Source: Neorhizobium sp. NCHU2750
GTDB taxonomy: Bacteria > Pseudomonadota > Alphaproteobacteria > Rhizobiales > Rhizobiaceae
DNA length: 64,000 nucleotides
NCBI RefSeq assembly: GCF_003597675.1
Contig: NZ_CP030827.1
Span: forward strand, 2,914,001 to 2,978,000
Direction: 5' to 3'
Position 1 is the stretch's first letter; every line of letters starts with the position of its first letter. The notes below the pieces were generated by a model. The model made no database searches and was not told where the DNA came from. It saw nothing but the letters and a program-made list of their open reading frames with translations. This document shows positions 1-64,000 of this stretch, piece after piece. The position numbers and the translations under genes were made by a program.

Positions 1-1443
1 GAGTGCCTTGGGCGGGCCGTTGCGCGATGCGGGAATGCCATGCGCACGATCCGCCGTCACTGACGCAGCATCGTTATAGTCGCCGAACGTCCGCTGGCTG
101 CTCGCCCGCCAGTGGACATCCCAGAATTCGCCTTCGACGCTGACCGAAGCGAGATAGCCCTGTTCGGCCCCGAACCGGCTTGCCGCGACGGCCGCCGTGC
201 CGAGACCGAACGAACCCAGCTCCACTGCAGCGCCGAACCCGCCATTGACATAGTCCATCCCGCCTTCCAGATGCCCCTCGAGCGTCAGCCGGTCGGTCAC
301 CCCGTAGCGGCCGGTCACAAGTCCGATCAGCCGCTCATCGTAGGAAAAGGACGAAGTGCCGTAATTCTGGCGGGCAAAGCCGAGCTCAGCCGAATAGTCG
401 AAGAAGCCGGTGGAGAGCAGGTCGGCCGAGACATAGAGCGGCGTCTCGGTCACCGTCTCGCGGCCGAGCGCATCGCGCACGACGAGGCGTGCCGTCGCAT
501 TGCCGGTGATCGCCGGGATGTTGCTCAGCGTAAACGGCCCGGCCGGCAGGTCGTAGGAAGAGCGGCGCGCATCGTCGACATAGAGATCGACAGTCGAAGG
601 CACGGCAGCGGTTCCGGAAAGCTCCGGCAGCGGCATGGTGATGATGTCGGGTCGCAGGTCGAAATTGCGCTGGATCTGCACCCCGCCGAGCCTGACCGGC
701 CGGGTCCATCCAAGCGCGCCGGAAATCAGATCGCCTGCTTTGTAGGTCAACATCCGATCGGTATCGGAATAGCTCCAGGATGTATCGAGCCGGACGGTCG
801 AATAGCGGTCGTTGGCGGACAGCGCGACGATCTGCGATGAGCCGAATACGCCGAGTGGCCCGAACAGGCGCGCATCGAAGGAAGCCGATACGCCCTGCAG
901 ATCCCAGAGGCTGGAGAGGCCCTCGCCTCCCGTGGAACCGAAGAATGTATAGTTGAGAAGCGCGCCGGGACTCGACGTCGGCTTGAGCCGGGGTTTTTCC
1001 TCCCCGCCATCCGGCGCCGCGCCATCGCCATTCACCTGGGCCGCAACGGAAATCCGCCTTGTCGCAAGCGACTTCGGCTCTGCCGTGAACGTCACCGTCT
1101 GCATGGCTTCGTCGAGAAGGAAGGAAACGCCCGGCAGTCTGCCGATATCGATGCGCCCCTCACCATTTCTCGCCTCCCTGGCGGCGTGGATGCCGCAATT
1201 TTCCAACTGCTCGGCCTCGATCGTCAGCCGGCCGTCCGGCTCCTTCCTGAAAGCCGCGATAAAGCCGCTCGGATTGCCGTTGACGATCACTTCGAGCTGC
1301 AGATCGAGCGCCATGCCGGCCGGCTGCGCTGCTGGATCTGCCGATGCTGCCCGGCCGAACGAAGGGGCTGCGCCGAAGGCCAGCATGGCCGCAAGCGCAA
1401 ACACCAGGCGCCTGTCAGCCTCCCTGGGGTTTCGCCCTTGCAT
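1..1443 (-). CDS. Fimbrial outer-membrane usher, PapC/CsuD-like (C-terminus beyond the window)
   Basis: This is the outer-membrane pore through which chaperone-bound pilin subunits are exported and polymerised. At least 481 residues are visible and the frame stays open to the left edge, so the C-terminal plug, barrel end and CTDs are missing. I chose the ATG at 1443; it gives MQGRNPREADRR followed by a hydrophobic signal-peptide core ending near FGRAASA. The middle carries typical usher text: an SYSD..R.LTYKAGD stretch, then RPVRLGGVQIQRNFDLRPD, PLPELSGTAAVPSTVDLYVD and GPFTLSNIPAITG. The start lies 29 bases inside the end of the chaperone gene, so the two are probably translationally coupled. 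Neighbouring SCPU pilin and chaperone genes point to a Csu-like chaperone-usher system. Confidence 0.9.
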   Translation of the reverse strand, partial: MQGRNPREADRRLVFALAAMLAFGAAPSFGRAASADPAAQPAGMALDLQLEVIVNGNPSGFIAAFRKEPDGRLTIEAEQLENCGIHAAREARNGEGRIDIGRLPGVSFLLDEAMQTVTFTAEPKSLATRRISVAAQVNGDGAAPDGGEEKPRLKPTSSPGALLNYTFFGSTGGEGLSSLWDLQGVSASFDARLFGPLGVFGSSQIVALSANDRYSTVRLDTSWSYSDTDRMLTYKAGDLISGALGWTRPVRLGGVQIQRNFDLRPDIITMPLPELSGTAAVPSTVDLYVDDARRSSYDLPAGPFTLSNIPAITGNATARLVVRDALGRETVTETPLYVSADLLSTGFFDYSAELGFARQNYGTSSFSYDERLIGLVTGRYGVTDRLTLEGHLEGGMDYVNGGFGAAVELGSFGLGTAAVAASRFGAEQGYLASVSVEGEFWDVHWRASSQRTFGDYNDAASVTADRAHGIPASRNGPPKAL

Positions 1444-2125
1444 CGAAACTGCCCGCCTCGCTCTCGCCGTGAATGGTGATCGCGCCGCCCTGGCGTCCGC
1501 GTGCCGGCACGATCCATTGCGCCGTCGAGCCGCCCAGCACATAGCCGACCAGTCCGTCGCGCTCGCCGACGGTGCTGCCGCCGCTCTTCAATTCCAGATT
1601 TGCGACCTTGAAACGCTTGGCGCCGCGATTGCGCGCCGTCACCTGATAGCCGCCAGCCACCGGCTGGACGCTCCAGTCGACGACGGCACCGGCAGCACTC
1701 GGATCGGCGAAGAACACCGGGATCGAATGGCGCACCACCATGATCACGGTGATCGCCTGCCGCATCGAAGGCGGCAGCTCGTCGACGACGACCCGGTAGC
1801 TCTCCTCGCCCTTGACCGGCGTCTTCGAGGTCCGGACGATCCGCACCATGTTTTCGCCGCCGGGCTTCAGCTGCGCGATCGGCGGACTGACCGCGACGCC
1901 ATTGGCCGGCTCCAGCACGTCCTTGCCGTCCTTCTGGCTCCATTTGAAGATCCGGACCTGCACATTGATCGGCTTCATCGCATCGTTGAATACCGAAAGC
2001 TGCGTGGTCGCCGCCGGCGCCGGCAGGTCGACGATGACCGGCGAGACCCGAAGTGACGCAGATTCTGCAAAAGACGCAAAGCCGAAAGCGGCCGCCAGTG
2101 TGATGGCGGTAAACGAGGAACGCAT
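1415..2125 (-). CDS. Periplasmic fimbrial chaperone, PapD/CsuC-like
   Basis: The 236-residue protein has an N-terminal signal peptide (MRSSFTAITLAAAFGFASFAES) and the two-domain immunoglobulin fold pattern of fimbrial chaperones. Recognisable stretches are LRVSPVIVDLPAPA near the mature N-terminus, the Arg-containing MVRIVRTS strand, and ESYRVVVDELPP, which corresponds to the conserved E-x-x-[FY]-R-[LV] strand of the family. It would bind pilin subunits after Sec export and deliver them to the usher. It sits 18 bases downstream of the SCPU pilin gene and overlaps the usher start by 29 bases, which is a normal operon arrangement. Confidence 0.93.
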   Translation of the reverse strand: MRSSFTAITLAAAFGFASFAESASLRVSPVIVDLPAPAATTQLSVFNDAMKPINVQVRIFKWSQKDGKDVLEPANGVAVSPPIAQLKPGGENMVRIVRTSKTPVKGEESYRVVVDELPPSMRQAITVIMVVRHSIPVFFADPSAAGAVVDWSVQPVAGGYQVTARNRGAKRFKVANLELKSGGSTVGERDGLVGYVLGGSTAQWIVPARGRQGGAITIHGESEAGSFDARAKPQGG

Positions 2126-2143
2126 ATTGCCTCCTGTCGGTTG

Positions 2144-2635
2144 TCAGTAATTGAGCGTGGCGGTGACCGTGTCGGTATAGGGACCCGCCGCCGGCGTGGT
2201 CTGCGGCGGCACGCGGCCATAGACCGTATAGGGCTGGGCAGCACCGTTGCCCGTGCCGCTGACCGTGTTGGTGCCGATCGTATTGCCCCAATAGGTGTTG
2301 CGTGCGACATCGCTATAGAGCGAATAGCCGATCGTCGCACCGCCTGCGCCGCTCATCAGGCGGGTGGCGATCGTCCCACCCGTGGTGGAACCAGCATTCA
2401 GGCCGATCGTATAGCCGGTTCCATTGGTGCACTGGACGGTGATAGTGCTCGTCGCATCACGATTGGCGGCAATCACACCGCTTGAGCCGAAATCCATGTT
2501 GGTGGCGGAATTGATCTGGCAGGACGAAGTGATCGTCATGGTCACGTTGAACGTTGTCGTCGCGGTCTGGGCAAGCGCCGGACCGGCGGCGGCGAAGAAG
2601 GATATGGCAATGCCGGCCGCAATGATATTTCGCAT
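2144..2635 (-). CDS. Spore coat U (SCPU) domain pilin
   Basis: A 163-residue secreted pilin-like subunit. I start it at the ATG at 2635 (MRNIIAAGIAISFFAAAGPALAQ), because a GAGG ribosome site precedes that codon and a clean signal peptide follows; an upstream in-frame start at 2677 would add 14 unlikely residues. The mature part contains TTTFNVTMTITSSCQI, a single later Cys in VQCTNGTGYTIGLN, and ends in YTDTVTATLNY, the terminal beta-strand pattern of SCPU/CsuA-B proteins. The gene heads a pilin-chaperone-usher operon. Pili of this class are usually involved in attachment and biofilm formation; the role here is inferred. Confidence 0.9.
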   Translation of the reverse strand: MRNIIAAGIAISFFAAAGPALAQTATTTFNVTMTITSSCQINSATNMDFGSSGVIAANRDATSTITVQCTNGTGYTIGLNAGSTTGGTIATRLMSGAGGATIGYSLYSDVARNTYWGNTIGTNTVSGTGNGAAQPYTVYGRVPPQTTPAAGPYTDTVTATLNY

Positions 2636-2817
2636 CGGTACCTCACTCTTCAGCCCTGCCCGCTTCAAGCAAGCCATTATTTATTTAGTTATTTCTAAAT
2701 TAGGATTAACGACGTATGGTTAACGAAACGTTTCAGTCGGATGGCTAGGTCTGTTCAACCCGCATGCCCTGACGATCGCAGATGGTCACCGTCAAGAGGT
2801 CGGCGCCCGAAAACACA

Positions 2818-2852
2818 ACGGCCCGGTCTGCATCGCAGCCGGGCCGTCTCGT
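2818..2852 (-). terminator. Intrinsic terminator after the chemoreceptor gene
   Basis: A perfect 9-bp stem (ACGGCCCGG at 2818-2826 and CCGGGCCGT at 2839-2847) with a 12-base loop lies just beyond the chemoreceptor stop codon. Read on the minus strand it runs into a short T-rich tract (TGTGTTTTCG). Confidence 0.75.
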
Positions 2853-2873
2853 CATCTCGACAGATCGTATGTC

Positions 2874-4904
2874 TCAGAATTCTTCCCAGCTGTCGGCTGC
2901 GCCTGCAGGCGACGCACCTCCGCCGAAGGCCTGGGCAAGCTTGCCGACCATGCCCCGCGCCGGTGAAGCCTTGGGCGACGAATGGTCATCAACCGGCCTT
3001 ACCGAATTCACCCGGCGGAGGCTGGCTGCCACCGACTTCGCGTGAGCGGAAAGCGGCGGCGATGCGACCTCGAACGCCTGCCGTACGCCATATGCGCTGT
3101 CGCCATCCTGGCTCTCGCCGAGCTGGAACTGCGACACGAGCTCCCGCAGCCGGCCGGCCTCCATCGCAAGTGTGGCGCCGGCCGCATTGGCCTCTTCCAC
3201 CATCGCAGCATTCTGCTGCGTCACCTGGTCCATCTGGTTGACGGCATTGTTGACCTCTGACAGTCCAACCGACTGTTCGCGGGCAGAGGTGGCGATCGCA
3301 TCCATGTGCTGGTTGATGGTGACGACATAGGCCTCGATCGTCTTCAGGGCATCGCCCGTGGCACTGACCAGCTTCACGCCGCTGTCGACTTCCGCCGAGG
3401 ACTTGCGGATCAGTTCCTTGATCTCCTTGGCAGCCGTCGCCGAGCGCTGCGCAAGTTCACGCACTTCCTGCGCCACCACGGCAAAGCCCTTGCCGGCCTC
3501 GCCGGCCCGCGCCGCCTCGACGCCGGCATTGAGCGCCAGGAGATTGGTCTGGAAGGCGATATCGTCGATCACCCCGATAATGCTGGAGATCTGGCTTGAT
3601 GACTGCTCGATCCGGCTCATCGCCGTCACCGCCTCGGCAACGACGGTCTCGGACGTCCTGGCACTCTCGTTCGCCTTGATCGCGACGCTGCGCGCCTCCT
3701 CGGCCCGCTTCGACGAATTTGTCACATTGGCGGTGATCTCGTCCAGTGCTGCCGCCGTTTCCTCCAGCGACGCGGCCTGCTGCTCGGTTCGCTTGGACAG
3801 GTCGTCGGCACTGTGGCTCACCTCGCGGGCACCGCTGTCGATCGCCCCTGTGGCGGTCGAGACTGCGGCAAGCGTGTCGCGTAACTGCCTTGCAGTCTGG
3901 TTGAAATCGCTCCGCAGCCCCTCGAAATCTGCCGCAAAGGAGGTTTCGAGCTGATAGGCAAGGTCGCCAGATGACAGATGCTTCAGCCCCTCCGCCAGGC
4001 CTCGGGTGGCCTCGCCCATCGCGCGGGCACGCGCACTCTCCTGCTCGGCGACCCGACGGCGTTCCGCCTCGCTCTCGTCACGCTGGCCGACGGCCTCCGC
4101 CTCCAGCGCCCGCGCCCGCAATCCGTTCTGCTTGAACACGGACACCGCACGCGCCATGCCGCCGATCTCGTCCCTACGATCCTCGCCGACCACATCCGCC
4201 GTCAGTTCGCCGCCCGAAAGCTTGCCCATCGTCAGGCCAAGTGCCTGGATGGGACGCACCAGCCACGCACGGATCGCAACGAAGCTGACCATCGCCATCA
4301 TGACGAGCGCGGCAAGCACGCCGCCGATCGTCGTCCAATAGATCCGGTGGGCATCGGCAGACAGCGTTGCGGCGCTGGCGCTGGTCGCCTTGGTCAGCTC
4401 GTCCACCTTGTCGCTGATTGCCTTCGACATGATCTGGAACTGCGGCTGGCACTCGCGGAAATACACGTCCATCGCGCCCTTGATGTCGAGATAGGTCAAC
4501 GCCTTGGTACCGAGCGCGACCGAATTGGCGCAGGACTGGTCCAGCACAGTCATCGCCTTGGTCTTGAGATCTGCGATCGCCGGATCGCCCGGCATCGCCG
4601 CCGACACCCGGTCGATATAGGTGAGGAACTGCTGCCGCGAGGCGGCAAGTTCGTCCATCGCCTTCTTGTCCTGCTCCTTGGCGGTCGTCAGCAGCACGTC
4701 GCCAATGGCGCCGCGGATCGTCTGGAACGTCTGGCTGGCGCGCGACAGCGAGGTCGCAGCGTCACCCTCCGTCGTCACCAGACGCGAATAGTCCCCGTCG
4801 ACCCTGAGGATCTGGCTGCCGGCATAATAGGCCAGCACCAGCGTGACCAGGCCGAAGGATGCGAGAAGTACAAAGAACTTGCCGGTAATGGATATGTTTT
4901 TCAT
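2874..4904 (-). CDS. Methyl-accepting chemotaxis protein with CheR/CheB tether
   Basis: A 676-residue inner-membrane chemoreceptor. It begins [31 protein letters not shown] (TM1), has a helical four-helix-bundle-type periplasmic sensor, a second membrane segment near residues 191-213 ([21 protein letters not shown]), a HAMP domain, and a long coiled-coil signalling domain. The hairpin tip reads [27 protein letters not shown], the highly conserved CheA/CheW-binding region. The C-terminus ends in SWEEF, matching the xWxxF pentapeptide that tethers CheR and CheB. I used the ATG at 4904, where the first membrane helix starts, rather than the far-upstream in-frame start at 5024. No chemotaxis genes lie nearby, so it presumably feeds a pathway encoded elsewhere. 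Confidence 0.95.
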
Positions 4905-5193
4905 CGCGGACCCGAACAGAAAGCGAAAAGGCAAAGTGGCTTTGACGCATCGTTGATCGATGGTCGCAGTTCTGCGACGACGTTCCCCCCACTCCCCGGA
5001 ACGAGAGGAAGTGTAGCCGCACATCTTTTACCATGGGTTAAAACGAAAAGATTCTTGCAACCTTGTCGCGATGAACACCCGCCAAAACCTGAAGAAGCGC
5101 AAAAATACAAAGTCTTGCACTGTTTTGACTTACGCTTTGGTCACTTGTTGCCGCTAGTCTTCTGTTGACCAACGGATCAGACCGAGAGGTTAG

Positions 5194-5430
5194 ATGGCAC
5201 AGTACAAGTATTCCGATCGCCTCGTTGAGGCCAAGTCATGGGCTTTCGATCAGGACTGGAAGCCCGGCCAGCCGGTCACCAATGCAGGCATTTATCGCTG
5301 CCGCACCTGTGGTGACGAGATTGTCGCCGACAAGGGCAGCGTCCTGCCGAAGAGCCACCACGAACATTCCCTTCTCGGACCTGTCGTCTGGCAGCTTCTC
5401 GTCTTCGCCCAGAAACACCCCGGGCGCTGA
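5194..5430 (+). CDS. Small conserved protein with Cys pair
   Basis: A 78-residue soluble protein preceded by a GAGAGG ribosome site. It contains one CxxC pair in YRCRTCGDEIVADKG, followed by SHHEHS, so a metal-binding knuckle using two Cys and nearby His is possible. I do not recognise a named family. The gene stands alone, between the chemoreceptor promoter region and a bidirectional terminator. Confidence 0.75.
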   Translation: MAQYKYSDRLVEAKSWAFDQDWKPGQPVTNAGIYRCRTCGDEIVADKGSVLPKSHHEHSLLGPVVWQLLVFAQKHPGR

Positions 5431-5456
5431 TACTCGCGAACGCGCCATGCCAGACA

Positions 5457-5494
5457 TGAAAAAGCCGCCTCGGAAGAGCGGCTTTGTCGTTTTT
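5457..5494. terminator. Bidirectional intrinsic terminator
   Basis: The perfect stem AAAGCCGC (5461-5468) / GCGGCTTT (5478-5485) is followed on the plus strand by GTCGTTTTT and on the minus strand by TTTTTC. It can terminate both the 78-residue gene on the plus strand and the DUF1328 gene on the minus strand. Confidence 0.85.
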
Positions 5495-5508
5495 GACCCT
5501 GTCGAGGC

Positions 5509-5682
5509 CTACATGATCGCGCTGCCGGCCATCAATGCCATGACTAGGAAGACCAGGAAGATCACCAGGAACAGGAAGAACAGAATCTTGGCAATACCGG
5601 CCGTTGCCGCCGACACGCCGGAAAATCCGAGAAAACCCGAAATCAGGGAAATGACGAGGAAGATAAGAGCCCATTTCAACAT
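5509..5682 (-). CDS. DUF1328 (YtjA-type) small membrane protein
   Basis: A 57-residue, two-helix membrane protein: [24 protein letters not shown], then a short GIA linker and a second helix [19 protein letters not shown]. This matches the DUF1328/YtjA family, whose function is unknown. I chose the ATG at 5682 because a GAAGGA site precedes it and the protein then starts with the family-typical MLKWAL; the in-frame extension to 5742 adds 20 residues with no family support. Confidence 0.9.
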
Positions 5683-5761
5683 GGATGTTGGTCCTTCGTG
5701 TTTGATGGCCGGATAACGCCCATCAATGTTCCCGGGTTCCATTGTCAGCCTGCTGTTTTAT

Positions 5762-5787
5762 AAAAAACGGCATGGCAACAGACCGTT
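5762..5787 (-). terminator. Possible weak terminator after the iron ABC operon
   Basis: On the minus strand, AACGG (5783-5787 complement) can pair with CCGTT (5766-5770 complement), followed by a run of six T. The stem is only 5 bp and overlaps the stop codon, so the call is tentative. Confidence 0.3.
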
Positions 5788-6853
5788 AGCGAAATACGTG
5801 AGCGGTTCCCGCAACCGAGAGGGCAACATCCTGTCCCTCCGCAAAGGCGGCCCGGCTCGGCACTTCCACCGCAAAGGCAATATTCTCGTCTGCATGTAGC
5901 ACTACCTGCAGCTCGCATGTCGATCCGCGGAAGCGGACATCCCTGATCCGCACCATGATCGCGCCGTCTCTAGCACCCGGCTCGGCAAGCGTGATCTGTT
6001 CCGGCCGCAGCATGATCGTCCGCGCACCACCGGCCCCATCGACCGCCCCATGGCCTGCCCCATCGCTTGCATCGGCCGGCAGCAGCCCGAGCGCACACTC
6101 CGCCTGCCCGCCGATCAGCCGCGCCGGCAGGATGATCGCCTCGCCGAGAAAACGCGCCGTCTGCGGATCGGCGGGGCGTGAATAGACCTCCCGCGGGCTC
6201 CCGACCTGTGCCAGACGGCCTCCGCGCATCACCGCCACCTGATCGGCAAAGGCAAGTGCCTCCGCCTGGTCATGGGTAACGAGCAGTGTCGCAATCCCCT
6301 CCGCCTTCAACACGTCGCCCACAGCCTTGCGCGTTGCAGCCCTGAGTCCCGTATCGAGCGCCGAGAACGGTTCGTCGAGCAGCATCAGCCGCGGCTTGCG
6401 GGCAAGCGCCCGCGCCAGCGCCACGCGCTGCTGCTGGCCACCGGAAAGCTCGTCGGGCCGGCGCGCCAGCATCGAGCGGTCGAGCCCGACCATCTCCATC
6501 AACTCTGCCGCACGACGCTCTTTGACCGGCATCTCGTCTGTCATGCCGAAGACGATATTGCCGGCAACCGTCAGATGCGGGAACAGGCAGCCGTCCTGCG
6601 CCACGATGCCGATATTGCGCTTGTGCGCCGGTACCGCCGCCGCCCCCTCCACCATCGTCTCTCCGCCGATGACGATGGCGCCCGCATCCGCCGCCTCGAA
6701 ACCCGCAACGAGCCGCAAAAGCGTGGTCTTGCCACAGCCGGACGGCCCGACCACGACCATGCGGCTGCCCCGGTCGACAGAGAGGTCGATCCCGTCAAGC
6801 GCCGTCACCGGCCCGAAAGTCTTGCGCAATCCGCGAATGTCTACAAAGCTCAT
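5786..6853 (-). CDS. fbpC: Iron(III) ABC transporter ATP-binding protein, FbpC-like
   Basis: A 355-residue ATPase that would energise iron uptake. Walker A is GPSGCGKTT (residues 36-44), the signature LSGGQQQR (136-143), Walker B LMLLDE (156-161) and the switch His H194 in LLVTHDQ. A C-terminal TOBE-like part carries [15 protein letters not shown]. The start is the ATG at 6853, which overlaps the permease stop codon by four bases (ATGA); the longer open frame upstream is out-of-frame sequence of the permease gene. Gene order is binding protein, permease, ATPase. Iron as substrate is inferred from the FbpA/SfuA-like binding protein. Confidence 0.93.
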
Positions 6854-8418
6854 CGGCCGGCGATCTTCTTCGATTGGTGATGGAGCAGCGCCGTCATCGG
6901 CAGTGAAAACAGGATCATCAGCAGCGCATAGGGTGCGGCTCCGGCATAATCGATCTCGCTCGTCAACGCCCAGAAGGCCATGGCGAGTGTGCGCGTGCCG
7001 TTCGGCGCCAGCATCTGCGTGGCGGTCAATTCGTTCATGATCCCGAGCGAGGACAGGGCAACCGCCACCGCGCCCCCCGGCGCGGCAAGCCTGACGGTCG
7101 TCGACCAGAGCGCCCGGATCGGCGAACGGCCGAGGCTCGCCGCCGCCTCTTCCAGCTCGGCCGGCACCTGCGCGATACTGGCCCGCAGGCTGATCAGCGC
7201 CCGCGGCATGAACATGATCACATAGGCAAGCACGATCGTCGCCACCGTCTGGTAAAGCGGCAGCGTCACTCTGACGGTGACCGTCACCAGCGCCAGCGCC
7301 ACGACGACGCCCGGCATCGAGCTCGCCAGATAATAACAGCCCTCGATCAGCCTGCTTCGCGGCCCCGGCCGGCGCACCGAAAGCCATGCAATGGGAAGTG
7401 CGGCCGCAGTCGTCGCAATTCCGCCTGCAAGGCAGATGGCGAGCGTCTGGCCAAGAGCAAGCCCGATCTCGTCGAGCTTCCATATGCCGGCACCCCCGGC
7501 AATCAGCCAGCGCGACAGCGTCAGCGCCGGAATGCCGAGCGAAAACGCGACGGCGGCAAGCGGCAGAAGAAGGCAGACATGTCGCCAGCGTCCGAGCGAC
7601 ACGCGCCGCGGCCGGCGTGCGACGCCCGAGCCGATCCGCGCATAGCGGCGACGTCCCCTGAAACCCGCGTCGAATGCCAGAAACACAAGGCAGCAAACGA
7701 CCAGCACCAGCGCCAGCATATTGGCCGCAACGCCATTATAGGTCGACTGGAACTGATCGACGATGGCGGTGGTGAACGTGTCGAAGCGGATCATCGCATA
7801 AAGCCCGTATTCCGACAGGAGATGCAGGCCGATCAGCAACCCGCCGCCAAGGATGGACAATCTCAGCTGCGGCAGCACCACGCGCGAAAACACCGCGCCA
7901 TCGGAAAGGCCGAGCGATGCCGCCTGATCCTCGAGTGCCGGATCGAGAAGCCTGAGCGAGGCCGCGATTGGCAGATAGAGAAACGGAAAATAGGCGGTGA
8001 CCGAAATCGCCACCCCCGCCGGCAGGCCGTGAAAGCCGGGCCACAGGCCGATCCAGGCATAGGAATGCACGAAGGCGGGGATGGCGAGCGGCGCGACGCA
8101 TAGCACCGACCACAGCCGCGCCAGCGGCAGGTCGCTGCGCTCCGTCAGCCATGCGAGCGCACTCGCCAGCACCGTCGTCACCGGCACGGTGATGATGACC
8201 AGCAGCAGCGTGTTGACCATCAACTCGCCCACTCGGGGGCGGAAGATCATCTGCCAAGCCGTCTCCCGGCCGGTCACCGCCGCAGCCCAGAAGACGAAGC
8301 CAAGCGGTACCAATGCCAGCAATGCGATGACGATCGCCACGGCAAACGTGCCGCGCGTTCCCGATCGCAATCGGAGACGCGGCATGGAAAGAGGCTTGCT
8401 GTCAGCGATGGACGTCAT
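6850..8418 (-). CDS. fbpB: Iron(III) ABC transporter permease, FbpB-like (two fused domains)
   Basis: A 522-residue inner-membrane protein with about twelve hydrophobic segments in two homologous halves, as in FbpB/SfuB where both permease domains are fused. The second half has the EAA-type loop [28 protein letters not shown], and a matching loop [25 protein letters not shown] is in the first half. These contact the ATPase. It overlaps the ATPase gene by 4 bases and starts 87 bases after the binding-protein gene. Confidence 0.93.
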
Positions 8419-8505
8419 GAAACACTCGAAAATGACGAGACACCGCAGGTAAGCCCTGCGATGTCCTGGCGCAACCGGAATTATTCGTCCGCCTGCGCGG
8501 CAACT

Positions 8506-9543
8506 TTAGAGAATGCCCGCCGCGGTCAGCATGTCGGTCACCTTGGCATTGTTGAGCTCGGTCGGCTCGACCTTCGGAGCATCGAGATCGGCAAGCGGCA
8601 CCAGCGCCTTGTTGGAAGCCTCGCCCTTGCCGACGGCATATTCGAACGAGGTTCCGTCCCGCAGGACCTTCTGGCCGCCCTTGCCGGCAACCCATTTCAG
8701 GAATGCCTGCGCCTGCGGCTTGTGCTTGGAAGAGGCAAGGATGCCGCCGCCGGAGATCGACACGAAGGCACCCGGATCCTGGTTCTTGAAATAATGCAGC
8801 GCGACGTTCTTGCTGTTCTCGCCGGTCTTCGCCTGATCGCCGAAATAATAGTAGTGATAGATCACCGCGCCCTCGAATTGGCCGGCATTGACGGCCTTCA
8901 TCGCCGTCGAGTTGCCGCGGATGGCGGTGAAGTTTTCCTTCATGCCCTTCAGCCAGGCGGCCGTCTGTTCCTCGCCCTTCAGCTGCAACAGCGCGCCGAC
9001 GATCGCCTGGAAATCGGCACCCGACGGCGAGGCAGCCCAGCGGCCCTTCCATTCCGGCTTGGCGAGATCCATGAGCGATTTCGGCAGCTTGTCCTCGGTG
9101 AGCTTGGTCTTGTCATAGGCAAACACGGTGGAACGTGCGGCAATACCGATCCAGTGGCCGTTGGCCGGGCGGAACTGCTCCGGCACCTCGTCGAGCGTTG
9201 CCTTGTCGACCGGTTCGAACAGGCCCTTGCCGTCGACCAGCGCCATGGCCGGCGAGTTTTCGGTCAGAAACAGGTCGGCTGGGGAGTTGGCCCCCTCCTG
9301 AACGATCTGGTTGGCAAATTCCATGTCGCCGCCATTGCGCACCGTCACGACGATACCGGTCTCCTCGGTAAAGGCATCGACCCATTCCTTGGTCAGCCCC
9401 TCGTGTTGGGCGTTGTAGATGGTAAGGCTGTCGGCCACCTGGGCGGAAGCCGGCGTGGAAACCGCAAGGATGGAAAAGGCCAGAGCAGACAGGGCCGGCG
9501 CAACGCCGGCCAGGAGAGAAGAAGTTTTCAAGATCGCCTCCAT
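8506..9543 (-). CDS. fbpA: Iron(III) ABC transporter substrate-binding protein, FbpA/SfuA-like
   Basis: A 345-residue periplasmic protein with a signal peptide ending at ASA (about residue 34). The mature start SLTIYNAQHEGLTKEWVDAFTEETGI and the block SPADLFLTENSPAMALVDGKGLFEPV are characteristic of FbpA/SfuA iron-binding proteins. The Tyr-rich stretch YHYYYF corresponds to the tyrosine pair that coordinates ferric iron in the family. First gene of the three-gene importer operon. Confidence 0.93.
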   Translation of the reverse strand: MEAILKTSSLLAGVAPALSALAFSILAVSTPASAQVADSLTIYNAQHEGLTKEWVDAFTEETGIVVTVRNGGDMEFANQIVQEGANSPADLFLTENSPAMALVDGKGLFEPVDKATLDEVPEQFRPANGHWIGIAARSTVFAYDKTKLTEDKLPKSLMDLAKPEWKGRWAASPSGADFQAIVGALLQLKGEEQTAAWLKGMKENFTAIRGNSTAMKAVNAGQFEGAVIYHYYYFGDQAKTGENSKNVALHYFKNQDPGAFVSISGGGILASSKHKPQAQAFLKWVAGKGGQKVLRDGTSFEYAVGKGEASNKALVPLADLDAPKVEPTELNNAKVTDMLTAAGIL

Positions 9544-9918
9544 GGAAAATTCACGGCGACCTCATAGCGAAACAAGACAAGAACAGTCAAGTTTATTCTC
9601 AACAAAAACAACTTAAAGAATTGGAATTAAACATTAAAAAACAACATGTTAAAACGTCCATCGAAACATTTCGATAGACTTAAAAAATCTCCGGTTGATT
9701 ACGGGGGTAAATAACCTTCAGTGAGCTGGATCCGTCGCGATGCGTCCTCGTTTGCACCTTTGCCGGACGCTGACTGCACGTTGATCCTGACAGACAGCTG
9801 AAAGCCGGGCGGTCACCACATGCCGCGGCATTCCGCTCTCCACAGCCTGCTATGCCTGTTCCCGAACGAATCAGCTATTGCTTAGATGAACACATCGGGA
9901 ACAAGCTTGCGGATCTGA
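9544..9918. promoter_or_regulatory. Divergent promoter region, iron importer / helicase
   Basis: 375 bases without a gene. The half next to fbpA (about 9570-9690) is strongly AT-rich against a GC-rich background, as expected of a promoter. It holds a perfect inverted repeat ATCGAAA-CA-TTTCGAT at 9660-9675, a possible regulator site. I could not match a RirA (TGA-N9-TCA) or Irr/ICE box. The half nearer the helicase shows no further structure. Confidence 0.5.
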
Positions 9919-11988
9919 ATGTCGGTCGCCTATCTGGAAAAACTCAATGAGGCCCAGCGCCGGGCCGTGGAACATGGATCGGATGTGCCGAATGGCGGCC
10001 CTGCCGGCCCCCTCCTCGTCATCGCCGGCGCCGGTTCCGGCAAGACCAATACGCTCGCCCATCGCGTCGCCCACCTGATCGTCTCCGGTGCCGATCCGCG
10101 CCGTATCCTGCTGATGACCTTTTCCCGCCGCGCCGCGACCGAAATGGGTCGCCGCGTCGAGCGCATCTGCAAACAGGTTCTGGGCGCCAATGCCGGCATC
10201 ATGACCGATGCGCTCGCCTGGGCCGGCACATTCCACGGCATCGGCTCCAAGCTTTTGCGCCTCTACGCCTACCAGATCGGCCTCGACCCGGATTTCACCA
10301 TCCACGACCGGGAGGATTCCGCCGACCTGATGAACCTCGTGCGCCACGAACTCGGCTTCTCCAAGATGGAAAGCCGTTTCCCGACCAAGGGCACCTGCCT
10401 TGCCATCTATTCCCGTGCGGTCAATTCCGAAACGCCGCTGGATGAAGTCCTGAAGAACTGGTTCCCCTGGTGCCAGGCCTGGGAAAAACAGCTGCGCGAG
10501 CTTTTCGCATCCTATGTCGAGGCCAAGCAGGCGCAGAACGTTCTCGATTACGACGATCTGCTTCTCTACTGGGCGCAGATGATGGACGAGCCGTCGATCG
10601 CCGAAGATGTCGGCGCCCGCTTCGACCATGTCATGGTCGACGAATACCAGGATACCAACCGGCTGCAGTCATCCATCCTGATGGGCATGAAACCGGGCGG
10701 ACGCGGCCTCACCGTCGTCGGCGACGACGCCCAGTCGATCTATTCCTTCCGTGCCGCGACGATCCGCAACATTCTCGATTTCCCGAAGACATTCGATCCG
10801 CCGGCCAATATCGTCACGCTCGACCGCAACTATCGCTCGACCAGCACCATCCTTGCGGCCGCCAACGGTGTGATCGAGCTCGCCCGCGAGCGCTTCACCA
10901 AGAACCTCTGGACCGACCGGCAGTCTGAAGAGCGCCCGCGCCTCGTCACCGTCAAGGATGAGGCGGAACAGGCCAACTATATCGTCGAGAAGGTGCTGGA
11001 AAACCGCGAGACTGGCATGACTTTGAAACAGCAGGCCGTGCTGTTTCGCGCCTCGCACCATTCCGGCCCGCTGGAAGTGGAACTGACCCGCCGCAACATT
11101 CCCTTCGTCAAGTTCGGCGGCCTGAAATTCCTCGACAGCGCCCATGTCAAGGACATGCTGGCGGCGCTGCGTTTTGCCCAGAACCCGCGCGACCGCGTCG
11201 CCGGCTTCCGGCTGATGCAGCTGATCCCCGGCATCGGCCCGCAGACCGCCGGCAAGATCCTGGAGGCGATCGCCACCGATCCGGAACCGCTTGCAGCCCT
11301 GCAGGAAATCCCGGCTCCGCCGCGTTCCGGTTCCGACTGGGGCGCCTTTGTCGAGATGCTCGCCGCGATCCGCCAGAGCGAAGGCTGGCCGGCTGACATC
11401 GGCACGGCCAGAGAATGGTACGAGCCGCATCTCGAACGCGTCCACGAGGATGCCGAGACCCGCAAGTCGGATCTGTTGCAGCTCGAGCAGATCGCCTCCG
11501 GCTATGCCTCGCGCGAACGTTTCCTCACCGAACTGACGCTCGACCCGCCGGACGCGACGAGCGATCAGGCCGGCGTGCCTTTGCTCGACGAGGATTACAT
11601 GATCCTCTCGACCATCCATTCGGCCAAGGGCCAGGAATGGCGCTCGGTCTTCCTGCTGAACTGCGTCGATGGTTGCATACCGTCCGATCTCGGTGTCGGC
11701 TCGACCGCGGAGATCGAGGAGGAGCGTCGCCTGCTTTACGTGGCGATGACGCGCGCCAAGGATCATCTCCACGTCATCACCCCGCAGCGCTTTTTCGTCC
11801 ACGGACAGCATTCACAAGGGGACAGGCATGTCTATGCCGCCCGCACCCGCTTCATTCCGGCAACGCTTCTGCAGTTCTTCGAGACCTCAGCTTGGCCGGT
11901 GGTTGCACCGATGTCCGATGCCGAACGCCAGCACCGCCAGCAGGTGAGGATCGACGTCACCGCCAGGATGCGCGGCATGTGGCGTTAG
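9919..11988 (+). CDS. ATP-dependent DNA helicase, UvrD/Rep family
   Basis: A 689-residue SF1A helicase with a 3'-5' unwinding role in repair or replication restart expected from the family. Motifs are in order: Q-motif region LNEAQRRAV, Walker A AGAGSGKT (36-43), motif Ia TFSRRAATEM, motif II VDEYQD (about 240-245), motif III GDDAQSIYSFRAA, motif IV DRNYRS, motif V LSTIHSAKGQEW (about 563-574) and motif VI EERRLLYVAMTRAK. All key residues are present. It is close to UvrD/PcrA in size but has no clear C-terminal Tudor-like extension, so I do not assign a symbol. Confidence 0.94.
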   Translation: MSVAYLEKLNEAQRRAVEHGSDVPNGGPAGPLLVIAGAGSGKTNTLAHRVAHLIVSGADPRRILLMTFSRRAATEMGRRVERICKQVLGANAGIMTDALAWAGTFHGIGSKLLRLYAYQIGLDPDFTIHDREDSADLMNLVRHELGFSKMESRFPTKGTCLAIYSRAVNSETPLDEVLKNWFPWCQAWEKQLRELFASYVEAKQAQNVLDYDDLLLYWAQMMDEPSIAEDVGARFDHVMVDEYQDTNRLQSSILMGMKPGGRGLTVVGDDAQSIYSFRAATIRNILDFPKTFDPPANIVTLDRNYRSTSTILAAANGVIELARERFTKNLWTDRQSEERPRLVTVKDEAEQANYIVEKVLENRETGMTLKQQAVLFRASHHSGPLEVELTRRNIPFVKFGGLKFLDSAHVKDMLAALRFAQNPRDRVAGFRLMQLIPGIGPQTAGKILEAIATDPEPLAALQEIPAPPRSGSDWGAFVEMLAAIRQSEGWPADIGTAREWYEPHLERVHEDAETRKSDLLQLEQIASGYASRERFLTELTLDPPDATSDQAGVPLLDEDYMILSTIHSAKGQEWRSVFLLNCVDGCIPSDLGVGSTAEIEEERRLLYVAMTRAKDHLHVITPQRFFVHGQHSQGDRHVYAARTRFIPATLLQFFETSAWPVVAPMSDAERQHRQQVRIDVTARMRGMWR

Positions 11989-12046
11989 CACATGTCCCTC
12001 GAAAGGGGTCACCGGTTTCGGGAGGCACGCGCCAGAATAAAAGTGC
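11989..12046. repeat. Palindromic intergenic repeat, rhizobial type (degenerate)
   Basis: The space between the convergent helicase and DUF308 genes contains TCCCTCGAAA, a short GGGGTCACCGG centre and TTTCGGGAGG, forming an imperfect hairpin. It resembles the abundant rhizobial intergenic palindrome with a CCCGAAA / ACCGGTTTTCGG core; recognition is from memory of that motif. It may act as a terminator for both genes. Confidence 0.4.
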
Positions 12047-12607
12047 CTAGGCGTTCCTCGCCCCGCGATAGGACGCCACGGTCAGCCACAGCGCGGACAA
12101 GAGGAAATAGAAGGCGCCGAAGCCGACATAGGGCGCGATATCGAGGATCGTCGGCATCTTGTCGCCGAAGGCACGGCTGATCATGAACACGCCGGCCAGC
12201 GTCGACTGCGCACCGCTGAGGATCATCACCCATTGGGCACCGGCAGTCCGCCAGCGACGCACACCGGTATAAAGCTGCAGCAGTCCCGACAGGATCGCCC
12301 AGACGCCGAAGACGGTGAGTACGGCATAACTGCTTTGCATCACCGCAATGAACACCACCGCCGTCATCACCGTGCTGGCGACGACGTTCAGCATCTGCGA
12401 CCTGTTGGCCGCAAGCCCGCCATTGGCACGCGCATCGATGTAATTCGCAAGCGCATCCCATGCCGGATAGATCACCAGCAGGAACGACACGATCGCCATC
12501 TGCCCGGCACTCAGGACTGCAACGACAATCCAGGCAATCGAGAAGACGGCACGCAGGAAATAATAGGACCGCAGCCAGTTCGACTGGACGGTGGGTTGAA
12601 CGGACAT
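12047..12607 (-). CDS. DUF308 / HdeD-like membrane protein
   Basis: A 186-residue protein with six hydrophobic segments arranged in pairs, with short basic links such as GVRRWRTAG, as in the HdeD/DUF308 family. I chose the ATG at 12607 because an AAGGAG ribosome site lies seven bases upstream; the in-frame start at 12628 adds seven residues and lacks such a site. HdeD is linked to acid stress in enterobacteria, but no function is established for this group. A palindromic TetR-like operator sits 26 bases upstream. Confidence 0.85.
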   Translation of the reverse strand: MSVQPTVQSNWLRSYYFLRAVFSIAWIVVAVLSAGQMAIVSFLLVIYPAWDALANYIDARANGGLAANRSQMLNVVASTVMTAVVFIAVMQSSYAVLTVFGVWAILSGLLQLYTGVRRWRTAGAQWVMILSGAQSTLAGVFMISRAFGDKMPTILDIAPYVGFGAFYFLLSALWLTVASYRGARNA

Positions 12608-12632
12608 GACAGGCTCCTTGTTTGACATTTAT

Positions 12633-12650
12633 CTACCTACTGATAGGTAG
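12633..12650. promoter_or_regulatory. Inverted repeat, probable TetR-type operator
   Basis: CTACCTA (12633-12639) and TAGGTAG (12644-12650) form a perfect inverted repeat with a 4-base spacer, 26 bases before the DUF308 start codon. Size and symmetry fit a TetR-family operator overlapping a promoter. No TetR gene is adjacent. Confidence 0.5.
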
Positions 12651-12860
12651 AATCAAAAAATGAGTCAATTGCCCTCCCCTCACACTCCCGTGAGTGGCAT
12701 TCCCTAAAGCAGGCAACCCCGTCGTGTCGTCACGGTGACACACGCCCAGCATGTGGCGATGGGACCTTTTCCATCCACTCCCGAAACACTATAGGGCTGG
12801 TTTCGTGCCTCCACGGCACGGGGAGACCGAGGAAGCCTGGGGAGGCTTGGGGAGGATTGA

Positions 12861-13742
12861 ATGGAAAAGGCACAATCGACGGCGAAAGCCGCCGCATGGA
12901 TGATGGCGTCGATCGCCCTCCTGTTGCTCATGGCTGTTTCCGGCCGGGCCATCACCCTTGAAATCAACGTCTTTCAGGTAATGGAGATGCGCTCCGTCAT
13001 CGCCTTCTTCATGCCTCTGCCATTCGTTTTCCGCGAGGGCGGCTTTCGCGCCATGCGCACCGCGCATCTTATGAGCCATATCGGCCGCAACCTGGCGCAT
13101 TACACCGGCCAGTTTGCCTGGCTGATGGCACTGACCATGATCCCGTTGGCACAGGTCATCGCCATCGAGTTCACCGCGCCGATCTGGGCAGCCCTGATGG
13201 CCGCGGCTTTCCTTGGAGAACGCCTCACATGGCGCAAATGCGTGGCGATCAGCTTCGGCCTCGCCGGCGTGCTGCTGATCCTCAAGCCGGGCGTGGCGCC
13301 GCTCAATCCCGGCCACATGTTCGTGCTGGGTGCAGCCTTCCTCTTCGCCATTTCCTTCATCATGACCAAGCTTCTGACCCGCAGCGACAGTCCGACGACA
13401 ATCATCTTCTGGATGCTGGTGATCCAGTCGGCGATCGGCCTGATCCCCGCCCTGCGGGTATGGACCTGGCCCTCGGCCGGACTCTGGCCCTGGATATTGG
13501 TGATCGCCTTCACCGGCACCTTCGCCCATTTCTGCATGGCGAAAGCACTGCAGCACGCCGATGCCACGGTCGCCATGCCTATGGATTACCTGCGCGTGCC
13601 GCTATCGGCCCTGATCGGTTACCTGCTTTACGCCGAGGGCGTCGATGGATGGATGGCAGTGGGTGCGGCGCTCATCCTCACCGGCAACCTGTTCAACCTC
13701 CGCCGCCCCAATGCCGGCAGGATACAGCAGACGCCGACGTGA
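12861..13742 (+). CDS. EamA/DMT-superfamily exporter
   Basis: A 293-residue inner-membrane protein with about ten membrane helices in two EamA repeats. The first repeat ends in IALEFTAPIWAALMAAAFLGERLTWRK-like text (here AIEFTAPIWAALMAAAFLGERLTWRK split over two helices), the second in AMPMDYLRVPLSALIGYLLYAEG, the conserved pattern of drug/metabolite transporters. A GGAGG-rich stretch precedes the ATG at 12861. The substrate cannot be read from sequence. Confidence 0.9.
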   Translation: MEKAQSTAKAAAWMMASIALLLLMAVSGRAITLEINVFQVMEMRSVIAFFMPLPFVFREGGFRAMRTAHLMSHIGRNLAHYTGQFAWLMALTMIPLAQVIAIEFTAPIWAALMAAAFLGERLTWRKCVAISFGLAGVLLILKPGVAPLNPGHMFVLGAAFLFAISFIMTKLLTRSDSPTTIIFWMLVIQSAIGLIPALRVWTWPSAGLWPWILVIAFTGTFAHFCMAKALQHADATVAMPMDYLRVPLSALIGYLLYAEGVDGWMAVGAALILTGNLFNLRRPNAGRIQQTPT

Positions 13743-13788
13743 GCTTAGGCTAACCAGAACCCTCCGCCTGTTTATTATCCGACATCTC

Positions 13789-14523
13789 TCACTCCTTCCG
13801 CGGATCGTCCCGCTTCTCCAGAAGCTCGATCTGGATCTGCTGCAATTCCGCCAGGCGCTCCCATTGCTTGGCCATCTGGTGGTCCATCTTTTCGTGCAAT
13901 TGCCGGATCTCGAGTTCGGCGCGCAGGTTGATCATGTAGTCGTTCTCCGCCCGCAGCCGATCCTTCTCTTCCTGCCGCTTCTGGCTCATCATGATCACCG
14001 GCGCCTGAAGGGCCGCGAGGCATGACAGAACCAGATTGAGAAGGATGAACGGATAGGGATCGAAAGGCTGGGAGAAGAGGCCCACGACATTGACGCCCAT
14101 CCAGATCACCAGAATGGCGATGAAGGACAGGATGAAGGTCCAGGACCCGCCGAAGGACGCCACCTTGTCGGCGACGATCTCGCCAAGGCTCGGCACTTTG
14201 TCTGTGGCGGCCTCGGAGCTTGCCTGCACCGTCAGCGTACCCTTTTCAAAACTGTCGAGTACCTTCTGGTCGAGGTCGGAAAGTTCTCCGCGCTCCTCCG
14301 CCAGAAGCCCCTCGACATAGCGCCGCCGGAACCGCGCCAGATCCTCGTCGCAGATCAGGCTGTCATGTACGCAGTCCTTCACCTCTTCGGCGATCATGTC
14401 ATAGAGATGCGGCCGGAGGTTTCCCGCCTTGTGCAGCTTCGAAAACGGAAAGGTCCGTCCGCAGACGACGCATTGCCCCGTATTGGATTGACCGCTCTTG
14501 GGGAGGGAGGAATGATGGTTCAT
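13789..14523 (-). CDS. DUF1003 membrane protein with N-terminal zinc ribbon
   Basis: A 244-residue protein. The N-terminus has CVVCGRTFPFSKL and later Cys residues (DCVHDSLICDEDL), compatible with a small zinc-binding domain. The DUF1003 core spans about residues 110-200: IVADKVASFGGSWTFILSFIAILVIWMGVNVV, then PYPFILLNLVLSCLAALQAPVIMMSQKRQEEKDRLRAENDY, the family hallmark with two membrane helices. A coiled coil follows. The start codon overlaps the end of the upstream ABC-protein gene by four bases (ATGA), so the two are translationally coupled. Function unknown. Confidence 0.9.
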   Translation of the reverse strand: MNHHSSLPKSGQSNTGQCVVCGRTFPFSKLHKAGNLRPHLYDMIAEEVKDCVHDSLICDEDLARFRRRYVEGLLAEERGELSDLDQKVLDSFEKGTLTVQASSEAATDKVPSLGEIVADKVASFGGSWTFILSFIAILVIWMGVNVVGLFSQPFDPYPFILLNLVLSCLAALQAPVIMMSQKRQEEKDRLRAENDYMINLRAELEIRQLHEKMDHQMAKQWERLAELQQIQIELLEKRDDPRKE

Positions 14524-16361
14524 TGTCTTTCACCGTCCGTCGCGCCGCCATCTGGACCAGCGCCATCTGAATTACCCTCCCTGGTCGTTCCCGCAGCCTC
14601 CGTATTCCCGTTTGGATGAAGCGGCGCCACGTGGAAGACCTTGGGCTTGAACTTCGCGGCAAACTCTTCCGAGCGCCCGACATAGATCAGCGTCGTGCCG
14701 TCAAGACCAGCCAGGACAGCGATCAACTGTTCGCGCACTTCCGGCTCCAGCCCTTCCAGAATATCGTCCATGACCAGCCAACCGGGCTTGCGCAGCACGG
14801 CATTGGCCACCTGCAGCGAGGCCTCCTCCTCCTTGTCCAGCACCCGGTCCCAGCGCTCCTGCCGGTCCAGTCGCTCCACATACCGGTCGAGCCCGACATC
14901 GACGAGCGCCGCCTTTAGGGCCTCGTCGCTCACGCCGCTAATACCGGAGGGATAGGTCATCACCTCACGCAGCGTCGCAGTCGGCAGATAGCCTTCCTGC
15001 GGCATCATGATCATGCGGTCCGCCTGCGGCAACGCGATCTTTCCCTTGCCCCAGGGCCAGATACCCGAGAGCGCCTGGAAAAACAGGTGCCGGTCGGTGC
15101 CCGGATCGCCGTTGACCATCACGCGCTCGCCGGCTGTCACCGAAAAGCCGTTCTCCTTCAGCCTGATGCCGTGGCCATCCGCTCCCTTGTCGGGCTCGCC
15201 ATAGACTTCCAGACCTTCCAGCGTGATGCCTTGATCGGCGCCACCATGCTCATAGGCGATGACCGAGCCTTCCTTGGCCGGCGTGTCGGTCATCAGAAGC
15301 GCGTTGCGAAAGAAGGAAACACGGGCAAGCGTTGCCCGCCAGTCGGCGATGACGCTGAAATTCTGCACATACCAGCGCAGCGCCGTATTCACCTGGTTGA
15401 AGGCGCCAACTGCCATCATTAGCCCGCCAAAGGTCAGTTCGCCGGAAAAATACATCGGCGAAGCGATGATGATCGGTGCCACCAGCGCCAGCCAGCCGAA
15501 ACCGGATGACACCCAGGTGAGATTGGTGAGCGCCCAGGCGAGCTTGCGCAGCATGCCCAGCACGCCGCCGATCGCCTCTTGCACACGGGCAAGCTCGTTC
15601 GGCTCGCCGCGGGCAAGCGTGATCGGCTTCATGTTCTCATTGGCCCTGACAAGCGCCGAACGCATGTCCGCCTCGCGGGCATAGCGGTCGGCATTGAGCC
15701 GCGCCAGCCTGCTGCCGACGACATTGCTGAGCACCGAACCGGTCAGCGCATAGAGAATGGTCGCCCAAAGCATGTAGCCCGGAATGACGAGATGATGGCC
15801 GGCGATGTTGAAGCCGAAATCCGTCGAGATCGACCACAGAACACCGATGAAGCTGCCGAGCAGGATCGTCGAATTGACGAGGCCGATGGCCAGTGCGGTC
15901 GTGTTCTCCGCCAGGATACGGGTGTCTTCATGCAGCCGCTGGTCGGGATTGTTGGCGATCGATCCGGCACTCGCAAGCTTCAGCGCCCGCCCTGGCGTCA
16001 GCCACACATTGACGAGATCGCGCGCCAGCCCCTCACGCATCTTCAGCGCCGTGATCTGGTTCAGCCATGTCTGTATGACGTTGAGCAGCGTCAGGCAGAA
16101 GGCGATGACGCCGAACACCCCGAGCTGAGTGAGGAACCCGGCCATGTCGCGCCGCTCCAGCGCATCGTAAAACGGCCCGTTCCATTCGTTCAGCCGGTAG
16201 GTCGCGTAGGTCGTGGCGATGATGATGACGAGAAGTGCCACCGCCAAAACCACCAGCTGCCGCTTGACCGGCGAGGCCCAGAAGGCCGCCGTCATCATGC
16301 GAAGCTGACCGGAAAGCGAAAGCTCGTAGGGCTCCGTCGGTGCTGCGGATGGTTCTGACAT
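14520..16361 (-). CDS. SbmA/BacA/YddA-like ABC protein with degenerate ATPase domain
   Basis: A 613-residue protein. Residues about 20-345 form an SbmA/BacA-type membrane domain (for example YRLNEWNGPFYDALERRDM, GLARDLVNVWL, NPDQRLHED), as in peptide and very-long-chain fatty acid transporters. The C-terminal half has the length and layout of an ABC ATPase, but its motifs are broken: Walker A reads GDPGTDRH (418-425, Lys missing), the signature region reads KEEEASLQVANAV instead of LSGGEQQR, Walker B ends in MDD instead of DE, and the switch His is replaced (YVGRS). ATP hydrolysis is therefore unlikely. The frame is intact and long, so this is not a simple pseudogene. Coupled to the DUF1003 gene. 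Confidence 0.88.
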   Translation of the reverse strand: MSEPSAAPTEPYELSLSGQLRMMTAAFWASPVKRQLVVLAVALLVIIIATTYATYRLNEWNGPFYDALERRDMAGFLTQLGVFGVIAFCLTLLNVIQTWLNQITALKMREGLARDLVNVWLTPGRALKLASAGSIANNPDQRLHEDTRILAENTTALAIGLVNSTILLGSFIGVLWSISTDFGFNIAGHHLVIPGYMLWATILYALTGSVLSNVVGSRLARLNADRYAREADMRSALVRANENMKPITLARGEPNELARVQEAIGGVLGMLRKLAWALTNLTWVSSGFGWLALVAPIIIASPMYFSGELTFGGLMMAVGAFNQVNTALRWYVQNFSVIADWRATLARVSFFRNALLMTDTPAKEGSVIAYEHGGADQGITLEGLEVYGEPDKGADGHGIRLKENGFSVTAGERVMVNGDPGTDRHLFFQALSGIWPWGKGKIALPQADRMIMMPQEGYLPTATLREVMTYPSGISGVSDEALKAALVDVGLDRYVERLDRQERWDRVLDKEEEASLQVANAVLRKPGWLVMDDILEGLEPEVREQLIAVLAGLDGTTLIYVGRSEEFAAKFKPKVFHVAPLHPNGNTEAAGTTREGNSDGAGPDGGATDGERQ

Positions 16362-16770
16362 CAGCGACTGGCTCCTCTCGCAATGCCCTATTGTCTATGC
16401 TCTCCGGAGACTTACCACGCGGTAAAGGGTTGTACAGCGCAGCAGGTTCACCTTCGATTTCATCCTGTCATCACCCTATATCGGTACGAACGCGTTCATC
16501 CGGGAGGGCATCTGCTTGCAGATCGATATGAAGAGCGCCAATGCCGACGGCCGTTTCGTCCACAGGAATGGCACGTCCTGTTGATTTCGCCTTGCCGGCA
16601 GCAACGAACGATAACCACGCAATCGTCCTTGCAATCTTCTCCTGCATTGCACAAACTCGCATGCAATGAAGATGCGTCGACCCGCTCAACGAGGTCGAAA
16701 AATCAGCATCGAACGGGAACGCCCCTCAAGGGCAAACGGGAGCGCCCCAAGGGGCATTCAAAGGGACAGC
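16362..16770. promoter_or_regulatory. Divergent intergenic region upstream of the ABC protein and the transglutaminase
   Basis: 409 bases without a convincing gene. Close to the transglutaminase start lie two neighbouring GC-rich palindromic stretches (GCCCCTCAAGGGC at about 16715 and GCCCCAAGGGGC at about 16743), the second ending just before the AAGGGA ribosome site, so RNA folding could affect translation. Short open frames here lack ribosome sites and family signals. Confidence 0.4.
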
Positions 16771-19700
16771 ATGTCGATCAAGGCGAGCATCTACCATCTC
16801 ACCCACTACATATACGACAAGCCCGTCCGCCTCGGACCCCAGATCATCCGCCTGAAACCCGCCGCCCATTCGCGCACCAAGGTCCTGTCGCACTCCCTGA
16901 AGGTCACGCCGGACAACCACTTCGTCAACCTGCAGCAGGACCCTTACGGCAACTACCTCGCCCGCTTCGTCTTTCCCGAACCGGTGAGCGAATTCAAGAT
17001 CGAGGTCGATCTCGTCGCCGACATGACGGTCTATAACCCCTTCGACTTCTTCGTCGAGGAAGAGGCGACCAAATGGCCGTTCAAATACCCCGAGGAACTG
17101 ATCGAGGACCTGTCGATCTACATGATCCCCGAGCCGCCCGGCCCGGCGCTGATCGAATATCTCAAGGGTTTCGACATGTCGCCGGACCAGCCGACGGTCG
17201 ACATGATCGTCGGCATCAATGCGCGGCTGCAGCAGGCGATCAACTACGTCATCCGTATGGAGCCGGGGGTCCAGACACCGGAAGAGACGCTCACTGCAGC
17301 GCTCGGCTCCTGCCGCGATACCAGCTGGCTTCTCGTCCAGATCCTGCGCAATCTCGGCTTCGCCACGCGCTTCGTCTCGGGCTATCTCATCCAGCTGACG
17401 CCTGACCTGAAGGCGCTCGACGGCCCTTCCGGCACGGAAGTGGACTTCACCGACCTTCACGCCTGGTGCGAAGTCTATCTGCCGGGCGCCGGCTGGATCG
17501 GTCTTGACCCGACCTCGGGCCTTCTGACCGGCGAAAGCCATATCCCGCTGGCAGCGACCCCGCATTACCGCAACGCCGCCCCGATTTCCGGCGGCTATTA
17601 CGGCGAGGCGGAAACCTCCTTCGATTTCGCCATGAACGTCGCCCGCGTCGCCGAGCATCCGCGCATCACCAAGCCGTTTTCCGATGAAAGCTGGGAAGCG
17701 CTGAACGATCTCGGCGAACAGGTCGATCGCGTGCTGCAAGCGCAGGACGTACGCCTGACCATGGGCGGCGAGCCGACCTTCGTGTCGATCGACGACTTCG
17801 AATCCGACGAATGGAATACCGGCGCCGTCGGCCCGACCAAACGCGAAAAGGCCGATGTCCTGATCCGCCGCCTGCGCGACCGCTTCGCGCCCGGCGGCTT
17901 CCTGCATTACGGCCAGGGCAAATGGTATCCGGGTGAAAGCCTGCCGCGCTGGACCTTCTCGCTCTATTGGCGCCGCGACGGTCTGCCCGTCTGGGCCGAC
18001 CAGAACCTGATTGCGAGTGAAGGCAAGAACTACAACGTCACCGAGGACGATGCCGGCAGGCTGCTGACCGCGCTCGCCGGCGAGCTCGATATCTCGCCCG
18101 ATTTCGTCGCCCCCGCCTTCGAGGATCCGGGCGAATGGATCCTCAAGGAAGCAAGCCTGCCCGACAATGTCGACCCGGCCAATTCCAGGCTCAAGGACCC
18201 GGAAGAACGCAACCGCATCGCCCGCGTCTTCGAGCGTGGCCTCAACAAGCCGACCGGCTATGTGCTTCCCGTCCAGGCCTGGAACTCGCGCGCCAGCGGA
18301 CGGACATGGCAGTCGGAAAAATGGACGACGCGACGCGGCCGCATCTTCCTCGTGCCCGGCGACAGCCCCGTGGGATACCGCCTGCCGCTGGGATCGCTGC
18401 CCTGGATACCGGCATCGCAATATCCCTATATCAACCCGATGGACCCGACGATCCCGCGTGCGGATCTGCCGGATTTCGCCGCCGATTCAGCCCGGCCGCA
18501 ACAGGCGGCAAGCTTCCAGCCCTCTTCACCCGATCAGCAGCCGCAGCAGCGTTCGGGCGCCGAGATCGGTGGCTTTGTCCGCACCGCGATCTCCGTCGAG
18601 CCCCGCGACGGCCGTCTCTGCATCTTCATGCCGCCGACTGTCTCGGTGGAAGAATATCTCGATCTCATCGCCTCGGCCGAGCGCGCCGCAAAGAGCCTCG
18701 GCCTGCCCGTGCATATCGAGGGCTATGCGCCGCCGCATGACGAGCGCCTCAATGTCATCCGCGTCGCACCCGATCCCGGCGTCATCGAGGTCAACATCCA
18801 TCCGGCCTCGAGCTGGAAGGAAACCGTCGACATCACCACCGCCGTCTACGAGGAGGCCCGCCAGAGCCGCCTCGGCGCCGACAAGTTCATGATCGACGGC
18901 CGCCACACCGGCACCGGCGGCGGCAACCATGTCGTGGTCGGCGGCGCCAACCCGAATGACAGCCCGTTCCTGCGCCGCCCCGACCTGTTGAAGAGCCTCG
19001 TGCTTCACTGGCAGCGCCATCCATCGCTCTCCTATCTCTTTTCCGGCCTGTTCATCGGCCCGACCTCTCAGGCGCCGCGCATCGACGAAGCCCGGCACGA
19101 TTCGCTCTACGAACTGGAAATCGCGCTTGCCCAGGTGCCCGCCCCCGGTCAGGGCGTGCCGCCGCTGCCGTGGCTGGTCGACCGCCTGTTCCGCAACCTC
19201 TTGACCGATGTCACCGGCAATACCCACCGATCGGAAATCTGCATAGACAAGCTGTTTTCGCCGGATGGCCCGACCGGCCGTCTCGGCCTTGTCGAATTCC
19301 GCGGCTTCGAAATGCCGCCGAATGCGCGCATGTCGCTTGCCCAGCAACTTCTGGTGCGTGCGCTGATCGCCCGCTTCTGGAAGAACCCGGCTCAGGGCAA
19401 GTTCGTCCGCTGGGGCACGGCACTCGCCGACCGCTTCATGCTCGGACACTATGTCTGGGCAGACTTCATGGACGTCCTTCAGGATCTTCGCGAAAACGGC
19501 TTCGATCTTCGCCCCGAATGGTTCGAGGCCCAGCTCGAATTCCGCTTCCCCTTCTTCGGCGAGGTCGAATACGAAGGCGCCAAGCTGGAACTCAGACAGG
19601 CGCTGGAACCCTGGCATGTCATGGGTGAACAGGGCGCCATCGGCGGCACCGTGCGCTATGTCGATTCGTCGATCGAGCGCCTGCAGGTGAGGCTGGAGAC

Positions 19701-20094
19701 CTCCAATCCCCAACGGTATGCGGTCGCCTGCAATGGCCGCGCCGTGCCGCTGAAGCAGACCGGGCGGTCGGATGTTTCCGTCGCCGGCGTGCGCTTCAAG
19801 GCCTGGCAACCGGCCTCCGGCCTGCATCCGGTCCTGCCGGTTAACACGCCGCTTACATTCGATGTTTATGATACATGGTCTGGCCGCGCCATCGGCGGCT
19901 GCAGATATCATGTTGCGCATCCCGGCGGTCGCAATTATGAGACCTTCCCGGTGAACGGCAACGAGGCGGAAGCGCGGCGTCTGGCGCGGTTCGAGCCCTG
20001 GGGTCACACGGCGGGATTTTATCCTTTGCTGCCGGAAACCCCTTCGCCCGAATTCCCCCTGACGCTCGATCTTCGCCGGCCGCAAGGAGTATGA
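16771..20094 (+). CDS. Transglutaminase-like protein with C-terminal DUF2126
   Basis: A 1107-residue protein starting [24 protein letters not shown], the N-terminal beta-domain of bacterial transglutaminase-like proteins. The catalytic triad is visible: C181 in [11 protein letters not shown]230 in LHAWCEVY and D246 in GLDPTSG. From about residue 320 on it is DUF2126, with [32 protein letters not shown], and [17 protein letters not shown] chose the ATG at 16771 because an AAAGGGA site precedes it; the in-frame extension to 16666 is low-quality sequence. First gene of a cluster with an ATP-grasp/alpha-E protein and a second transglutaminase, predicted in comparative-genomics work (Iyer and Aravind) to ligate or process a peptide. 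No member has a defined substrate. Confidence 0.93.
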
Positions 20095-20100
20095 CGAGAA

Positions 20101-22521
20101 TTGAGCACGAGCCCGGCAAGCGAACGACGCATGGATGAGGAGATCGAAAACGATCCGATCCTCGGCTATGCCGCGCTTCCTGGCGTGGCAGACGAAATGC
20201 TCGATGCCAAGGGTGAGATCAAGCCGGTCTGGCAGAACCTCATCGCCCATCTGAGCCGGCTGTCGGAAGGCGACCTGCACGAGCGTTTCGCCCGTGCAGA
20301 CCGTTATCTGCGCGATGCCGGCGTCTTCTACCGCACCTATGGCGCCCCCGGACAGGGCGGGCAAAGCGAGCGTAACTGGCCGCTGTCGCATATCCCGGTG
20401 CTGATCGACGAAAAGGAATGGGAAGGCATTGCCCGCGGCCTGAAGCAGCGTGCCGATCTGCTCGAGGCGATGATCGCCGACATCTATGGCGAAAACCGTC
20501 TCGTCCAGGAAGGTTTCCTGCCGCCGCAGCTCGTTGCCGCCAACCCGGAATTCCTGCGCCCGCTGGTCGGCGTGAAGCCGGTCGGCGGCCACTACCTGCA
20601 TTTCTGCTCCTTCGAGATCGGCCGTGGCCCCGACGGCAACTGGTGGGTCTTGTCCGACCGCACCCAGGCACCTTCGGGTGCCGGCTTCGCACTGGAAAAC
20701 CGCGTCGCCACCACCCGCGCCTTTTCCGATATCTACGGTGAAACGCACGTCCATCGCCTCGCCTCCTTCTTTGGCGCCTTCCGCGATGCGCTGCAGTCGC
20801 GCAAGCAGTATCCGGACGACCGGATCGCCGTCCTGTCGCCCGGCCCCGCCAACGAGACCTATTTCGAACACGCCTATATCGCCCGTTATCTCGGCTTCAT
20901 GCTGCTCGAAGGCGAAGACCTGACCGTCGTCAATAACCGCGTCATGGTCCGCACCGCAGCCGGGTTGAAGCCGGTCGGCGTCCTCTGGCGCCGCCTTGAT
21001 GCCTCCTATGCCGACCCGCTGGAACTCGACCAGAACTCCCATATCGGCACGGCCGGCATGGTGCAGGCGCTGCGCTCCGGCTCGCTGACACTGGTCAACG
21101 CGCTCGGCTCCGGCATTCTCGAAACCCGTGCATTGCTGGCATTCGCCCCGACCATTTGCCGCCACCTTATCGGCGAAGACCTGATCATGCCGTCGATTGC
21201 CACCTGGTGGTGCGGCCAGCAGTCCGAGCGTGAGCATGTGGCGAAGAATATCGAGCGCATGGTCATCGGCCCTGCCTATTCACGCCTGCCCTTCTTCGAC
21301 GACAACGGCCAGTCGGTTCTCGGCTCGTCCCTGCGGGCGACTGCCAAGGATACGGTCGGCGACTGGCTTGCCAACGAAGGTGCAAAGCTCGTCGGCCAGG
21401 AAGTCGTGACGCTCTCGACGACACCCGCCTGGGTCAACGGCAAGCTGACCCCAAGGCCGATGTCGTTGCGCGTCTTCGTTGCCCGCACCGAAAACGGTTG
21501 GGAAATCATGCCGGGCGGCTTTGCCCGCATCGGCTCCGGCGACGACGTTTCGGCAATCGCCATGCAATCGGGTGGTGCGGCCGCCGACGTCTGGATCGTG
21601 TCCGACAAACCGGTCACCAAGTCGACCCTGCTGCCGCCGGAGGAAAGTTTCACCCGCAACATGCCGGGTTCGCTGCCGAGCCGCGCCGCCGACAATCTCT
21701 ACTGGCTCGGCCGCTATATCGAGCGGGCGGAAGGCGCCCTGCGCATCCTGCGCTCCTGGCACCTGCGATATGCGGAATCGGCCAACCCCGACGCCCCGCT
21801 TCTCGCCGACGTGGCACGCTACCTGAAGTCCATCGACATGGACATGGCAAAGGCTGTGCCCGAACCGCTGCTCGCCAACATCAACAGCGCGATCTACTCC
21901 GCCAGCAATATCCGCGACCGCTTCTCGCCGGATGGCTGGCTGGCGCTGACCGACCTTGCCAAGACCGCCAAGCGCTTCCACGAGGCTGCCCAACCGGGCG
22001 ACGACGCAGCCCACGCGATGACCATATTGCTGCGCAAGCTCGCAGGCTTCGCCGGTCTCGTGCATGAAAACATGTACCGTTTCACCGGCTGGCGTTTCCT
22101 CTCGATCGGCCGCCATCTGGAGCGCGGCCTGCACATGACGCGCCTGCTTGCCCATCTCTCAGGCCCGGATGCGCCGGACGGCTCGCTCGACATGCTGCTT
22201 GAGATCGGCGACAGCGTCATGACCCATCGCCGTCGCTACAACGTCAATACCGCGCGGCTGACGGTGAACGACCTCCTGGCGCTCGACGCGCTCAACCCGC
22301 GCTCGATCCTCTTCCAGCTGAACGAGATCCGCACCGAGGTGGAAAAGCTGCCCAACGCCATGATCAACGGCCAGATGTCGCCCTTCTACCGCGAGGCGAT
22401 GCGACTGCATTCCGGCCTGGCGGTAATGACGCCCGAAACGATGAGCGCGGATGTCTATCGAAGGCTTGAGACGGATCTGGAAAATCTCTCCGATCTTCTC
22501 GGCCAGACCTATTTCAGCTGA
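20101..22521 (+). CDS. Circularly permuted ATP-grasp fused to alpha-E domain
   Basis: An 806-residue fusion. Residues about 30-500 are the circularly permuted ATP-grasp of the DUF404/DUF407 family (RNWPLSHIPVLIDEKEWEGIARGLKQRADLLEAMIADIYG; LSPGPANETYFEHAYIARYLGF; GSGILETRALLAFAPTICRHLIGEDL). Residues about 520-806 are the all-helical alpha-E (DUF403) domain beginning LPSRAADNLYWLGRYIERAEG. In many genomes these are two separate genes. ATP-grasp enzymes form amide bonds through acyl phosphates. The start is uncertain: TTG at 20101 lies 12 bases after AAGGAG, while the next ATG is at 20131; an ATG at 20091 is out of frame. The gene follows the transglutaminase by six bases. Confidence 0.93.
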   Translation: MSTSPASERRMDEEIENDPILGYAALPGVADEMLDAKGEIKPVWQNLIAHLSRLSEGDLHERFARADRYLRDAGVFYRTYGAPGQGGQSERNWPLSHIPVLIDEKEWEGIARGLKQRADLLEAMIADIYGENRLVQEGFLPPQLVAANPEFLRPLVGVKPVGGHYLHFCSFEIGRGPDGNWWVLSDRTQAPSGAGFALENRVATTRAFSDIYGETHVHRLASFFGAFRDALQSRKQYPDDRIAVLSPGPANETYFEHAYIARYLGFMLLEGEDLTVVNNRVMVRTAAGLKPVGVLWRRLDASYADPLELDQNSHIGTAGMVQALRSGSLTLVNALGSGILETRALLAFAPTICRHLIGEDLIMPSIATWWCGQQSEREHVAKNIERMVIGPAYSRLPFFDDNGQSVLGSSLRATAKDTVGDWLANEGAKLVGQEVVTLSTTPAWVNGKLTPRPMSLRVFVARTENGWEIMPGGFARIGSGDDVSAIAMQSGGAAADVWIVSDKPVTKSTLLPPEESFTRNMPGSLPSRAADNLYWLGRYIERAEGALRILRSWHLRYAESANPDAPLLADVARYLKSIDMDMAKAVPEPLLANINSAIYSASNIRDRFSPDGWLALTDLAKTAKRFHEAAQPGDDAAHAMTILLRKLAGFAGLVHENMYRFTGWRFLSIGRHLERGLHMTRLLAHLSGPDAPDGSLDMLLEIGDSVMTHRRRYNVNTARLTVNDLLALDALNPRSILFQLNEIRTEVEKLPNAMINGQMSPFYREAMRLHSGLAVMTPETMSADVYRRLETDLENLSDLLGQTYFS

Positions 22522-22545
22522 TCGACAGAGGGAGGACCGACGGAC

Positions 22546-23424
22546 ATGCTCTACGACCTTTCCCTCCATATGGGCTATGTCTACGACGTGCCGGCCTCCG
22601 GTGCCCGCCACGTCATCCGTGTTCTGCCGCTGTCGCTGCCTGACCGCCAGCGGCTGATTGCCGGTTCCGTCACCGTGTCGCCCACGGTCGACGAGAAGAC
22701 AAGCTTCATCGACTTTTTCGGCCAGCAGGCAACCTCCATCCTTCTCCGCGCACCGCATGAACGGCTTGATATCCGCATGCAGGCCCGCGTCATGGTGGAA
22801 GCGCCGACGATGACCGCCGACCTGTCGCCGACACTCGACGTGCTGCGCCGCGAGCTCGCCGAAATCTGGTCGGTCGACCCAACCTCGCCGCATCACCTGA
22901 CCGGCACGAGCCCACGCCTGCCCGATGAACCGGCGATCGCAGCCTACGCCCGAGAGACCGTGAAGCCGGGCCAGACCGTGCGCGAGATCGCCACTAGCCT
23001 CTGCAGCCGCATCCACAAGGACTTCAAATACGATCCTGACGCGACGACGGTCGACACGACGCCGAGGGAGGCCTTCAAGCTGAAGCGCGGCGTCTGCCAG
23101 GATTTCTCCCATGTCATGATCGTGGCCCTGAGAAGCCTCGGCATCCCCGCAGGCTACGTCTCCGGCTTCCTGCGCACTCTTCCTCCTCCGGGCAAGGAGC
23201 GGCTGGAAGGGGCAGATGCCATGCATGCCTGGGTCCGCGTCTGGTGCGGCGAAGCGCTCGGTTATGTCGAACTCGACCCGACCAACGACATCCCCGCCGG
23301 TAGCGACCATATCGTCGTCGGCTATGGCCGCGACTATTCCGACGTGGCTCCCGTCATCGGCGTACTGAAGGGTTACGGAAATCAGAAGGCCGATCAGGCC
23401 GTTGACGTGATTCCGGTCAAGTAG
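22546..23424 (+). CDS. Transglutaminase-like cysteine peptidase family protein
   Basis: A 292-residue protein with the short bacterial transglutaminase architecture: an N-terminal beta-domain (MLYDLSLHMGYVYDVPASGARHVIRVLPLS) and a catalytic domain with C184 in GVCQDFSH, H227 in AMHAWV and D244 in LDPTND. A GGGAGGA ribosome site lies nine bases before the ATG. It is 24 bases after the ATP-grasp/alpha-E gene and completes the three-gene cluster. Whether it cross-links, hydrolyses or ligates is unknown. The proteasome-like Anbu gene that often accompanies these genes is not present downstream here. Confidence 0.93.
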   Translation: MLYDLSLHMGYVYDVPASGARHVIRVLPLSLPDRQRLIAGSVTVSPTVDEKTSFIDFFGQQATSILLRAPHERLDIRMQARVMVEAPTMTADLSPTLDVLRRELAEIWSVDPTSPHHLTGTSPRLPDEPAIAAYARETVKPGQTVREIATSLCSRIHKDFKYDPDATTVDTTPREAFKLKRGVCQDFSHVMIVALRSLGIPAGYVSGFLRTLPPPGKERLEGADAMHAWVRVWCGEALGYVELDPTNDIPAGSDHIVVGYGRDYSDVAPVIGVLKGYGNQKADQAVDVIPVK

Positions 23425-23557
23425 ACCCGTTTTGGTGCCAATTACGCCAGATAGCTAAAATGCCAGCCTTTTCCTTAGGCCATCCTGCATGACCAATGGC
23501 GCATTAGACCATTAGATCGTCCGAATAGATCGGGCGCGGCCAGGGGTGGCAATCAAA

Positions 23558-24817
23558 ATGGGTATATTGAAGCGTATCGCGGACCACCGCGGCGGCAATT
23601 TCGGCATGATGACGGCAATCCTGCTGCCGGTCATGCTGGGTGCGGCCGGTTTCGCCGTCGACATAACCAACGCCGTTCAGGTGAAGTCGAGTTTGCAGGG
23701 TATTGCTGACTCCGCTGCCCTGGCCGCCGCGGCCGGCATGTCCCAGAACAACCTCACCGTTGCTCAGGCACAAGATCTCGCCGCTGACTTCCTGGTCAGC
23801 CAGATCCTCTCCAACGGCATCGCCGATGCCGACAGCAGCGCGGAAAAGGATGCCCTGGAAAAACAGATCCGCGCGGCAACGACCGTCACTGCCACCAATA
23901 CGGCGGTGAGCGGATCCGAGGCCAGCTATCAGGTCACGCTCGACACCACCTATCCGATGGACCTGAATGCCATCACCAGCGTTCTGGGCGGCAAGACCAT
24001 CGATATCGGTATTCATTCGGTGGCCACCAGCGGTTCCGATGGCTCCGGATCGGGCGGCCGCACCGGCATTTCGATGTATCTGGCGCTGGACCGCTCCGGC
24101 TCGATGTCCTTCGCCACCACTACCGTCGACACCACCCAGAACAAATGCGTCAACTACTCGGCATCGAACTGGCAATATAAGGATGTCCAGAAGGGCCAGA
24201 AGAACTACATCGCACCGTCTTCGCCCTGCTACGTCCGCAAGATCGATGCGCTGAAGACCGCTGCAACCAGCATGTTTGGTTCGCTGAACAAGGCCGATAC
24301 GACGTCGACCTTGGTCCGTGTCGGTGCCGTGTCCTACACGGACGTGACCCAGACCGCCTCGGCGATGACCTGGGGCACGAGCAGCGCGGCAAAATATGTA
24401 GCGGCGCTTCCAAGCGTGCCGACCGGCGGAACCGATGCCACCGGCGCCATGGACATCGTCTACAAGGCGCTGGTCAGCACCAACGCGACCGAAGCCAACG
24501 CGCATGCCGCCAACAAGAACACCACCTTCAACCGCTTCATCGTGCTGATGACCGATGGTGAAATGACGGGAGCCTCGGCCAGCTGGGATCAAACGCTGGA
24601 CAAGAAGGTGCGCAGTCAGTGCGATACCGCCAAGAAGGACGGCATCAAGATCTTCACCGTCGCCTTCATGGCCCCTGACAACGGCAAGTCGCTGCTCAGC
24701 TACTGCGCCACATCCAGCGACTACTACTACAGCCCCGACGATATGAGCTCGCTCGTTTCCGCCTTTGGCGACATTGCCGAAAAGGCCGCCAAGAAAGTTG
24801 TCCGTCTTACCAACTGA
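23558..24817 (+). CDS. TadG-like protein with N-terminal Tad anchor and vWA domain
   Basis: A 419-residue protein. The N-terminus (RIADHRGGNFGMMTAILLPVMLGAAGFAVDITNAVQVKSSLQGIADSAALAAA) is the Flp-pilus TadE/TadG-type anchor: one membrane helix followed by a small-residue helix. From about residue 170 there is a von Willebrand A domain with an intact MIDAS start DRSGSMS (from D178), a second motif TGGTDATGAM and the LMTDGEMTG strand. I prefer the ATG at 23558, eight bases after a GGGGTGG site, over the GTG at 23546. No other Tad genes are nearby. Confidence 0.88.
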   Translation: MGILKRIADHRGGNFGMMTAILLPVMLGAAGFAVDITNAVQVKSSLQGIADSAALAAAAGMSQNNLTVAQAQDLAADFLVSQILSNGIADADSSAEKDALEKQIRAATTVTATNTAVSGSEASYQVTLDTTYPMDLNAITSVLGGKTIDIGIHSVATSGSDGSGSGGRTGISMYLALDRSGSMSFATTTVDTTQNKCVNYSASNWQYKDVQKGQKNYIAPSSPCYVRKIDALKTAATSMFGSLNKADTTSTLVRVGAVSYTDVTQTASAMTWGTSSAAKYVAALPSVPTGGTDATGAMDIVYKALVSTNATEANAHAANKNTTFNRFIVLMTDGEMTGASASWDQTLDKKVRSQCDTAKKDGIKIFTVAFMAPDNGKSLLSYCATSSDYYYSPDDMSSLVSAFGDIAEKAAKKVVRLTN

Positions 24818-24835
24818 TCAGAGCCTGTTTCATTC

Positions 24836-24864
24836 AAAAGCCCCGCCTCTCGCGGGGCTTTTTT
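24836..24864 (+). terminator. Intrinsic terminator after the TadG-like gene
   Basis: The stem AAAAGCCCCGC / GCGGGGCTTTT with a short CTCTC loop is followed by a run of six T. It separates the vWA gene from the glycogen operon. Confidence 0.9.
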
Positions 24865-25023
24865 CGTTAATGCTGCAAAGCGCCGAGTTACACTCGGGCA
24901 ACCATCTTCAAATCCTCCGTTGCAAGGCGTTCACAACGGTGCATAACTGTGCCTGTAATTTGTGCCATATCGACTGAATCGGACGTCCCGTCTCCCGCTC
25001 AACCGAGAACAATTGGCGACTAT
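24865..25023 (+). promoter_or_regulatory. Leader/promoter region of the glycogen operon
   Basis: 159 bases between the preceding terminator and glgP. Two short inverted repeats are visible: CCGAGT-TAC-ACTCGG at 24883-24897 and CCGTTG / CAACGG at 24917-24939. Either could be a regulator site or an RNA hairpin. I could not define a -35/-10 pair with confidence. Confidence 0.4.
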
Positions 25024-27486
25024 ATGACGAATACAACCTCCCCCGTCGAAATTCCCTACCCGGCCCCGCGTTCATCCCGCCCAGAAATCATGGCGGAAGA
25101 GATCATCGAGCGCCTGACCTACCGCATCGGCAAGGATGCCAAGGTAGCCAAGCCGCATGACTGGCTTACGGCCACGATCCTTGTGGTCCGGGACCGCATC
25201 ATCGACAGGTGGATGGAAAGTACCCGTAAGGCCTATAGAACCGGCGATAAACGGGTCTATTACCTCTCGCTGGAATTCCTCATCGGCCGCCTCATGCGCG
25301 ATGCGGTCAGCAATCTCGGCCTGATGAGCGAGATCCGCACCGCCCTGACCTCGCTTGGCGTCGATGTCGCCGTTATTGCAGGCCTCGAACCCGATGCCGC
25401 GCTCGGCAACGGCGGCCTCGGCCGTCTGGCAGCCTGTTTCATGGAGAGTATGGCGACCGTCGACATCCCGGCCTATGGCTACGGAATCCGCTATGTCCAC
25501 GGCCTGTTCCGCCAGCAGATGGCCGATGGCTGGCAGGTGGAACTGCCGGAAACCTGGCTTGCCCACGGCAACCCCTGGGAATTCGAGCGCCGCGAAAGCT
25601 CCTACGAGATCGGCTTCGGCGGCTCCGTCGAGACGATCGGCGGATACGAAGATACCCCGCGCTACGTCTGGAAGCCGGCCGAACGCGTCATCGCCATGGC
25701 CTATGACACGCCGATCGTCGGCTGGCGCGGCCACCGCGTCAACACGCTGCGCCTTTGGTCAGCCCAGCCGATCGATCCGATCCTGCTCGATGCATTCAAT
25801 GCCGGTGACCATATCGGCGCCCTGCGCGAGAGCAACAAGGCGGAGGCACTCACCCGCGTCCTCTATCCGGCCGATGCCAACCCGGCCGGCCAGGAACTGC
25901 GCCTGCGCCAGGAATTCTTCTTCTCCTCGGCTTCGCTGCAGGACATTCTGCGTCGCCACCTGCAGCAATATCCGGACTTCACCAACCTGCATGAGAAGGT
26001 CGCGATCCAGCTCAACGACACGCATCCGGCCGTGTCGATCGGCGAGCTGATGCGCCTCCTCGTCGATATCCACGGCATGGATTTCGACGTCGCATGGGAA
26101 ATCGTCCGCCAGACATTCTCCTATACCAACCACACGCTTCTTCCCGAAGCTCTGGAAACCTGGCCGGTGCCGCTCTTCGAGCGCCTTCTGCCGCGCCACA
26201 TGCAGATCGTCTACGCGATCAATGCGAAGATCCTGCTCGAAGCCCGCAAGGAGAAGCGTTTCTCCGACACCCAGGTCCGCGCCATATCGCTGATCGACGA
26301 AGGCGGCGAGCGGCGGGTACGCATGGGCAACCTCGCCTTCGTCGGCTCGCATTCCGTCAACGGCGTCTCCGCGCTGCATACCGACCTGATGAAGGTTACG
26401 GTATTTGCCGACCTGCACACGCTCTATCCCACCCGCATCAACAACAAGACCAACGGCATCACCCCGCGTCGCTGGCTGATGCAGTGCAATCCGGGCCTCA
26501 CCTCGCTCATTCAGGAGACTATCGGCCCCAAATTCCTCGACGATACCGAGGCGCTGGTGGAACTGGACAAATTCGCCGACGACGCGGGCTTCCAGGAAAA
26601 GTTTGCCGCCGTGAAACGGGCGAACAAGGTGGCGCTCGCAAATCTCGTCGGCAGCCGCATGGGCATCAGGCTCGACCCTTCCGCCCTGTTCGACATCCAG
26701 ATCAAGCGCATCCATGAATACAAGCGCCAGCTTCTGAACATCATCGAGGCGGTCGCACTCTACGACCAGATCCGTTCGCATCCCGAGATGGACTGGGTGC
26801 CGCGGGTAAAGCTCTTCGCCGGCAAGGCGGCGCCGAGCTATCACAACGCCAAGCTGATCATCAAATTGGCCAATGACGTCGCCCGCGTCATCAACAACGA
26901 CCCGTCGGTACGGGGCCTCTTGAAGGTCGTCTTCGTGCCGAACTACAATGTCTCGCTGGCTGAAACCATCGTGCCGGCCGCCGACCTCTCGGAACAGATC
27001 TCGACCGCCGGCATGGAAGCATCCGGCACCGGCAACATGAAGTTCGGCCTGAACGGCGCCCTCACCATCGGCACGCTCGACGGGGCCAATGTCGAAATGC
27101 TTGAACATGTCGGCAAGGACAATATCGTCATCTTCGGACTGACCGCCGACGAGGTGGCCAAGCTCCGTTCCGATGGCCATAACCCTCGTGCCATGATCGA
27201 GCAGTCTCCGGAACTGGCACAGGCGCTGAACGCGATCGCATCCGGCGTCTTCTCTCCCGACGACCGCTCGCGCTTCCAGGAACTGATCGACGGCATCTAT
27301 AACCATGACTGGTTCATGGTCGCCGCCGACTTCGACAGCTACGCTGCGGCACAGCGCACTGTTGACCAAATCTGGACAGACCCTAAATCCTGGTATTCAA
27401 AGACAATTCGCAATACCGCCCGGATGGGCTGGTTCTCCTCGGACCGCACGATCCGCCAGTACGCGTCGGAAATCTGGAGAGCCTGA
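25024..27486 (+). CDS. glgP: Glycogen phosphorylase
   Basis: An 820-residue cytoplasmic enzyme that releases glucose-1-phosphate from glycogen. Family blocks include YYLSLEFLIGRLMRDAVSNLG, ALGNGGLGRLAACFMES, IQLNDTHPAVSIGELMRLL, TNHTLLPEALETWP, and the pyridoxal-phosphate lysine in EASGTGNMKFGLNGA. I used the ATG at 25024 (MTNTTSPVE); the longer frame to 24949 runs into the upstream leader. The stop codon shares its last base with the glgB start (TGATG), so glgP and glgB are coupled. Being first in the operon, breakdown and synthesis genes are made together. Confidence 0.96.
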   Translation: MTNTTSPVEIPYPAPRSSRPEIMAEEIIERLTYRIGKDAKVAKPHDWLTATILVVRDRIIDRWMESTRKAYRTGDKRVYYLSLEFLIGRLMRDAVSNLGLMSEIRTALTSLGVDVAVIAGLEPDAALGNGGLGRLAACFMESMATVDIPAYGYGIRYVHGLFRQQMADGWQVELPETWLAHGNPWEFERRESSYEIGFGGSVETIGGYEDTPRYVWKPAERVIAMAYDTPIVGWRGHRVNTLRLWSAQPIDPILLDAFNAGDHIGALRESNKAEALTRVLYPADANPAGQELRLRQEFFFSSASLQDILRRHLQQYPDFTNLHEKVAIQLNDTHPAVSIGELMRLLVDIHGMDFDVAWEIVRQTFSYTNHTLLPEALETWPVPLFERLLPRHMQIVYAINAKILLEARKEKRFSDTQVRAISLIDEGGERRVRMGNLAFVGSHSVNGVSALHTDLMKVTVFADLHTLYPTRINNKTNGITPRRWLMQCNPGLTSLIQETIGPKFLDDTEALVELDKFADDAGFQEKFAAVKRANKVALANLVGSRMGIRLDPSALFDIQIKRIHEYKRQLLNIIEAVALYDQIRSHPEMDWVPRVKLFAGKAAPSYHNAKLIIKLANDVARVINNDPSVRGLLKVVFVPNYNVSLAETIVPAADLSEQISTAGMEASGTGNMKFGLNGALTIGTLDGANVEMLEHVGKDNIVIFGLTADEVAKLRSDGHNPRAMIEQSPELAQALNAIASGVFSPDDRSRFQELIDGIYNHDWFMVAADFDSYAAAQRTVDQIWTDPKSWYSKTIRNTARMGWFSSDRTIRQYASEIWRA

Positions 27487-29702
27487 TGAAAAAATCGCCG
27501 AATGCGCTCGATGACGGGAGAGCTCCTGGAGAAATCCCGTTATCCGAGATCGAGGCGATACTGGCAGGCCGTCACAGCAACCCCTTCGCCGTGCTTGGGC
27601 TCCACAAGCTCGGCGAAACCTTTCGCGTCCGGTGCTTCATTCCCGGCGCTGAAGAGGTCACCGCCCTCACGCTGACAGGCAGCGAGATCGGCGACCTGAC
27701 CTGCCGCCACGAAGCCGGTTATTTCGAAGGCCTGGTCAACGTTGCGAGCCTGCAGCCGGTCCGCTACCGCGCCCGCCGCGGCGATGTCGAATGGGCGATT
27801 ACCGACCCTTATTCCTTCGGCCCCGTTCTCGGGCCGATGGACGACTATCTCGTCAAGGAAGGTTCGCATCTCAGGCTCTTCGACAAGATGGGCGCGCATC
27901 CGCTGAAGCACGAAGGTGTCGAGGGCTTTCATTTTGCCGTCTGGGCGCCGAACGCCAAGCGCGTTTCGGTCGTCGGCGAATTCAACAACTGGGATGGCCG
28001 CCGGCACGTCATGCGGCTGAGGCAGGACACCGGCATCTGGGAAATCTTCGCGCCCGATATCCCGGCCGGTTCTCCCTACAAGTTCGAGATCATCGGCAAG
28101 GACGGACGGCTTCAGCCATTGAAGGCCGATCCCTTCGCCCGCCGCGCCGAAATGCGTCCGAAGACCGCCTCGGTCACGGCAGCCGAACTTGCCCAGGTGT
28201 GGGAAGACGAGGCCCACCGCGCCCACTGGGAAAAGGCCGACCATCGCCGCCAGCCGATCACCATCTACGAGGTGCATGCGGGCTCGTGGCAGAAAAACGA
28301 GGACGGCACCTTCCTCTCCTGGGACGAACTCGCCTCGCGGCTGATCCCTTACTGCGTCGATATGGGCTTCACCCATATCGAGTTCTTACCCGTCACTGAA
28401 CACCCTTACGACCCGTCCTGGGGCTACCAGACGACCGGCCTTTATGCGCCGTCCGCCCGTTTCGGCGAGCCGGAAGGCTTTGCCCGCTTCGTCAACGGCT
28501 GTCACAAGGTCGGCATCGGCGTCATCCTCGACTGGGTTCCGGCCCATTTCCCGACCGACGCCCATGGCCTGCGCAATTTCGACGGCACGGCGCTCTACGA
28601 GCATGCCGACCCGCGTCAGGGCTATCATCCGGACTGGAACACCGCGATCTACAATTTCGGCCGCGTCGAGGTCCTGTCCTATCTCATCAACAATGCGCTC
28701 TACTGGGCGGAGAAATTCCACCTCGACGGCCTGCGGGTCGATGCTGTCGCCTCGATGCTCTATCTCGATTATTCCCGCCGCGAGGGAGAATGGATCCCCA
28801 ACGAATATGGCGGTCGTGAAAACCTCGAATCCGTCCGCTTCCTGCAGAAGATGAATTCGCTCTCCTACGGCGCGCATCCCGGCGTGATGACGATTGCCGA
28901 GGAGAGTACCTCATGGCCGAAGGTCTCGGCACCGGTTCACGAAGGCGGCCTCGGCTTCGGCTTCAAGTGGAACATGGGCTTCATGCACGACACGCTGAGC
29001 TATCTGGCGCGCGAGCCGATCCACCGCAAGCACCATCACAACGCCATCACCTTCGGCCTCGTCTACGCCTTTGCCGAAAACTTCGTCCTGCCCTTGAGCC
29101 ATGATGAAGTGGTCCACGGCAAGGGATCGCTGATCGCCAAGATGGCCGGTGACGACTGGCAGAAATTTGCCAATCTCAGGGCCTATTATGGCTTCATGTG
29201 GGGCTATCCCGGCAAGAAGCTCTTGTTCATGGGCCAGGAATTCGCCCAGTGGAGTGAGTGGAGCGAAAGCAGGGCACTCGACTGGAACCTGCTCAGCTAC
29301 CACCCGCACGAAGGCATGCGCCGCCTCGTTCGCGACCTCAATTTCTGCTACCGTTCGAAACCCGCGCTGCATGCCCGCGACTGCGAGGGCGAAGGCTTCC
29401 GCTGGCTGGTGGTCGACGATGCCGACAATTCCGTCTTTGCCTGGCTGCGCATGTCGCCGGGCGAAAAGCCGGTCGCCGTCATCACCAATTTCACGCCGGT
29501 CTATCGCGAGAACTACCGCCTTCCCCTGCCGCATGCAGGAAAATGGCGCGAAATTCTCAACACCGACGCCGAGATCTACGGCGGCAGTGGCAAGGGCAAT
29601 GGCGGCAAGGTACAGGCTGTGGATGCGGGAGGAACCATCCACGCCGATGTCACATTGCCGCCTCTGGCCACCATCATGCTGGAACTCGAAAATATCGCAT
29701 AG
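27486..29702 (+). CDS. glgB: 1,4-alpha-glucan branching enzyme
   Basis: A 738-residue enzyme forming alpha-1,6 branches in glycogen. It has the N-terminal carbohydrate-binding modules ([35 protein letters not shown]) and the GH13 barrel with [18 protein letters not shown] (nucleophile Asp), [11 protein letters not shown] (acid Glu) and [13 protein letters not shown]. Length and order match full-size GlgB. Its ATG overlaps the glgP stop by one base. Confidence 0.97.
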
Positions 29703-29712
29703 GGAGGGAACA

Positions 29713-30974
29713 ATGAACGACAAACGCATCCAGCCCCTGTCACGTGACGCCATGGCCTATGTTCTGGCCGGCGGCCGCGGCAGCCGCCTGAAGGAACTGA
29801 CCGACCGTCGTGCAAAGCCGGCCGTCTATTTCGGCGGCAAGGCTCGCATCATCGACTTTGCCCTCTCCAATGCGCTGAATTCCGGCATTCGCCGCATCGG
29901 CGTCGCCACCCAATACAAGGCTCACTCGCTGATCCGCCATATGCAGCGCGGCTGGAACTTCCTGCGTCCCGAGCGCAACGAGAGCTTCGACATCCTGCCC
30001 GCCTCCCAGCGCGTCTCCGAAACGCAATGGTATGAAGGCACCGCCGACGCAGTCTACCAGAACATCGATATCATCGAGGGCTATGCCACCGAATACATGG
30101 TCATCCTCGCCGGCGACCACGTCTACAAGATGGACTACGAGTTGATGCTGCAGCAGCACGTCAATTCCGGTGCCGACGTCACGGTCGGCTGCCTGGAAGT
30201 GCCGCGCATGGAAGCGACCGGCTTCGGCGTCATGCATGTCAACGACAAGGACGAGATCATCGATTTCGTCGAAAAGCCCGCCGATCCGCCGGGCATTCCC
30301 GGCAAGCCGGATTTCGCGCTGGCCTCGATGGGCATCTACGTCTTCCACACCAAGTTCCTGATCGATGCGCTGCGACGCGACGCAGCCGATCCCGCATCGA
30401 GCCGCGACTTCGGCAAGGACATCATTCCTTACATCGTCGAGCATGGTAAGGCCGTCGCCCACCGCTTCGCCGACAGCTGCGTCCGCTCCGACTTCGAGCA
30501 CGAGCCCTACTGGCGCGATGCCGGCACGATCGACGCCTACTGGCAGGCCAATATCGACCTGACCGAGATCGTCCCCGGCCTCGACCTCTACGACAAGTCC
30601 TGGCCGATCTGGACCTATGCGGAACTCACTGCACCGGCAAAATTCGTCCATGACGACGAGGATCGCCGCGGCTCGGCCACATCCTCGGTCATATCCGGCG
30701 ATTGCATCATTTCCGGCTCGTCCTTGAACCGCAGCCTGCTGTTCACCGGCGTGCGCGCCAATTCCTATTCGCGCCTGGAAGGGGCCGTCATCCTGCCGAA
30801 TGTCAGGATCGGCCGCCGCGCCCAGTTGAAGGATGTCGTCATCGACCACGGTGTCGCCATCCCCGAGGGCCTTGTCGTCGGCGAGGACCCGGAACTCGAT
30901 GCAAAGCGCTTCCGCCGCACCGAGAACGGCATCTGCCTGATCACCCAGAAGATGATCGATAAGTTGGACTTGTG

Positions 30975-30975
<1 letters not shown>
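29713..30975 (+). CDS. glgC: Glucose-1-phosphate adenylyltransferase
   Basis: A 420-residue enzyme that makes ADP-glucose, the committed step of glycogen synthesis. The nucleotide-binding start is [29 protein letters not shown], followed by [24 protein letters not shown] and the sugar-site Lys in IDFVEKPA. A left-handed beta-helix domain closes the protein. An AGGGAGGG ribosome site precedes the ATG at 29713; the much longer open frame upstream is a shadow of glgB. The stop overlaps the glgA start by one base. Confidence 0.97.
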
Positions 30976-34063
<3,088 letters not shown>

Positions 34064-34092
34064 TTTACATTATGGGGCAGGCCCGACGGAGT

Positions 34093-34234
34093 TGCCCCTC
34101 ACACTAACCCTCTCCCCGCAAGCGGGGAGAGGGGACTTGCTCCACTCGACATTGGAGCCAGAGAGCAAGGTTGCCACTTGCGTCCTTCTCCCCGTCTCTA
34201 CGGGGAGAAGGTGCCGGCAGGCGGATGAGGGGCA
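34093..34234. repeat. RIME-like rhizobial intergenic mosaic element
   Basis: A 142-base element bounded by inverted TGCCCCTCA / TGAGGGGCA ends. It contains two strong hairpins: a 12-bp perfect stem CCCTCTCCCCGC / GCGGGGAGAGGG at 34108-34133 and a 12-bp perfect stem CCTTCTCCCCGT / ACGGGGAGAAGG at 34184-34211. The arrangement and the GGTGCCGGCAGGCGGATGAG segment match the RIME family known from rhizobia. It sits between pgm and glgX. Confidence 0.8.
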
Positions 34235-34243
34235 GCCTCACCT

Positions 34244-36232
34244 ATGGACGCTGATAAATCCACACCAACAGCGCAGAGACAAATCGGCATGCCTCAACCG
34301 ACAAAGCCCAAACTCGGTGCAACCCTCACCTCCGACGGTGTCGATTTCGCCGTCTGGTCCTTTTCGGCCGAAAAGATCGAACTCTGCCTCTTCGACGCCG
34401 AGGGCGCTGAACAGACCCACGAGATGAGCCGCGGCGATGATGATATCCACCGTGTCTCGCTAAAGGGCATGTCCGCCGGCCAGCTCTATGGCTATCGCGC
34501 CACCGGCCCCTACGATCCGGACAGGGGTCTCTGGTTCGATCCGTCCAAACTCCTGGTCGATCCCTATGCCAGGGAACTCGATCGCCACTTCCAGCATCAT
34601 CGGGATCTCTCGATCTATTCGGTCGACACGGCCGCGATCGTGCCGAAGGCGATCGTCACGGAGGATATCGAAGCGGCCATAGCGCCCGCCCTGCTCCCTC
34701 CCGGTGGCCTCGTCTACGAGATCGCGGTCAGGCCCTTCACCATCCTCCATCCCGATATCCCGGAAGAGATCCGCGGCACCGTTGCAGCGCTTGCCCATCC
34801 TGCCATCATCGCCCATCTGAAATCGATTGGCGTCGATGCAATCGAGCTGATGCCGATCACCGCATGGATCGACGAACGCCATCTGCCACCGCTTGGTCTT
34901 ACCAACGGCTGGGGCTACAATCCCGTTGCCCTCATGGCGCTCGACCCCCGCCTCTGCCCCGGCGGCATGACGGAGTTGCGAGAAACAGTCGCCGGGCTGC
35001 ACGAGGCCGGCATCGGCGTGATCCTCGATCTCGTCTTCAACCATACCGGCGAGAGCGACCGTTACGGCGCCACGCTTTCCATGCGCGGGCTCGACAATCC
35101 AGCCTATTATCGCCATCTGCCGAACGATCCGGGCGAACTCGTCAACGATACCGGCACCGGCAATACGATTGCCGCCGACCATCCGATGGTACGGCGATTG
35201 ATCGTCGACACGCTCCGTCACTTCGTCTCGAAGGCCGGTGTCGATGGGTTCCGCTTCGACCTTGCACCCGTCGTCGGTCGCACCGCCACAGGCTTCGACC
35301 CGAACGGCGCCACGCTGAAAGCCATGCTGACCGACGAACTGCTCAAGGATCGCATCTTCATCGCCGAGCCCTGGGATATCGGGCCGGGCGGCTATCAGCT
35401 CGGCAACTTCCCCGAACCCTTCATCGAATGGAACGACCGCGCCCGCGACGACATGCGCCGCTACTGGCGCGGCGACCAGTGGATGACCGGCGCGCTCGCC
35501 ACCCGGCTTGCCGGTTCATCCGACATCTTCGAAAAATCCGGCCGCGGCCGCAGCGTCAATTTTCTCGCCGCCCATGACGGCTTCACCCTGTTCGATCTCG
35601 TCTCGAACGAGCACAAGCACAACGACGCCAATGGCGAGGACAATCGCGACGGCCATAACGAGAACTATTCCTGGAACAACGGCGCCGAAGGCCTGACCAC
35701 GGACCCGGACGTGCAGGAACGTCGCCGCCGCGACATACGCGCCCTTCTTTCCACCCTTTTTGCCAGCCGCGGCACGATCATGCTCACCATGGGCGATGAG
35801 GCCGGCCGATCCCAGCGCGGCAACAACAATGCCTATTGCCAGGACAATGAAATCACCTGGATGGACTGGCGGGAACTCGATGCCGGCGTGATGCGGCATA
35901 CCGCCGCCCTCTCCCGCCTGCGCAGGCGATTCTCCGTCTTTTCCGAAACCGGTTTCTTCAGCGGTCAAGGAGATGTCGAATGGCTCTCTCCATCCGGACT
36001 GGCCATGCAGGCAGGGGATTGGGACAATCCCGATAACCATTTGATCGGCATGCTACTCGCCACCAACGACCTCGAAAACGGCCGCGCGACGCGCCTTGCA
36101 GTCCTTTTCAATCGCGGGCGTGACGATGCCGATTTCGAACTGCCCGGCATGGGCTGGCATGAGGTTTTGACGAATGCTCCATGGGCAGGAAAACTTGATT
36201 CACGAAGCGTCGCCTTCTGCATCGAAGCGTGA
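34244..36232 (+). CDS. glgX: Glycogen debranching enzyme
   Basis: A 662-residue GH13 isoamylase-type enzyme that removes branches left by glycogen phosphorylase. An N-terminal CBM48 domain (GATLTSDGVDFAVWSFSAEKIELCLF) precedes the barrel with VILDLVFNHTGE, GFRFDLAPVVGR (nucleophile Asp), IFIAEPWD (acid Glu), NFLAAHDGFTLFDLVS and HNENYSWNNGAEG. The ATG at 34244 has GAGGGG upstream, which belongs to the end of the repeat element; a second in-frame ATG lies at 34289. Last gene of the glycogen cluster, 180 bases after pgm. Confidence 0.95.
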   Translation: MDADKSTPTAQRQIGMPQPTKPKLGATLTSDGVDFAVWSFSAEKIELCLFDAEGAEQTHEMSRGDDDIHRVSLKGMSAGQLYGYRATGPYDPDRGLWFDPSKLLVDPYARELDRHFQHHRDLSIYSVDTAAIVPKAIVTEDIEAAIAPALLPPGGLVYEIAVRPFTILHPDIPEEIRGTVAALAHPAIIAHLKSIGVDAIELMPITAWIDERHLPPLGLTNGWGYNPVALMALDPRLCPGGMTELRETVAGLHEAGIGVILDLVFNHTGESDRYGATLSMRGLDNPAYYRHLPNDPGELVNDTGTGNTIAADHPMVRRLIVDTLRHFVSKAGVDGFRFDLAPVVGRTATGFDPNGATLKAMLTDELLKDRIFIAEPWDIGPGGYQLGNFPEPFIEWNDRARDDMRRYWRGDQWMTGALATRLAGSSDIFEKSGRGRSVNFLAAHDGFTLFDLVSNEHKHNDANGEDNRDGHNENYSWNNGAEGLTTDPDVQERRRRDIRALLSTLFASRGTIMLTMGDEAGRSQRGNNNAYCQDNEITWMDWRELDAGVMRHTAALSRLRRRFSVFSETGFFSGQGDVEWLSPSGLAMQAGDWDNPDNHLIGMLLATNDLENGRATRLAVLFNRGRDDADFELPGMGWHEVLTNAPWAGKLDSRSVAFCIEA

Positions 36233-36279
36233 TAGGCCGGTAGCGGGCGGACATTTCTCGAGTACGAGCGGTGCATTGA

Positions 36280-36762
36280 ATGCGTGAGATTTCGTTGGCG
36301 GACGTGCCGGGCCTGGTAGGCCATGAACTGGGCATATCCGATTGGATTATCGTCGATCAGACCATGATCGACCAGTTTGCGGATGCCACCCTCGACCACC
36401 AGTTCATCCATGTCGATCCCGTGCGAGCGGCGGAAAGCCCGTTCGGCGGCACCATCGCCCACGGTTTCCTGACACTTTCGCTGCTGTCGGCGATGAACTT
36501 CGGCGGCGTTCCGAAGATCCGCGAACAGACGATGGGCATCAACTACGGTTTCGACAAGATCCGTTTCATGTCGCCGGTCAAATGCGGTGCGCGGGTGCGC
36601 GGACGTTTCGTCCTTTCCGATTGCCGTTTCCGCGGCGCCGGCATGCTGATGACCACCTATGAAGTGTCGGTCGAGATCGAGAACGAAAAGAAGCCCGCCC
36701 TGACGGCCAACTGGATCACCATCGTGCAGTTCGATCCGAAGGATCGACCGGAAGGCGTCTGA
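36280..36762 (+). CDS. MaoC-family dehydratase (NodN-like)
   Basis: A 160-residue hot-dog-fold protein. The hydratase motif is visible as DHQFIHVDPVRAAESPFGGTIAHGFLTLSL, with the Asp/His pair of (R)-specific enoyl-CoA hydratases. It also resembles NodN of rhizobia in length and layout. It would hydrate an enoyl thioester; the actual substrate is unknown. The ribosome site before the ATG is weak. Confidence 0.9.
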   Translation: MREISLADVPGLVGHELGISDWIIVDQTMIDQFADATLDHQFIHVDPVRAAESPFGGTIAHGFLTLSLLSAMNFGGVPKIREQTMGINYGFDKIRFMSPVKCGARVRGRFVLSDCRFRGAGMLMTTYEVSVEIENEKKPALTANWITIVQFDPKDRPEGV

Positions 36763-36812
36763 TGCACATCGCGCAAAAGTGTGCAGCGGTCTCTGCGAAG
36801 GACATGCGATAG
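36763..36812. repeat. Rhizobial palindromic intergenic repeat (single copy)
   Basis: Directly after the MaoC stop, the stretch with CGCAAAAGTGTGCAGCGG and CTGCGAAGGACATGCGA resembles a short repeat that is common between genes in rhizobial genomes. Recognition is from memory; the arms can form an imperfect hairpin. Confidence 0.4.
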
Positions 36813-36957
36813 AGAGGGCTTGAAGCGCAGTGGCGAATCCAAGGGATCGCGCCGCCTTGCTTCTGCTGCAGGGTTGGCGGCCCCGCCACCATGCTGGTAG
36901 GCTGCCCCATCAGCCCATGCATTCAATGACGCCTGAAATTGATTGAAGGTTTTGCCC

Positions 36958-37938
36958 ATGACGAATTCCGCAACCGCGCTTTGCCGAATGGTCCTCTCCT
37001 GGATGATCTGGCCTGCGATATTCTGCGGTGGTCTCGTCGGCTGCTATTTCGCCTTTCAATCCGCCTCGCATCTCCTCTGGTTCAATGTCGTCTATCTCTC
37101 GGTCGTGGCCATCATCGCCATCTTCGAGCGGCTCATGCCCTATGAGCAGACCTGGCTGAAGAGAGACAACGAGACCTTCAACGACATCGCCCACACGCTG
37201 CTCAACAAGGGCGGCGTGCAGATCGCCGCCGCGATCGGCACCTCGGCCCCGATGGCGGTCGCAACCGTCGCCCAGCCGGTCTTCGTCCTGCCGGTCAGGC
37301 TGTGGCCGGATAGCTGGCCCTTTGCCCTGCAGGTCGTGCTCGGCCTGATCATCGCCGAATTCGGCCTCTACTGGGCCCATAGGCTCGCCCATGAAAAGAT
37401 GTCGCTCTGGCGCTTCCATGCCCTGCACCACAGCGTCGAACGCCTGTGGGTGATCAATACCGGCCGCTTCCATGTCGTCGATTCGCTGGTCAAGATCGCG
37501 CTGAGCCAGATCCCGCTCTATCTCCTCGGCGCGCCTCTGCCGGTGTTTCTCTGGATCGGTGCGGTCACGGCATTCATCGGCTTGTTGACCCATTGCAATA
37601 TCGAGGTCAGGACCGGCCCGCTCGACTGGTTGATGAGTACCCCGCGCCTGCATCGCTGGCACCATTCCAGGCTGCTCGCCGAGGGCAATACCAATTACGG
37701 CGAAAACCTCGTTCTATGGGACATGGTCTTCGGCACCTATTACAATCCGCCGCGCCCCTCCTCGACCAATATCGGCATCAGCGGCCGCGTCGCCAAAACC
37801 TTCCTCGGTCAGCTTGCCCAGCCGTTCTCCGCCAAGGGGTTCAGGGAGATCATGGGACGCAAACCTAAAGCGGTGCCCTCGGCCGTTTCAGGCTCCGATC
37901 CAGGCGAGAACACGGCCGTCACGACGCCGGCAGAATAG
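36958..37938 (+). CDS. Sterol desaturase / fatty acid hydroxylase family protein
   Basis: A 326-residue integral membrane di-iron enzyme. The His clusters are HRLAH (141-145), HALHH (154-158) and HRWHH (232-236), spaced as in the fatty acid hydroxylase superfamily, with four or more membrane helices. I use the ATG at 36958 with GAAGG eight bases upstream; the TTG at 36943 would add five residues. Bacterial members hydroxylate or desaturate lipids such as carotenoids, hopanoid-type or ornithine lipids; the substrate cannot be read here. Confidence 0.9.
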   Translation: MTNSATALCRMVLSWMIWPAIFCGGLVGCYFAFQSASHLLWFNVVYLSVVAIIAIFERLMPYEQTWLKRDNETFNDIAHTLLNKGGVQIAAAIGTSAPMAVATVAQPVFVLPVRLWPDSWPFALQVVLGLIIAEFGLYWAHRLAHEKMSLWRFHALHHSVERLWVINTGRFHVVDSLVKIALSQIPLYLLGAPLPVFLWIGAVTAFIGLLTHCNIEVRTGPLDWLMSTPRLHRWHHSRLLAEGNTNYGENLVLWDMVFGTYYNPPRPSSTNIGISGRVAKTFLGQLAQPFSAKGFREIMGRKPKAVPSAVSGSDPGENTAVTTPAE

Positions 37939-37974
37939 GTTTACGCCTTTCCGGGGCAGGCATGCTTGCCAAGC

Positions 37975-38280
37975 TCACCCCATATCCAGCATCAGCATGC
38001 CGAGAAGCGGCGGAACCGCAGCGCCGATGACGATCGGCGCGGTGCGTGCAGCCGTCAGCCCGACCGTCGATCCCGCAATCCCGGCGGCGATCAATGCTGC
38101 CATCGGCATTGTCAGGTTGCGGTCGATCCCCGGCGCGAAGGAGGCGAGCAACGCGGCAATGGCTGCCACGCCGCCGACGATGAACCCTTTCCACAATTCG
38201 ATGCCGGCAAACCTTGCCGCAACGCCGCCGCCGGCAACTGCTGTTGCAAGACCAAGCGCGATCCAGTGAATTTCCGGCAT
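37975..38280 (-). CDS. Small hydrophobic membrane protein
   Basis: A 101-residue protein with three likely membrane segments (WIALGLATAVAGGGVAARF; GFIVGGVAAIAALLASFAPG; MAALIAAGIAGSTVGLTAA and a hydrophobic end). A GGGAGGG site precedes the ATG at 38280 by six bases. I do not recognise a family. Its ribosome site lies in the 3' arm of a hairpin that looks like the terminator of the upstream sox operon. Confidence 0.75.
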   Translation of the reverse strand: MPEIHWIALGLATAVAGGGVAARFAGIELWKGFIVGGVAAIAALLASFAPGIDRNLTMPMAALIAAGIAGSTVGLTAARTAPIVIGAAVPPLLGMLMLDMG

Positions 38281-38310
38281 GAAAAACCCTCCCGATTGAA
38301 CCGGGAGGGT
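38281..38310 (-). terminator. Intrinsic terminator of the sox operon overlapping the next ribosome site
   Basis: The 9-bp stem ACCCTCCCG (38286-38294) / CGGGAGGGT (38302-38310) is perfect and, on the minus strand, is followed by TTTTTC and then directly by the ATG of the small membrane protein. The GGGAGGG of the 3' arm is also that gene's ribosome site. Confidence 0.75.
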
Positions 38311-38359
38311 GTGATATTGATCGAAATCCTGCAATTGGCCGATGGTCGAAGACCGGTCG

Positions 38360-38932
38360 TCAGAGTGCTGCGTCTCGCGCGCCTTCTGCAAGAAGCCCGA
38401 AGGCATAGGTGGAAAACGACCGCCAGACCTCGACCCGGAACGCATCTTCCGCGGTCCGGAGCAACACGATCTCCACCTTGCCGAACAGCGTGCGCGAGCA
38501 TGCACCGACCGGGAACACGTCGAGCGACAGATCCTGCGCGCAACCGGCATTGATCGCGTCGGCCGCGCCCGGCCCGGAGACGAGGATGGCGGTGTTGCGG
38601 TGGGAGATATCGGTTGCCGAATGCAGCGCACCGGATTTCGCGGCATCAGCAACAAGGCTACTGCCGACTTCCGACCCGCCATCGGCAAACACCAGCCATT
38701 CGTCCGGTCCGATCCACATCGCCGTGCGCCCACTGGCCGAGGACGACGTCTTCGGCCTGACCGGCAATTCGACTCCGAGTGCGGCAGAAAGTGCCGCGAC
38801 ATCCTCGGCGCGCACACGCAGGTTGATCCGCTCGGCAGGCGCGGCCGGCTCCAGCCGCGCGGTGGCCGAGCCGCCGTGGGCGCCGGAAAGCGGAAGACTG
38901 CGGGTTGCGATATTGGAACCAAGCTCAGCCAT
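38360..38932 (-). CDS. soxG: Sarcosine oxidase gamma subunit
   Basis: A 190-residue subunit of heterotetrameric sarcosine oxidase. It has the GcvT-like fold seen in SoxG, with INLRVRAEDVAALSAALGVELP, MWIGPDEWLVFAD and ATDISHRNTAILVSGPGAADAINAGCAQDL. It overlaps the soxA end by eight bases and is the last gene of the operon. Confidence 0.93.
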   Translation of the reverse strand: MAELGSNIATRSLPLSGAHGGSATARLEPAAPAERINLRVRAEDVAALSAALGVELPVRPKTSSSASGRTAMWIGPDEWLVFADGGSEVGSSLVADAAKSGALHSATDISHRNTAILVSGPGAADAINAGCAQDLSLDVFPVGACSRTLFGKVEIVLLRTAEDAFRVEVWRSFSTYAFGLLAEGARDAAL

Positions 38933-41900
38933 TGATGCGGCCTCCTTCCTTGTCGAAGAACACCAGGTCGGTCACTTCGACGGCAATCGTCTTGTCGGGC
39001 ATCGGCACATAGAGCGTCTCGCCCATCCTCGTCCGCCCGCCAGACACGAGTGCGAACGCGATCGAACGGCCGAGATTTTCCGACCAATAGGACGAGGTGA
39101 CATGGCCGAGCATGGTCATCGGCTTCGGCTGGTTCGGGTCGGCGACGATCTGCCCCCCTTCTTCCAGCACTTCGAGCGGATCCTTGGTGATGAGACCGAC
39201 CAGCTGCTTGCGGCCTTCGCGCACGAGATCCGGACGCTTGAGGCCGCGGATACCGACGAAATCCGTCTTCTTCTTGGAAACGGCCCAGCCATAGCCCGCA
39301 TCGTCCGGCGTCACGGTTCCGTCCGTATCCTGCCCGACGATGATATAGCCCTTTTCGGCACGCAGGATATGCATGGTCTCAGTGCCGTAAAGGCAGGCGC
39401 CCATGCCTCGTGCCCGCTCCCATACGGCCTTCAGCACAGCCGGACCGAAATCGGCCGGCACGTTGATCTCGTAGCCGATCTCGCCGGTAAACGACACGCG
39501 GAAGAGACGCGCCGGCACGCCCATGACCGTGCATTCCGCAACGCTCATATGCGGGAAGGCCTCGTTGGAAATATCGAGCCCTTCGACGAACGGCTCGATG
39601 ATCTCGCGCGCCTTCGGCCCCTGCACCGCAATCACCGCCCACTGCTCGCTGGTCGAGGTGAGCCACACCTTGAGGTCCGGGAATTCCGTCTGCAGATAGT
39701 CTTCCATGTGGTTGAGCACGCGCGGCGCACCGCCGGTCGTCGTCGTCACATGGAACCGGTCCTCGGCCAGACGCCCGACGACGCCGTCGTCATAGACGAA
39801 GCCGTCCTCGCGGGTCATGATCCCGTAGCGGCATTTGCCGGGCTTCAGCGTATCCCAGGCATTGGTGTACATCAGGTTGAGGAATTTTGCCGCATCCGGC
39901 CCCACCACCTCGATCTTGCCGAGCGTCGAGGCATCGAACACGCCGCCAACCGTGCGCACCGTCTTGCATTCGCGGTTGACCGCAGTGTGCATGTCTTCGC
40001 CGCGCTTGGGGAAATACCAGGCGCGCTTCCAGTTACCGACGTTTTCGAACTCCGCGCCTTCGGCTTCTTCGAATGCATGCATCGGCGTCTTGCGCGCCGG
40101 ATCGAACAGCTCGCCGCGCGAGTGGTTGATCAGCGTGCCGTAGGTGACCGGCGTGTAGGGCGCACGGAAGGTCGTCAGGCCCACCTGCGGGATCGGGCGA
40201 CCCAGCATTTCCGACGCAATCGCCAGACCATGCATGTTGGAAAGTTTGCCCTGGTCCGATGCCATGCCATTGGTGGTAAAGCGCTTGATATGCTCGATCG
40301 AATGCATCCCCTCGCGCACCGCAAGGCGGATGTCCTTCGCCGTCACGTCATGCTGGAAGTCGACAAAGGCCTTCACCGCATGTTCCGGCCCTGCACCTTC
40401 GCCGGCACCGACCATACCGCCGGTCCAGTCGAAGCGGTTTTCGCCCGAAAGCGCCAACCGGCCGCCACCGGCGGTAATCGCCTCGTCGATCAGTTCGGCA
40501 AGATCGTCGGTCCCGTTGCAGGCGCCGACCGAGATCGCGTTCTGCGCATAGATATCCGGCACGAAGCGCTGGTTTGCCTCATCGAACTTGAGCTTGCCGC
40601 GCGACTGCGAGAACAGATGCACGGATGGCGTCCAGCCGGCCGATACGATCAGCGCATCGACCTTGATCTTGCGGCGATCGAAATTGCCGTTGCGGGCAAC
40701 TGTCATGGAATTGATCCGCAGGCGGCCCGACGTGTCGACGACCGCATGACCGGTCAGGACGTCGATCCCGAGCTTGCGGGCCTCGGCCAGAACCGCCTCG
40801 CCCGGCCGGTCGCGGCAATCGATGATCGCAGCGATCGCCACACCGGCGCGCTTCAGGTCGAAGGCGGTCTCATAGGCGGAATCGTGCGCCGTATAGACGC
40901 CGACATTGCGGCCGACGGCAACGCCGTGGTGATTGAGGAAGCTGCGCGCCGCCGATGCCAGCATGATGCCGGGACGGTCATTGTTGGCGAACACCATGTG
41001 CCGCTCGATCGAACCGGTCGCAAGCACGACCTTCTTCGTCCGCACCTGCCACAGGCGTTCGCGCGGCGCATCCTTGGATGGCTTGGCGATATGGTCGGTC
41101 ACCCGTTCAACGAGACCGAGGAAACCATGATTATAGTAGCCGAACACCGTCGTGCGGGTCAGCACCGTCACATTCGGCATCGCCTTCAGCGTCGCAGCCG
41201 TGGCCTGCGCCCAGTCATAACCGTTCTGGCCATCGATCATCGTCGATGACTCGGCATGCAGCGCACCGCCGACCTCGGGCTGTTCGTCGACCAGAATGAC
41301 CTTCTTGCCTGTCGCGGCAGCAGAGAGCGCCGCCGTCAGGCCGGCAACACCCGCGCCTGCGATCAGCACGTCGCAATGAACGTAGCGGCTGGCATAGTGA
41401 TCCGGATCGTCTTCCGTCGGCGCGACGCCGAGCCCCGCCGAGCGGCGGATGATCGGTTCGTAGATCTTGTGCCAGGCTTCCTTCGGCCACATGAAGGTCT
41501 TGTAGTAGAACCCGGCGGCAAAGAATGGCGCAAGCACATCATTGACCGCACCGATATCGTGCTTCAACGAAGGCCAGCGGTTCTGCGAGGCGATCTTCGC
41601 ACCGTCGAACACTTCCTGCACCGTGGCACGCACGTTCGGCTGGCGGCGGGCCGCATCGCGGGATACGTCGAGCAGTGCATTCGGCTCTTCCGGGCCGGAT
41701 GTCAGGATGCCGCGCGGGCGGTGATATTTGAACGAGCGGCCGAGAAGATGCACGCCATGCGCCAGGAGCGCGGAGGCGACCGTATCGCCCTCGAGCGCGG
41801 TGTAGTTCTTGCCATCGAAGGTGAAGCGCGCGGTGCGGGCCGGCGTGTGTCGGCCGGCGCCCTTGATGCGGAATGCGCCGCTATTGGAAGAAGAACTCAT
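38925..41900 (-). CDS. soxA: Sarcosine oxidase alpha subunit
   Basis: A 991-residue subunit carrying the NAD-binding half and the folate half. The N-terminal ferredoxin-like part reads FTFDGKNYTALEGDTVASALLAHG; the dinucleotide fold CDVLIAGAGVAGLTAALSAAATGKKVILVDEQPEVGG follows near residue 180. The C-terminal half is GcvT-like (SLVTGEIGYEINVPADF-type text here as FTGEIGYEINVPADFG; ETMHILRAEKGYIIVGQDTDGTVTPDD), which passes the methyl carbon to tetrahydrofolate. It starts in a 4-base overlap with soxD. Confidence 0.96.
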   Translation of the reverse strand: MSSSSNSGAFRIKGAGRHTPARTARFTFDGKNYTALEGDTVASALLAHGVHLLGRSFKYHRPRGILTSGPEEPNALLDVSRDAARRQPNVRATVQEVFDGAKIASQNRWPSLKHDIGAVNDVLAPFFAAGFYYKTFMWPKEAWHKIYEPIIRRSAGLGVAPTEDDPDHYASRYVHCDVLIAGAGVAGLTAALSAAATGKKVILVDEQPEVGGALHAESSTMIDGQNGYDWAQATAATLKAMPNVTVLTRTTVFGYYNHGFLGLVERVTDHIAKPSKDAPRERLWQVRTKKVVLATGSIERHMVFANNDRPGIMLASAARSFLNHHGVAVGRNVGVYTAHDSAYETAFDLKRAGVAIAAIIDCRDRPGEAVLAEARKLGIDVLTGHAVVDTSGRLRINSMTVARNGNFDRRKIKVDALIVSAGWTPSVHLFSQSRGKLKFDEANQRFVPDIYAQNAISVGACNGTDDLAELIDEAITAGGGRLALSGENRFDWTGGMVGAGEGAGPEHAVKAFVDFQHDVTAKDIRLAVREGMHSIEHIKRFTTNGMASDQGKLSNMHGLAIASEMLGRPIPQVGLTTFRAPYTPVTYGTLINHSRGELFDPARKTPMHAFEEAEGAEFENVGNWKRAWYFPKRGEDMHTAVNRECKTVRTVGGVFDASTLGKIEVVGPDAAKFLNLMYTNAWDTLKPGKCRYGIMTREDGFVYDDGVVGRLAEDRFHVTTTTGGAPRVLNHMEDYLQTEFPDLKVWLTSTSEQWAVIAVQGPKAREIIEPFVEGLDISNEAFPHMSVAECTVMGVPARLFRVSFTGEIGYEINVPADFGPAVLKAVWERARGMGACLYGTETMHILRAEKGYIIVGQDTDGTVTPDDAGYGWAVSKKKTDFVGIRGLKRPDLVREGRKQLVGLITKDPLEVLEEGGQIVADPNQPKPMTMLGHVTSSYWSENLGRSIAFALVSGGRTRMGETLYVPMPDKTIAVEVTDLVFFDKEGGRING

Positions 41901-42253
41901 CGGTTGTCTCCCTCCGTCGCTTCCCAGGTTTCGACGCTTGCGTCTTCCACGATCGCCGCGGCTTTCTCGGCAACCGGCACGGGCTGTTTCGGCAGGCCTG
42001 CCTTGTAGGTCATCAGGAACTTGTCGCTCACCGTATCGCGGGCCGCATTGAAGAAACGACCGCAGCCGTTCAAATGCCGCCAGCGCTCATAGGTGAGGCC
42101 TTTTTCATTGTTACGAAGGAAGAAATATTCGGCAAATTCCTGGTCGGAAATGGCCGCGATATTCTCCGGCCGCGCGATATGCGCTTCGCCGGCCCAATGG
42201 AATTCGAGCTCCGAGCGATCTTCCTCGCAATAGGGGCAGTGGATCAAAAGCAT
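41897..42253 (-). CDS. soxD: Sarcosine oxidase delta subunit
   Basis: A 118-residue zinc-binding subunit. MLLIHCPYCEEDRSELEFHWAGEAHIARP holds the Cys6/Cys9 pair, with a His and a later Cys in HLNGCGRFF completing the usual zinc site. Placed between soxB and soxA, with 19 bases to soxB and a 4-base overlap with soxA, as in other soxBDAG operons. Confidence 0.95.
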   Translation of the reverse strand: MLLIHCPYCEEDRSELEFHWAGEAHIARPENIAAISDQEFAEYFFLRNNEKGLTYERWRHLNGCGRFFNAARDTVSDKFLMTYKAGLPKQPVPVAEKAAAIVEDASVETWEATEGDNR

Positions 42254-42272
42254 CTGGTCTATTCCCCTGTAA

Positions 42273-43526
42273 TCAGTGCGCCACGGCAGCAGCAGCCGCC
42301 TCGTCGATCAGCCGGCCGGTGCGGAACCGGTCGAGCGTCAGGCCGGCCGCCAGCTTGTGCGGCTCGCCCCTGGCGATCAGATGGGCAAACAAATGGGCCG
42401 AACCCGGCGTAGCCTTGAAACCACCCGTGCCCCAACCGCAGTTGAGGAACAGGCCCGGCACCGGCGTGACGCCCTGGATCGGCGAACGGTCGGGCGTGTT
42501 ATCGGTGATGCCGCCCCATTGGCGCATCATCTTCACCCGGCGGAAGATCGGGAAGAGTTCGCAGATGGCGTCCAGCGTATGGGTGATGATCTGCAGGCCA
42601 CCGGTCTGCGAGTAGGAATTGTACTGGTCGGTGCCGGCGCCGATGACAAGCTCGCCCTTGTCCGACTGCGAGATATAGGCATGCACGGTGTTCGACATGA
42701 CGACGCAGGGGAAGATCGGCTTCATCGGCTCGGAAACCAGGGCCTGCAGCGGATTGGAATTGAGCGGCACGCGTACGCCCGCCATTTCCATGACGACCGT
42801 GTTGTGGCCCGAGGCCGACACGCCGATCTTCTTGGCGCCGATGAACCCGCGCGAGGTTTCCACGCCCTGCACTTCGCCATTCGGCCCGCGACGGATACCG
42901 GTCACTTCGCAATTCTGGATGATGTGCACGCCGCGGTCTGCCGCCGCACGCGCATAGCCCCAGGCGACCGCATCATGGCGGGCCGTGCCGCCACGGCGCT
43001 GGACGGCGGCACCGTTGATCGGATGGCGGGCCGTCTTGGAAATGTCGAGGACCGGCACGAAGGCTTTCGCCTGCTCGGGCGTCATCCATTCATTGTCGAT
43101 GCCGTAAAGCCGGTTGGCATGGATATGCCGCTTGAACGACTGCTCGTCATGAATGTTGTGCGACAGCATCATCACGCCGCGCGGCGAATACATGACATTG
43201 TAATTGAGCTCCTGGCTCAAGCCCTCCCAGAGCTTCAGCGAATGCTCGAAAATGTCCATGCTCTCTTCATAGAGATAGTTGGAACGGATGATCGTCGTGT
43301 TGCGCCCGGTATTGCCGCCGCCGAGCCAGCCCTTTTCGATCACCGCGACATTTGTGATGCCATGCTCCTTGGCAAGATAATAGGCCGCCCCCAGACCATG
43401 ACCGCCGGCGCCGATGATGATCACGTCATAGCTGGATCGCGGCTCGGGAGACGTCCACTGCGCCTCCCATCCCTTGTGAGCGCGCATTGCCTCGCGAGCT
43501 ATGGCGAAAACCGAATATTTGCGCAT
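42273..43526 (-). CDS. soxB: Sarcosine oxidase beta subunit
   Basis: A 417-residue flavoprotein subunit where sarcosine is demethylated, giving glycine, hydrogen peroxide and a one-carbon unit transferred to tetrahydrofolate. The FAD fold YDVIIIGAGGHGLGAAYYLAKEHG starts near residue 33, and the loop LGGGNTGRNTTIIRSNY matches the covalent-FMN region of SoxB. It heads the operon, indicating use of sarcosine or its precursors such as choline and betaine. Confidence 0.96.
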   Translation of the reverse strand: MRKYSVFAIAREAMRAHKGWEAQWTSPEPRSSYDVIIIGAGGHGLGAAYYLAKEHGITNVAVIEKGWLGGGNTGRNTTIIRSNYLYEESMDIFEHSLKLWEGLSQELNYNVMYSPRGVMMLSHNIHDEQSFKRHIHANRLYGIDNEWMTPEQAKAFVPVLDISKTARHPINGAAVQRRGGTARHDAVAWGYARAAADRGVHIIQNCEVTGIRRGPNGEVQGVETSRGFIGAKKIGVSASGHNTVVMEMAGVRVPLNSNPLQALVSEPMKPIFPCVVMSNTVHAYISQSDKGELVIGAGTDQYNSYSQTGGLQIITHTLDAICELFPIFRRVKMMRQWGGITDNTPDRSPIQGVTPVPGLFLNCGWGTGGFKATPGSAHLFAHLIARGEPHKLAAGLTLDRFRTGRLIDEAAAAAVAH

Positions 43527-43980
43527 CGCGCCTCTCTTCCTTGGCTAAGCCCACCGGTCGCAAACGACCCTCAGGGACTTGGGTAGTGCCATACCCATCG
43601 CAAATCAATATGCGCCGCAATGGCCACATTGCGACGCATCGGAAGATTGTTTCGACACGATTGAAAATGCCGCGACGGCAGCAGGCAAGCTTTCCATCCA
43701 ACGCGGCGACGGCCCGCCATGCCCTCGCCATCGGCCATTGCCTCGCGTCACAGACCGTCGCACGCCCCAGGCCCATCGGGCCAATAACATGGCCAAACGT
43801 GCGGACCTGATTATCACAACCATTTTTCACATTACCGGCGTTAGCCTATATGGACTTCCGCGGACTCATCTGCTATTGCGCACACAAATCGCACGGCCGG
43901 ACGCCGGGCATCACTATGACTTCGCCTCGAATCCAAGACGATCACCTGGCGACCAACAAACCAAAGGAACGGGATTTCAC
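43527..43980. promoter_or_regulatory. Divergent region: sox operon promoter and rpsU leader
   Basis: 454 bases without a convincing gene. On the plus strand a plausible promoter for rpsU has CTATAT at 43846-43851 with a T-rich -35 (TTTTTC, 43823-43828) spaced 17 bases, leaving a leader of about 125 bases before the GTG. Nothing clear was found for soxB beyond its position. No tRNA or riboswitch fold was recognised. Confidence 0.4.
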
Positions 43981-44208
43981 GTGCAGGTACTTGTCCGCGA
44001 TAACAACGTTGATCAGGCTCTCCGCGCTCTCAAGAAGAAGCTGCAGCGCGAAGGCGTTTTCCGCGAAATGAAGATGCGCGAAAGCTACGAAAAGCCTTCG
44101 GAAAAGCGCGCTCGCGAAAAGGCTGAAGCTGTTCGTCGTGTTCGCAAGCTGGCTCGCAAGCGCATGCAGCGCGAAGGCCTGCTGCCCAGCACGCGCCCTG
44201 CTCGCTAA
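43981..44208 (+). CDS. rpsU: 30S ribosomal protein S21
   Basis: A 75-residue basic protein beginning [53 protein letters not shown], the S21 signature. The start codon is GTG at 43981, the usual start of this gene in rhizobia; the longer open frame upstream is non-coding. S21 helps base-pairing between mRNA and the 16S rRNA during initiation. Confidence 0.96.
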
Positions 44209-44239
44209 TCGGCCGTCTTTTAGACGCTTTTATGTGAAT

Positions 44240-44277
44240 AAAGAGCGGGGGCGACTTTGGCGCCGCCGCTTTTTTCA
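44240..44277 (+). terminator. Intrinsic terminator after rpsU
   Basis: The GC-rich stem AGCGGGGGCG / CGCCGCCGCT (one mismatch) closes on a short loop and is followed by six T. Confidence 0.75.
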
Positions 44278-44328
44278 TTGTTCCGGGTTAAATCAAACCC
44301 ACTTTGCCGATACGAGGACCTGCGCCTG

Positions 44329-45216
44329 ATGGCCGCCAAGACTTCCGTTGATACCGATGGAATCATCGTTTCCCGCCCTTCGTTCCTGATCAATATCCGC
44401 GCGCGTGGGCCTGTTCTGGCTGCGATGATCGGTGTGGCGAGCCTCGCCGGCTGCGCAACAGGTCCAACCACCAACGACGTCATTGCCGTCGATCGCGCCC
44501 AGGGCTCGCAGGAAAACATCGCATCGCTGACGTCGGTCATCAATGCCAATCCGCAGGATCCGGAAGGTTACAACAGCCGCGGCTCGGCTTACGGCCGTGC
44601 TGGCGAGAACCGCCGTGCGATCGACGACTTTACCCGCGCCATCCAGCTGAACCCGCAATTCTACCAGGCCTATGCCAACCGCGCGCTCGTCCTGCGCAGC
44701 ATGGGCAAGCCGGTCGATGCGGTCAATGATTACAATCGCGCCCTGCAGATCAATCCGAATTACGACGTCGCCTATATCGGCCGTGGCAATATCTATCGCC
44801 AGGCCGGCCGCAACGACGAAGCCTTCAACGATTTCAACAAGGCCATCCAGCTCGATACGACGGACGGGCGCGCCTATCACAACCGCGGCCTGATCTATCA
44901 GATCCGCGGCCAGCAGGATAAGGCGATCGAGGACTTCTCCAAGGCGATCTCGCTGTCGCCGAGCTCGCCGGAACCCTATAACGGCCGCGGCACCTCCTAT
45001 ATCGCGCTCAACGACGACGACAACGCCTTCGCCGACTTCAACCGCGCAATCGAGCTGAACGACAAGGTAGCGGAATCCTGGGCCAACCAGGCACTCGTCT
45101 ACGAGCGTCGCGGCGACCGTGGCCGCGCCTACAAGTCCTACGCGCACGCCATGCGTCTCGACCCGAACTACCAGCCGGCAGTTGATGGCGCAAACCGCAC
45201 CCGCGGCAACAGCTAA
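44329..45216 (+). CDS. TPR-repeat lipoprotein, NlpI-like
   Basis: A 295-residue protein with a hydrophobic stretch and lipobox SLAGC (Cys at residue 42), so probably an outer-membrane or periplasmic-facing lipoprotein. The rest consists of about six TPR repeats, each with the A-Y/F-N-R-G pattern (YNSRGSAYGRAGENRRAIDDFTRAI; YANRALVLRSMGKPVDAVNDYNRAL; and so on). Start chosen at the ATG at 44329 (MAAKTSVDTDG) because the earlier in-frame ATG at 44257 lies inside the rpsU terminator. Likely a scaffold for other proteins; partners unknown. Confidence 0.9.
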   Translation: MAAKTSVDTDGIIVSRPSFLINIRARGPVLAAMIGVASLAGCATGPTTNDVIAVDRAQGSQENIASLTSVINANPQDPEGYNSRGSAYGRAGENRRAIDDFTRAIQLNPQFYQAYANRALVLRSMGKPVDAVNDYNRALQINPNYDVAYIGRGNIYRQAGRNDEAFNDFNKAIQLDTTDGRAYHNRGLIYQIRGQQDKAIEDFSKAISLSPSSPEPYNGRGTSYIALNDDDNAFADFNRAIELNDKVAESWANQALVYERRGDRGRAYKSYAHAMRLDPNYQPAVDGANRTRGNS

Positions 45217-45320
45217 GACCGGCCTGCCCCGTCAAAAGACGGGGCAACCTCACATGATCTGGCCGCAGCCGTATGTCCTGCCTGCCTGAACGGCGAAGGC
45301 CTCCTTTCAGGGAGCTTGCC

Positions 45321-46388
45321 ATGTCACGCAGCATCATCGTCATCGGCGGCGGCATCATCGGCGCCTCGATCGCCTGGCACCTCACGATCGCAGGCGCCAA
45401 GGTGCGCCTCGTCTGCGAAAAGCCCGGCGGTATCGCCACGCCCAATTCCTTCGCCTGGATCAATGCCAGCTGGGGCAATCCTCACGACTATTTCAAGCTG
45501 CGCATGCGCTCAATCCGGGAATGGTCGCGTCTCGGCAAGGATGTTGCGGGCCTGCCGCTGTCCTGGCAGGGCGGTCTCTGCTGGGACCTGCCGGAAGACA
45601 AGCTCCTGGCCTATGCGGAAGAACACACATCCTGGGGCTATGATATAAAGCGCCTTGATGCCGCGGAAATCAGCGCCCGCGAACCGGCCTTGGTCAATAT
45701 CCCCGAAATGGCGCTGTCGGCGCCGCTCGAAGGCGTGGCAGAACCGCGTGACGCGGCAATGATCCTGATCGCCGATGCGATGCGGCGCGGCATGGAAACG
45801 GTCGAGAATGCGCGTGTGACCGCCCTCAAGCGCGACACGGCCGGCCGGGTCTCCGGCGTCGCCACCGACAGGGGCGAATGGACGGTCGACGAAATCGTGC
45901 TGGCCGCCGGAGCGGAGACGGCAACGCTCGCGGCCGGTATCGGGGTGGATGTGCCGATCCACACCCCGCCCGGCCTTCTCGTCCATTCGAAGCCTGTTCC
46001 GCCGATGTTGAACGGCCTTGTCATCGCCCCCGAACTGCATCTGCGCCAGACAGCCGAGGGCCGGATCGTTGCCGGATCGGATTTCGGTGGCACGGATCCA
46101 GGTACGGATCCCGACGCCGCGGCAGACGAGCTTTTCTCGAAGGTGAAATCCTTCCTCAAGGGCGGCGAAAACCTCGAACTCGACTTCCACACCACCGGCT
46201 ACCGGCCAACCCCGAAGGATGGCTTTCCAATTGTCGGGCGCGTGGCGGGGAGAGACGGGCTTTACCTCGCCGTCACCCATTCCGGCATCACGCTGGCTCC
46301 CGCACTTGGCCTCTTTGCCGCCCGCGAGATCCTCGATGGCGAAGACGAAGCGCTGCTTGCGCCCTATAGGCTGCAGCGCTTCGCCTGA
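45321..46388 (+). CDS. FAD-dependent oxidoreductase, DAO family
   Basis: A 355-residue D-amino-acid-oxidase/glycine-oxidase-type protein. The Rossmann fold reads SIIVIGGGIIGASIAWHLTIAGAKVRLVCEKPGG; a C-terminal GYRPTPKDGFPIVGRV and THSGITLAPALG match the flavin-contacting end of the family. An AGGGAG site lies seven bases before the ATG at 45321. It probably oxidises an amino acid or small amine; the substrate is not readable. Confidence 0.9.
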   Translation: MSRSIIVIGGGIIGASIAWHLTIAGAKVRLVCEKPGGIATPNSFAWINASWGNPHDYFKLRMRSIREWSRLGKDVAGLPLSWQGGLCWDLPEDKLLAYAEEHTSWGYDIKRLDAAEISAREPALVNIPEMALSAPLEGVAEPRDAAMILIADAMRRGMETVENARVTALKRDTAGRVSGVATDRGEWTVDEIVLAAGAETATLAAGIGVDVPIHTPPGLLVHSKPVPPMLNGLVIAPELHLRQTAEGRIVAGSDFGGTDPGTDPDAAADELFSKVKSFLKGGENLELDFHTTGYRPTPKDGFPIVGRVAGRDGLYLAVTHSGITLAPALGLFAAREILDGEDEALLAPYRLQRFA

Positions 46389-46394
46389 CCGTCA

Positions 46395-47417
46395 TCAGCG
46401 CCAGCCAAGGGCCGGCGCGACATGCTTTAGGATCGCCTCGATCACATGGGCGTTGTATTCCACGCCCAGCTGGTTCGGCACGGTCAGAAGCAACGTGTCG
46501 GCTTCGGCGATTGCCTCGTCCTCACGCAGCTGTGCGATCAGCTGATCAGGCTCCGCCGCATAAGAGCGGCCGAAGATCGCCCGCGTATTCTCGTCGATGA
46601 AGCCGATCGAATCGTCTTCCTTGCCGCCGCGGCCAAAATAGGCACGGTCGCGATCATCGACCAGCGCGAAGATTGAGCGGCTGACGGAAACCCGCGGCTC
46701 CCGCTTGTGGCCCGCTTCCTTCCAGGCCTCGCGATAGGCGCGGATCTGCTTGGCCTGCTGTATATGGAAGGCCTCGCCTGTTTCGTCGTCCTTCAGGGTC
46801 GAGCTCTGCAGGTTCATGCCCTTCTGCGCCGCCCAGATGGCGGTGGCATTGGAACCGGCCCCCCACCAGATACGCTCGCCCAGCCCCTCGGAATGCGGCT
46901 CGAGCCGCAACAGGCCCGGAGGATTGGGAAACATCGGGCGCGGATTGGGCTTGGCGAACCCCTGCCCCTTCAGGACGTCGAGGAAGACTTCGGCGTGGCG
47001 GCGGCCCATATCCGCATCGCTCTTGCCCTCCTCCGGCTCGTAGCCGAAATAGCGCCAGCCATCGATCACCTGCTCCGGCGAACCGCGGCTGATACCGAGC
47101 TGCAGACGACCCTGGGAAATCAGGTCGGCAGCGCCGGCATCTTCGGCCATGTAGAGCGGGTTCTCATAGCGCATGTCGATGACGCCGGTGCCGATCTCGA
47201 TCTTCGAGGTCTTGGCGCCGACTGCGGCGAGAAGCGGAAACGGCGAGGCAAGCTGCCGAGCGAAATGGTGGACGCGGAAATAGGCACCGTCAGCGCCAAG
47301 TTCTTCGGCCGCAACGGCAAGGTCGATCGACTGCAGTAGCGTGTCACCGGCAGAGCGCGTCTGCGACTGCGGCGACGGTGTCCAGTGGCCGAACGAAAGG
47401 AAACCGATCTTCTTCAT
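46395..47417 (-). CDS. LLM-class flavin-dependent oxidoreductase (luciferase-like)
   Basis: A 340-residue flavin enzyme of the bacterial-luciferase fold. It begins MKKIGFLSFGHW and carries LAVAAEELGADGAYFRVHHFAR, IGTGVIDMRYENPLYMAEDAGAADLISQGRLQLGISRGSP, typical of the group. I use the ATG at 47417 with a GGAG site eight bases upstream, instead of the GTG at 47426. Convergent with the DAO gene, leaving six bases. Substrate unknown. Confidence 0.9.
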   Translation of the reverse strand: MKKIGFLSFGHWTPSPQSQTRSAGDTLLQSIDLAVAAEELGADGAYFRVHHFARQLASPFPLLAAVGAKTSKIEIGTGVIDMRYENPLYMAEDAGAADLISQGRLQLGISRGSPEQVIDGWRYFGYEPEEGKSDADMGRRHAEVFLDVLKGQGFAKPNPRPMFPNPPGLLRLEPHSEGLGERIWWGAGSNATAIWAAQKGMNLQSSTLKDDETGEAFHIQQAKQIRAYREAWKEAGHKREPRVSVSRSIFALVDDRDRAYFGRGGKEDDSIGFIDENTRAIFGRSYAAEPDQLIAQLREDEAIAEADTLLLTVPNQLGVEYNAHVIEAILKHVAPALGWR

Positions 47418-47617
47418 GGGGATCACTCCGGGATAAGCGTTCGAAATTACGTTGACGCTTACATGGCATGCCAGAGCGATCTCCGTTAGTCCTCACCTGC
47501 CGGATTTGCCGAAACGGATTGTTCGATTTTACTGAACGACGATTGCAATTTGTATATTGACGCAACAGGGTGGCAAGCCCGCCGCGCGCAAGGGCCTAGC
47601 CTTGGCGAGACCCCGCC

Positions 47618-47842
47618 TTAACGGAGCAGGAACAGTCCGGCAGCGTTGAGGATGACGAAAAGAACAAGTCCGCCGATCAGCCCGAGCCCGCCATAGAAAC
47701 CGGCCGCCATCGCGATCAGCAGCACGATGATGAACAGCGAGCCCCATTTGGCGGCGGCCAGGAAAAACGCGTAGGTCTGTTCGTGCGCGGCATAGTCCAT
47801 CGGCGCGCCAAGCTCTGCCGGTCCAGTGTGATGATCGTCCAT
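47618..47842 (-). CDS. aa3-type cytochrome c oxidase subunit IV
   Basis: A 74-residue protein with the family motif MDYAAHEQTYAFFLAAAKWG followed by one or two membrane segments (LFIIVLLIAMAAGFYGG; LIGGLVLFVILNAAGLFLLR). This is the small alphaproteobacterial subunit IV of aa3 oxidase. The ATG at 47842 has a GAGAGG ribosome site; the longer in-frame start at 47947 has no support. The catalytic subunits are elsewhere. Confidence 0.9.
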   Translation of the reverse strand: MDDHHTGPAELGAPMDYAAHEQTYAFFLAAAKWGSLFIIVLLIAMAAGFYGGLGLIGGLVLFVILNAAGLFLLR

Positions 47843-48008
47843 CAAGCCTCTCCCCGATCGATGCATCTCAGCCTCAACCCGCCCGCCTGCCAAAACTCCT
47901 CCAGTCAGGCATTCGGGAAGATCGCATATCAGGGATCGCACAAACAACCGAAGAGCGCAACATCCGCATCATGCAGCCGTTCGAAGACAGGCAACGACCG
48001 ATGCCCTA

Positions 48009-48767
48009 TCAACGCAGATAGGCCATTTCCGGCGAATTGGGGCGACTGGCGAAGCGGGCTGTCGGCAGCACCGTCAGAGGCGGCGCGCGCATCACTGGCG
48101 ACTCCCCGAACATCAACCGCCGTTCATAGGCTTCGGACTGGAACAGCGGAAAACGGCGCATCAGCTGCGGGCGCACTTCGCGAACACGCGACGCAAGCAG
48201 TGTCAGCTCGAAACCGTACATCGGCGCAATGGTGGGCGGTACAAGCGTATCCGCAAGGAAGATGCGCTTGTAGAAGGCGGCATGCGGCGGCCGGATATGC
48301 TGCAGCACAAGATCAGTATCGAAATGGATAGCGGCCATGATGGTCGGCCGGAGCGTGATATAGGGGATGGTCGGCAGCTCACCGACGATATCCGGATCGA
48401 CGGCAAAACGTGCCGGATCGATGAACGACTTGCCACTGTCGAGCAGCTCATTGACGGCTTCGGGAAAAACCCCGACCGACTGGCTGACCCGGTGATCCGG
48501 CACGACATGATGCACGCGGATCGTCGAGATCAGTTCCTCGTAATAATAGATGCCGAAGACATAGGCATGCGAGTCGAAATCGATCCTGTCGAGCATGCTG
48601 CTCGCCCCGACAGGAAGCACGTTCTGCGCCTTATAGGCCCTGTAGCGCAGCCTCGCGACGTCCTCGAAATCCTCGTGCCCCTCGATCCGCCGGTATTCGA
48701 TATGATCGAGCCCCGACAGGAGTTTTTCCGAAAAGGCCTTGTCTGAAAAATTTTGAACCACTGACAT
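48009..48767 (-). CDS. FeeM / LuxI-like N-acyltransferase
   Basis: A 252-residue protein in the autoinducer-synthase-like GNAT group. DVARLRYRAYKAQNVLP, IDFDSHAYVFGIYYYEELISTIRVHHV and FIDPARFAVDPDIVGELPTIPYITLRPTIMAAIHFDTD match the FeeM-type domain of N-acyl amino acid synthases, which share the LuxI fold and use acyl-ACP. It may make a long-chain N-acyl amino acid or another acylated signal, but this has not been shown for this group. Two CtrA-type sites lie directly upstream. Confidence 0.8.
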   Translation of the reverse strand: MSVVQNFSDKAFSEKLLSGLDHIEYRRIEGHEDFEDVARLRYRAYKAQNVLPVGASSMLDRIDFDSHAYVFGIYYYEELISTIRVHHVVPDHRVSQSVGVFPEAVNELLDSGKSFIDPARFAVDPDIVGELPTIPYITLRPTIMAAIHFDTDLVLQHIRPPHAAFYKRIFLADTLVPPTIAPMYGFELTLLASRVREVRPQLMRRFPLFQSEAYERRLMFGESPVMRAPPLTVLPTARFASRPNSPEMAYLR

Positions 48768-48785
48768 TTGAGCTATCCACCGCTA

Positions 48786-48800
48786 TTAACGAAGGATTAA
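48786..48800. promoter_or_regulatory. CtrA-type binding site 1
   Basis: TTAACGAAGGATTAA is an exact TTAA-N7-TTAA match, the consensus of the cell-cycle regulator CtrA. It ends 18 bases before the start codon of the FeeM-like gene and is followed by CC, giving the fuller TTAAC form on one side. Confidence 0.6.
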
Positions 48801-48839
48801 CCCTGAAATCGAACTGCTTCGCAATGATCCAAATTATGA

Positions 48840-48854
48840 TTAACAGTCTTTTAA
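48840..48854. promoter_or_regulatory. CtrA-type binding site 2
   Basis: TTAACAGTCTTTTAA is a second exact TTAA-N7-TTAA match, 39 bases from the first, in the same 164-base intergenic region upstream of the FeeM-like gene. Confidence 0.6.
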
Positions 48855-48931
48855 ATGTTATGGTTAACAGGGCGTTGCCTGTTCAATTTTAGAACATCCT
48901 ACTTTACGCATAAGAATTTAGCGAAAAGGCC

Positions 48932-51253
48932 CTAGCCGACTGTGCCGAAAGCGCGCGGCTCCGCATTCTTCTCCCGGCGGCTCTGGCGTGCGGCCATTCG
49001 ACGTCCGGACGTCGTCTTGTTGCTCAGCTCGACGATCGCATTGGCAGGGATCGGCGGCGAGAAGATATAGCCCTGCACCAGATCGGCAAACCGGTGCTTT
49101 TTGACCAGCTCGAGCTGTTCAAAGGTTTCGACACCCTCAATCACGATCTTCAGGTCCAGTTCGCGCGACAGATGCACGATGCCGCTCAAGAGCTTGAGGC
49201 GGCGCGGCTCGGTACCGATCTCGCGAACGAAGGCGCGATCGATCTTGACAATGTCGATCGGTAGGGAATCAAGATAGCTGAGGCTGGAGAAACCGGTGCC
49301 GAAATCGTCGATGGCGATGGTCACGCCGCTTTCCCGCAGCTGACCAAGTGTTGCGCTGACCACCACCGGCTCGTCCATGAAGCAGCTTTCCGTCACTTCC
49401 AGATGCAGCCTGTCAGGGGTGAGATCGTAACGTTCCAGCGTCTCGGCAACCTTCGCGACGATCTGACCACCCTTCAGGTCATGGATCGACAGGTTGACGG
49501 AGACCGCCATTCCGTTCTGCCAGGATGCGCAGTCGCGGCAGGCACGGTCCAGCACGAAATGGGTGATCTGCGAGATCATGCCCATGCTTTCGGCCATGGG
49601 AATGAAGATCGCCGGACCGATGAAACCGCGTTCGGCATGCGACCAGCGCACCAGCGCCTCGCAGCATTCCATCTCCGATCCGTCCGGGCGGTACATGGGC
49701 TGGTAGACGACATTGAGCTCGCCCTGCTCGATGGCATTGCGCAGGTCTGCCTTCAGCCTCTGCTCGGCGACATAGCGCGCGTCCATTTCGGGCCGGAAGA
49801 TGGTCAGCATACCATTGCCCACCGACTTTGCATCGTTGAGCGCCAGGTCCGCCTTGATCTGCCATGCCTCCATATCGAATTCACGGCTGTCCAGAATGAC
49901 GCCGCCGCAATTCAGCAGCACCGGCAGATCGGTCCGGTCAACGGAATAGACGCCCTGGACGGCCATCTGGATCGACGAGATCCGCTGCTCCAGTTCATGG
50001 CGATCACTGCCCGTCGCCAGGATGACGAACTCGTCGCCGACCAGGCGGGCAACGATGACATTCTCCGTAGCCGCACCGCGAAGCCTCTCGGCGATAGAAG
50101 CGAGCAGCTTGTCGCCGATCACATGGCCCTGCATGTCGTTGACATGCTTGAAGCCATCCACGTCGAAAATCACCAGGGCAGCAAGCAGTTCACCACCCGT
50201 CTCTTTCAGATGGCGCGTGGCAAGCTCGGCGAAGTATCCGCGTGTCGGCAGGCCTGTCAGCGTGTCGTAGCGCACCAGATGCAGGATCTTCTCCTCGGCG
50301 GCAACGCGGGCGCTGACATCTTCGAACAACATGACAACGCCACCGTCCGTGCGGTGGCTGAGCGAGAATTCCAGATAGACGGTCTCCTTTAGGCAGAGAA
50401 GCGTCTTTCCCGCATGCCCCCCGGACAGTTGTCCGATCTTTCTCAGGATATCGTCGGACAACGATTTTCCGCTGCGCCTCAGGACCGTAATGAAGGCCGC
50501 CCCCTTCAGTTCGTCGGCATCAGGCAACTCCAGCAGCTCGCAGGCCCGGCGGTTGATCACCTGCACCCTGCCATCCTCATCCAGCATGATCAGCGCGTGC
50601 GTCATCGTGCTGAGCGCGATATCGAACTGGTCGGCTATCCGCGCCATCTCGCGCGAGGCCAGCACGTTCTCGTAAAGGAACTCCCGCACGCCCCGCGCCA
50701 TCGACTGGGTCGTCAGTCCGAAAGGAATGAGGAACAGCGAGATCAGCGCCAGATAGAGTTCGCCGGTCATCAGGCAGGCAATCACCAGCGGCAGGCAGCA
50801 GCCGATCGTCTGCAGCCCGACGGCACGCGCCGAGCCGTAATTCCTGCCGACGATCGACACCATGGATGCCATCGTCACGGCAATGCACATGAAAGCCGCC
50901 AGCATGTCGCGCAGAACCAGAACGGCGTAGGCGCTGTTTATCCCGAGAAGAAACGCCGTCGCGGCCGCGCCATGGACATATCGCATCTCCCACGATTCGA
51001 TCTCTTTCTTGGAGAGCCCGGCGCGGTCGAGCATGTCGAACCGGCGGAACCAATAGATCCGATAGGAAAAAATGGCGAGGAACAGCCCGATCGACAGGAT
51101 GTAGAACCTGGAACCCGTCGTCGCATAGATGATCGCGCAGGAAAGGATATGGACAACCATACCCGTCCATAGCGTTCCACGATTTTTGAACAGCGATTCG
51201 ACGAACGGCAGATACAATTCTGTCGGTAGCGCCTTCGCTTCCAAATCCTTCAT
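48932..51253 (-). CDS. Membrane GGDEF-EAL protein (c-di-GMP turnover)
   Basis: A 773-residue protein. Residues about 30-185 hold five or more membrane helices of a MASE-type sensor, followed by a PAS-like domain (about 205-320), GGDEF (about 325-490) and EAL (about 500-750). The GGDEF motif is altered to VGDEF (405-409), so cyclase activity is doubtful. The EAL side is intact: EALVRW (532-537), VNLSIHDL, LEVTES, IDDFGTGFSSLSYL, KIDRAFV and IEGVET. It most likely hydrolyses c-di-GMP, perhaps with GTP bound at the altered GGDEF as a regulator. Confidence 0.92.
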   Translation of the reverse strand: MKDLEAKALPTELYLPFVESLFKNRGTLWTGMVVHILSCAIIYATTGSRFYILSIGLFLAIFSYRIYWFRRFDMLDRAGLSKKEIESWEMRYVHGAAATAFLLGINSAYAVLVLRDMLAAFMCIAVTMASMVSIVGRNYGSARAVGLQTIGCCLPLVIACLMTGELYLALISLFLIPFGLTTQSMARGVREFLYENVLASREMARIADQFDIALSTMTHALIMLDEDGRVQVINRRACELLELPDADELKGAAFITVLRRSGKSLSDDILRKIGQLSGGHAGKTLLCLKETVYLEFSLSHRTDGGVVMLFEDVSARVAAEEKILHLVRYDTLTGLPTRGYFAELATRHLKETGGELLAALVIFDVDGFKHVNDMQGHVIGDKLLASIAERLRGAATENVIVARLVGDEFVILATGSDRHELEQRISSIQMAVQGVYSVDRTDLPVLLNCGGVILDSREFDMEAWQIKADLALNDAKSVGNGMLTIFRPEMDARYVAEQRLKADLRNAIEQGELNVVYQPMYRPDGSEMECCEALVRWSHAERGFIGPAIFIPMAESMGMISQITHFVLDRACRDCASWQNGMAVSVNLSIHDLKGGQIVAKVAETLERYDLTPDRLHLEVTESCFMDEPVVVSATLGQLRESGVTIAIDDFGTGFSSLSYLDSLPIDIVKIDRAFVREIGTEPRRLKLLSGIVHLSRELDLKIVIEGVETFEQLELVKKHRFADLVQGYIFSPPIPANAIVELSNKTTSGRRMAARQSRREKNAEPRAFGTVG

Positions 51254-51523
51254 CGGGTCTCATTCCCTTGGCGTTCGGCAGACATTGGACAAAACCCTTT
51301 AAGAATTGATTGTTTTGCATGTTCCCCCCTGCAATGACGGGGGCGCTTGTGAGAACGTGTTCAATGAAGCGTAAAGGGCATTGTCCGATTTCGGCACGCA
51401 TCCTTGGCCAGAATATAAGCCTTTCAGCATTCTCCATCGATCGTCGACGTCAAGAACTTGCCAATTCGCAACAGCGAAAAATATTAATTTCGGCTGGTTC
51501 AATTGCGAGCTGCACGATGCCGA

Positions 51524-52687
51524 TCAGGCCGGCTGGTCACCTGTACCAACCCGTCTGCGGCCGGCGGGTTCCATCAGGATCGCGAGAGCGGTGTAGGTTA
51601 TGGCCAGCACCCAGAGCACTTCAAACCGGCCCGAAACATCCACAATCGAAGCGCCTAGTTGGGCGATGTTCACCATGCCGGGAATGGCAGAACTGCTGGG
51701 CAACAGAAGCCCGACGGTTCTCAGCCAACCCGCAATTGCCTCGGATGGCCAGGCGAAACCGGACAGGAACATGAAAGGCAACCCGACCGTCGCCAGCACC
51801 AGCTGCACGGCAAGCGGATTGCGCAGCAACCGTGCCGTGACCATGCCGAGCGAGGCGACGGCGATGAGAAACGGGAGAGCAAAGACATAGATGTCCAGCG
51901 CCGAACCCAGCCGTGGTATCCCATAGAGATATGGCAGGGCCAACAGATAGAAGGCGACGACGACCGCCTCGATCACCGCATAGGCCAACAGCCGGCCGAA
52001 CACGCGGGCAAACGGTCCGCCCCCTTCGGGTCCTGCCGCCGAAAGCGCCGGGTTGGGCAGCGTCCCGAGCAGCGCCACCCCCATCAGAAGCGTCTGCTGC
52101 AGGATCAGCATGAAGGCAGCCGGCAGGATATAGGTTGCATAGCCGCCCTGTGGGTTGAACAGGGTAACCGCCGTCAGCGGCAGCGGATCGGGCGCTGCCT
52201 GCGCCATCACCGGATCGACGCCCTGGGCAATCAGCCTCGCCGTCTCGATTTCGGCACCCATCGTCTTGGCGACAGCCGTCACCGCACCTGAAATACGCTG
52301 ATAAATCAGGAAGTAGCTGGCATCCGCATAGAGAGCGATCGGCGAGGCGCGGCCATGCAGCAGGTCGCGCTCGAAATCGTGCGGGATGACCAGAATCCCG
52401 TAGAGGCTGCGCGTGTAGATTTCCCGCTCGGCACTGGCGATATCCGGCATCGCAGCTGCGATCGCCACATCCGAGGAGGCATCGATCCGCCGGGCGAGTT
52501 CGCGGCTGCTGTCGCTGCCGTCGAGATCGACGAGCGCAATCGGCACGTCACGCAGTGCCTCGGCCCTGTAAGGCTGCGGGTAATAGACCGAATAGAGGCA
52601 GACGGCCATGACCAGCACCGCAAAGGCCGGTTTCAGCGTGAAGATGCGCCGCAACTCTATGCGGCAGACAATCAGGATGCCACTCAT
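51524..52687 (-). CDS. ABC-2 type transporter permease
   Basis: A 387-residue membrane protein: one N-terminal helix (LKPAFAVLVMAVCLYSVYYPQPYR), a long periplasmic domain (PIALVDLDGSDSSRELARRIDASSDVAIAA) and five to six C-terminal helices, as in the YhhJ/YbhR class. It overlaps the next permease gene by four bases. With HlyD and the second permease it would form an efflux complex across the envelope. Confidence 0.88.
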   Translation of the reverse strand: MSGILIVCRIELRRIFTLKPAFAVLVMAVCLYSVYYPQPYRAEALRDVPIALVDLDGSDSSRELARRIDASSDVAIAAAMPDIASAEREIYTRSLYGILVIPHDFERDLLHGRASPIALYADASYFLIYQRISGAVTAVAKTMGAEIETARLIAQGVDPVMAQAAPDPLPLTAVTLFNPQGGYATYILPAAFMLILQQTLLMGVALLGTLPNPALSAAGPEGGGPFARVFGRLLAYAVIEAVVVAFYLLALPYLYGIPRLGSALDIYVFALPFLIAVASLGMVTARLLRNPLAVQLVLATVGLPFMFLSGFAWPSEAIAGWLRTVGLLLPSSSAIPGMVNIAQLGASIVDVSGRFEVLWVLAITYTALAILMEPAGRRRVGTGDQPA

Positions 52688-53886
52688 GCCGCAGCCTCCT
52701 TCATCGCTACCGCCGCGTCACGCCGCGCCCTCAAAATCTCCAGTCGCGCGATGACCACCAGCAGCAGAATGAGCACTATGGCGAGAAGGCTGAGCAACGG
52801 CTTCATCGAAAGGTCCGCCGGCGTGCCGCGCACGGTCTGGTCGATCCTCAATGCCAGATACCAGGTTCCAGGCATGGCGCCACCCCAGTAATAGGCAAAG
52901 GCATTCATCCCGATCCGCGGAAAACCGATCCCCATGAAGCCGAAGGCAGGCGCGGTGATCAGCGTGCTGAAGCTCACCGCATTGACGGTCGGCAACAGAA
53001 GGGCCAGCACCACGCCGATCAATTGCCCGGCAAGGATGAACAGCACCGCACCGGCCAGCAGGATAACCCGCTCCCCGCGCAGTGGAAGGCCGAACCAGCC
53101 GAACAGCAGCACATCCGAAAGTCCGAGCACGCAGAGAAAGATCAGCGTGAAGGGCAATATCTTGCCCGCAACCGCCGGCCAGAGCCCGCCACCCAGGCGC
53201 CTGAGGATCCGCAGCCGATGCGGCGTCTCCACATCGCGCCCCACCGCATAGGCCATGGTCGTTGCCGTGACGATCTGCAGGATCGCCGGCACGAGCGCGG
53301 CCAGCAGGAAATGCGCGTAGTTGAGCGTCGGATTGAACAGCGCATTGACCTGCACCGGTATCGGCTGCAGCTCGGACTGGGCGATATCAACCGGCTCTCC
53401 GCGGGCGGTGCGCAAAGACAGCCGGATGCCGGCCGCCACGCTCGGCACTGCGGCCGAAATTCCCCTGAGCGTCAGATTGCCGGCGGTCAGCGTCTGGGTA
53501 TTGTAGAAGAACACCACTTCGGGGCGGCGTCCCGCAAGCGTATCGCGCTGGAGATTTTGCGGCAGCATCAGCAGCCCGTGCACCTTGCCGGAGACGATCA
53601 GCCGCCGGCCTTCGGTGAGATCCGAAACATTGAAGGCCACCGCCGTGTCAGGCGTCGCATCCACCGTGCGGATGATCGTGCGGGAAAGATCGGTGCCGTC
53701 GAGATCGAGGACGGCAATCGGCAGCCGGGTCGCAAGCCCCGCACTGAACACCGAGGCCAGCACCGCCGTGATGACGAGCGGCATGACGACGGTCAGGAAG
53801 ATCAGGAACGGGCTGCGAAGATAGCGATCGACCTCGCGGCGGAAAACGAGCAGGAAACCGGGCCTGATCCTCCCCTTGCCCAGCAT
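52684..53886 (-). CDS. ABC-2 type transporter permease
   Basis: A 400-residue paralogue of its neighbour: GFLLVFRREVDRYLRSPFLIFLTVVMPLVITAVL, a periplasmic domain starting LPIAVLDLDGTDLSRTIIRTVDATPDTAVAFNVSD, then C-terminal helices. I start it at the ATG at 53886, one base after the HlyD stop and with a GGAAGTGAG site; the frame extends to 53916 without support. Together the two permeases probably pair as a heterodimer. Confidence 0.88.
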   Translation of the reverse strand: MLGKGRIRPGFLLVFRREVDRYLRSPFLIFLTVVMPLVITAVLASVFSAGLATRLPIAVLDLDGTDLSRTIIRTVDATPDTAVAFNVSDLTEGRRLIVSGKVHGLLMLPQNLQRDTLAGRRPEVVFFYNTQTLTAGNLTLRGISAAVPSVAAGIRLSLRTARGEPVDIAQSELQPIPVQVNALFNPTLNYAHFLLAALVPAILQIVTATTMAYAVGRDVETPHRLRILRRLGGGLWPAVAGKILPFTLIFLCVLGLSDVLLFGWFGLPLRGERVILLAGAVLFILAGQLIGVVLALLLPTVNAVSFSTLITAPAFGFMGIGFPRIGMNAFAYYWGGAMPGTWYLALRIDQTVRGTPADLSMKPLLSLLAIVLILLLVVIARLEILRARRDAAVAMKEAAA

Positions 53887-53887
53887 C

Positions 53888-54868
53888 TCACTTCCCCGCC
53901 GCCGGCCACGCGGCAACCACGCTCATGCCGGGCCTAAGCCCCTCGATCGGCGTGGTGGGCTCCGCCCTGACCTCGAAGGTCCGCAGGTCGAAATCGCCCG
54001 TCGCCCGCGTCGCCCGCCAGGTCGCATATTGCCCCTGGGCGTTGATCATCGTCACCTTCACCTCGACGCCGGTCTTGCCGATGGCGGGAACGTCGACCTT
54101 GAACGTGCTGCCGATCGAAAGCCCCTTCAGCAGATCCTCGCGCAGATTGAAGGTGAACCACGGCCGGCTGATCTCGATCAGCGAAAACAGCGGCGCGCCC
54201 GCGCTGAAATTCTCCCCGAGTTCGGCCACCCGCGTCGTCACCTGCCCGTCGATCGGCGAGCGGATGACGAGTTCGTTGACATCGGTCTTCTGCTGGCCGA
54301 GCGCCGCCCTCGCCTGATCCACCTGGGCGGCGGCGAGCGCCTTTTCCTCCTTGCTGGAACCGGCAACGGCCAGATCGAGATTGGCCTGCGCCGCTTCCTT
54401 CTGGCGCAGCGCCGCTTCCACGTTGCGGCTCGCCTCATCGACCTGCGCCTGGGTGGACGACCCCGATGCCAGAAGCCTGGACAGACGTGCGGAATTCTCC
54501 TGCGAAAGCTGGACGTCGGCATCCGCCGCGGCAACCTCCGCCCGGCGGGCGGCAATCGTCTCCGGCCGTGTGCTGTTCACCCGCGCCAGATCCGCTTCAG
54601 CAACGGCGAGTGCCGCCTCCGACATATGCATGCTGGCAATGAGCTGCGGACTTTCGAGCTCCGCAATGACGGCGCCGGCGGTAACGGTATCTCCAACATC
54701 CGCGCCGAGCTTGGCGATACGCCCGGAAACGCGGGAGCTGATATCCACCCGGTTGGCAGAAACCTCACCCTGGACGACCAGCGGCGGCGGGCGAGTGGCG
54801 AACCACAGGACGATGGCAAGAGCGACAAGGCAAACGACTACGACGACGGACCTGACGATTCTTGCCAT
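53888..54868 (-). CDS. HlyD-family membrane fusion protein
   Basis: A 326-residue periplasmic adaptor with one N-terminal membrane helix (IVRSVVVVVCLVALAIVLWFATRP), a biotinyl-lipoyl-like domain (VSANRVDISSRVSGRIAKLGADVGDTVTAGAVIAELES), a long coiled-coil hairpin (AEADLARVNS to QVDQARAALGQQK) and the closing half LVIRSPIDGQVTTRVAELGENFSAG. Start at the ATG at 54868, where the helix begins. It heads an exporter operon with two ABC-2 permeases. No ATPase gene follows in this window. Confidence 0.92.
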   Translation of the reverse strand: MARIVRSVVVVVCLVALAIVLWFATRPPPLVVQGEVSANRVDISSRVSGRIAKLGADVGDTVTAGAVIAELESPQLIASMHMSEAALAVAEADLARVNSTRPETIAARRAEVAAADADVQLSQENSARLSRLLASGSSTQAQVDEASRNVEAALRQKEAAQANLDLAVAGSSKEEKALAAAQVDQARAALGQQKTDVNELVIRSPIDGQVTTRVAELGENFSAGAPLFSLIEISRPWFTFNLREDLLKGLSIGSTFKVDVPAIGKTGVEVKVTMINAQGQYATWRATRATGDFDLRTFEVRAEPTTPIEGLRPGMSVVAAWPAAGK

Positions 54869-54989
54869 ACGGTATAGCCCCTGTTTCCGTAAGGGCATTC
54901 TTCTACCCAAGGCATTTGTCTTGCAACTAGGACAAATCGATTTTTTCAGAGCTCCTCCAGCACTTGTGCCGCCGTCGGCACCCGATCGA

Positions 54990-55023
54990 TTGACACCACG
55001 CTAGCGGATGATAGCGTGAGGGC
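54990..55023 (+). promoter_or_regulatory. Putative promoter of the Arg-rich leader
   Basis: TTGACA at 54990-54995 is a good -35. A -10 is less certain; GATAGC at 55010-55015 is spaced 14 bases. If it is used, transcription would begin very near the leader ATG at 55024, giving an almost leaderless message. Confidence 0.4.
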
Positions 55024-55119
55024 ATGATCCTCGACCGCACCATGTCCCGACGCCGACGCCGCATCACCGTGCGGGCTATCGGCATGGCTGCTGGCGCAAG
55101 GGGATCACGCAGGACTTAG
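55024..55119 (+). CDS. Putative Arg-rich leader peptide (31 residues)
   Basis: A short frame running from ATG at 55024 to TAG at 55117-55119. It begins MILDRTMSRRRRRITVRA and contains five Arg in a row encoded by CGA CGC CGA CGC CGC. It lies between a promoter-like TTGACA and a strong terminator, upstream of the GNAT gene, which is the layout of a transcription attenuator. A 6-bp stem GGCGCA (55093-55098) / TGCGCC (55136-55141) can form around its end, and GCGGG in the leader could instead pair with the CCCGC of the terminator stem. No ribosome site is needed if the message is leaderless. Not proven to be translated. Confidence 0.4.
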   Translation: MILDRTMSRRRRRITVRAIGMAAGARGSRRT

Positions 55120-55152
55120 TCCCTCCTTCTCAACCTGCGCCACCACCACGCA

Positions 55153-55185
55153 CCCGCCACCATCCGGTCGGCGGGCTTTTTTTTT
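55153..55185 (+). terminator. Strong intrinsic terminator / attenuator ahead of the GNAT gene
   Basis: CCCGCC (55153-55158) pairs with GGCGGG (55170-55175), followed by C and nine T. It ends 38 bases before the acetyltransferase start, so reading the gene requires read-through or a promoter inside this short space. Confidence 0.85.
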
Positions 55186-55223
55186 GCTGCTTAGCCACCG
55201 GTCTTCACTCAGAGGACGTTTAT

Positions 55224-55706
55224 ATGACTGACCACGCCGCCATTCGGTTCAGATCCGCCAGCAATGCCGATGTCGCGATGATCCGCGATCTCGTGCGCGA
55301 CGCCTATCAACGCTGGGTTCTCGTCGTTGGCCGCGAGCCCTTGCCGATGGTGGCAGACTATGACAAGGCGGTCGCCGAGCACCGTTTCGATATCGCCGAG
55401 GTTTCGGGTCATGTCGTTGGACTGATCGAGACCATGCTCGATGACGATCACCTGTGGATCGAGAATGTCGCGGTCAAACCCGCCGAGCAGGGCAAGGGAT
55501 ATGGAAGGCTGCTGCTGGCGCTGGCGGAGAAGCTCGCCTTGGAAGCGGGCCGCCACGAGGTTCGGCTTCTGACCAACGAGGCCTTCGCGGCCAATGTCAG
55601 CCTCTACGGGAAGCTGGGCTATGTCGTGACCACCTCGCGCCCCTTCAAGGGCGGCTTCACGCTCTACATGAGCAAGACGCTCCACCCTGCAGCCACAACC
55701 AGGTGA
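55224..55706 (+). CDS. GNAT-family N-acetyltransferase
   Basis: A 160-residue acetyl-CoA-dependent transferase. The acetyl-CoA loop is VKPAEQGKGYGRLLLALAEKLA, preceded by the LWIENVAV strand and followed by LLTNEAFAANVSLYGKLGYV, all standard GNAT motifs. AGAGGA lies nine bases before the ATG. The substrate is unknown. The upstream leader and terminator suggest controlled expression. Confidence 0.9.
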   Translation: MTDHAAIRFRSASNADVAMIRDLVRDAYQRWVLVVGREPLPMVADYDKAVAEHRFDIAEVSGHVVGLIETMLDDDHLWIENVAVKPAEQGKGYGRLLLALAEKLALEAGRHEVRLLTNEAFAANVSLYGKLGYVVTTSRPFKGGFTLYMSKTLHPAATTR

Positions 55707-55769
55707 TAATCATGGAAACGGCCCCGGACGATCGCCCGGAGCCGCTTTCCTCGACAGTGTGGGACAGGC

Positions 55770-57205
<1,436 letters not shown>

Positions 57206-58009
57206 ATGACGAAGTCCATCGTTGCCGTTCCTGCCGATATCCGAGAAATCGACGGAGGCATCTGGCATGCTGCACCGGACCAGTACGTGTCAGCTGCGCT
57301 GAAGGTCGCCGACGTGATGTCCTTCATCGTCCCGGCATTCGAAAAGGGAAACGATGTCGACTCGATCCTCGATCGTGTCGACGGCGTGCTGATCTCCGGC
57401 GCCGTCAGCAATGTCCATCCATCGCTCTACGGCAAGGACGCCACCGAGGCGGACGGCCCCTTCGATCCGGGCCGTGACGCGACCTCGTTGCCGCTGATCC
57501 GCCGCGCCATCGATCGCGGCATCCCGCTCCTCGCCATCTGCCGCGGCATTCAGGAACTCAATGTTGCGCTCGGCGGAACGCTTGCAAGCGAGATCCAGGA
57601 CCAGCCCGGCATCTGGGATCACCGCTCGCCGGACGTAACGGATCGCGACACCAAGTTCGCCATCCGCCAGCCGGTCCTGATCGAGGAAGGGTCGTGCATC
57701 GCCCGCTATCTAGGCACCGCCGGTGCGGTTCAGGTCAACTCCCTGCACCGTCAGGCGATCTCCAGAACCGCCCCGCGCCTTCAGGTGGAGGCAAAGGCCG
57801 AAGACGGCACCGTTGAGGCCGTCTCGGTCATCGACGCGAAGAATTTCGCCGTCGGCGTTCAATGGCACCCGGAATACTGGGCCGAGACGGATGCCCCGTC
57901 CCGCGCCCTGTTCGAAGCCTTCGGCGAGGCGGTTCGCGCCTATGCGGCGGCCAAAGGCGCAACCGCACCATCGACCGCCTTTACGCGCGCCGCAGCGGCG
58001 GCGCGCTGA
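57206..58009 (+). CDS. Class I glutamine amidotransferase-like hydrolase (PuuD family)
   Basis: A 267-residue protein of the gamma-glutamyl-GABA hydrolase family. The nucleophile elbow is LLAICRGIQELNVALGG with C112, and the His/Glu pair lies in GVQWHPEYW (H221, E223), so the catalytic triad is complete. The opening PADIREIDGGIWHAAPDQYVSAAL and VDGVLISGAVSNVHPSLYG match the family. It would hydrolyse a gamma-glutamyl amide, perhaps in polyamine breakdown; no other puu genes are nearby. Confidence 0.9.
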   Translation: MTKSIVAVPADIREIDGGIWHAAPDQYVSAALKVADVMSFIVPAFEKGNDVDSILDRVDGVLISGAVSNVHPSLYGKDATEADGPFDPGRDATSLPLIRRAIDRGIPLLAICRGIQELNVALGGTLASEIQDQPGIWDHRSPDVTDRDTKFAIRQPVLIEEGSCIARYLGTAGAVQVNSLHRQAISRTAPRLQVEAKAEDGTVEAVSVIDAKNFAVGVQWHPEYWAETDAPSRALFEAFGEAVRAYAAAKGATAPSTAFTRAAAAAR

Positions 58010-58021
58010 TCAGGCTTTCGC

Positions 58022-58987
58022 TTATGCCTTGACCGGCGTTTCCGGCACTGGCGTCAGTACCTTCTTGTCGTCGAACCAGCCGATCAGGTTATCGACGACG
58101 AGATCGGCCATGGCATTGCGCGTCGGCACCGAGGCCGACGCCACATGCGGCAGCATCGAGATATTGTCGAGATCGAGAAAGCCTCCCGCCTTGGTCGGCT
58201 CAGTGTAGAACACGTCGAGGCCAGCGGCAGCAATCGTGCCATTGCGCAAGGCCGCTTCGAGCGTCGCCTCGTCGACGCTCGTTCCGCGTCCGACATTGAT
58301 GAACACGCCGTTCGGACCAAGCGCCGACAGGATCTCCGCATTGATGATCTTGTGGGTCTCCGCGGTTCCCGGAATGATCGAGATCAGCGTATCCACCTCT
58401 TCCGCCATCGCCTTCAGGGATGAGAAATAGGTGTAGGATACGTCGCTGCGCTGCGTACGGGTATGATAGCCGATCTTGACCTTGAACGGTTCCAGCCTCT
58501 GGGCAATCTCCAGCCCGATGCGGCCAAGCCCGAGGATGCCGACGCTCCTGCCCTTGAGCGACAGCGGCGACAGCGCAAACGGTCCCTCTGCCGCCCAGCG
58601 GCCGCTGCGCAGCCAGTCTTCCGCCACCGGAAGGCGACGGATCGTGTTGAGCAGCAGACCAATCGCCGTATCCGCCACCTCGTCGTTCAGTACATTCGGC
58701 GTGTGGGTGACGATGATGCCGCGAGCCGCAGCCTGTTTCGTGTCCACGCCGTCGTAACCGACGCCGAAATTGGAAATAATCTGCAGGTTAGGGAGTTTCT
58801 CCACCCATTCGGCCTGCAGCTTGCCCGACAGCGCAACGCCGCGCACCTTTTCGCGCGTCGCATCATCAAGAGCGAGGTCACCCTTCTGGTCAGCCACCGT
58901 CACGACATCAAACTGTTCCTGCAGGCGTGAGATGACGCGCGGATGGATACGCCCGGGAACGAGCACGGTGACTTTATTCTGGGTCAT
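58022..58987 (-). CDS. D-2-hydroxyacid dehydrogenase (hydroxypyruvate/glyoxylate reductase type)
   Basis: A 321-residue NAD(P)-dependent reductase. The cofactor fold is SVGILGLGRIGLEIAQRLEPF; the catalytic Arg is in FINVGRGTSVDE, the Glu in DVFYTEP and the His in MLPHVASAS. The start is the ATG at 58987 with an AGGA site, 40 bases after the LacI regulator gene with which it probably forms an operon. Confidence 0.92.
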   Translation of the reverse strand: MTQNKVTVLVPGRIHPRVISRLQEQFDVVTVADQKGDLALDDATREKVRGVALSGKLQAEWVEKLPNLQIISNFGVGYDGVDTKQAAARGIIVTHTPNVLNDEVADTAIGLLLNTIRRLPVAEDWLRSGRWAAEGPFALSPLSLKGRSVGILGLGRIGLEIAQRLEPFKVKIGYHTRTQRSDVSYTYFSSLKAMAEEVDTLISIIPGTAETHKIINAEILSALGPNGVFINVGRGTSVDEATLEAALRNGTIAAAGLDVFYTEPTKAGGFLDLDNISMLPHVASASVPTRNAMADLVVDNLIGWFDDKKVLTPVPETPVKA

Positions 58988-59027
58988 GCAGATATCCTGT
59001 TGTTGGCAGATGTAAGGTGGGCGGAAA

Positions 59028-60065
59028 TCACGCCTTGGCAAGGTCCCTGAGGGGCTTGTAGGGCGAGGTCGACTGGCGGATGCGCATCTCCGGCTTGATC
59101 AGGTGCAGGCCATCCGGCTCGTGGCTGCCAGCAAGACGATCGAGCAACGCGCGCGCGGCAAGCCGCCCGACATCGGCCTGCTGGTTCGATACCGTTGTGA
59201 GCGATGGTGTCGAAATCGAGGCCTGTTCCAGATCGTCGTAGCCGGTCACCGAAATGTCCTGGCCCGGGATCAGCCCGGCGCGGGCAATGCCGTTCATCAG
59301 GCCGATGGCGACAAGATCGTTCCAGCAGACGGCAGCCGTCGGCTTTTGCGGCAGCGAGAGAAAATTGACGGCCGCCTCGAACCCGCCCTGCATGGTGCGG
59401 GGGCCCGGAATACGAAGGCTCGGGTCGACCTCGATATTGGCCTTGCGCAATGCGTCCACATAACCCTGATACCGGTCACGGCCCGTCGACGTCTGGTCGG
59501 TGCCGCCGATCATGGCAATCACCCGGTGGCCGAGCCCGATCAGGTGATTGGTGGCAAGCGAAATGCCGTAGCTGTCGTCACCGCGATAGGTCGGCAGGTC
59601 GACGCCTTCCATCGTACGGGCGACGAGAATGGCCGGCATGCCGTTCTGCTCGGCAAGCTTGATATCCTCGATCGGCGTACCGATCGCCGGAGACATGATC
59701 ACCCCGTCCCCGCCGAGCTGCAGCAGCGTCTCGATGAAAGTGCGCTGCTTTTCGACCGAATCGTAGTGATTGGACAGGATGAACGTATGGCTGCTGCGGT
59801 CGAGTTCCGTCTCGATCGCCTTGAGGATTTCCCCGTAGAACGGGTTCATCACGTCATGCACGACAACACCGATAATGCCCGACCGTGACGTTCTCAGGCT
59901 CGCCGCGCGACGGTTGTAGATATAGCCGAGCGCCCTCGCCTGTTCCTTGATCTTCTCGCGGGTATCGGCCGCAACGAGCGGGCTGTCGCGCAGCGCCAGC
60001 GAAATCGTCGCCGTTGAAAGATTAAGGCTGTCCGCAATCGTCGAGAGCTTGACCTTCTGCGCCAT
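59028..60065 (-). CDS. LacI-family transcriptional regulator
   Basis: A 345-residue repressor-type regulator. The helix-turn-helix is KLSTIADSLNLSTATISLALRDSPLVAADTREKIKEQARALGYIYNRRAASLRT, followed by a periplasmic-binding-like effector domain (IIGVVVHDVMNPFYGEILKAIE; GDDSYGISLATNHLIGLGHRVIAMIGG; ISVTGYDDLEQASISTPSLTTVSN). It likely controls its own operon with the dehydrogenase gene. A GGAGGGG site precedes the ATG. The effector is unknown. Confidence 0.94.
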   Translation of the reverse strand: MAQKVKLSTIADSLNLSTATISLALRDSPLVAADTREKIKEQARALGYIYNRRAASLRTSRSGIIGVVVHDVMNPFYGEILKAIETELDRSSHTFILSNHYDSVEKQRTFIETLLQLGGDGVIMSPAIGTPIEDIKLAEQNGMPAILVARTMEGVDLPTYRGDDSYGISLATNHLIGLGHRVIAMIGGTDQTSTGRDRYQGYVDALRKANIEVDPSLRIPGPRTMQGGFEAAVNFLSLPQKPTAAVCWNDLVAIGLMNGIARAGLIPGQDISVTGYDDLEQASISTPSLTTVSNQQADVGRLAARALLDRLAGSHEPDGLHLIKPEMRIRQSTSPYKPLRDLAKA

Positions 60066-60116
60066 ATCCCCTCCGTCATGTCCTGATCGGGTCGGAATTC
60101 TGCGCCCGACCTCTCC

Positions 60117-60146
60117 GAATTAAATTTTAAATAAACAATTTAATTC
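60117..60146. promoter_or_regulatory. Long inverted repeat upstream of the LacI gene
   Basis: GAATTAAATT (60117-60126) and AATTTAATTC (60137-60146) are perfect inverted repeats separated by 10 bases, all AT-rich, 51 bases upstream of the LacI-type start codon. A likely operator, though the spaced arms differ from the usual continuous LacI palindrome. Confidence 0.5.
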
Positions 60147-60190
60147 GCCTGGACAATAGAGGATGCGACAGTCTGATGACGCGGTTAATC

Positions 60191-60676
60191 CTAACCTTCC
60201 GGCTGCAGATTGAGCTCGACCGCCCTCAGCAGTTTCAGCAGGGTGCGAACCTCCTTGTCGGAAAATCCCTGGACCGCCATCGCGCCGCAATCGGCAACCG
60301 ACTGGCTGATCGATTCGACGCTTCTGAGCCCGCTCTCGGTGAGGTGAACCTTGGTCAACCGCCCGTCATGGCCATCGGCACGCCGCGCCACGAAACCCTG
60401 CGCTTCCATCCGTCCGATCGTGCGCGTCATCGTCGGCGCCTTGACCCCGAGTCTGAGCGCAAGCTGTCCAGGGGTCTGCCCATCATCCTCGGCAAGCGCC
60501 AGGATGACGCCGTCCTGGCCCGCATAAAGCCCGCTGTCGGAAATGCTGCGGCTCAGCGCCGTCCTGACGGAACGGGCGGCCTGGGTAATCGCCGGCGCGA
60601 GATCGGCGGCCGAAAGCGCGGCCAGCTCCTTCTTCTTGCCGGATTTCGATTTCTTTTCGCCCTTTTTCTTGCTCAT
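60191..60676 (-). CDS. MarR-family transcriptional regulator
   Basis: A 161-residue winged-helix regulator with an N-terminal Lys-rich tail (MSKKKGEKKSKSGKKKE). The DNA-binding part is TPGQLALRLGVKAPTMTRTIGRMEAQGFVARRADGHDGRLTKVHLTESG, the wing carrying the DxR motif typical of MarR. The ATG at 60676 follows an AGGA site. It is divergent from the creatininase-like gene, a common target arrangement. Confidence 0.92.
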   Translation of the reverse strand: MSKKKGEKKSKSGKKKELAALSAADLAPAITQAARSVRTALSRSISDSGLYAGQDGVILALAEDDGQTPGQLALRLGVKAPTMTRTIGRMEAQGFVARRADGHDGRLTKVHLTESGLRSVESISQSVADCGAMAVQGFSDKEVRTLLKLLRAVELNLQPEG

Positions 60677-60829
60677 CGGTCCTGCCCGCTTTGCCCGTGC
60701 CCATTCAGCGTGTCGAAGGTCGTTACTTGGGCGCATGCGACCCTGATCTTTCGAAAATCGATTCCGACTTCCGGGTCGATGCGCTATTGCTGCGCGCTAT
60801 CCATAACCAAACCCGGAACCGGTCGCCAG

Positions 60830-61621
60830 ATGCCGCATCCTCACCCTCGCTTTTGTGACAATGATCCGACACTCGCGTCCACAGAAAGACGAGACTGGAT
60901 CGCCGTCCTGCCGCTCGGCGCCCATGAGCAGCATGGCCCCCACCTGCCATTCGACACCGATACGCTGATTGCCGAGGGCCTTGTCACGCGACTCATCCCG
61001 GCTCTCCCGCCAGCACTCTCTGTGACCTTCCTCCCGGCCGAGCCGGTCGGCTATTCGGTCGAGCACATGGATGTCGAAGGCACACGCACGCTATCCTTCG
61101 ACGAAGCCGTCAACCGCTGGCTCGGCATTGCCAGGGACATGAACGATCAGGGCATCCGAAAATTCGTCATGCTCAATGCCCATGGTGGCAATTCTCCGCT
61201 GATGACGATCGTCGCCACCGAGGCGCGCCTGCGCTTCGACATGCTGGCGGTCGCCACCAGCTGGACCCGTTTCGGCCAGCCGCAAGGCTGGATCACGCCC
61301 GAGGACAAGGCAATCGACATCCATGGCGGAGACATCGAGACCTCCGTCATGCTGGCGCTCTGGCCCGACAGGGTCGACATGGCGAAGGCCGCCGCGTTTA
61401 CCTCGCGACAGGCCGATTTCACCCGCGACTTCACCCATCTCCGCGCCTACGGCCCACATGCCTTCGGCTGGAAGATGTCGGACCTCAACCCGATCGGCGT
61501 CGCCGGCAACGCGGCAGCGGCGACGGCAGAGCGCGGCGAGCAACTGGTGGCTCACGCGGTGAAGGGGATCATCGAGCTGCTGGAGGATGTTGCACGGTTT
61601 GATGCAAGGACTTTGGCATAG
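60830..61621 (+). CDS. Creatininase-family protein
   Basis: A 263-residue metal-dependent amidohydrolase of the creatininase/MftE fold. Metal ligands are visible in LGAHEQHGPHLPFDTDT and MLNAHGGNS, with HGGDIETS later. The ATG at 60830 starts the protein at MPHPHPRF; the long open frame upstream is antisense to the MarR gene. Members cleave small amides or mature peptides; the substrate here is unknown. Divergent from the MarR gene. Confidence 0.9.
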   Translation: MPHPHPRFCDNDPTLASTERRDWIAVLPLGAHEQHGPHLPFDTDTLIAEGLVTRLIPALPPALSVTFLPAEPVGYSVEHMDVEGTRTLSFDEAVNRWLGIARDMNDQGIRKFVMLNAHGGNSPLMTIVATEARLRFDMLAVATSWTRFGQPQGWITPEDKAIDIHGGDIETSVMLALWPDRVDMAKAAAFTSRQADFTRDFTHLRAYGPHAFGWKMSDLNPIGVAGNAAAATAERGEQLVAHAVKGIIELLEDVARFDARTLA

Positions 61622-61669
61622 CCCTTGGCTACACAATATGCGAAGATAGGCTACACGGAGGTGGCCTTC

Positions 61670-61915
61670 ATGACGCTCAACATCCGCAACGAAGAAGCAG
61701 ATTCTCTTGCTCGCGAACTCGCTCAGATGGACGGGACGACGATTACCGAGGCCGTCATCACCGCCCTACGGGAGACGATCGATCAACGGGTGAGACAGGA
61801 AACGCCGAGTGAGACAGCACGCAGAATTCTGGCAAAGCGCGGCCTGAGCTTCAAGAAAGCTCGCAAACCCGTTTCCGCATCGACCTATCATGAGCTCGAT
61901 CACGATCTGGGGTAA
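61670..61915 (+). CDS. vapB: VapB-type antitoxin
   Basis: An 81-residue protein beginning MTLNIRNEEADSLARELAQMDGTTITEAVITALRE, the ribbon-helix-helix-like start of the PSK/VapB antitoxin family, with a basic, disordered C-terminus (LSFKKARKP). A GGAGGTGG site precedes the ATG at 61670. It is followed after six bases by the PIN toxin gene. Confidence 0.9.
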   Translation: MTLNIRNEEADSLARELAQMDGTTITEAVITALRETIDQRVRQETPSETARRILAKRGLSFKKARKPVSASTYHELDHDLG

Positions 61916-61921
61916 GCAAGG

Positions 61922-62326
61922 ATGTTCGTCGACGCTTGCGCAATCGTCTCGCTCATGGCCGATGAAAGAGACGCTGCAGCCTACGAACAGGCCTTGGCCA
62001 CGGCACAAGCACCGTTCACCTCCCTCTTGGCAGCCTGGGAAGCAATCATCGTCCTGTCGCGGCCGGACCAACTCGACTGTTCCTATGGCGAAGCGATGGG
62101 CGCCGTTACCGAATGGCTCGATGCCCGCGGCATCGAGCTTCGCGAATCCGGATCACCGCGGGAATTGCTCGCCCACGCAGTGACAGTTGCCCAAATGCAC
62201 GGCATCGGCAAACGGTACCTCAGCAATTTCGATTGTTTCCACTATGCCTATGCCAAGGTGACCGGGCAACCCTTGTTGACAATGGACCACCTGCTCCGCG
62301 CAACCGACATCCAGACTTCCCCTTGA
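61922..62326 (+). CDS. vapC: VapC-type toxin, PIN-domain ribonuclease
   Basis: A 134-residue PIN protein with the acidic residues of the active site: D4 in MFVDACAIVSL, E40 in LAAWEAI, D104 in NFDCFHYAYAK and D122 in LLTMDHLL. It would cut RNA when free of its antitoxin. The stop codon overlaps the first bases of a Zur-like palindrome for the next gene. Confidence 0.93.
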   Translation: MFVDACAIVSLMADERDAAAYEQALATAQAPFTSLLAAWEAIIVLSRPDQLDCSYGEAMGAVTEWLDARGIELRESGSPRELLAHAVTVAQMHGIGKRYLSNFDCFHYAYAKVTGQPLLTMDHLLRATDIQTSP

Positions 62327-62343
62327 TGTGATTTTATAACATC
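62325..62343. promoter_or_regulatory. Palindrome resembling a Zur box
   Basis: GATGTGATTTTATAACATC has arms GATGTGAT and ATAACATC (one mismatch) around a TTT centre. It resembles zinc-uptake-regulator boxes of the TGTTATNNNATAACA kind and lies 105 bases upstream of a CobW/COG0523 gene, a class often controlled by Zur. It overlaps the vapC stop codon. Confidence 0.5.
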
Positions 62344-62448
62344 GAAACCCTTTGAACTCGTCCGGCCTTGCCCTTATATGGAGCGGACGATTTTTCGCGC
62401 CGTCTGCAAATGCCGCGGTGCAAGCCCTTAACCCTTCGAGGTTTCCCT

Positions 62449-63591
62449 ATGACCGACCAAACCACCGAAGCTCAAGCAGCAAAGCCCATTCCCGTCACCG
62501 TGCTGACCGGCTATCTCGGCGCCGGCAAGACGACGCTTCTGAACCGCATCCTGTCCGAAAGCCACGGCAAGAAATATGCCGTCATCGTCAACGAATTCGG
62601 CGAGATCGGCATCGATAACGACCTGATCGTCGAGTCGGACGAAGAGATCTACGAGATGAACAACGGCTGCGTCTGCTGCACCGTGCGCGGCGACCTGATC
62701 CGCGTCGTCGAAGGCCTGATGCGCCGCCCCGGCCGTTTCGACGGCATCATCGTCGAGACCACCGGTCTTGCCGACCCGGTGCCTGTCGCCCAGACCTTCT
62801 TCATGGATGACGACGTCCGCACCAAGACCGAACTCGATGCCGTCGTCGCCCTCGTCGATGCCAAGCACCTGCCGCTGCGCCTGAAGGACAGCCGCGAAGC
62901 CGAAGACCAGATCGCCTTTGCCGATGTCGTTCTCATCAACAAGACCGATCTCGTCACACCGGAAGAACTGGCCGTCGTCGAGGATGTCGTGCGCGCCATC
63001 AACCCGACCGCCCGCATCTACAAGACCAGCCGTTCGGGTGTCGATCTTGCCCGCGTGCTCGATCAGGGCGCCTTCAACCTCGAGCGTGCCCTCGAAAACG
63101 ATCCGCATTTCCTCGATCACGACCATGACGACCATGTCTGTGGCCCGGATTGCGATCACGACCACCATCACCACGGCCATGATCACCACCATCATGACCA
63201 TGACCACGGCCATGATCATCACCACCATGATCACGACCACCATCATGGCCATCATGATGCGATGTCGCCGATCCATGACGTAACGGTGAAGTCGATCTCG
63301 CTGCGCGGCGGCGAAATGAACCCGGATCGCTTCTTCCCCTGGATCCAGAAGATCACCCAGACGGAAGGCCCGAACATCCTGCGCCTCAAGGGCATCATCG
63401 CCTTTGCCGGCGATGAGGAACGCTATGTCGTCCAGGGCGTCCACATGATCGTGGAAGGCGATCACCAGCGCCCGTGGAAGGATGGCGAGAAGCGCGAAAG
63501 CCGCCTCGTCTTCATCGGCCGCAATCTCGATTTCGCCAAGATCGAGCAGAGCTTCCTCGCCTGCCAGGCAAGCGCCAAGACGCCCGCCTGA
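62449..63591 (+). CDS. CobW/COG0523 GTPase, probable zinc chaperone
   Basis: A 380-residue G3E GTPase. Walker A is GYLGAGKTT (21-29), the metal motif GCVCC (Cys 74, 76, 77), and the guanine motif NKTD (164-167). Between residues 224 and 269 there are 26 His with Asp spacers, flanked by a Cys pair in CGPDC. A C-terminal CobW domain follows. Such proteins deliver zinc to client enzymes under scarcity. I use the ATG at 62449 with a GAGG site; the upstream extension to 62368 is not supported. Confidence 0.94.
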
Positions 63592-63688
63592 CATCGGCCG
63601 AAGATTTGAATATAGACAAGCGGGCGTCGGAAACGGCGCCCGAAAACCATATGGATCATAAAACCATGCCCGGAATGATGGCCGCCTG

Positions 63689-64000
63689 ATGCCGACAGTT
63701 GCACCGCTTGATCTCGAAGGCCACGTCGTCTCGACCCATTTTCTGGGCGACATCCCCTTCTTCGCCACCGCTGCCGGCACCATCCACCGCCTCGATGGCG
63801 GCGAAAAGGTCACCGAAGCCCATCAGGGGCTCTTGACCTGCATCCGCGATCCTTTCAGCGCCACGCTCCTCTCCGGCGGCGAAGATGGCAGGCTCCTGCG
63901 CATCGGCCATGATGGCAGCACGACGGTGCTGGCAGATGTGCCGCGCAAGTGGATCAGCATCATCGCCGGCGGCCCGCAGAATGCCGTCGCCTATGCCGTC
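63689..64000 (+). CDS. WD40 / beta-propeller protein (truncated by the window edge)
   Basis: 104 residues are visible and the frame is open at the right edge. The sequence MPTVAPLDLEGHVVSTHFLGDIPFFATAAGTIHRLDGGEKVTEAHQG has the repeating strand pattern of WD40 propellers, with TLLSGGEDGRLLRIGHDGS as a clear blade. The start codon overlaps the stop of a short upstream frame (TGATG). It follows the CobW gene and may be transcribed with it. Confidence 0.8.
   Translation, partial: MPTVAPLDLEGHVVSTHFLGDIPFFATAAGTIHRLDGGEKVTEAHQGLLTCIRDPFSATLLSGGEDGRLLRIGHDGSTTVLADVPRKWISIIAGGPQNAVAYAV

Follow-up and report, generated by a model that had tools for sequence, protein, structure and literature searches.

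The fused ATP-grasp/alpha-E protein encoded by the second gene of a three-gene cluster in Neorhizobium sp. NCHU2750 keeps a glutathione-synthetase fold in its ATP-grasp part, with Pfam scores far above the cut-off, but none of the eight core residues found in every split-type ATP-grasp sampled, and, judged by its sequence, it probably does not function as an ATP-grasp ligase. Further, a split set with an intact ATP-grasp lies elsewhere on the same contig, and the cluster would seem to form the accessory half of a system with two layers. In the following the split-type ATP-grasp is called A and the fused ATP-grasp/alpha-E protein B.

The cluster and its neighbourhood

The cluster lies in the 64,000 nt stretch of DNA analysed here (the window), on a contig of 4.32 Mb in a genome of 6.35 Mb. 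The three genes follow each other with gaps of 6 bp and 24 bp, as tightly as the first-pass annotation had described, and the features of the region are these:

14520-16361, minus strand: SbmA/BacA-like ABC transporter gene with its own ATPase region, of the peptide-uptake type, divergent from gene 1
16362-16770, plus strand: leader between the ABC transporter gene and gene 1
16771-20094, plus strand: gene 1, 1107 aa, transglutaminase-like domain and DUF2126 (Pfam Bact_transglu_N, Transglut_core and DUF2126)
20101-22521, plus strand: gene 2, 806 aa (796 aa from the ATG at 20131), circularly permuted (CP) ATP-grasp and alpha-E (Pfam CP_ATPgrasp_2/1 and Alpha-E)
22546-23424, plus strand: gene 3, 292 aa, stand-alone transglutaminase-like protein with the triad C184/H227/D244 (Pfam Bact_transglu_N and Transglut_core)
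23546-24817, plus strand: Tad/VWA-domain protein gene, 121 bp past gene 3

The frame of gene 1 is open from 16666 (an ORF of 1142 aa), and the aligned homologues start at 16771. The start of gene 2 at 20101 is a TTG; a length of 796 aa, as expected from the start at 20131, is seen in several close relatives.

A profile of gene 1 (25-row alignment) was scanned against a species-level genome collection, and the best 80 of at least 592 relatives were kept; these loci are thus close relatives of gene 1, and their titles are mostly from Hyphomicrobiales and Rhodobacterales. Among these best 80 a fused ATP-grasp gene follows the DUF2126 gene in 74 and a transglutaminase gene lies at most 5 kb downstream in 72, hence the arrangement is not due to chance. 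Four of the eight loci without a downstream transglutaminase gene end too soon (L117, L139, L156 and L164). The other four (L134, L144, L148 and L166) are genuine cases: their flanks are full, yet the 5 kb downstream of DUF2126 contain neither the fused gene nor the second transglutaminase gene. Linkage of gene 2 to DUF2126 is thus not universal. Both domains of gene 2 were present in all 120 of the homologues listed, in a search restricted to proteins of similar length; the named ones are mostly from Rhizobiaceae, with close relatives in Aliirhizobium, Neorhizobium and Rhizobium, and they carry the public-record title 'circularly permuted type 2 ATP-grasp protein'. The Pfam matches agree with the first-pass annotation that ATP-grasp and alpha-E form one protein. 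Given the 74 and 72 of 80 loci and the 120 of 120 listed homologues, fusion and gene order are ordinary, and so is the lack of the protease Anbu (29 of 63 DUF2126 genomes).

The next gene is, as first annotated, that of a vWA protein. A terminator-like hairpin was seen at 24845-24858 after it, followed by glgP and glgB. Within the best 80 of at least 592 loci vWA is matched in 15, GlgP in 16 and GlgB in 18 (on the opposite strand in L156, 29%, and L166, 55%), and the order VWA-glgP-glgB recurs in about 15, mostly of Rhizobiaceae. As so few loci share them, we rejected a functional tie of the cluster to the vWA and glycogen genes and take the order to reflect local synteny among Rhizobiaceae and their close kin. 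The SbmA/BacA-like neighbour is matched in 2 of the same 80 loci. No sigma-54-like site was found in the leader at up to two mismatches, nor at up to three, and the sole such match in the window (three mismatches, at 16329) is inside the neighbouring gene; with no site in the leader, nitrogen control by sigma-54 is not supported at this cluster. Across the 77 named loci, 26 have a site with up to three mismatches versus 15 expected from mononucleotide shuffles. An Rfam scan of the window gave no match at the gathering threshold.

The ATP-grasp signature of gene 2

The CP ATP-grasp fold of gene 2 spans approximately residues 27-501 and the alpha-E helical domain residues 525-805. The ATP-grasp part was compared with 31 A rows (the genome's own A copy at locus L007 and the 30 of 40 loci that passed cut-offs of 40% identity and 400 aa) and 93 B rows (the window and 92 loci, taken from the 94 that gave a match among 100). 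L139, which is cut by a contig end, and L052, where the best match was not the fused gene, were left out of the B rows, and Hyphomicrobiales and Rhodobacterales are strongly represented in this sample. All 31 A rows have eight of eight core residues. With gaps counted as not kept, 51 of the B rows keep none, 30 keep one, 11 keep two and a single row keeps three; gene 2 itself has S, R, R, G, L, N, Q and A at these positions. In L007 numbering, E169 and N171 of the A motif LEDNxRxPSG have become mostly G/A/S and R in B, K330 (DDK) gives way to the similar residue R in 72 of the 93 B rows, lysine being retained there in 2 and at K377 in 4, and N468 (VVNSS) has become mostly A or S. The GGYG loop region is not conserved even among the B rows.

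Several comparisons are in line with this loss. In a pairwise alignment of gene 2 with the L007 protein (29% identity) E169, N171, K330, K377 and N468 all fall in ungapped stretches, and a profile alignment of gene 2 to the solved structure 3n6x agrees with the loss. The latter protein, a 'putative glutathionylspermidine synthase' of M. flagellatus, scores 805 bits against the A-type profile, hence is A-type, and has the EDN, DDK, K..GGYG and VVNSS motifs which gene 2 lacks. The match of gene 2 to Pfam CP_ATPgrasp_1 ends at profile position 295 of 332, whereas an A-type protein reaches 332. Fused proteins from Tsukamurella (Actinomycetota; two of its eight columns are gaps) and Caballeronia keep none of the core residues and split proteins from Deinococcus and Caballeronia keep all eight, the comparison outside Pseudomonadota thus comprising one fused and one split protein.

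We take E169 and N171 to be putative Mg ligands and K330 and K377 putative ATP lysines, in keeping with the enzymology of glutathione synthetase and GspS and because the motif order of the GspS/YgiC family (R.D, E.NaD, SNK, KP..R.G.N, Q; 16 proteins from 16 of 17 loci, L202 being dropped) parallels that of the A type. A comparison of the A-type ATP-grasp with GspS/YgiC proteins by hhalign at one setting gave no significant match, the literature searched offered nothing usable on the residue roles, and PF03738 (glutathionylspermidine synthetase) matched neither gene 2 at E values up to 1 nor any protein of the own genome. The first-pass annotation assumed that the ATP-grasp protein here forms amide bonds, and named the loss of ATP-binding residues on alignment as the finding that would refute it. 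This is what we observe for gene 2 at the Mg, lysine and glycine-loop positions, with none of eight core residues kept versus eight of eight in every A-type row.

The B proteins are not simply decaying, since the A motif is replaced by a motif of their own, DRTQAPSG, which is conserved across the 93 rows (D in 92, R in 89, Q in 80, P in 92, S in 88 and G in 93). Gene 2 could thus be repurposed rather than silenced, its DRTQAPSG/ETR pocket binding another ligand (a nucleotide, amino acid or peptide) so that it serves as a sensor or a different catalyst. This would fit the strong retention across the sampled phylum of R187 (89 of 93 rows), E341 (92) and E434 (86), but pockets persist in scaffold proteins too, and gene 2 changes more quickly than gene 1, its two domains having median identities of 59 and 52 to the window as against 75 and 71 for gene 1; we find repurposing somewhat unlikely.

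DUF2126 and the transglutaminase-like proteins

Both transglutaminase-like proteins carry the complete Cys-His-Asp triads first described for them, in gene 3 and at C181/H230/D246 of gene 1 (1107-aa numbering), the latter invariant in 55 aligned rows including the window. For gene 3, 72 named loci (of 80) have a match at E 1e-20; all three triad residues are present in the best match of 71 of them, and in the remaining one it ends before the Asp, although the best match in some of these loci could be the paralogous domain of gene 1. The description of gene 1 as transglutaminase-like stands for this domain and its triad, but overlooked DUF2126, which makes up about 820 of the 1107 residues (PF09899, 1337 bits, residues 314-1137 of the 1142-aa ORF). 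The GS-like motifs of DUF2126, E334, E673/N675, H720 and E842/R844, presumably the GS-type ligand positions, are invariant in all 55 aligned rows. The predicted DUF2126 model has a pLDDT of 72, and GmaS and 1-naphthylamine GS are among its GS-type structural matches; matches to diphtheria toxin that Foldseek gave for the gene 1 model were discarded as chance (probability below 0.1, rmsd above 20 A). No significant match was obtained between DUF2126 and the five glutamine synthetases of the own genome with hhalign at one setting. DUF2126 is a predicted GS-like amidoligase and, on conserved residues, likely a better candidate for the ligase of the cluster than gene 2; with the ATP-handling residues of gene 2 lost, any bond-making would therefore more likely reside in DUF2126.

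The GmaS and 1-naphthylamine GS matches also bring to mind amine or nitrogen salvage, where DUF2126 would glutamylate an amine as GmaS does and the transglutaminase-like amidases would release it in nitrogen-poor cells. Related operons do respond to nitrogen in the parts of the reports consulted: P. putida PP_2686-2688 are upregulated under nitrogen limitation, PP_2685 hardly so in the first strain column (PMC7801951), PP_2685 and PP_2688 are up on nitrate versus ammonium (PMC8050072), and B. cenocepacia I35_5080-83, which include a large transglutaminase protein, are NtrC-dependent (PMC5491218). An association with urea-metabolism domains in marine metagenomes appears in the consulted part of PMC3597751, and a sigma-54-like site with one mismatch lies 230 bp upstream of the cluster in Caballeronia. 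Use of the window cluster under nitrogen limitation may be suggested by analogy with these operons, and we rate the salvage explanation as quite unlikely.

The split-type set and a two-layer system

The split A-type set with the intact ATP-grasp, L007, is situated at approximately 2597.8-2601.0 kb of the same contig, about 330 kb from the cluster, and comprises (in locus coordinates):

7743/7767-9218: A-type ATP-grasp
9231-10172: alpha-E
10206-11045: transglutaminase

By eye, the ORF after this transglutaminase is MFS-transporter-like. A tree of the 31 A and 35 of the 93 B ATP-grasps separates the two types with 100/100 support, and the split points to the A-type ATP-grasp and DUF2126 as ligase candidates, not the fused protein.

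Co-occurrence was counted in the same 200 Pseudomonadota genomes for all modules. Alpha-E is present in 112 of these, DUF2126 in 63, Anbu in 68 and the A-type ATP-grasp in 111, each of the 111 having a row of at least 48% identity (five also have a 35-37% row, four of these being long fused frames). Thus the A-type part is found in about half of the sampled Pseudomonadota, and no product of the system was found in the literature searched. The A-type ATP-grasp occurs in 66 of the 68 Anbu genomes and in all 63 DUF2126 genomes, while another 48 have it without DUF2126. In this sample B accordingly depends on A, and because DUF2126 was never seen without A the window cluster looks like the accessory half.

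From comparison in the samples examined of gene order, transglutaminase triads, DUF2126 conservation, signature loss and the restriction of DUF2126 to genomes with an A type, we propose an amide-bond system of two layers, in which the cluster serves as the accessory B module, the core A module (intact ATP-grasp, alpha-E and transglutaminase) lies about 330 kb away, DUF2126 is the ligase and gene 2 a pseudo-ATP-grasp; we see the chances of this as evenly balanced. The DUF2126 domain of gene 1, with its putative GS fold, would form the bond, and gene 2, with the ATP-grasp fold kept, would together with its alpha-E domain hold or present a substrate, probably either what the A-type ATP-grasp makes or a protein that carries this product. 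The two transglutaminase-like proteins, of which one is fused to the ligase and the other stands alone, might then hydrolyse or transamidate the amide, a ligase/amidase pairing which may be likened to the glutathionylspermidine synthetase/amidase cycle. The amidase of that enzyme belongs to a domain family other than transglutaminase, and gene 2 differs from glutathionylspermidine synthetase/amidase and the eukaryotic glutathione synthetases in missing the catalytic residues. Further, we speculate that the A-type ligase makes a conjugate which an anciently catalysis-dead ATP-grasp/alpha-E adaptor of B, not found without A, hands to the putative GS-fold ligase/transglutaminase; this more specific version is tentative and we lean against it. 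If it is true, the 'ATP-grasp ligase' label that many genomes give to the fused protein would mark a pseudo-ligase. If the two-layer model is true, deletion of B should give no phenotype where A is already deleted.

CP ATP-grasp, GS-like ligase, alpha-E and peptidase families were reportedly combined into a potential peptide-tagging system by Iyer et al. in 2009. The first-pass membership of the cluster in a predicted amidoligase/transglutaminase system is borne out by the clustering of CP ATP-grasp, alpha-E, transglutaminase and DUF2126 genes, and the cluster is an ordinary member of an already predicted, widespread bacterial system. The cluster shares with the system reported by Iyer et al. 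2009 the domain families (CP ATP-grasp, alpha-E, transglutaminase, GS-like DUF2126) and the neighbourhood, but is without Anbu, has a fused ATP-grasp devoid of the signature and has the intact split set about 330 kb off. The Anbu operons of P. putida (PP_2685-2688) and Y. bercovieri likewise share the ATP-grasp, alpha-E and transglutaminase families with the window; they correspond to L007, itself without an Anbu gene, and differ from the window cluster, with its transglutaminase-DUF2126 and fused ATP-grasp/alpha-E proteins, the B-type ATP-grasps being separate in the tree. That Anbu operon was tied by Iyer et al. 2009 to predicted peptide synthesis, according to PMC5666114, whose own authors prefer protein degradation as an explanation.

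Assays in the related-operon literature, in the parts consulted, concern Anbu and one ATP-grasp. The ATP-grasp of the Y. bercovieri Anbu operon frees phosphate from ATP without stimulation by glutamate or glutamine, and in the same source, as consulted, Anbu had no peptidase activity and no stable or specific complexes were found (PMC6376114); the phosphate release may be plain ATP hydrolysis. This use of ATP by a relative, along with the fold and Pfam scores of gene 2, could favour gene 2 as an active ligase whose product, a peptide or peptide tag, the transglutaminases would remove or transfer. Against this, all eight core residues are replaced in gene 2, each of the 93 B rows lacks five or more of them (gaps counted as not kept) and the loop region is not conserved within B, so we hold an active ligase to be very unlikely. 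Inactivity of the fused ATP-grasp is not addressed in the titles and abstract beginnings of the papers listed by the literature searches.

The absence of an Anbu gene alongside was noted in the first-pass annotation, and a whole-genome search, L007 included, likewise gave no Anbu match, the sole proteasome-family match being HslV beside HslU. Although Anbu lies beside A-type genes in many genomes and adjoins gene 1 in several (G010, G036, G064, G076 and G002), tagging of proteins by the cluster for Anbu degradation is contradicted here unless another protease substitutes, and with Anbu missing in 29 of 63 DUF2126 genomes we deem it extremely improbable. The same count indicates that Anbu is optional and not strictly defining. 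Replacement of Anbu by DUF2126 was also rejected: the 112 alpha-E genomes comprise 34 with both, 29 with DUF2126 only, 33 with Anbu only and 16 with neither, with no significant tendency to exclude each other (Fisher p 0.18), and the genes are side by side in several genomes.

A and B are neighbours in Caballeronia (L214), and in Pseudooceanicola pacificus (L132) an A cluster of Anbu, transglutaminase, alpha-E and ATP-grasp stands back to back with the B cluster; some regions were picked for closeness of both alpha-E types, so no rate of A-B neighbourhood is drawn. In L052 (G126) the A-type ATP-grasp and alpha-E are adjacent and followed by the fused ATP-grasp/alpha-E and a transglutaminase gene; DUF2126 was not found at this locus nor among the matches listed for that genome. 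Two genomes of one family (G194 and G197) keep the A-type ATP-grasp and alpha-E with no match to DUF2126 or Anbu, and five other sampled genomes of their genus have both DUF2126 and Anbu.
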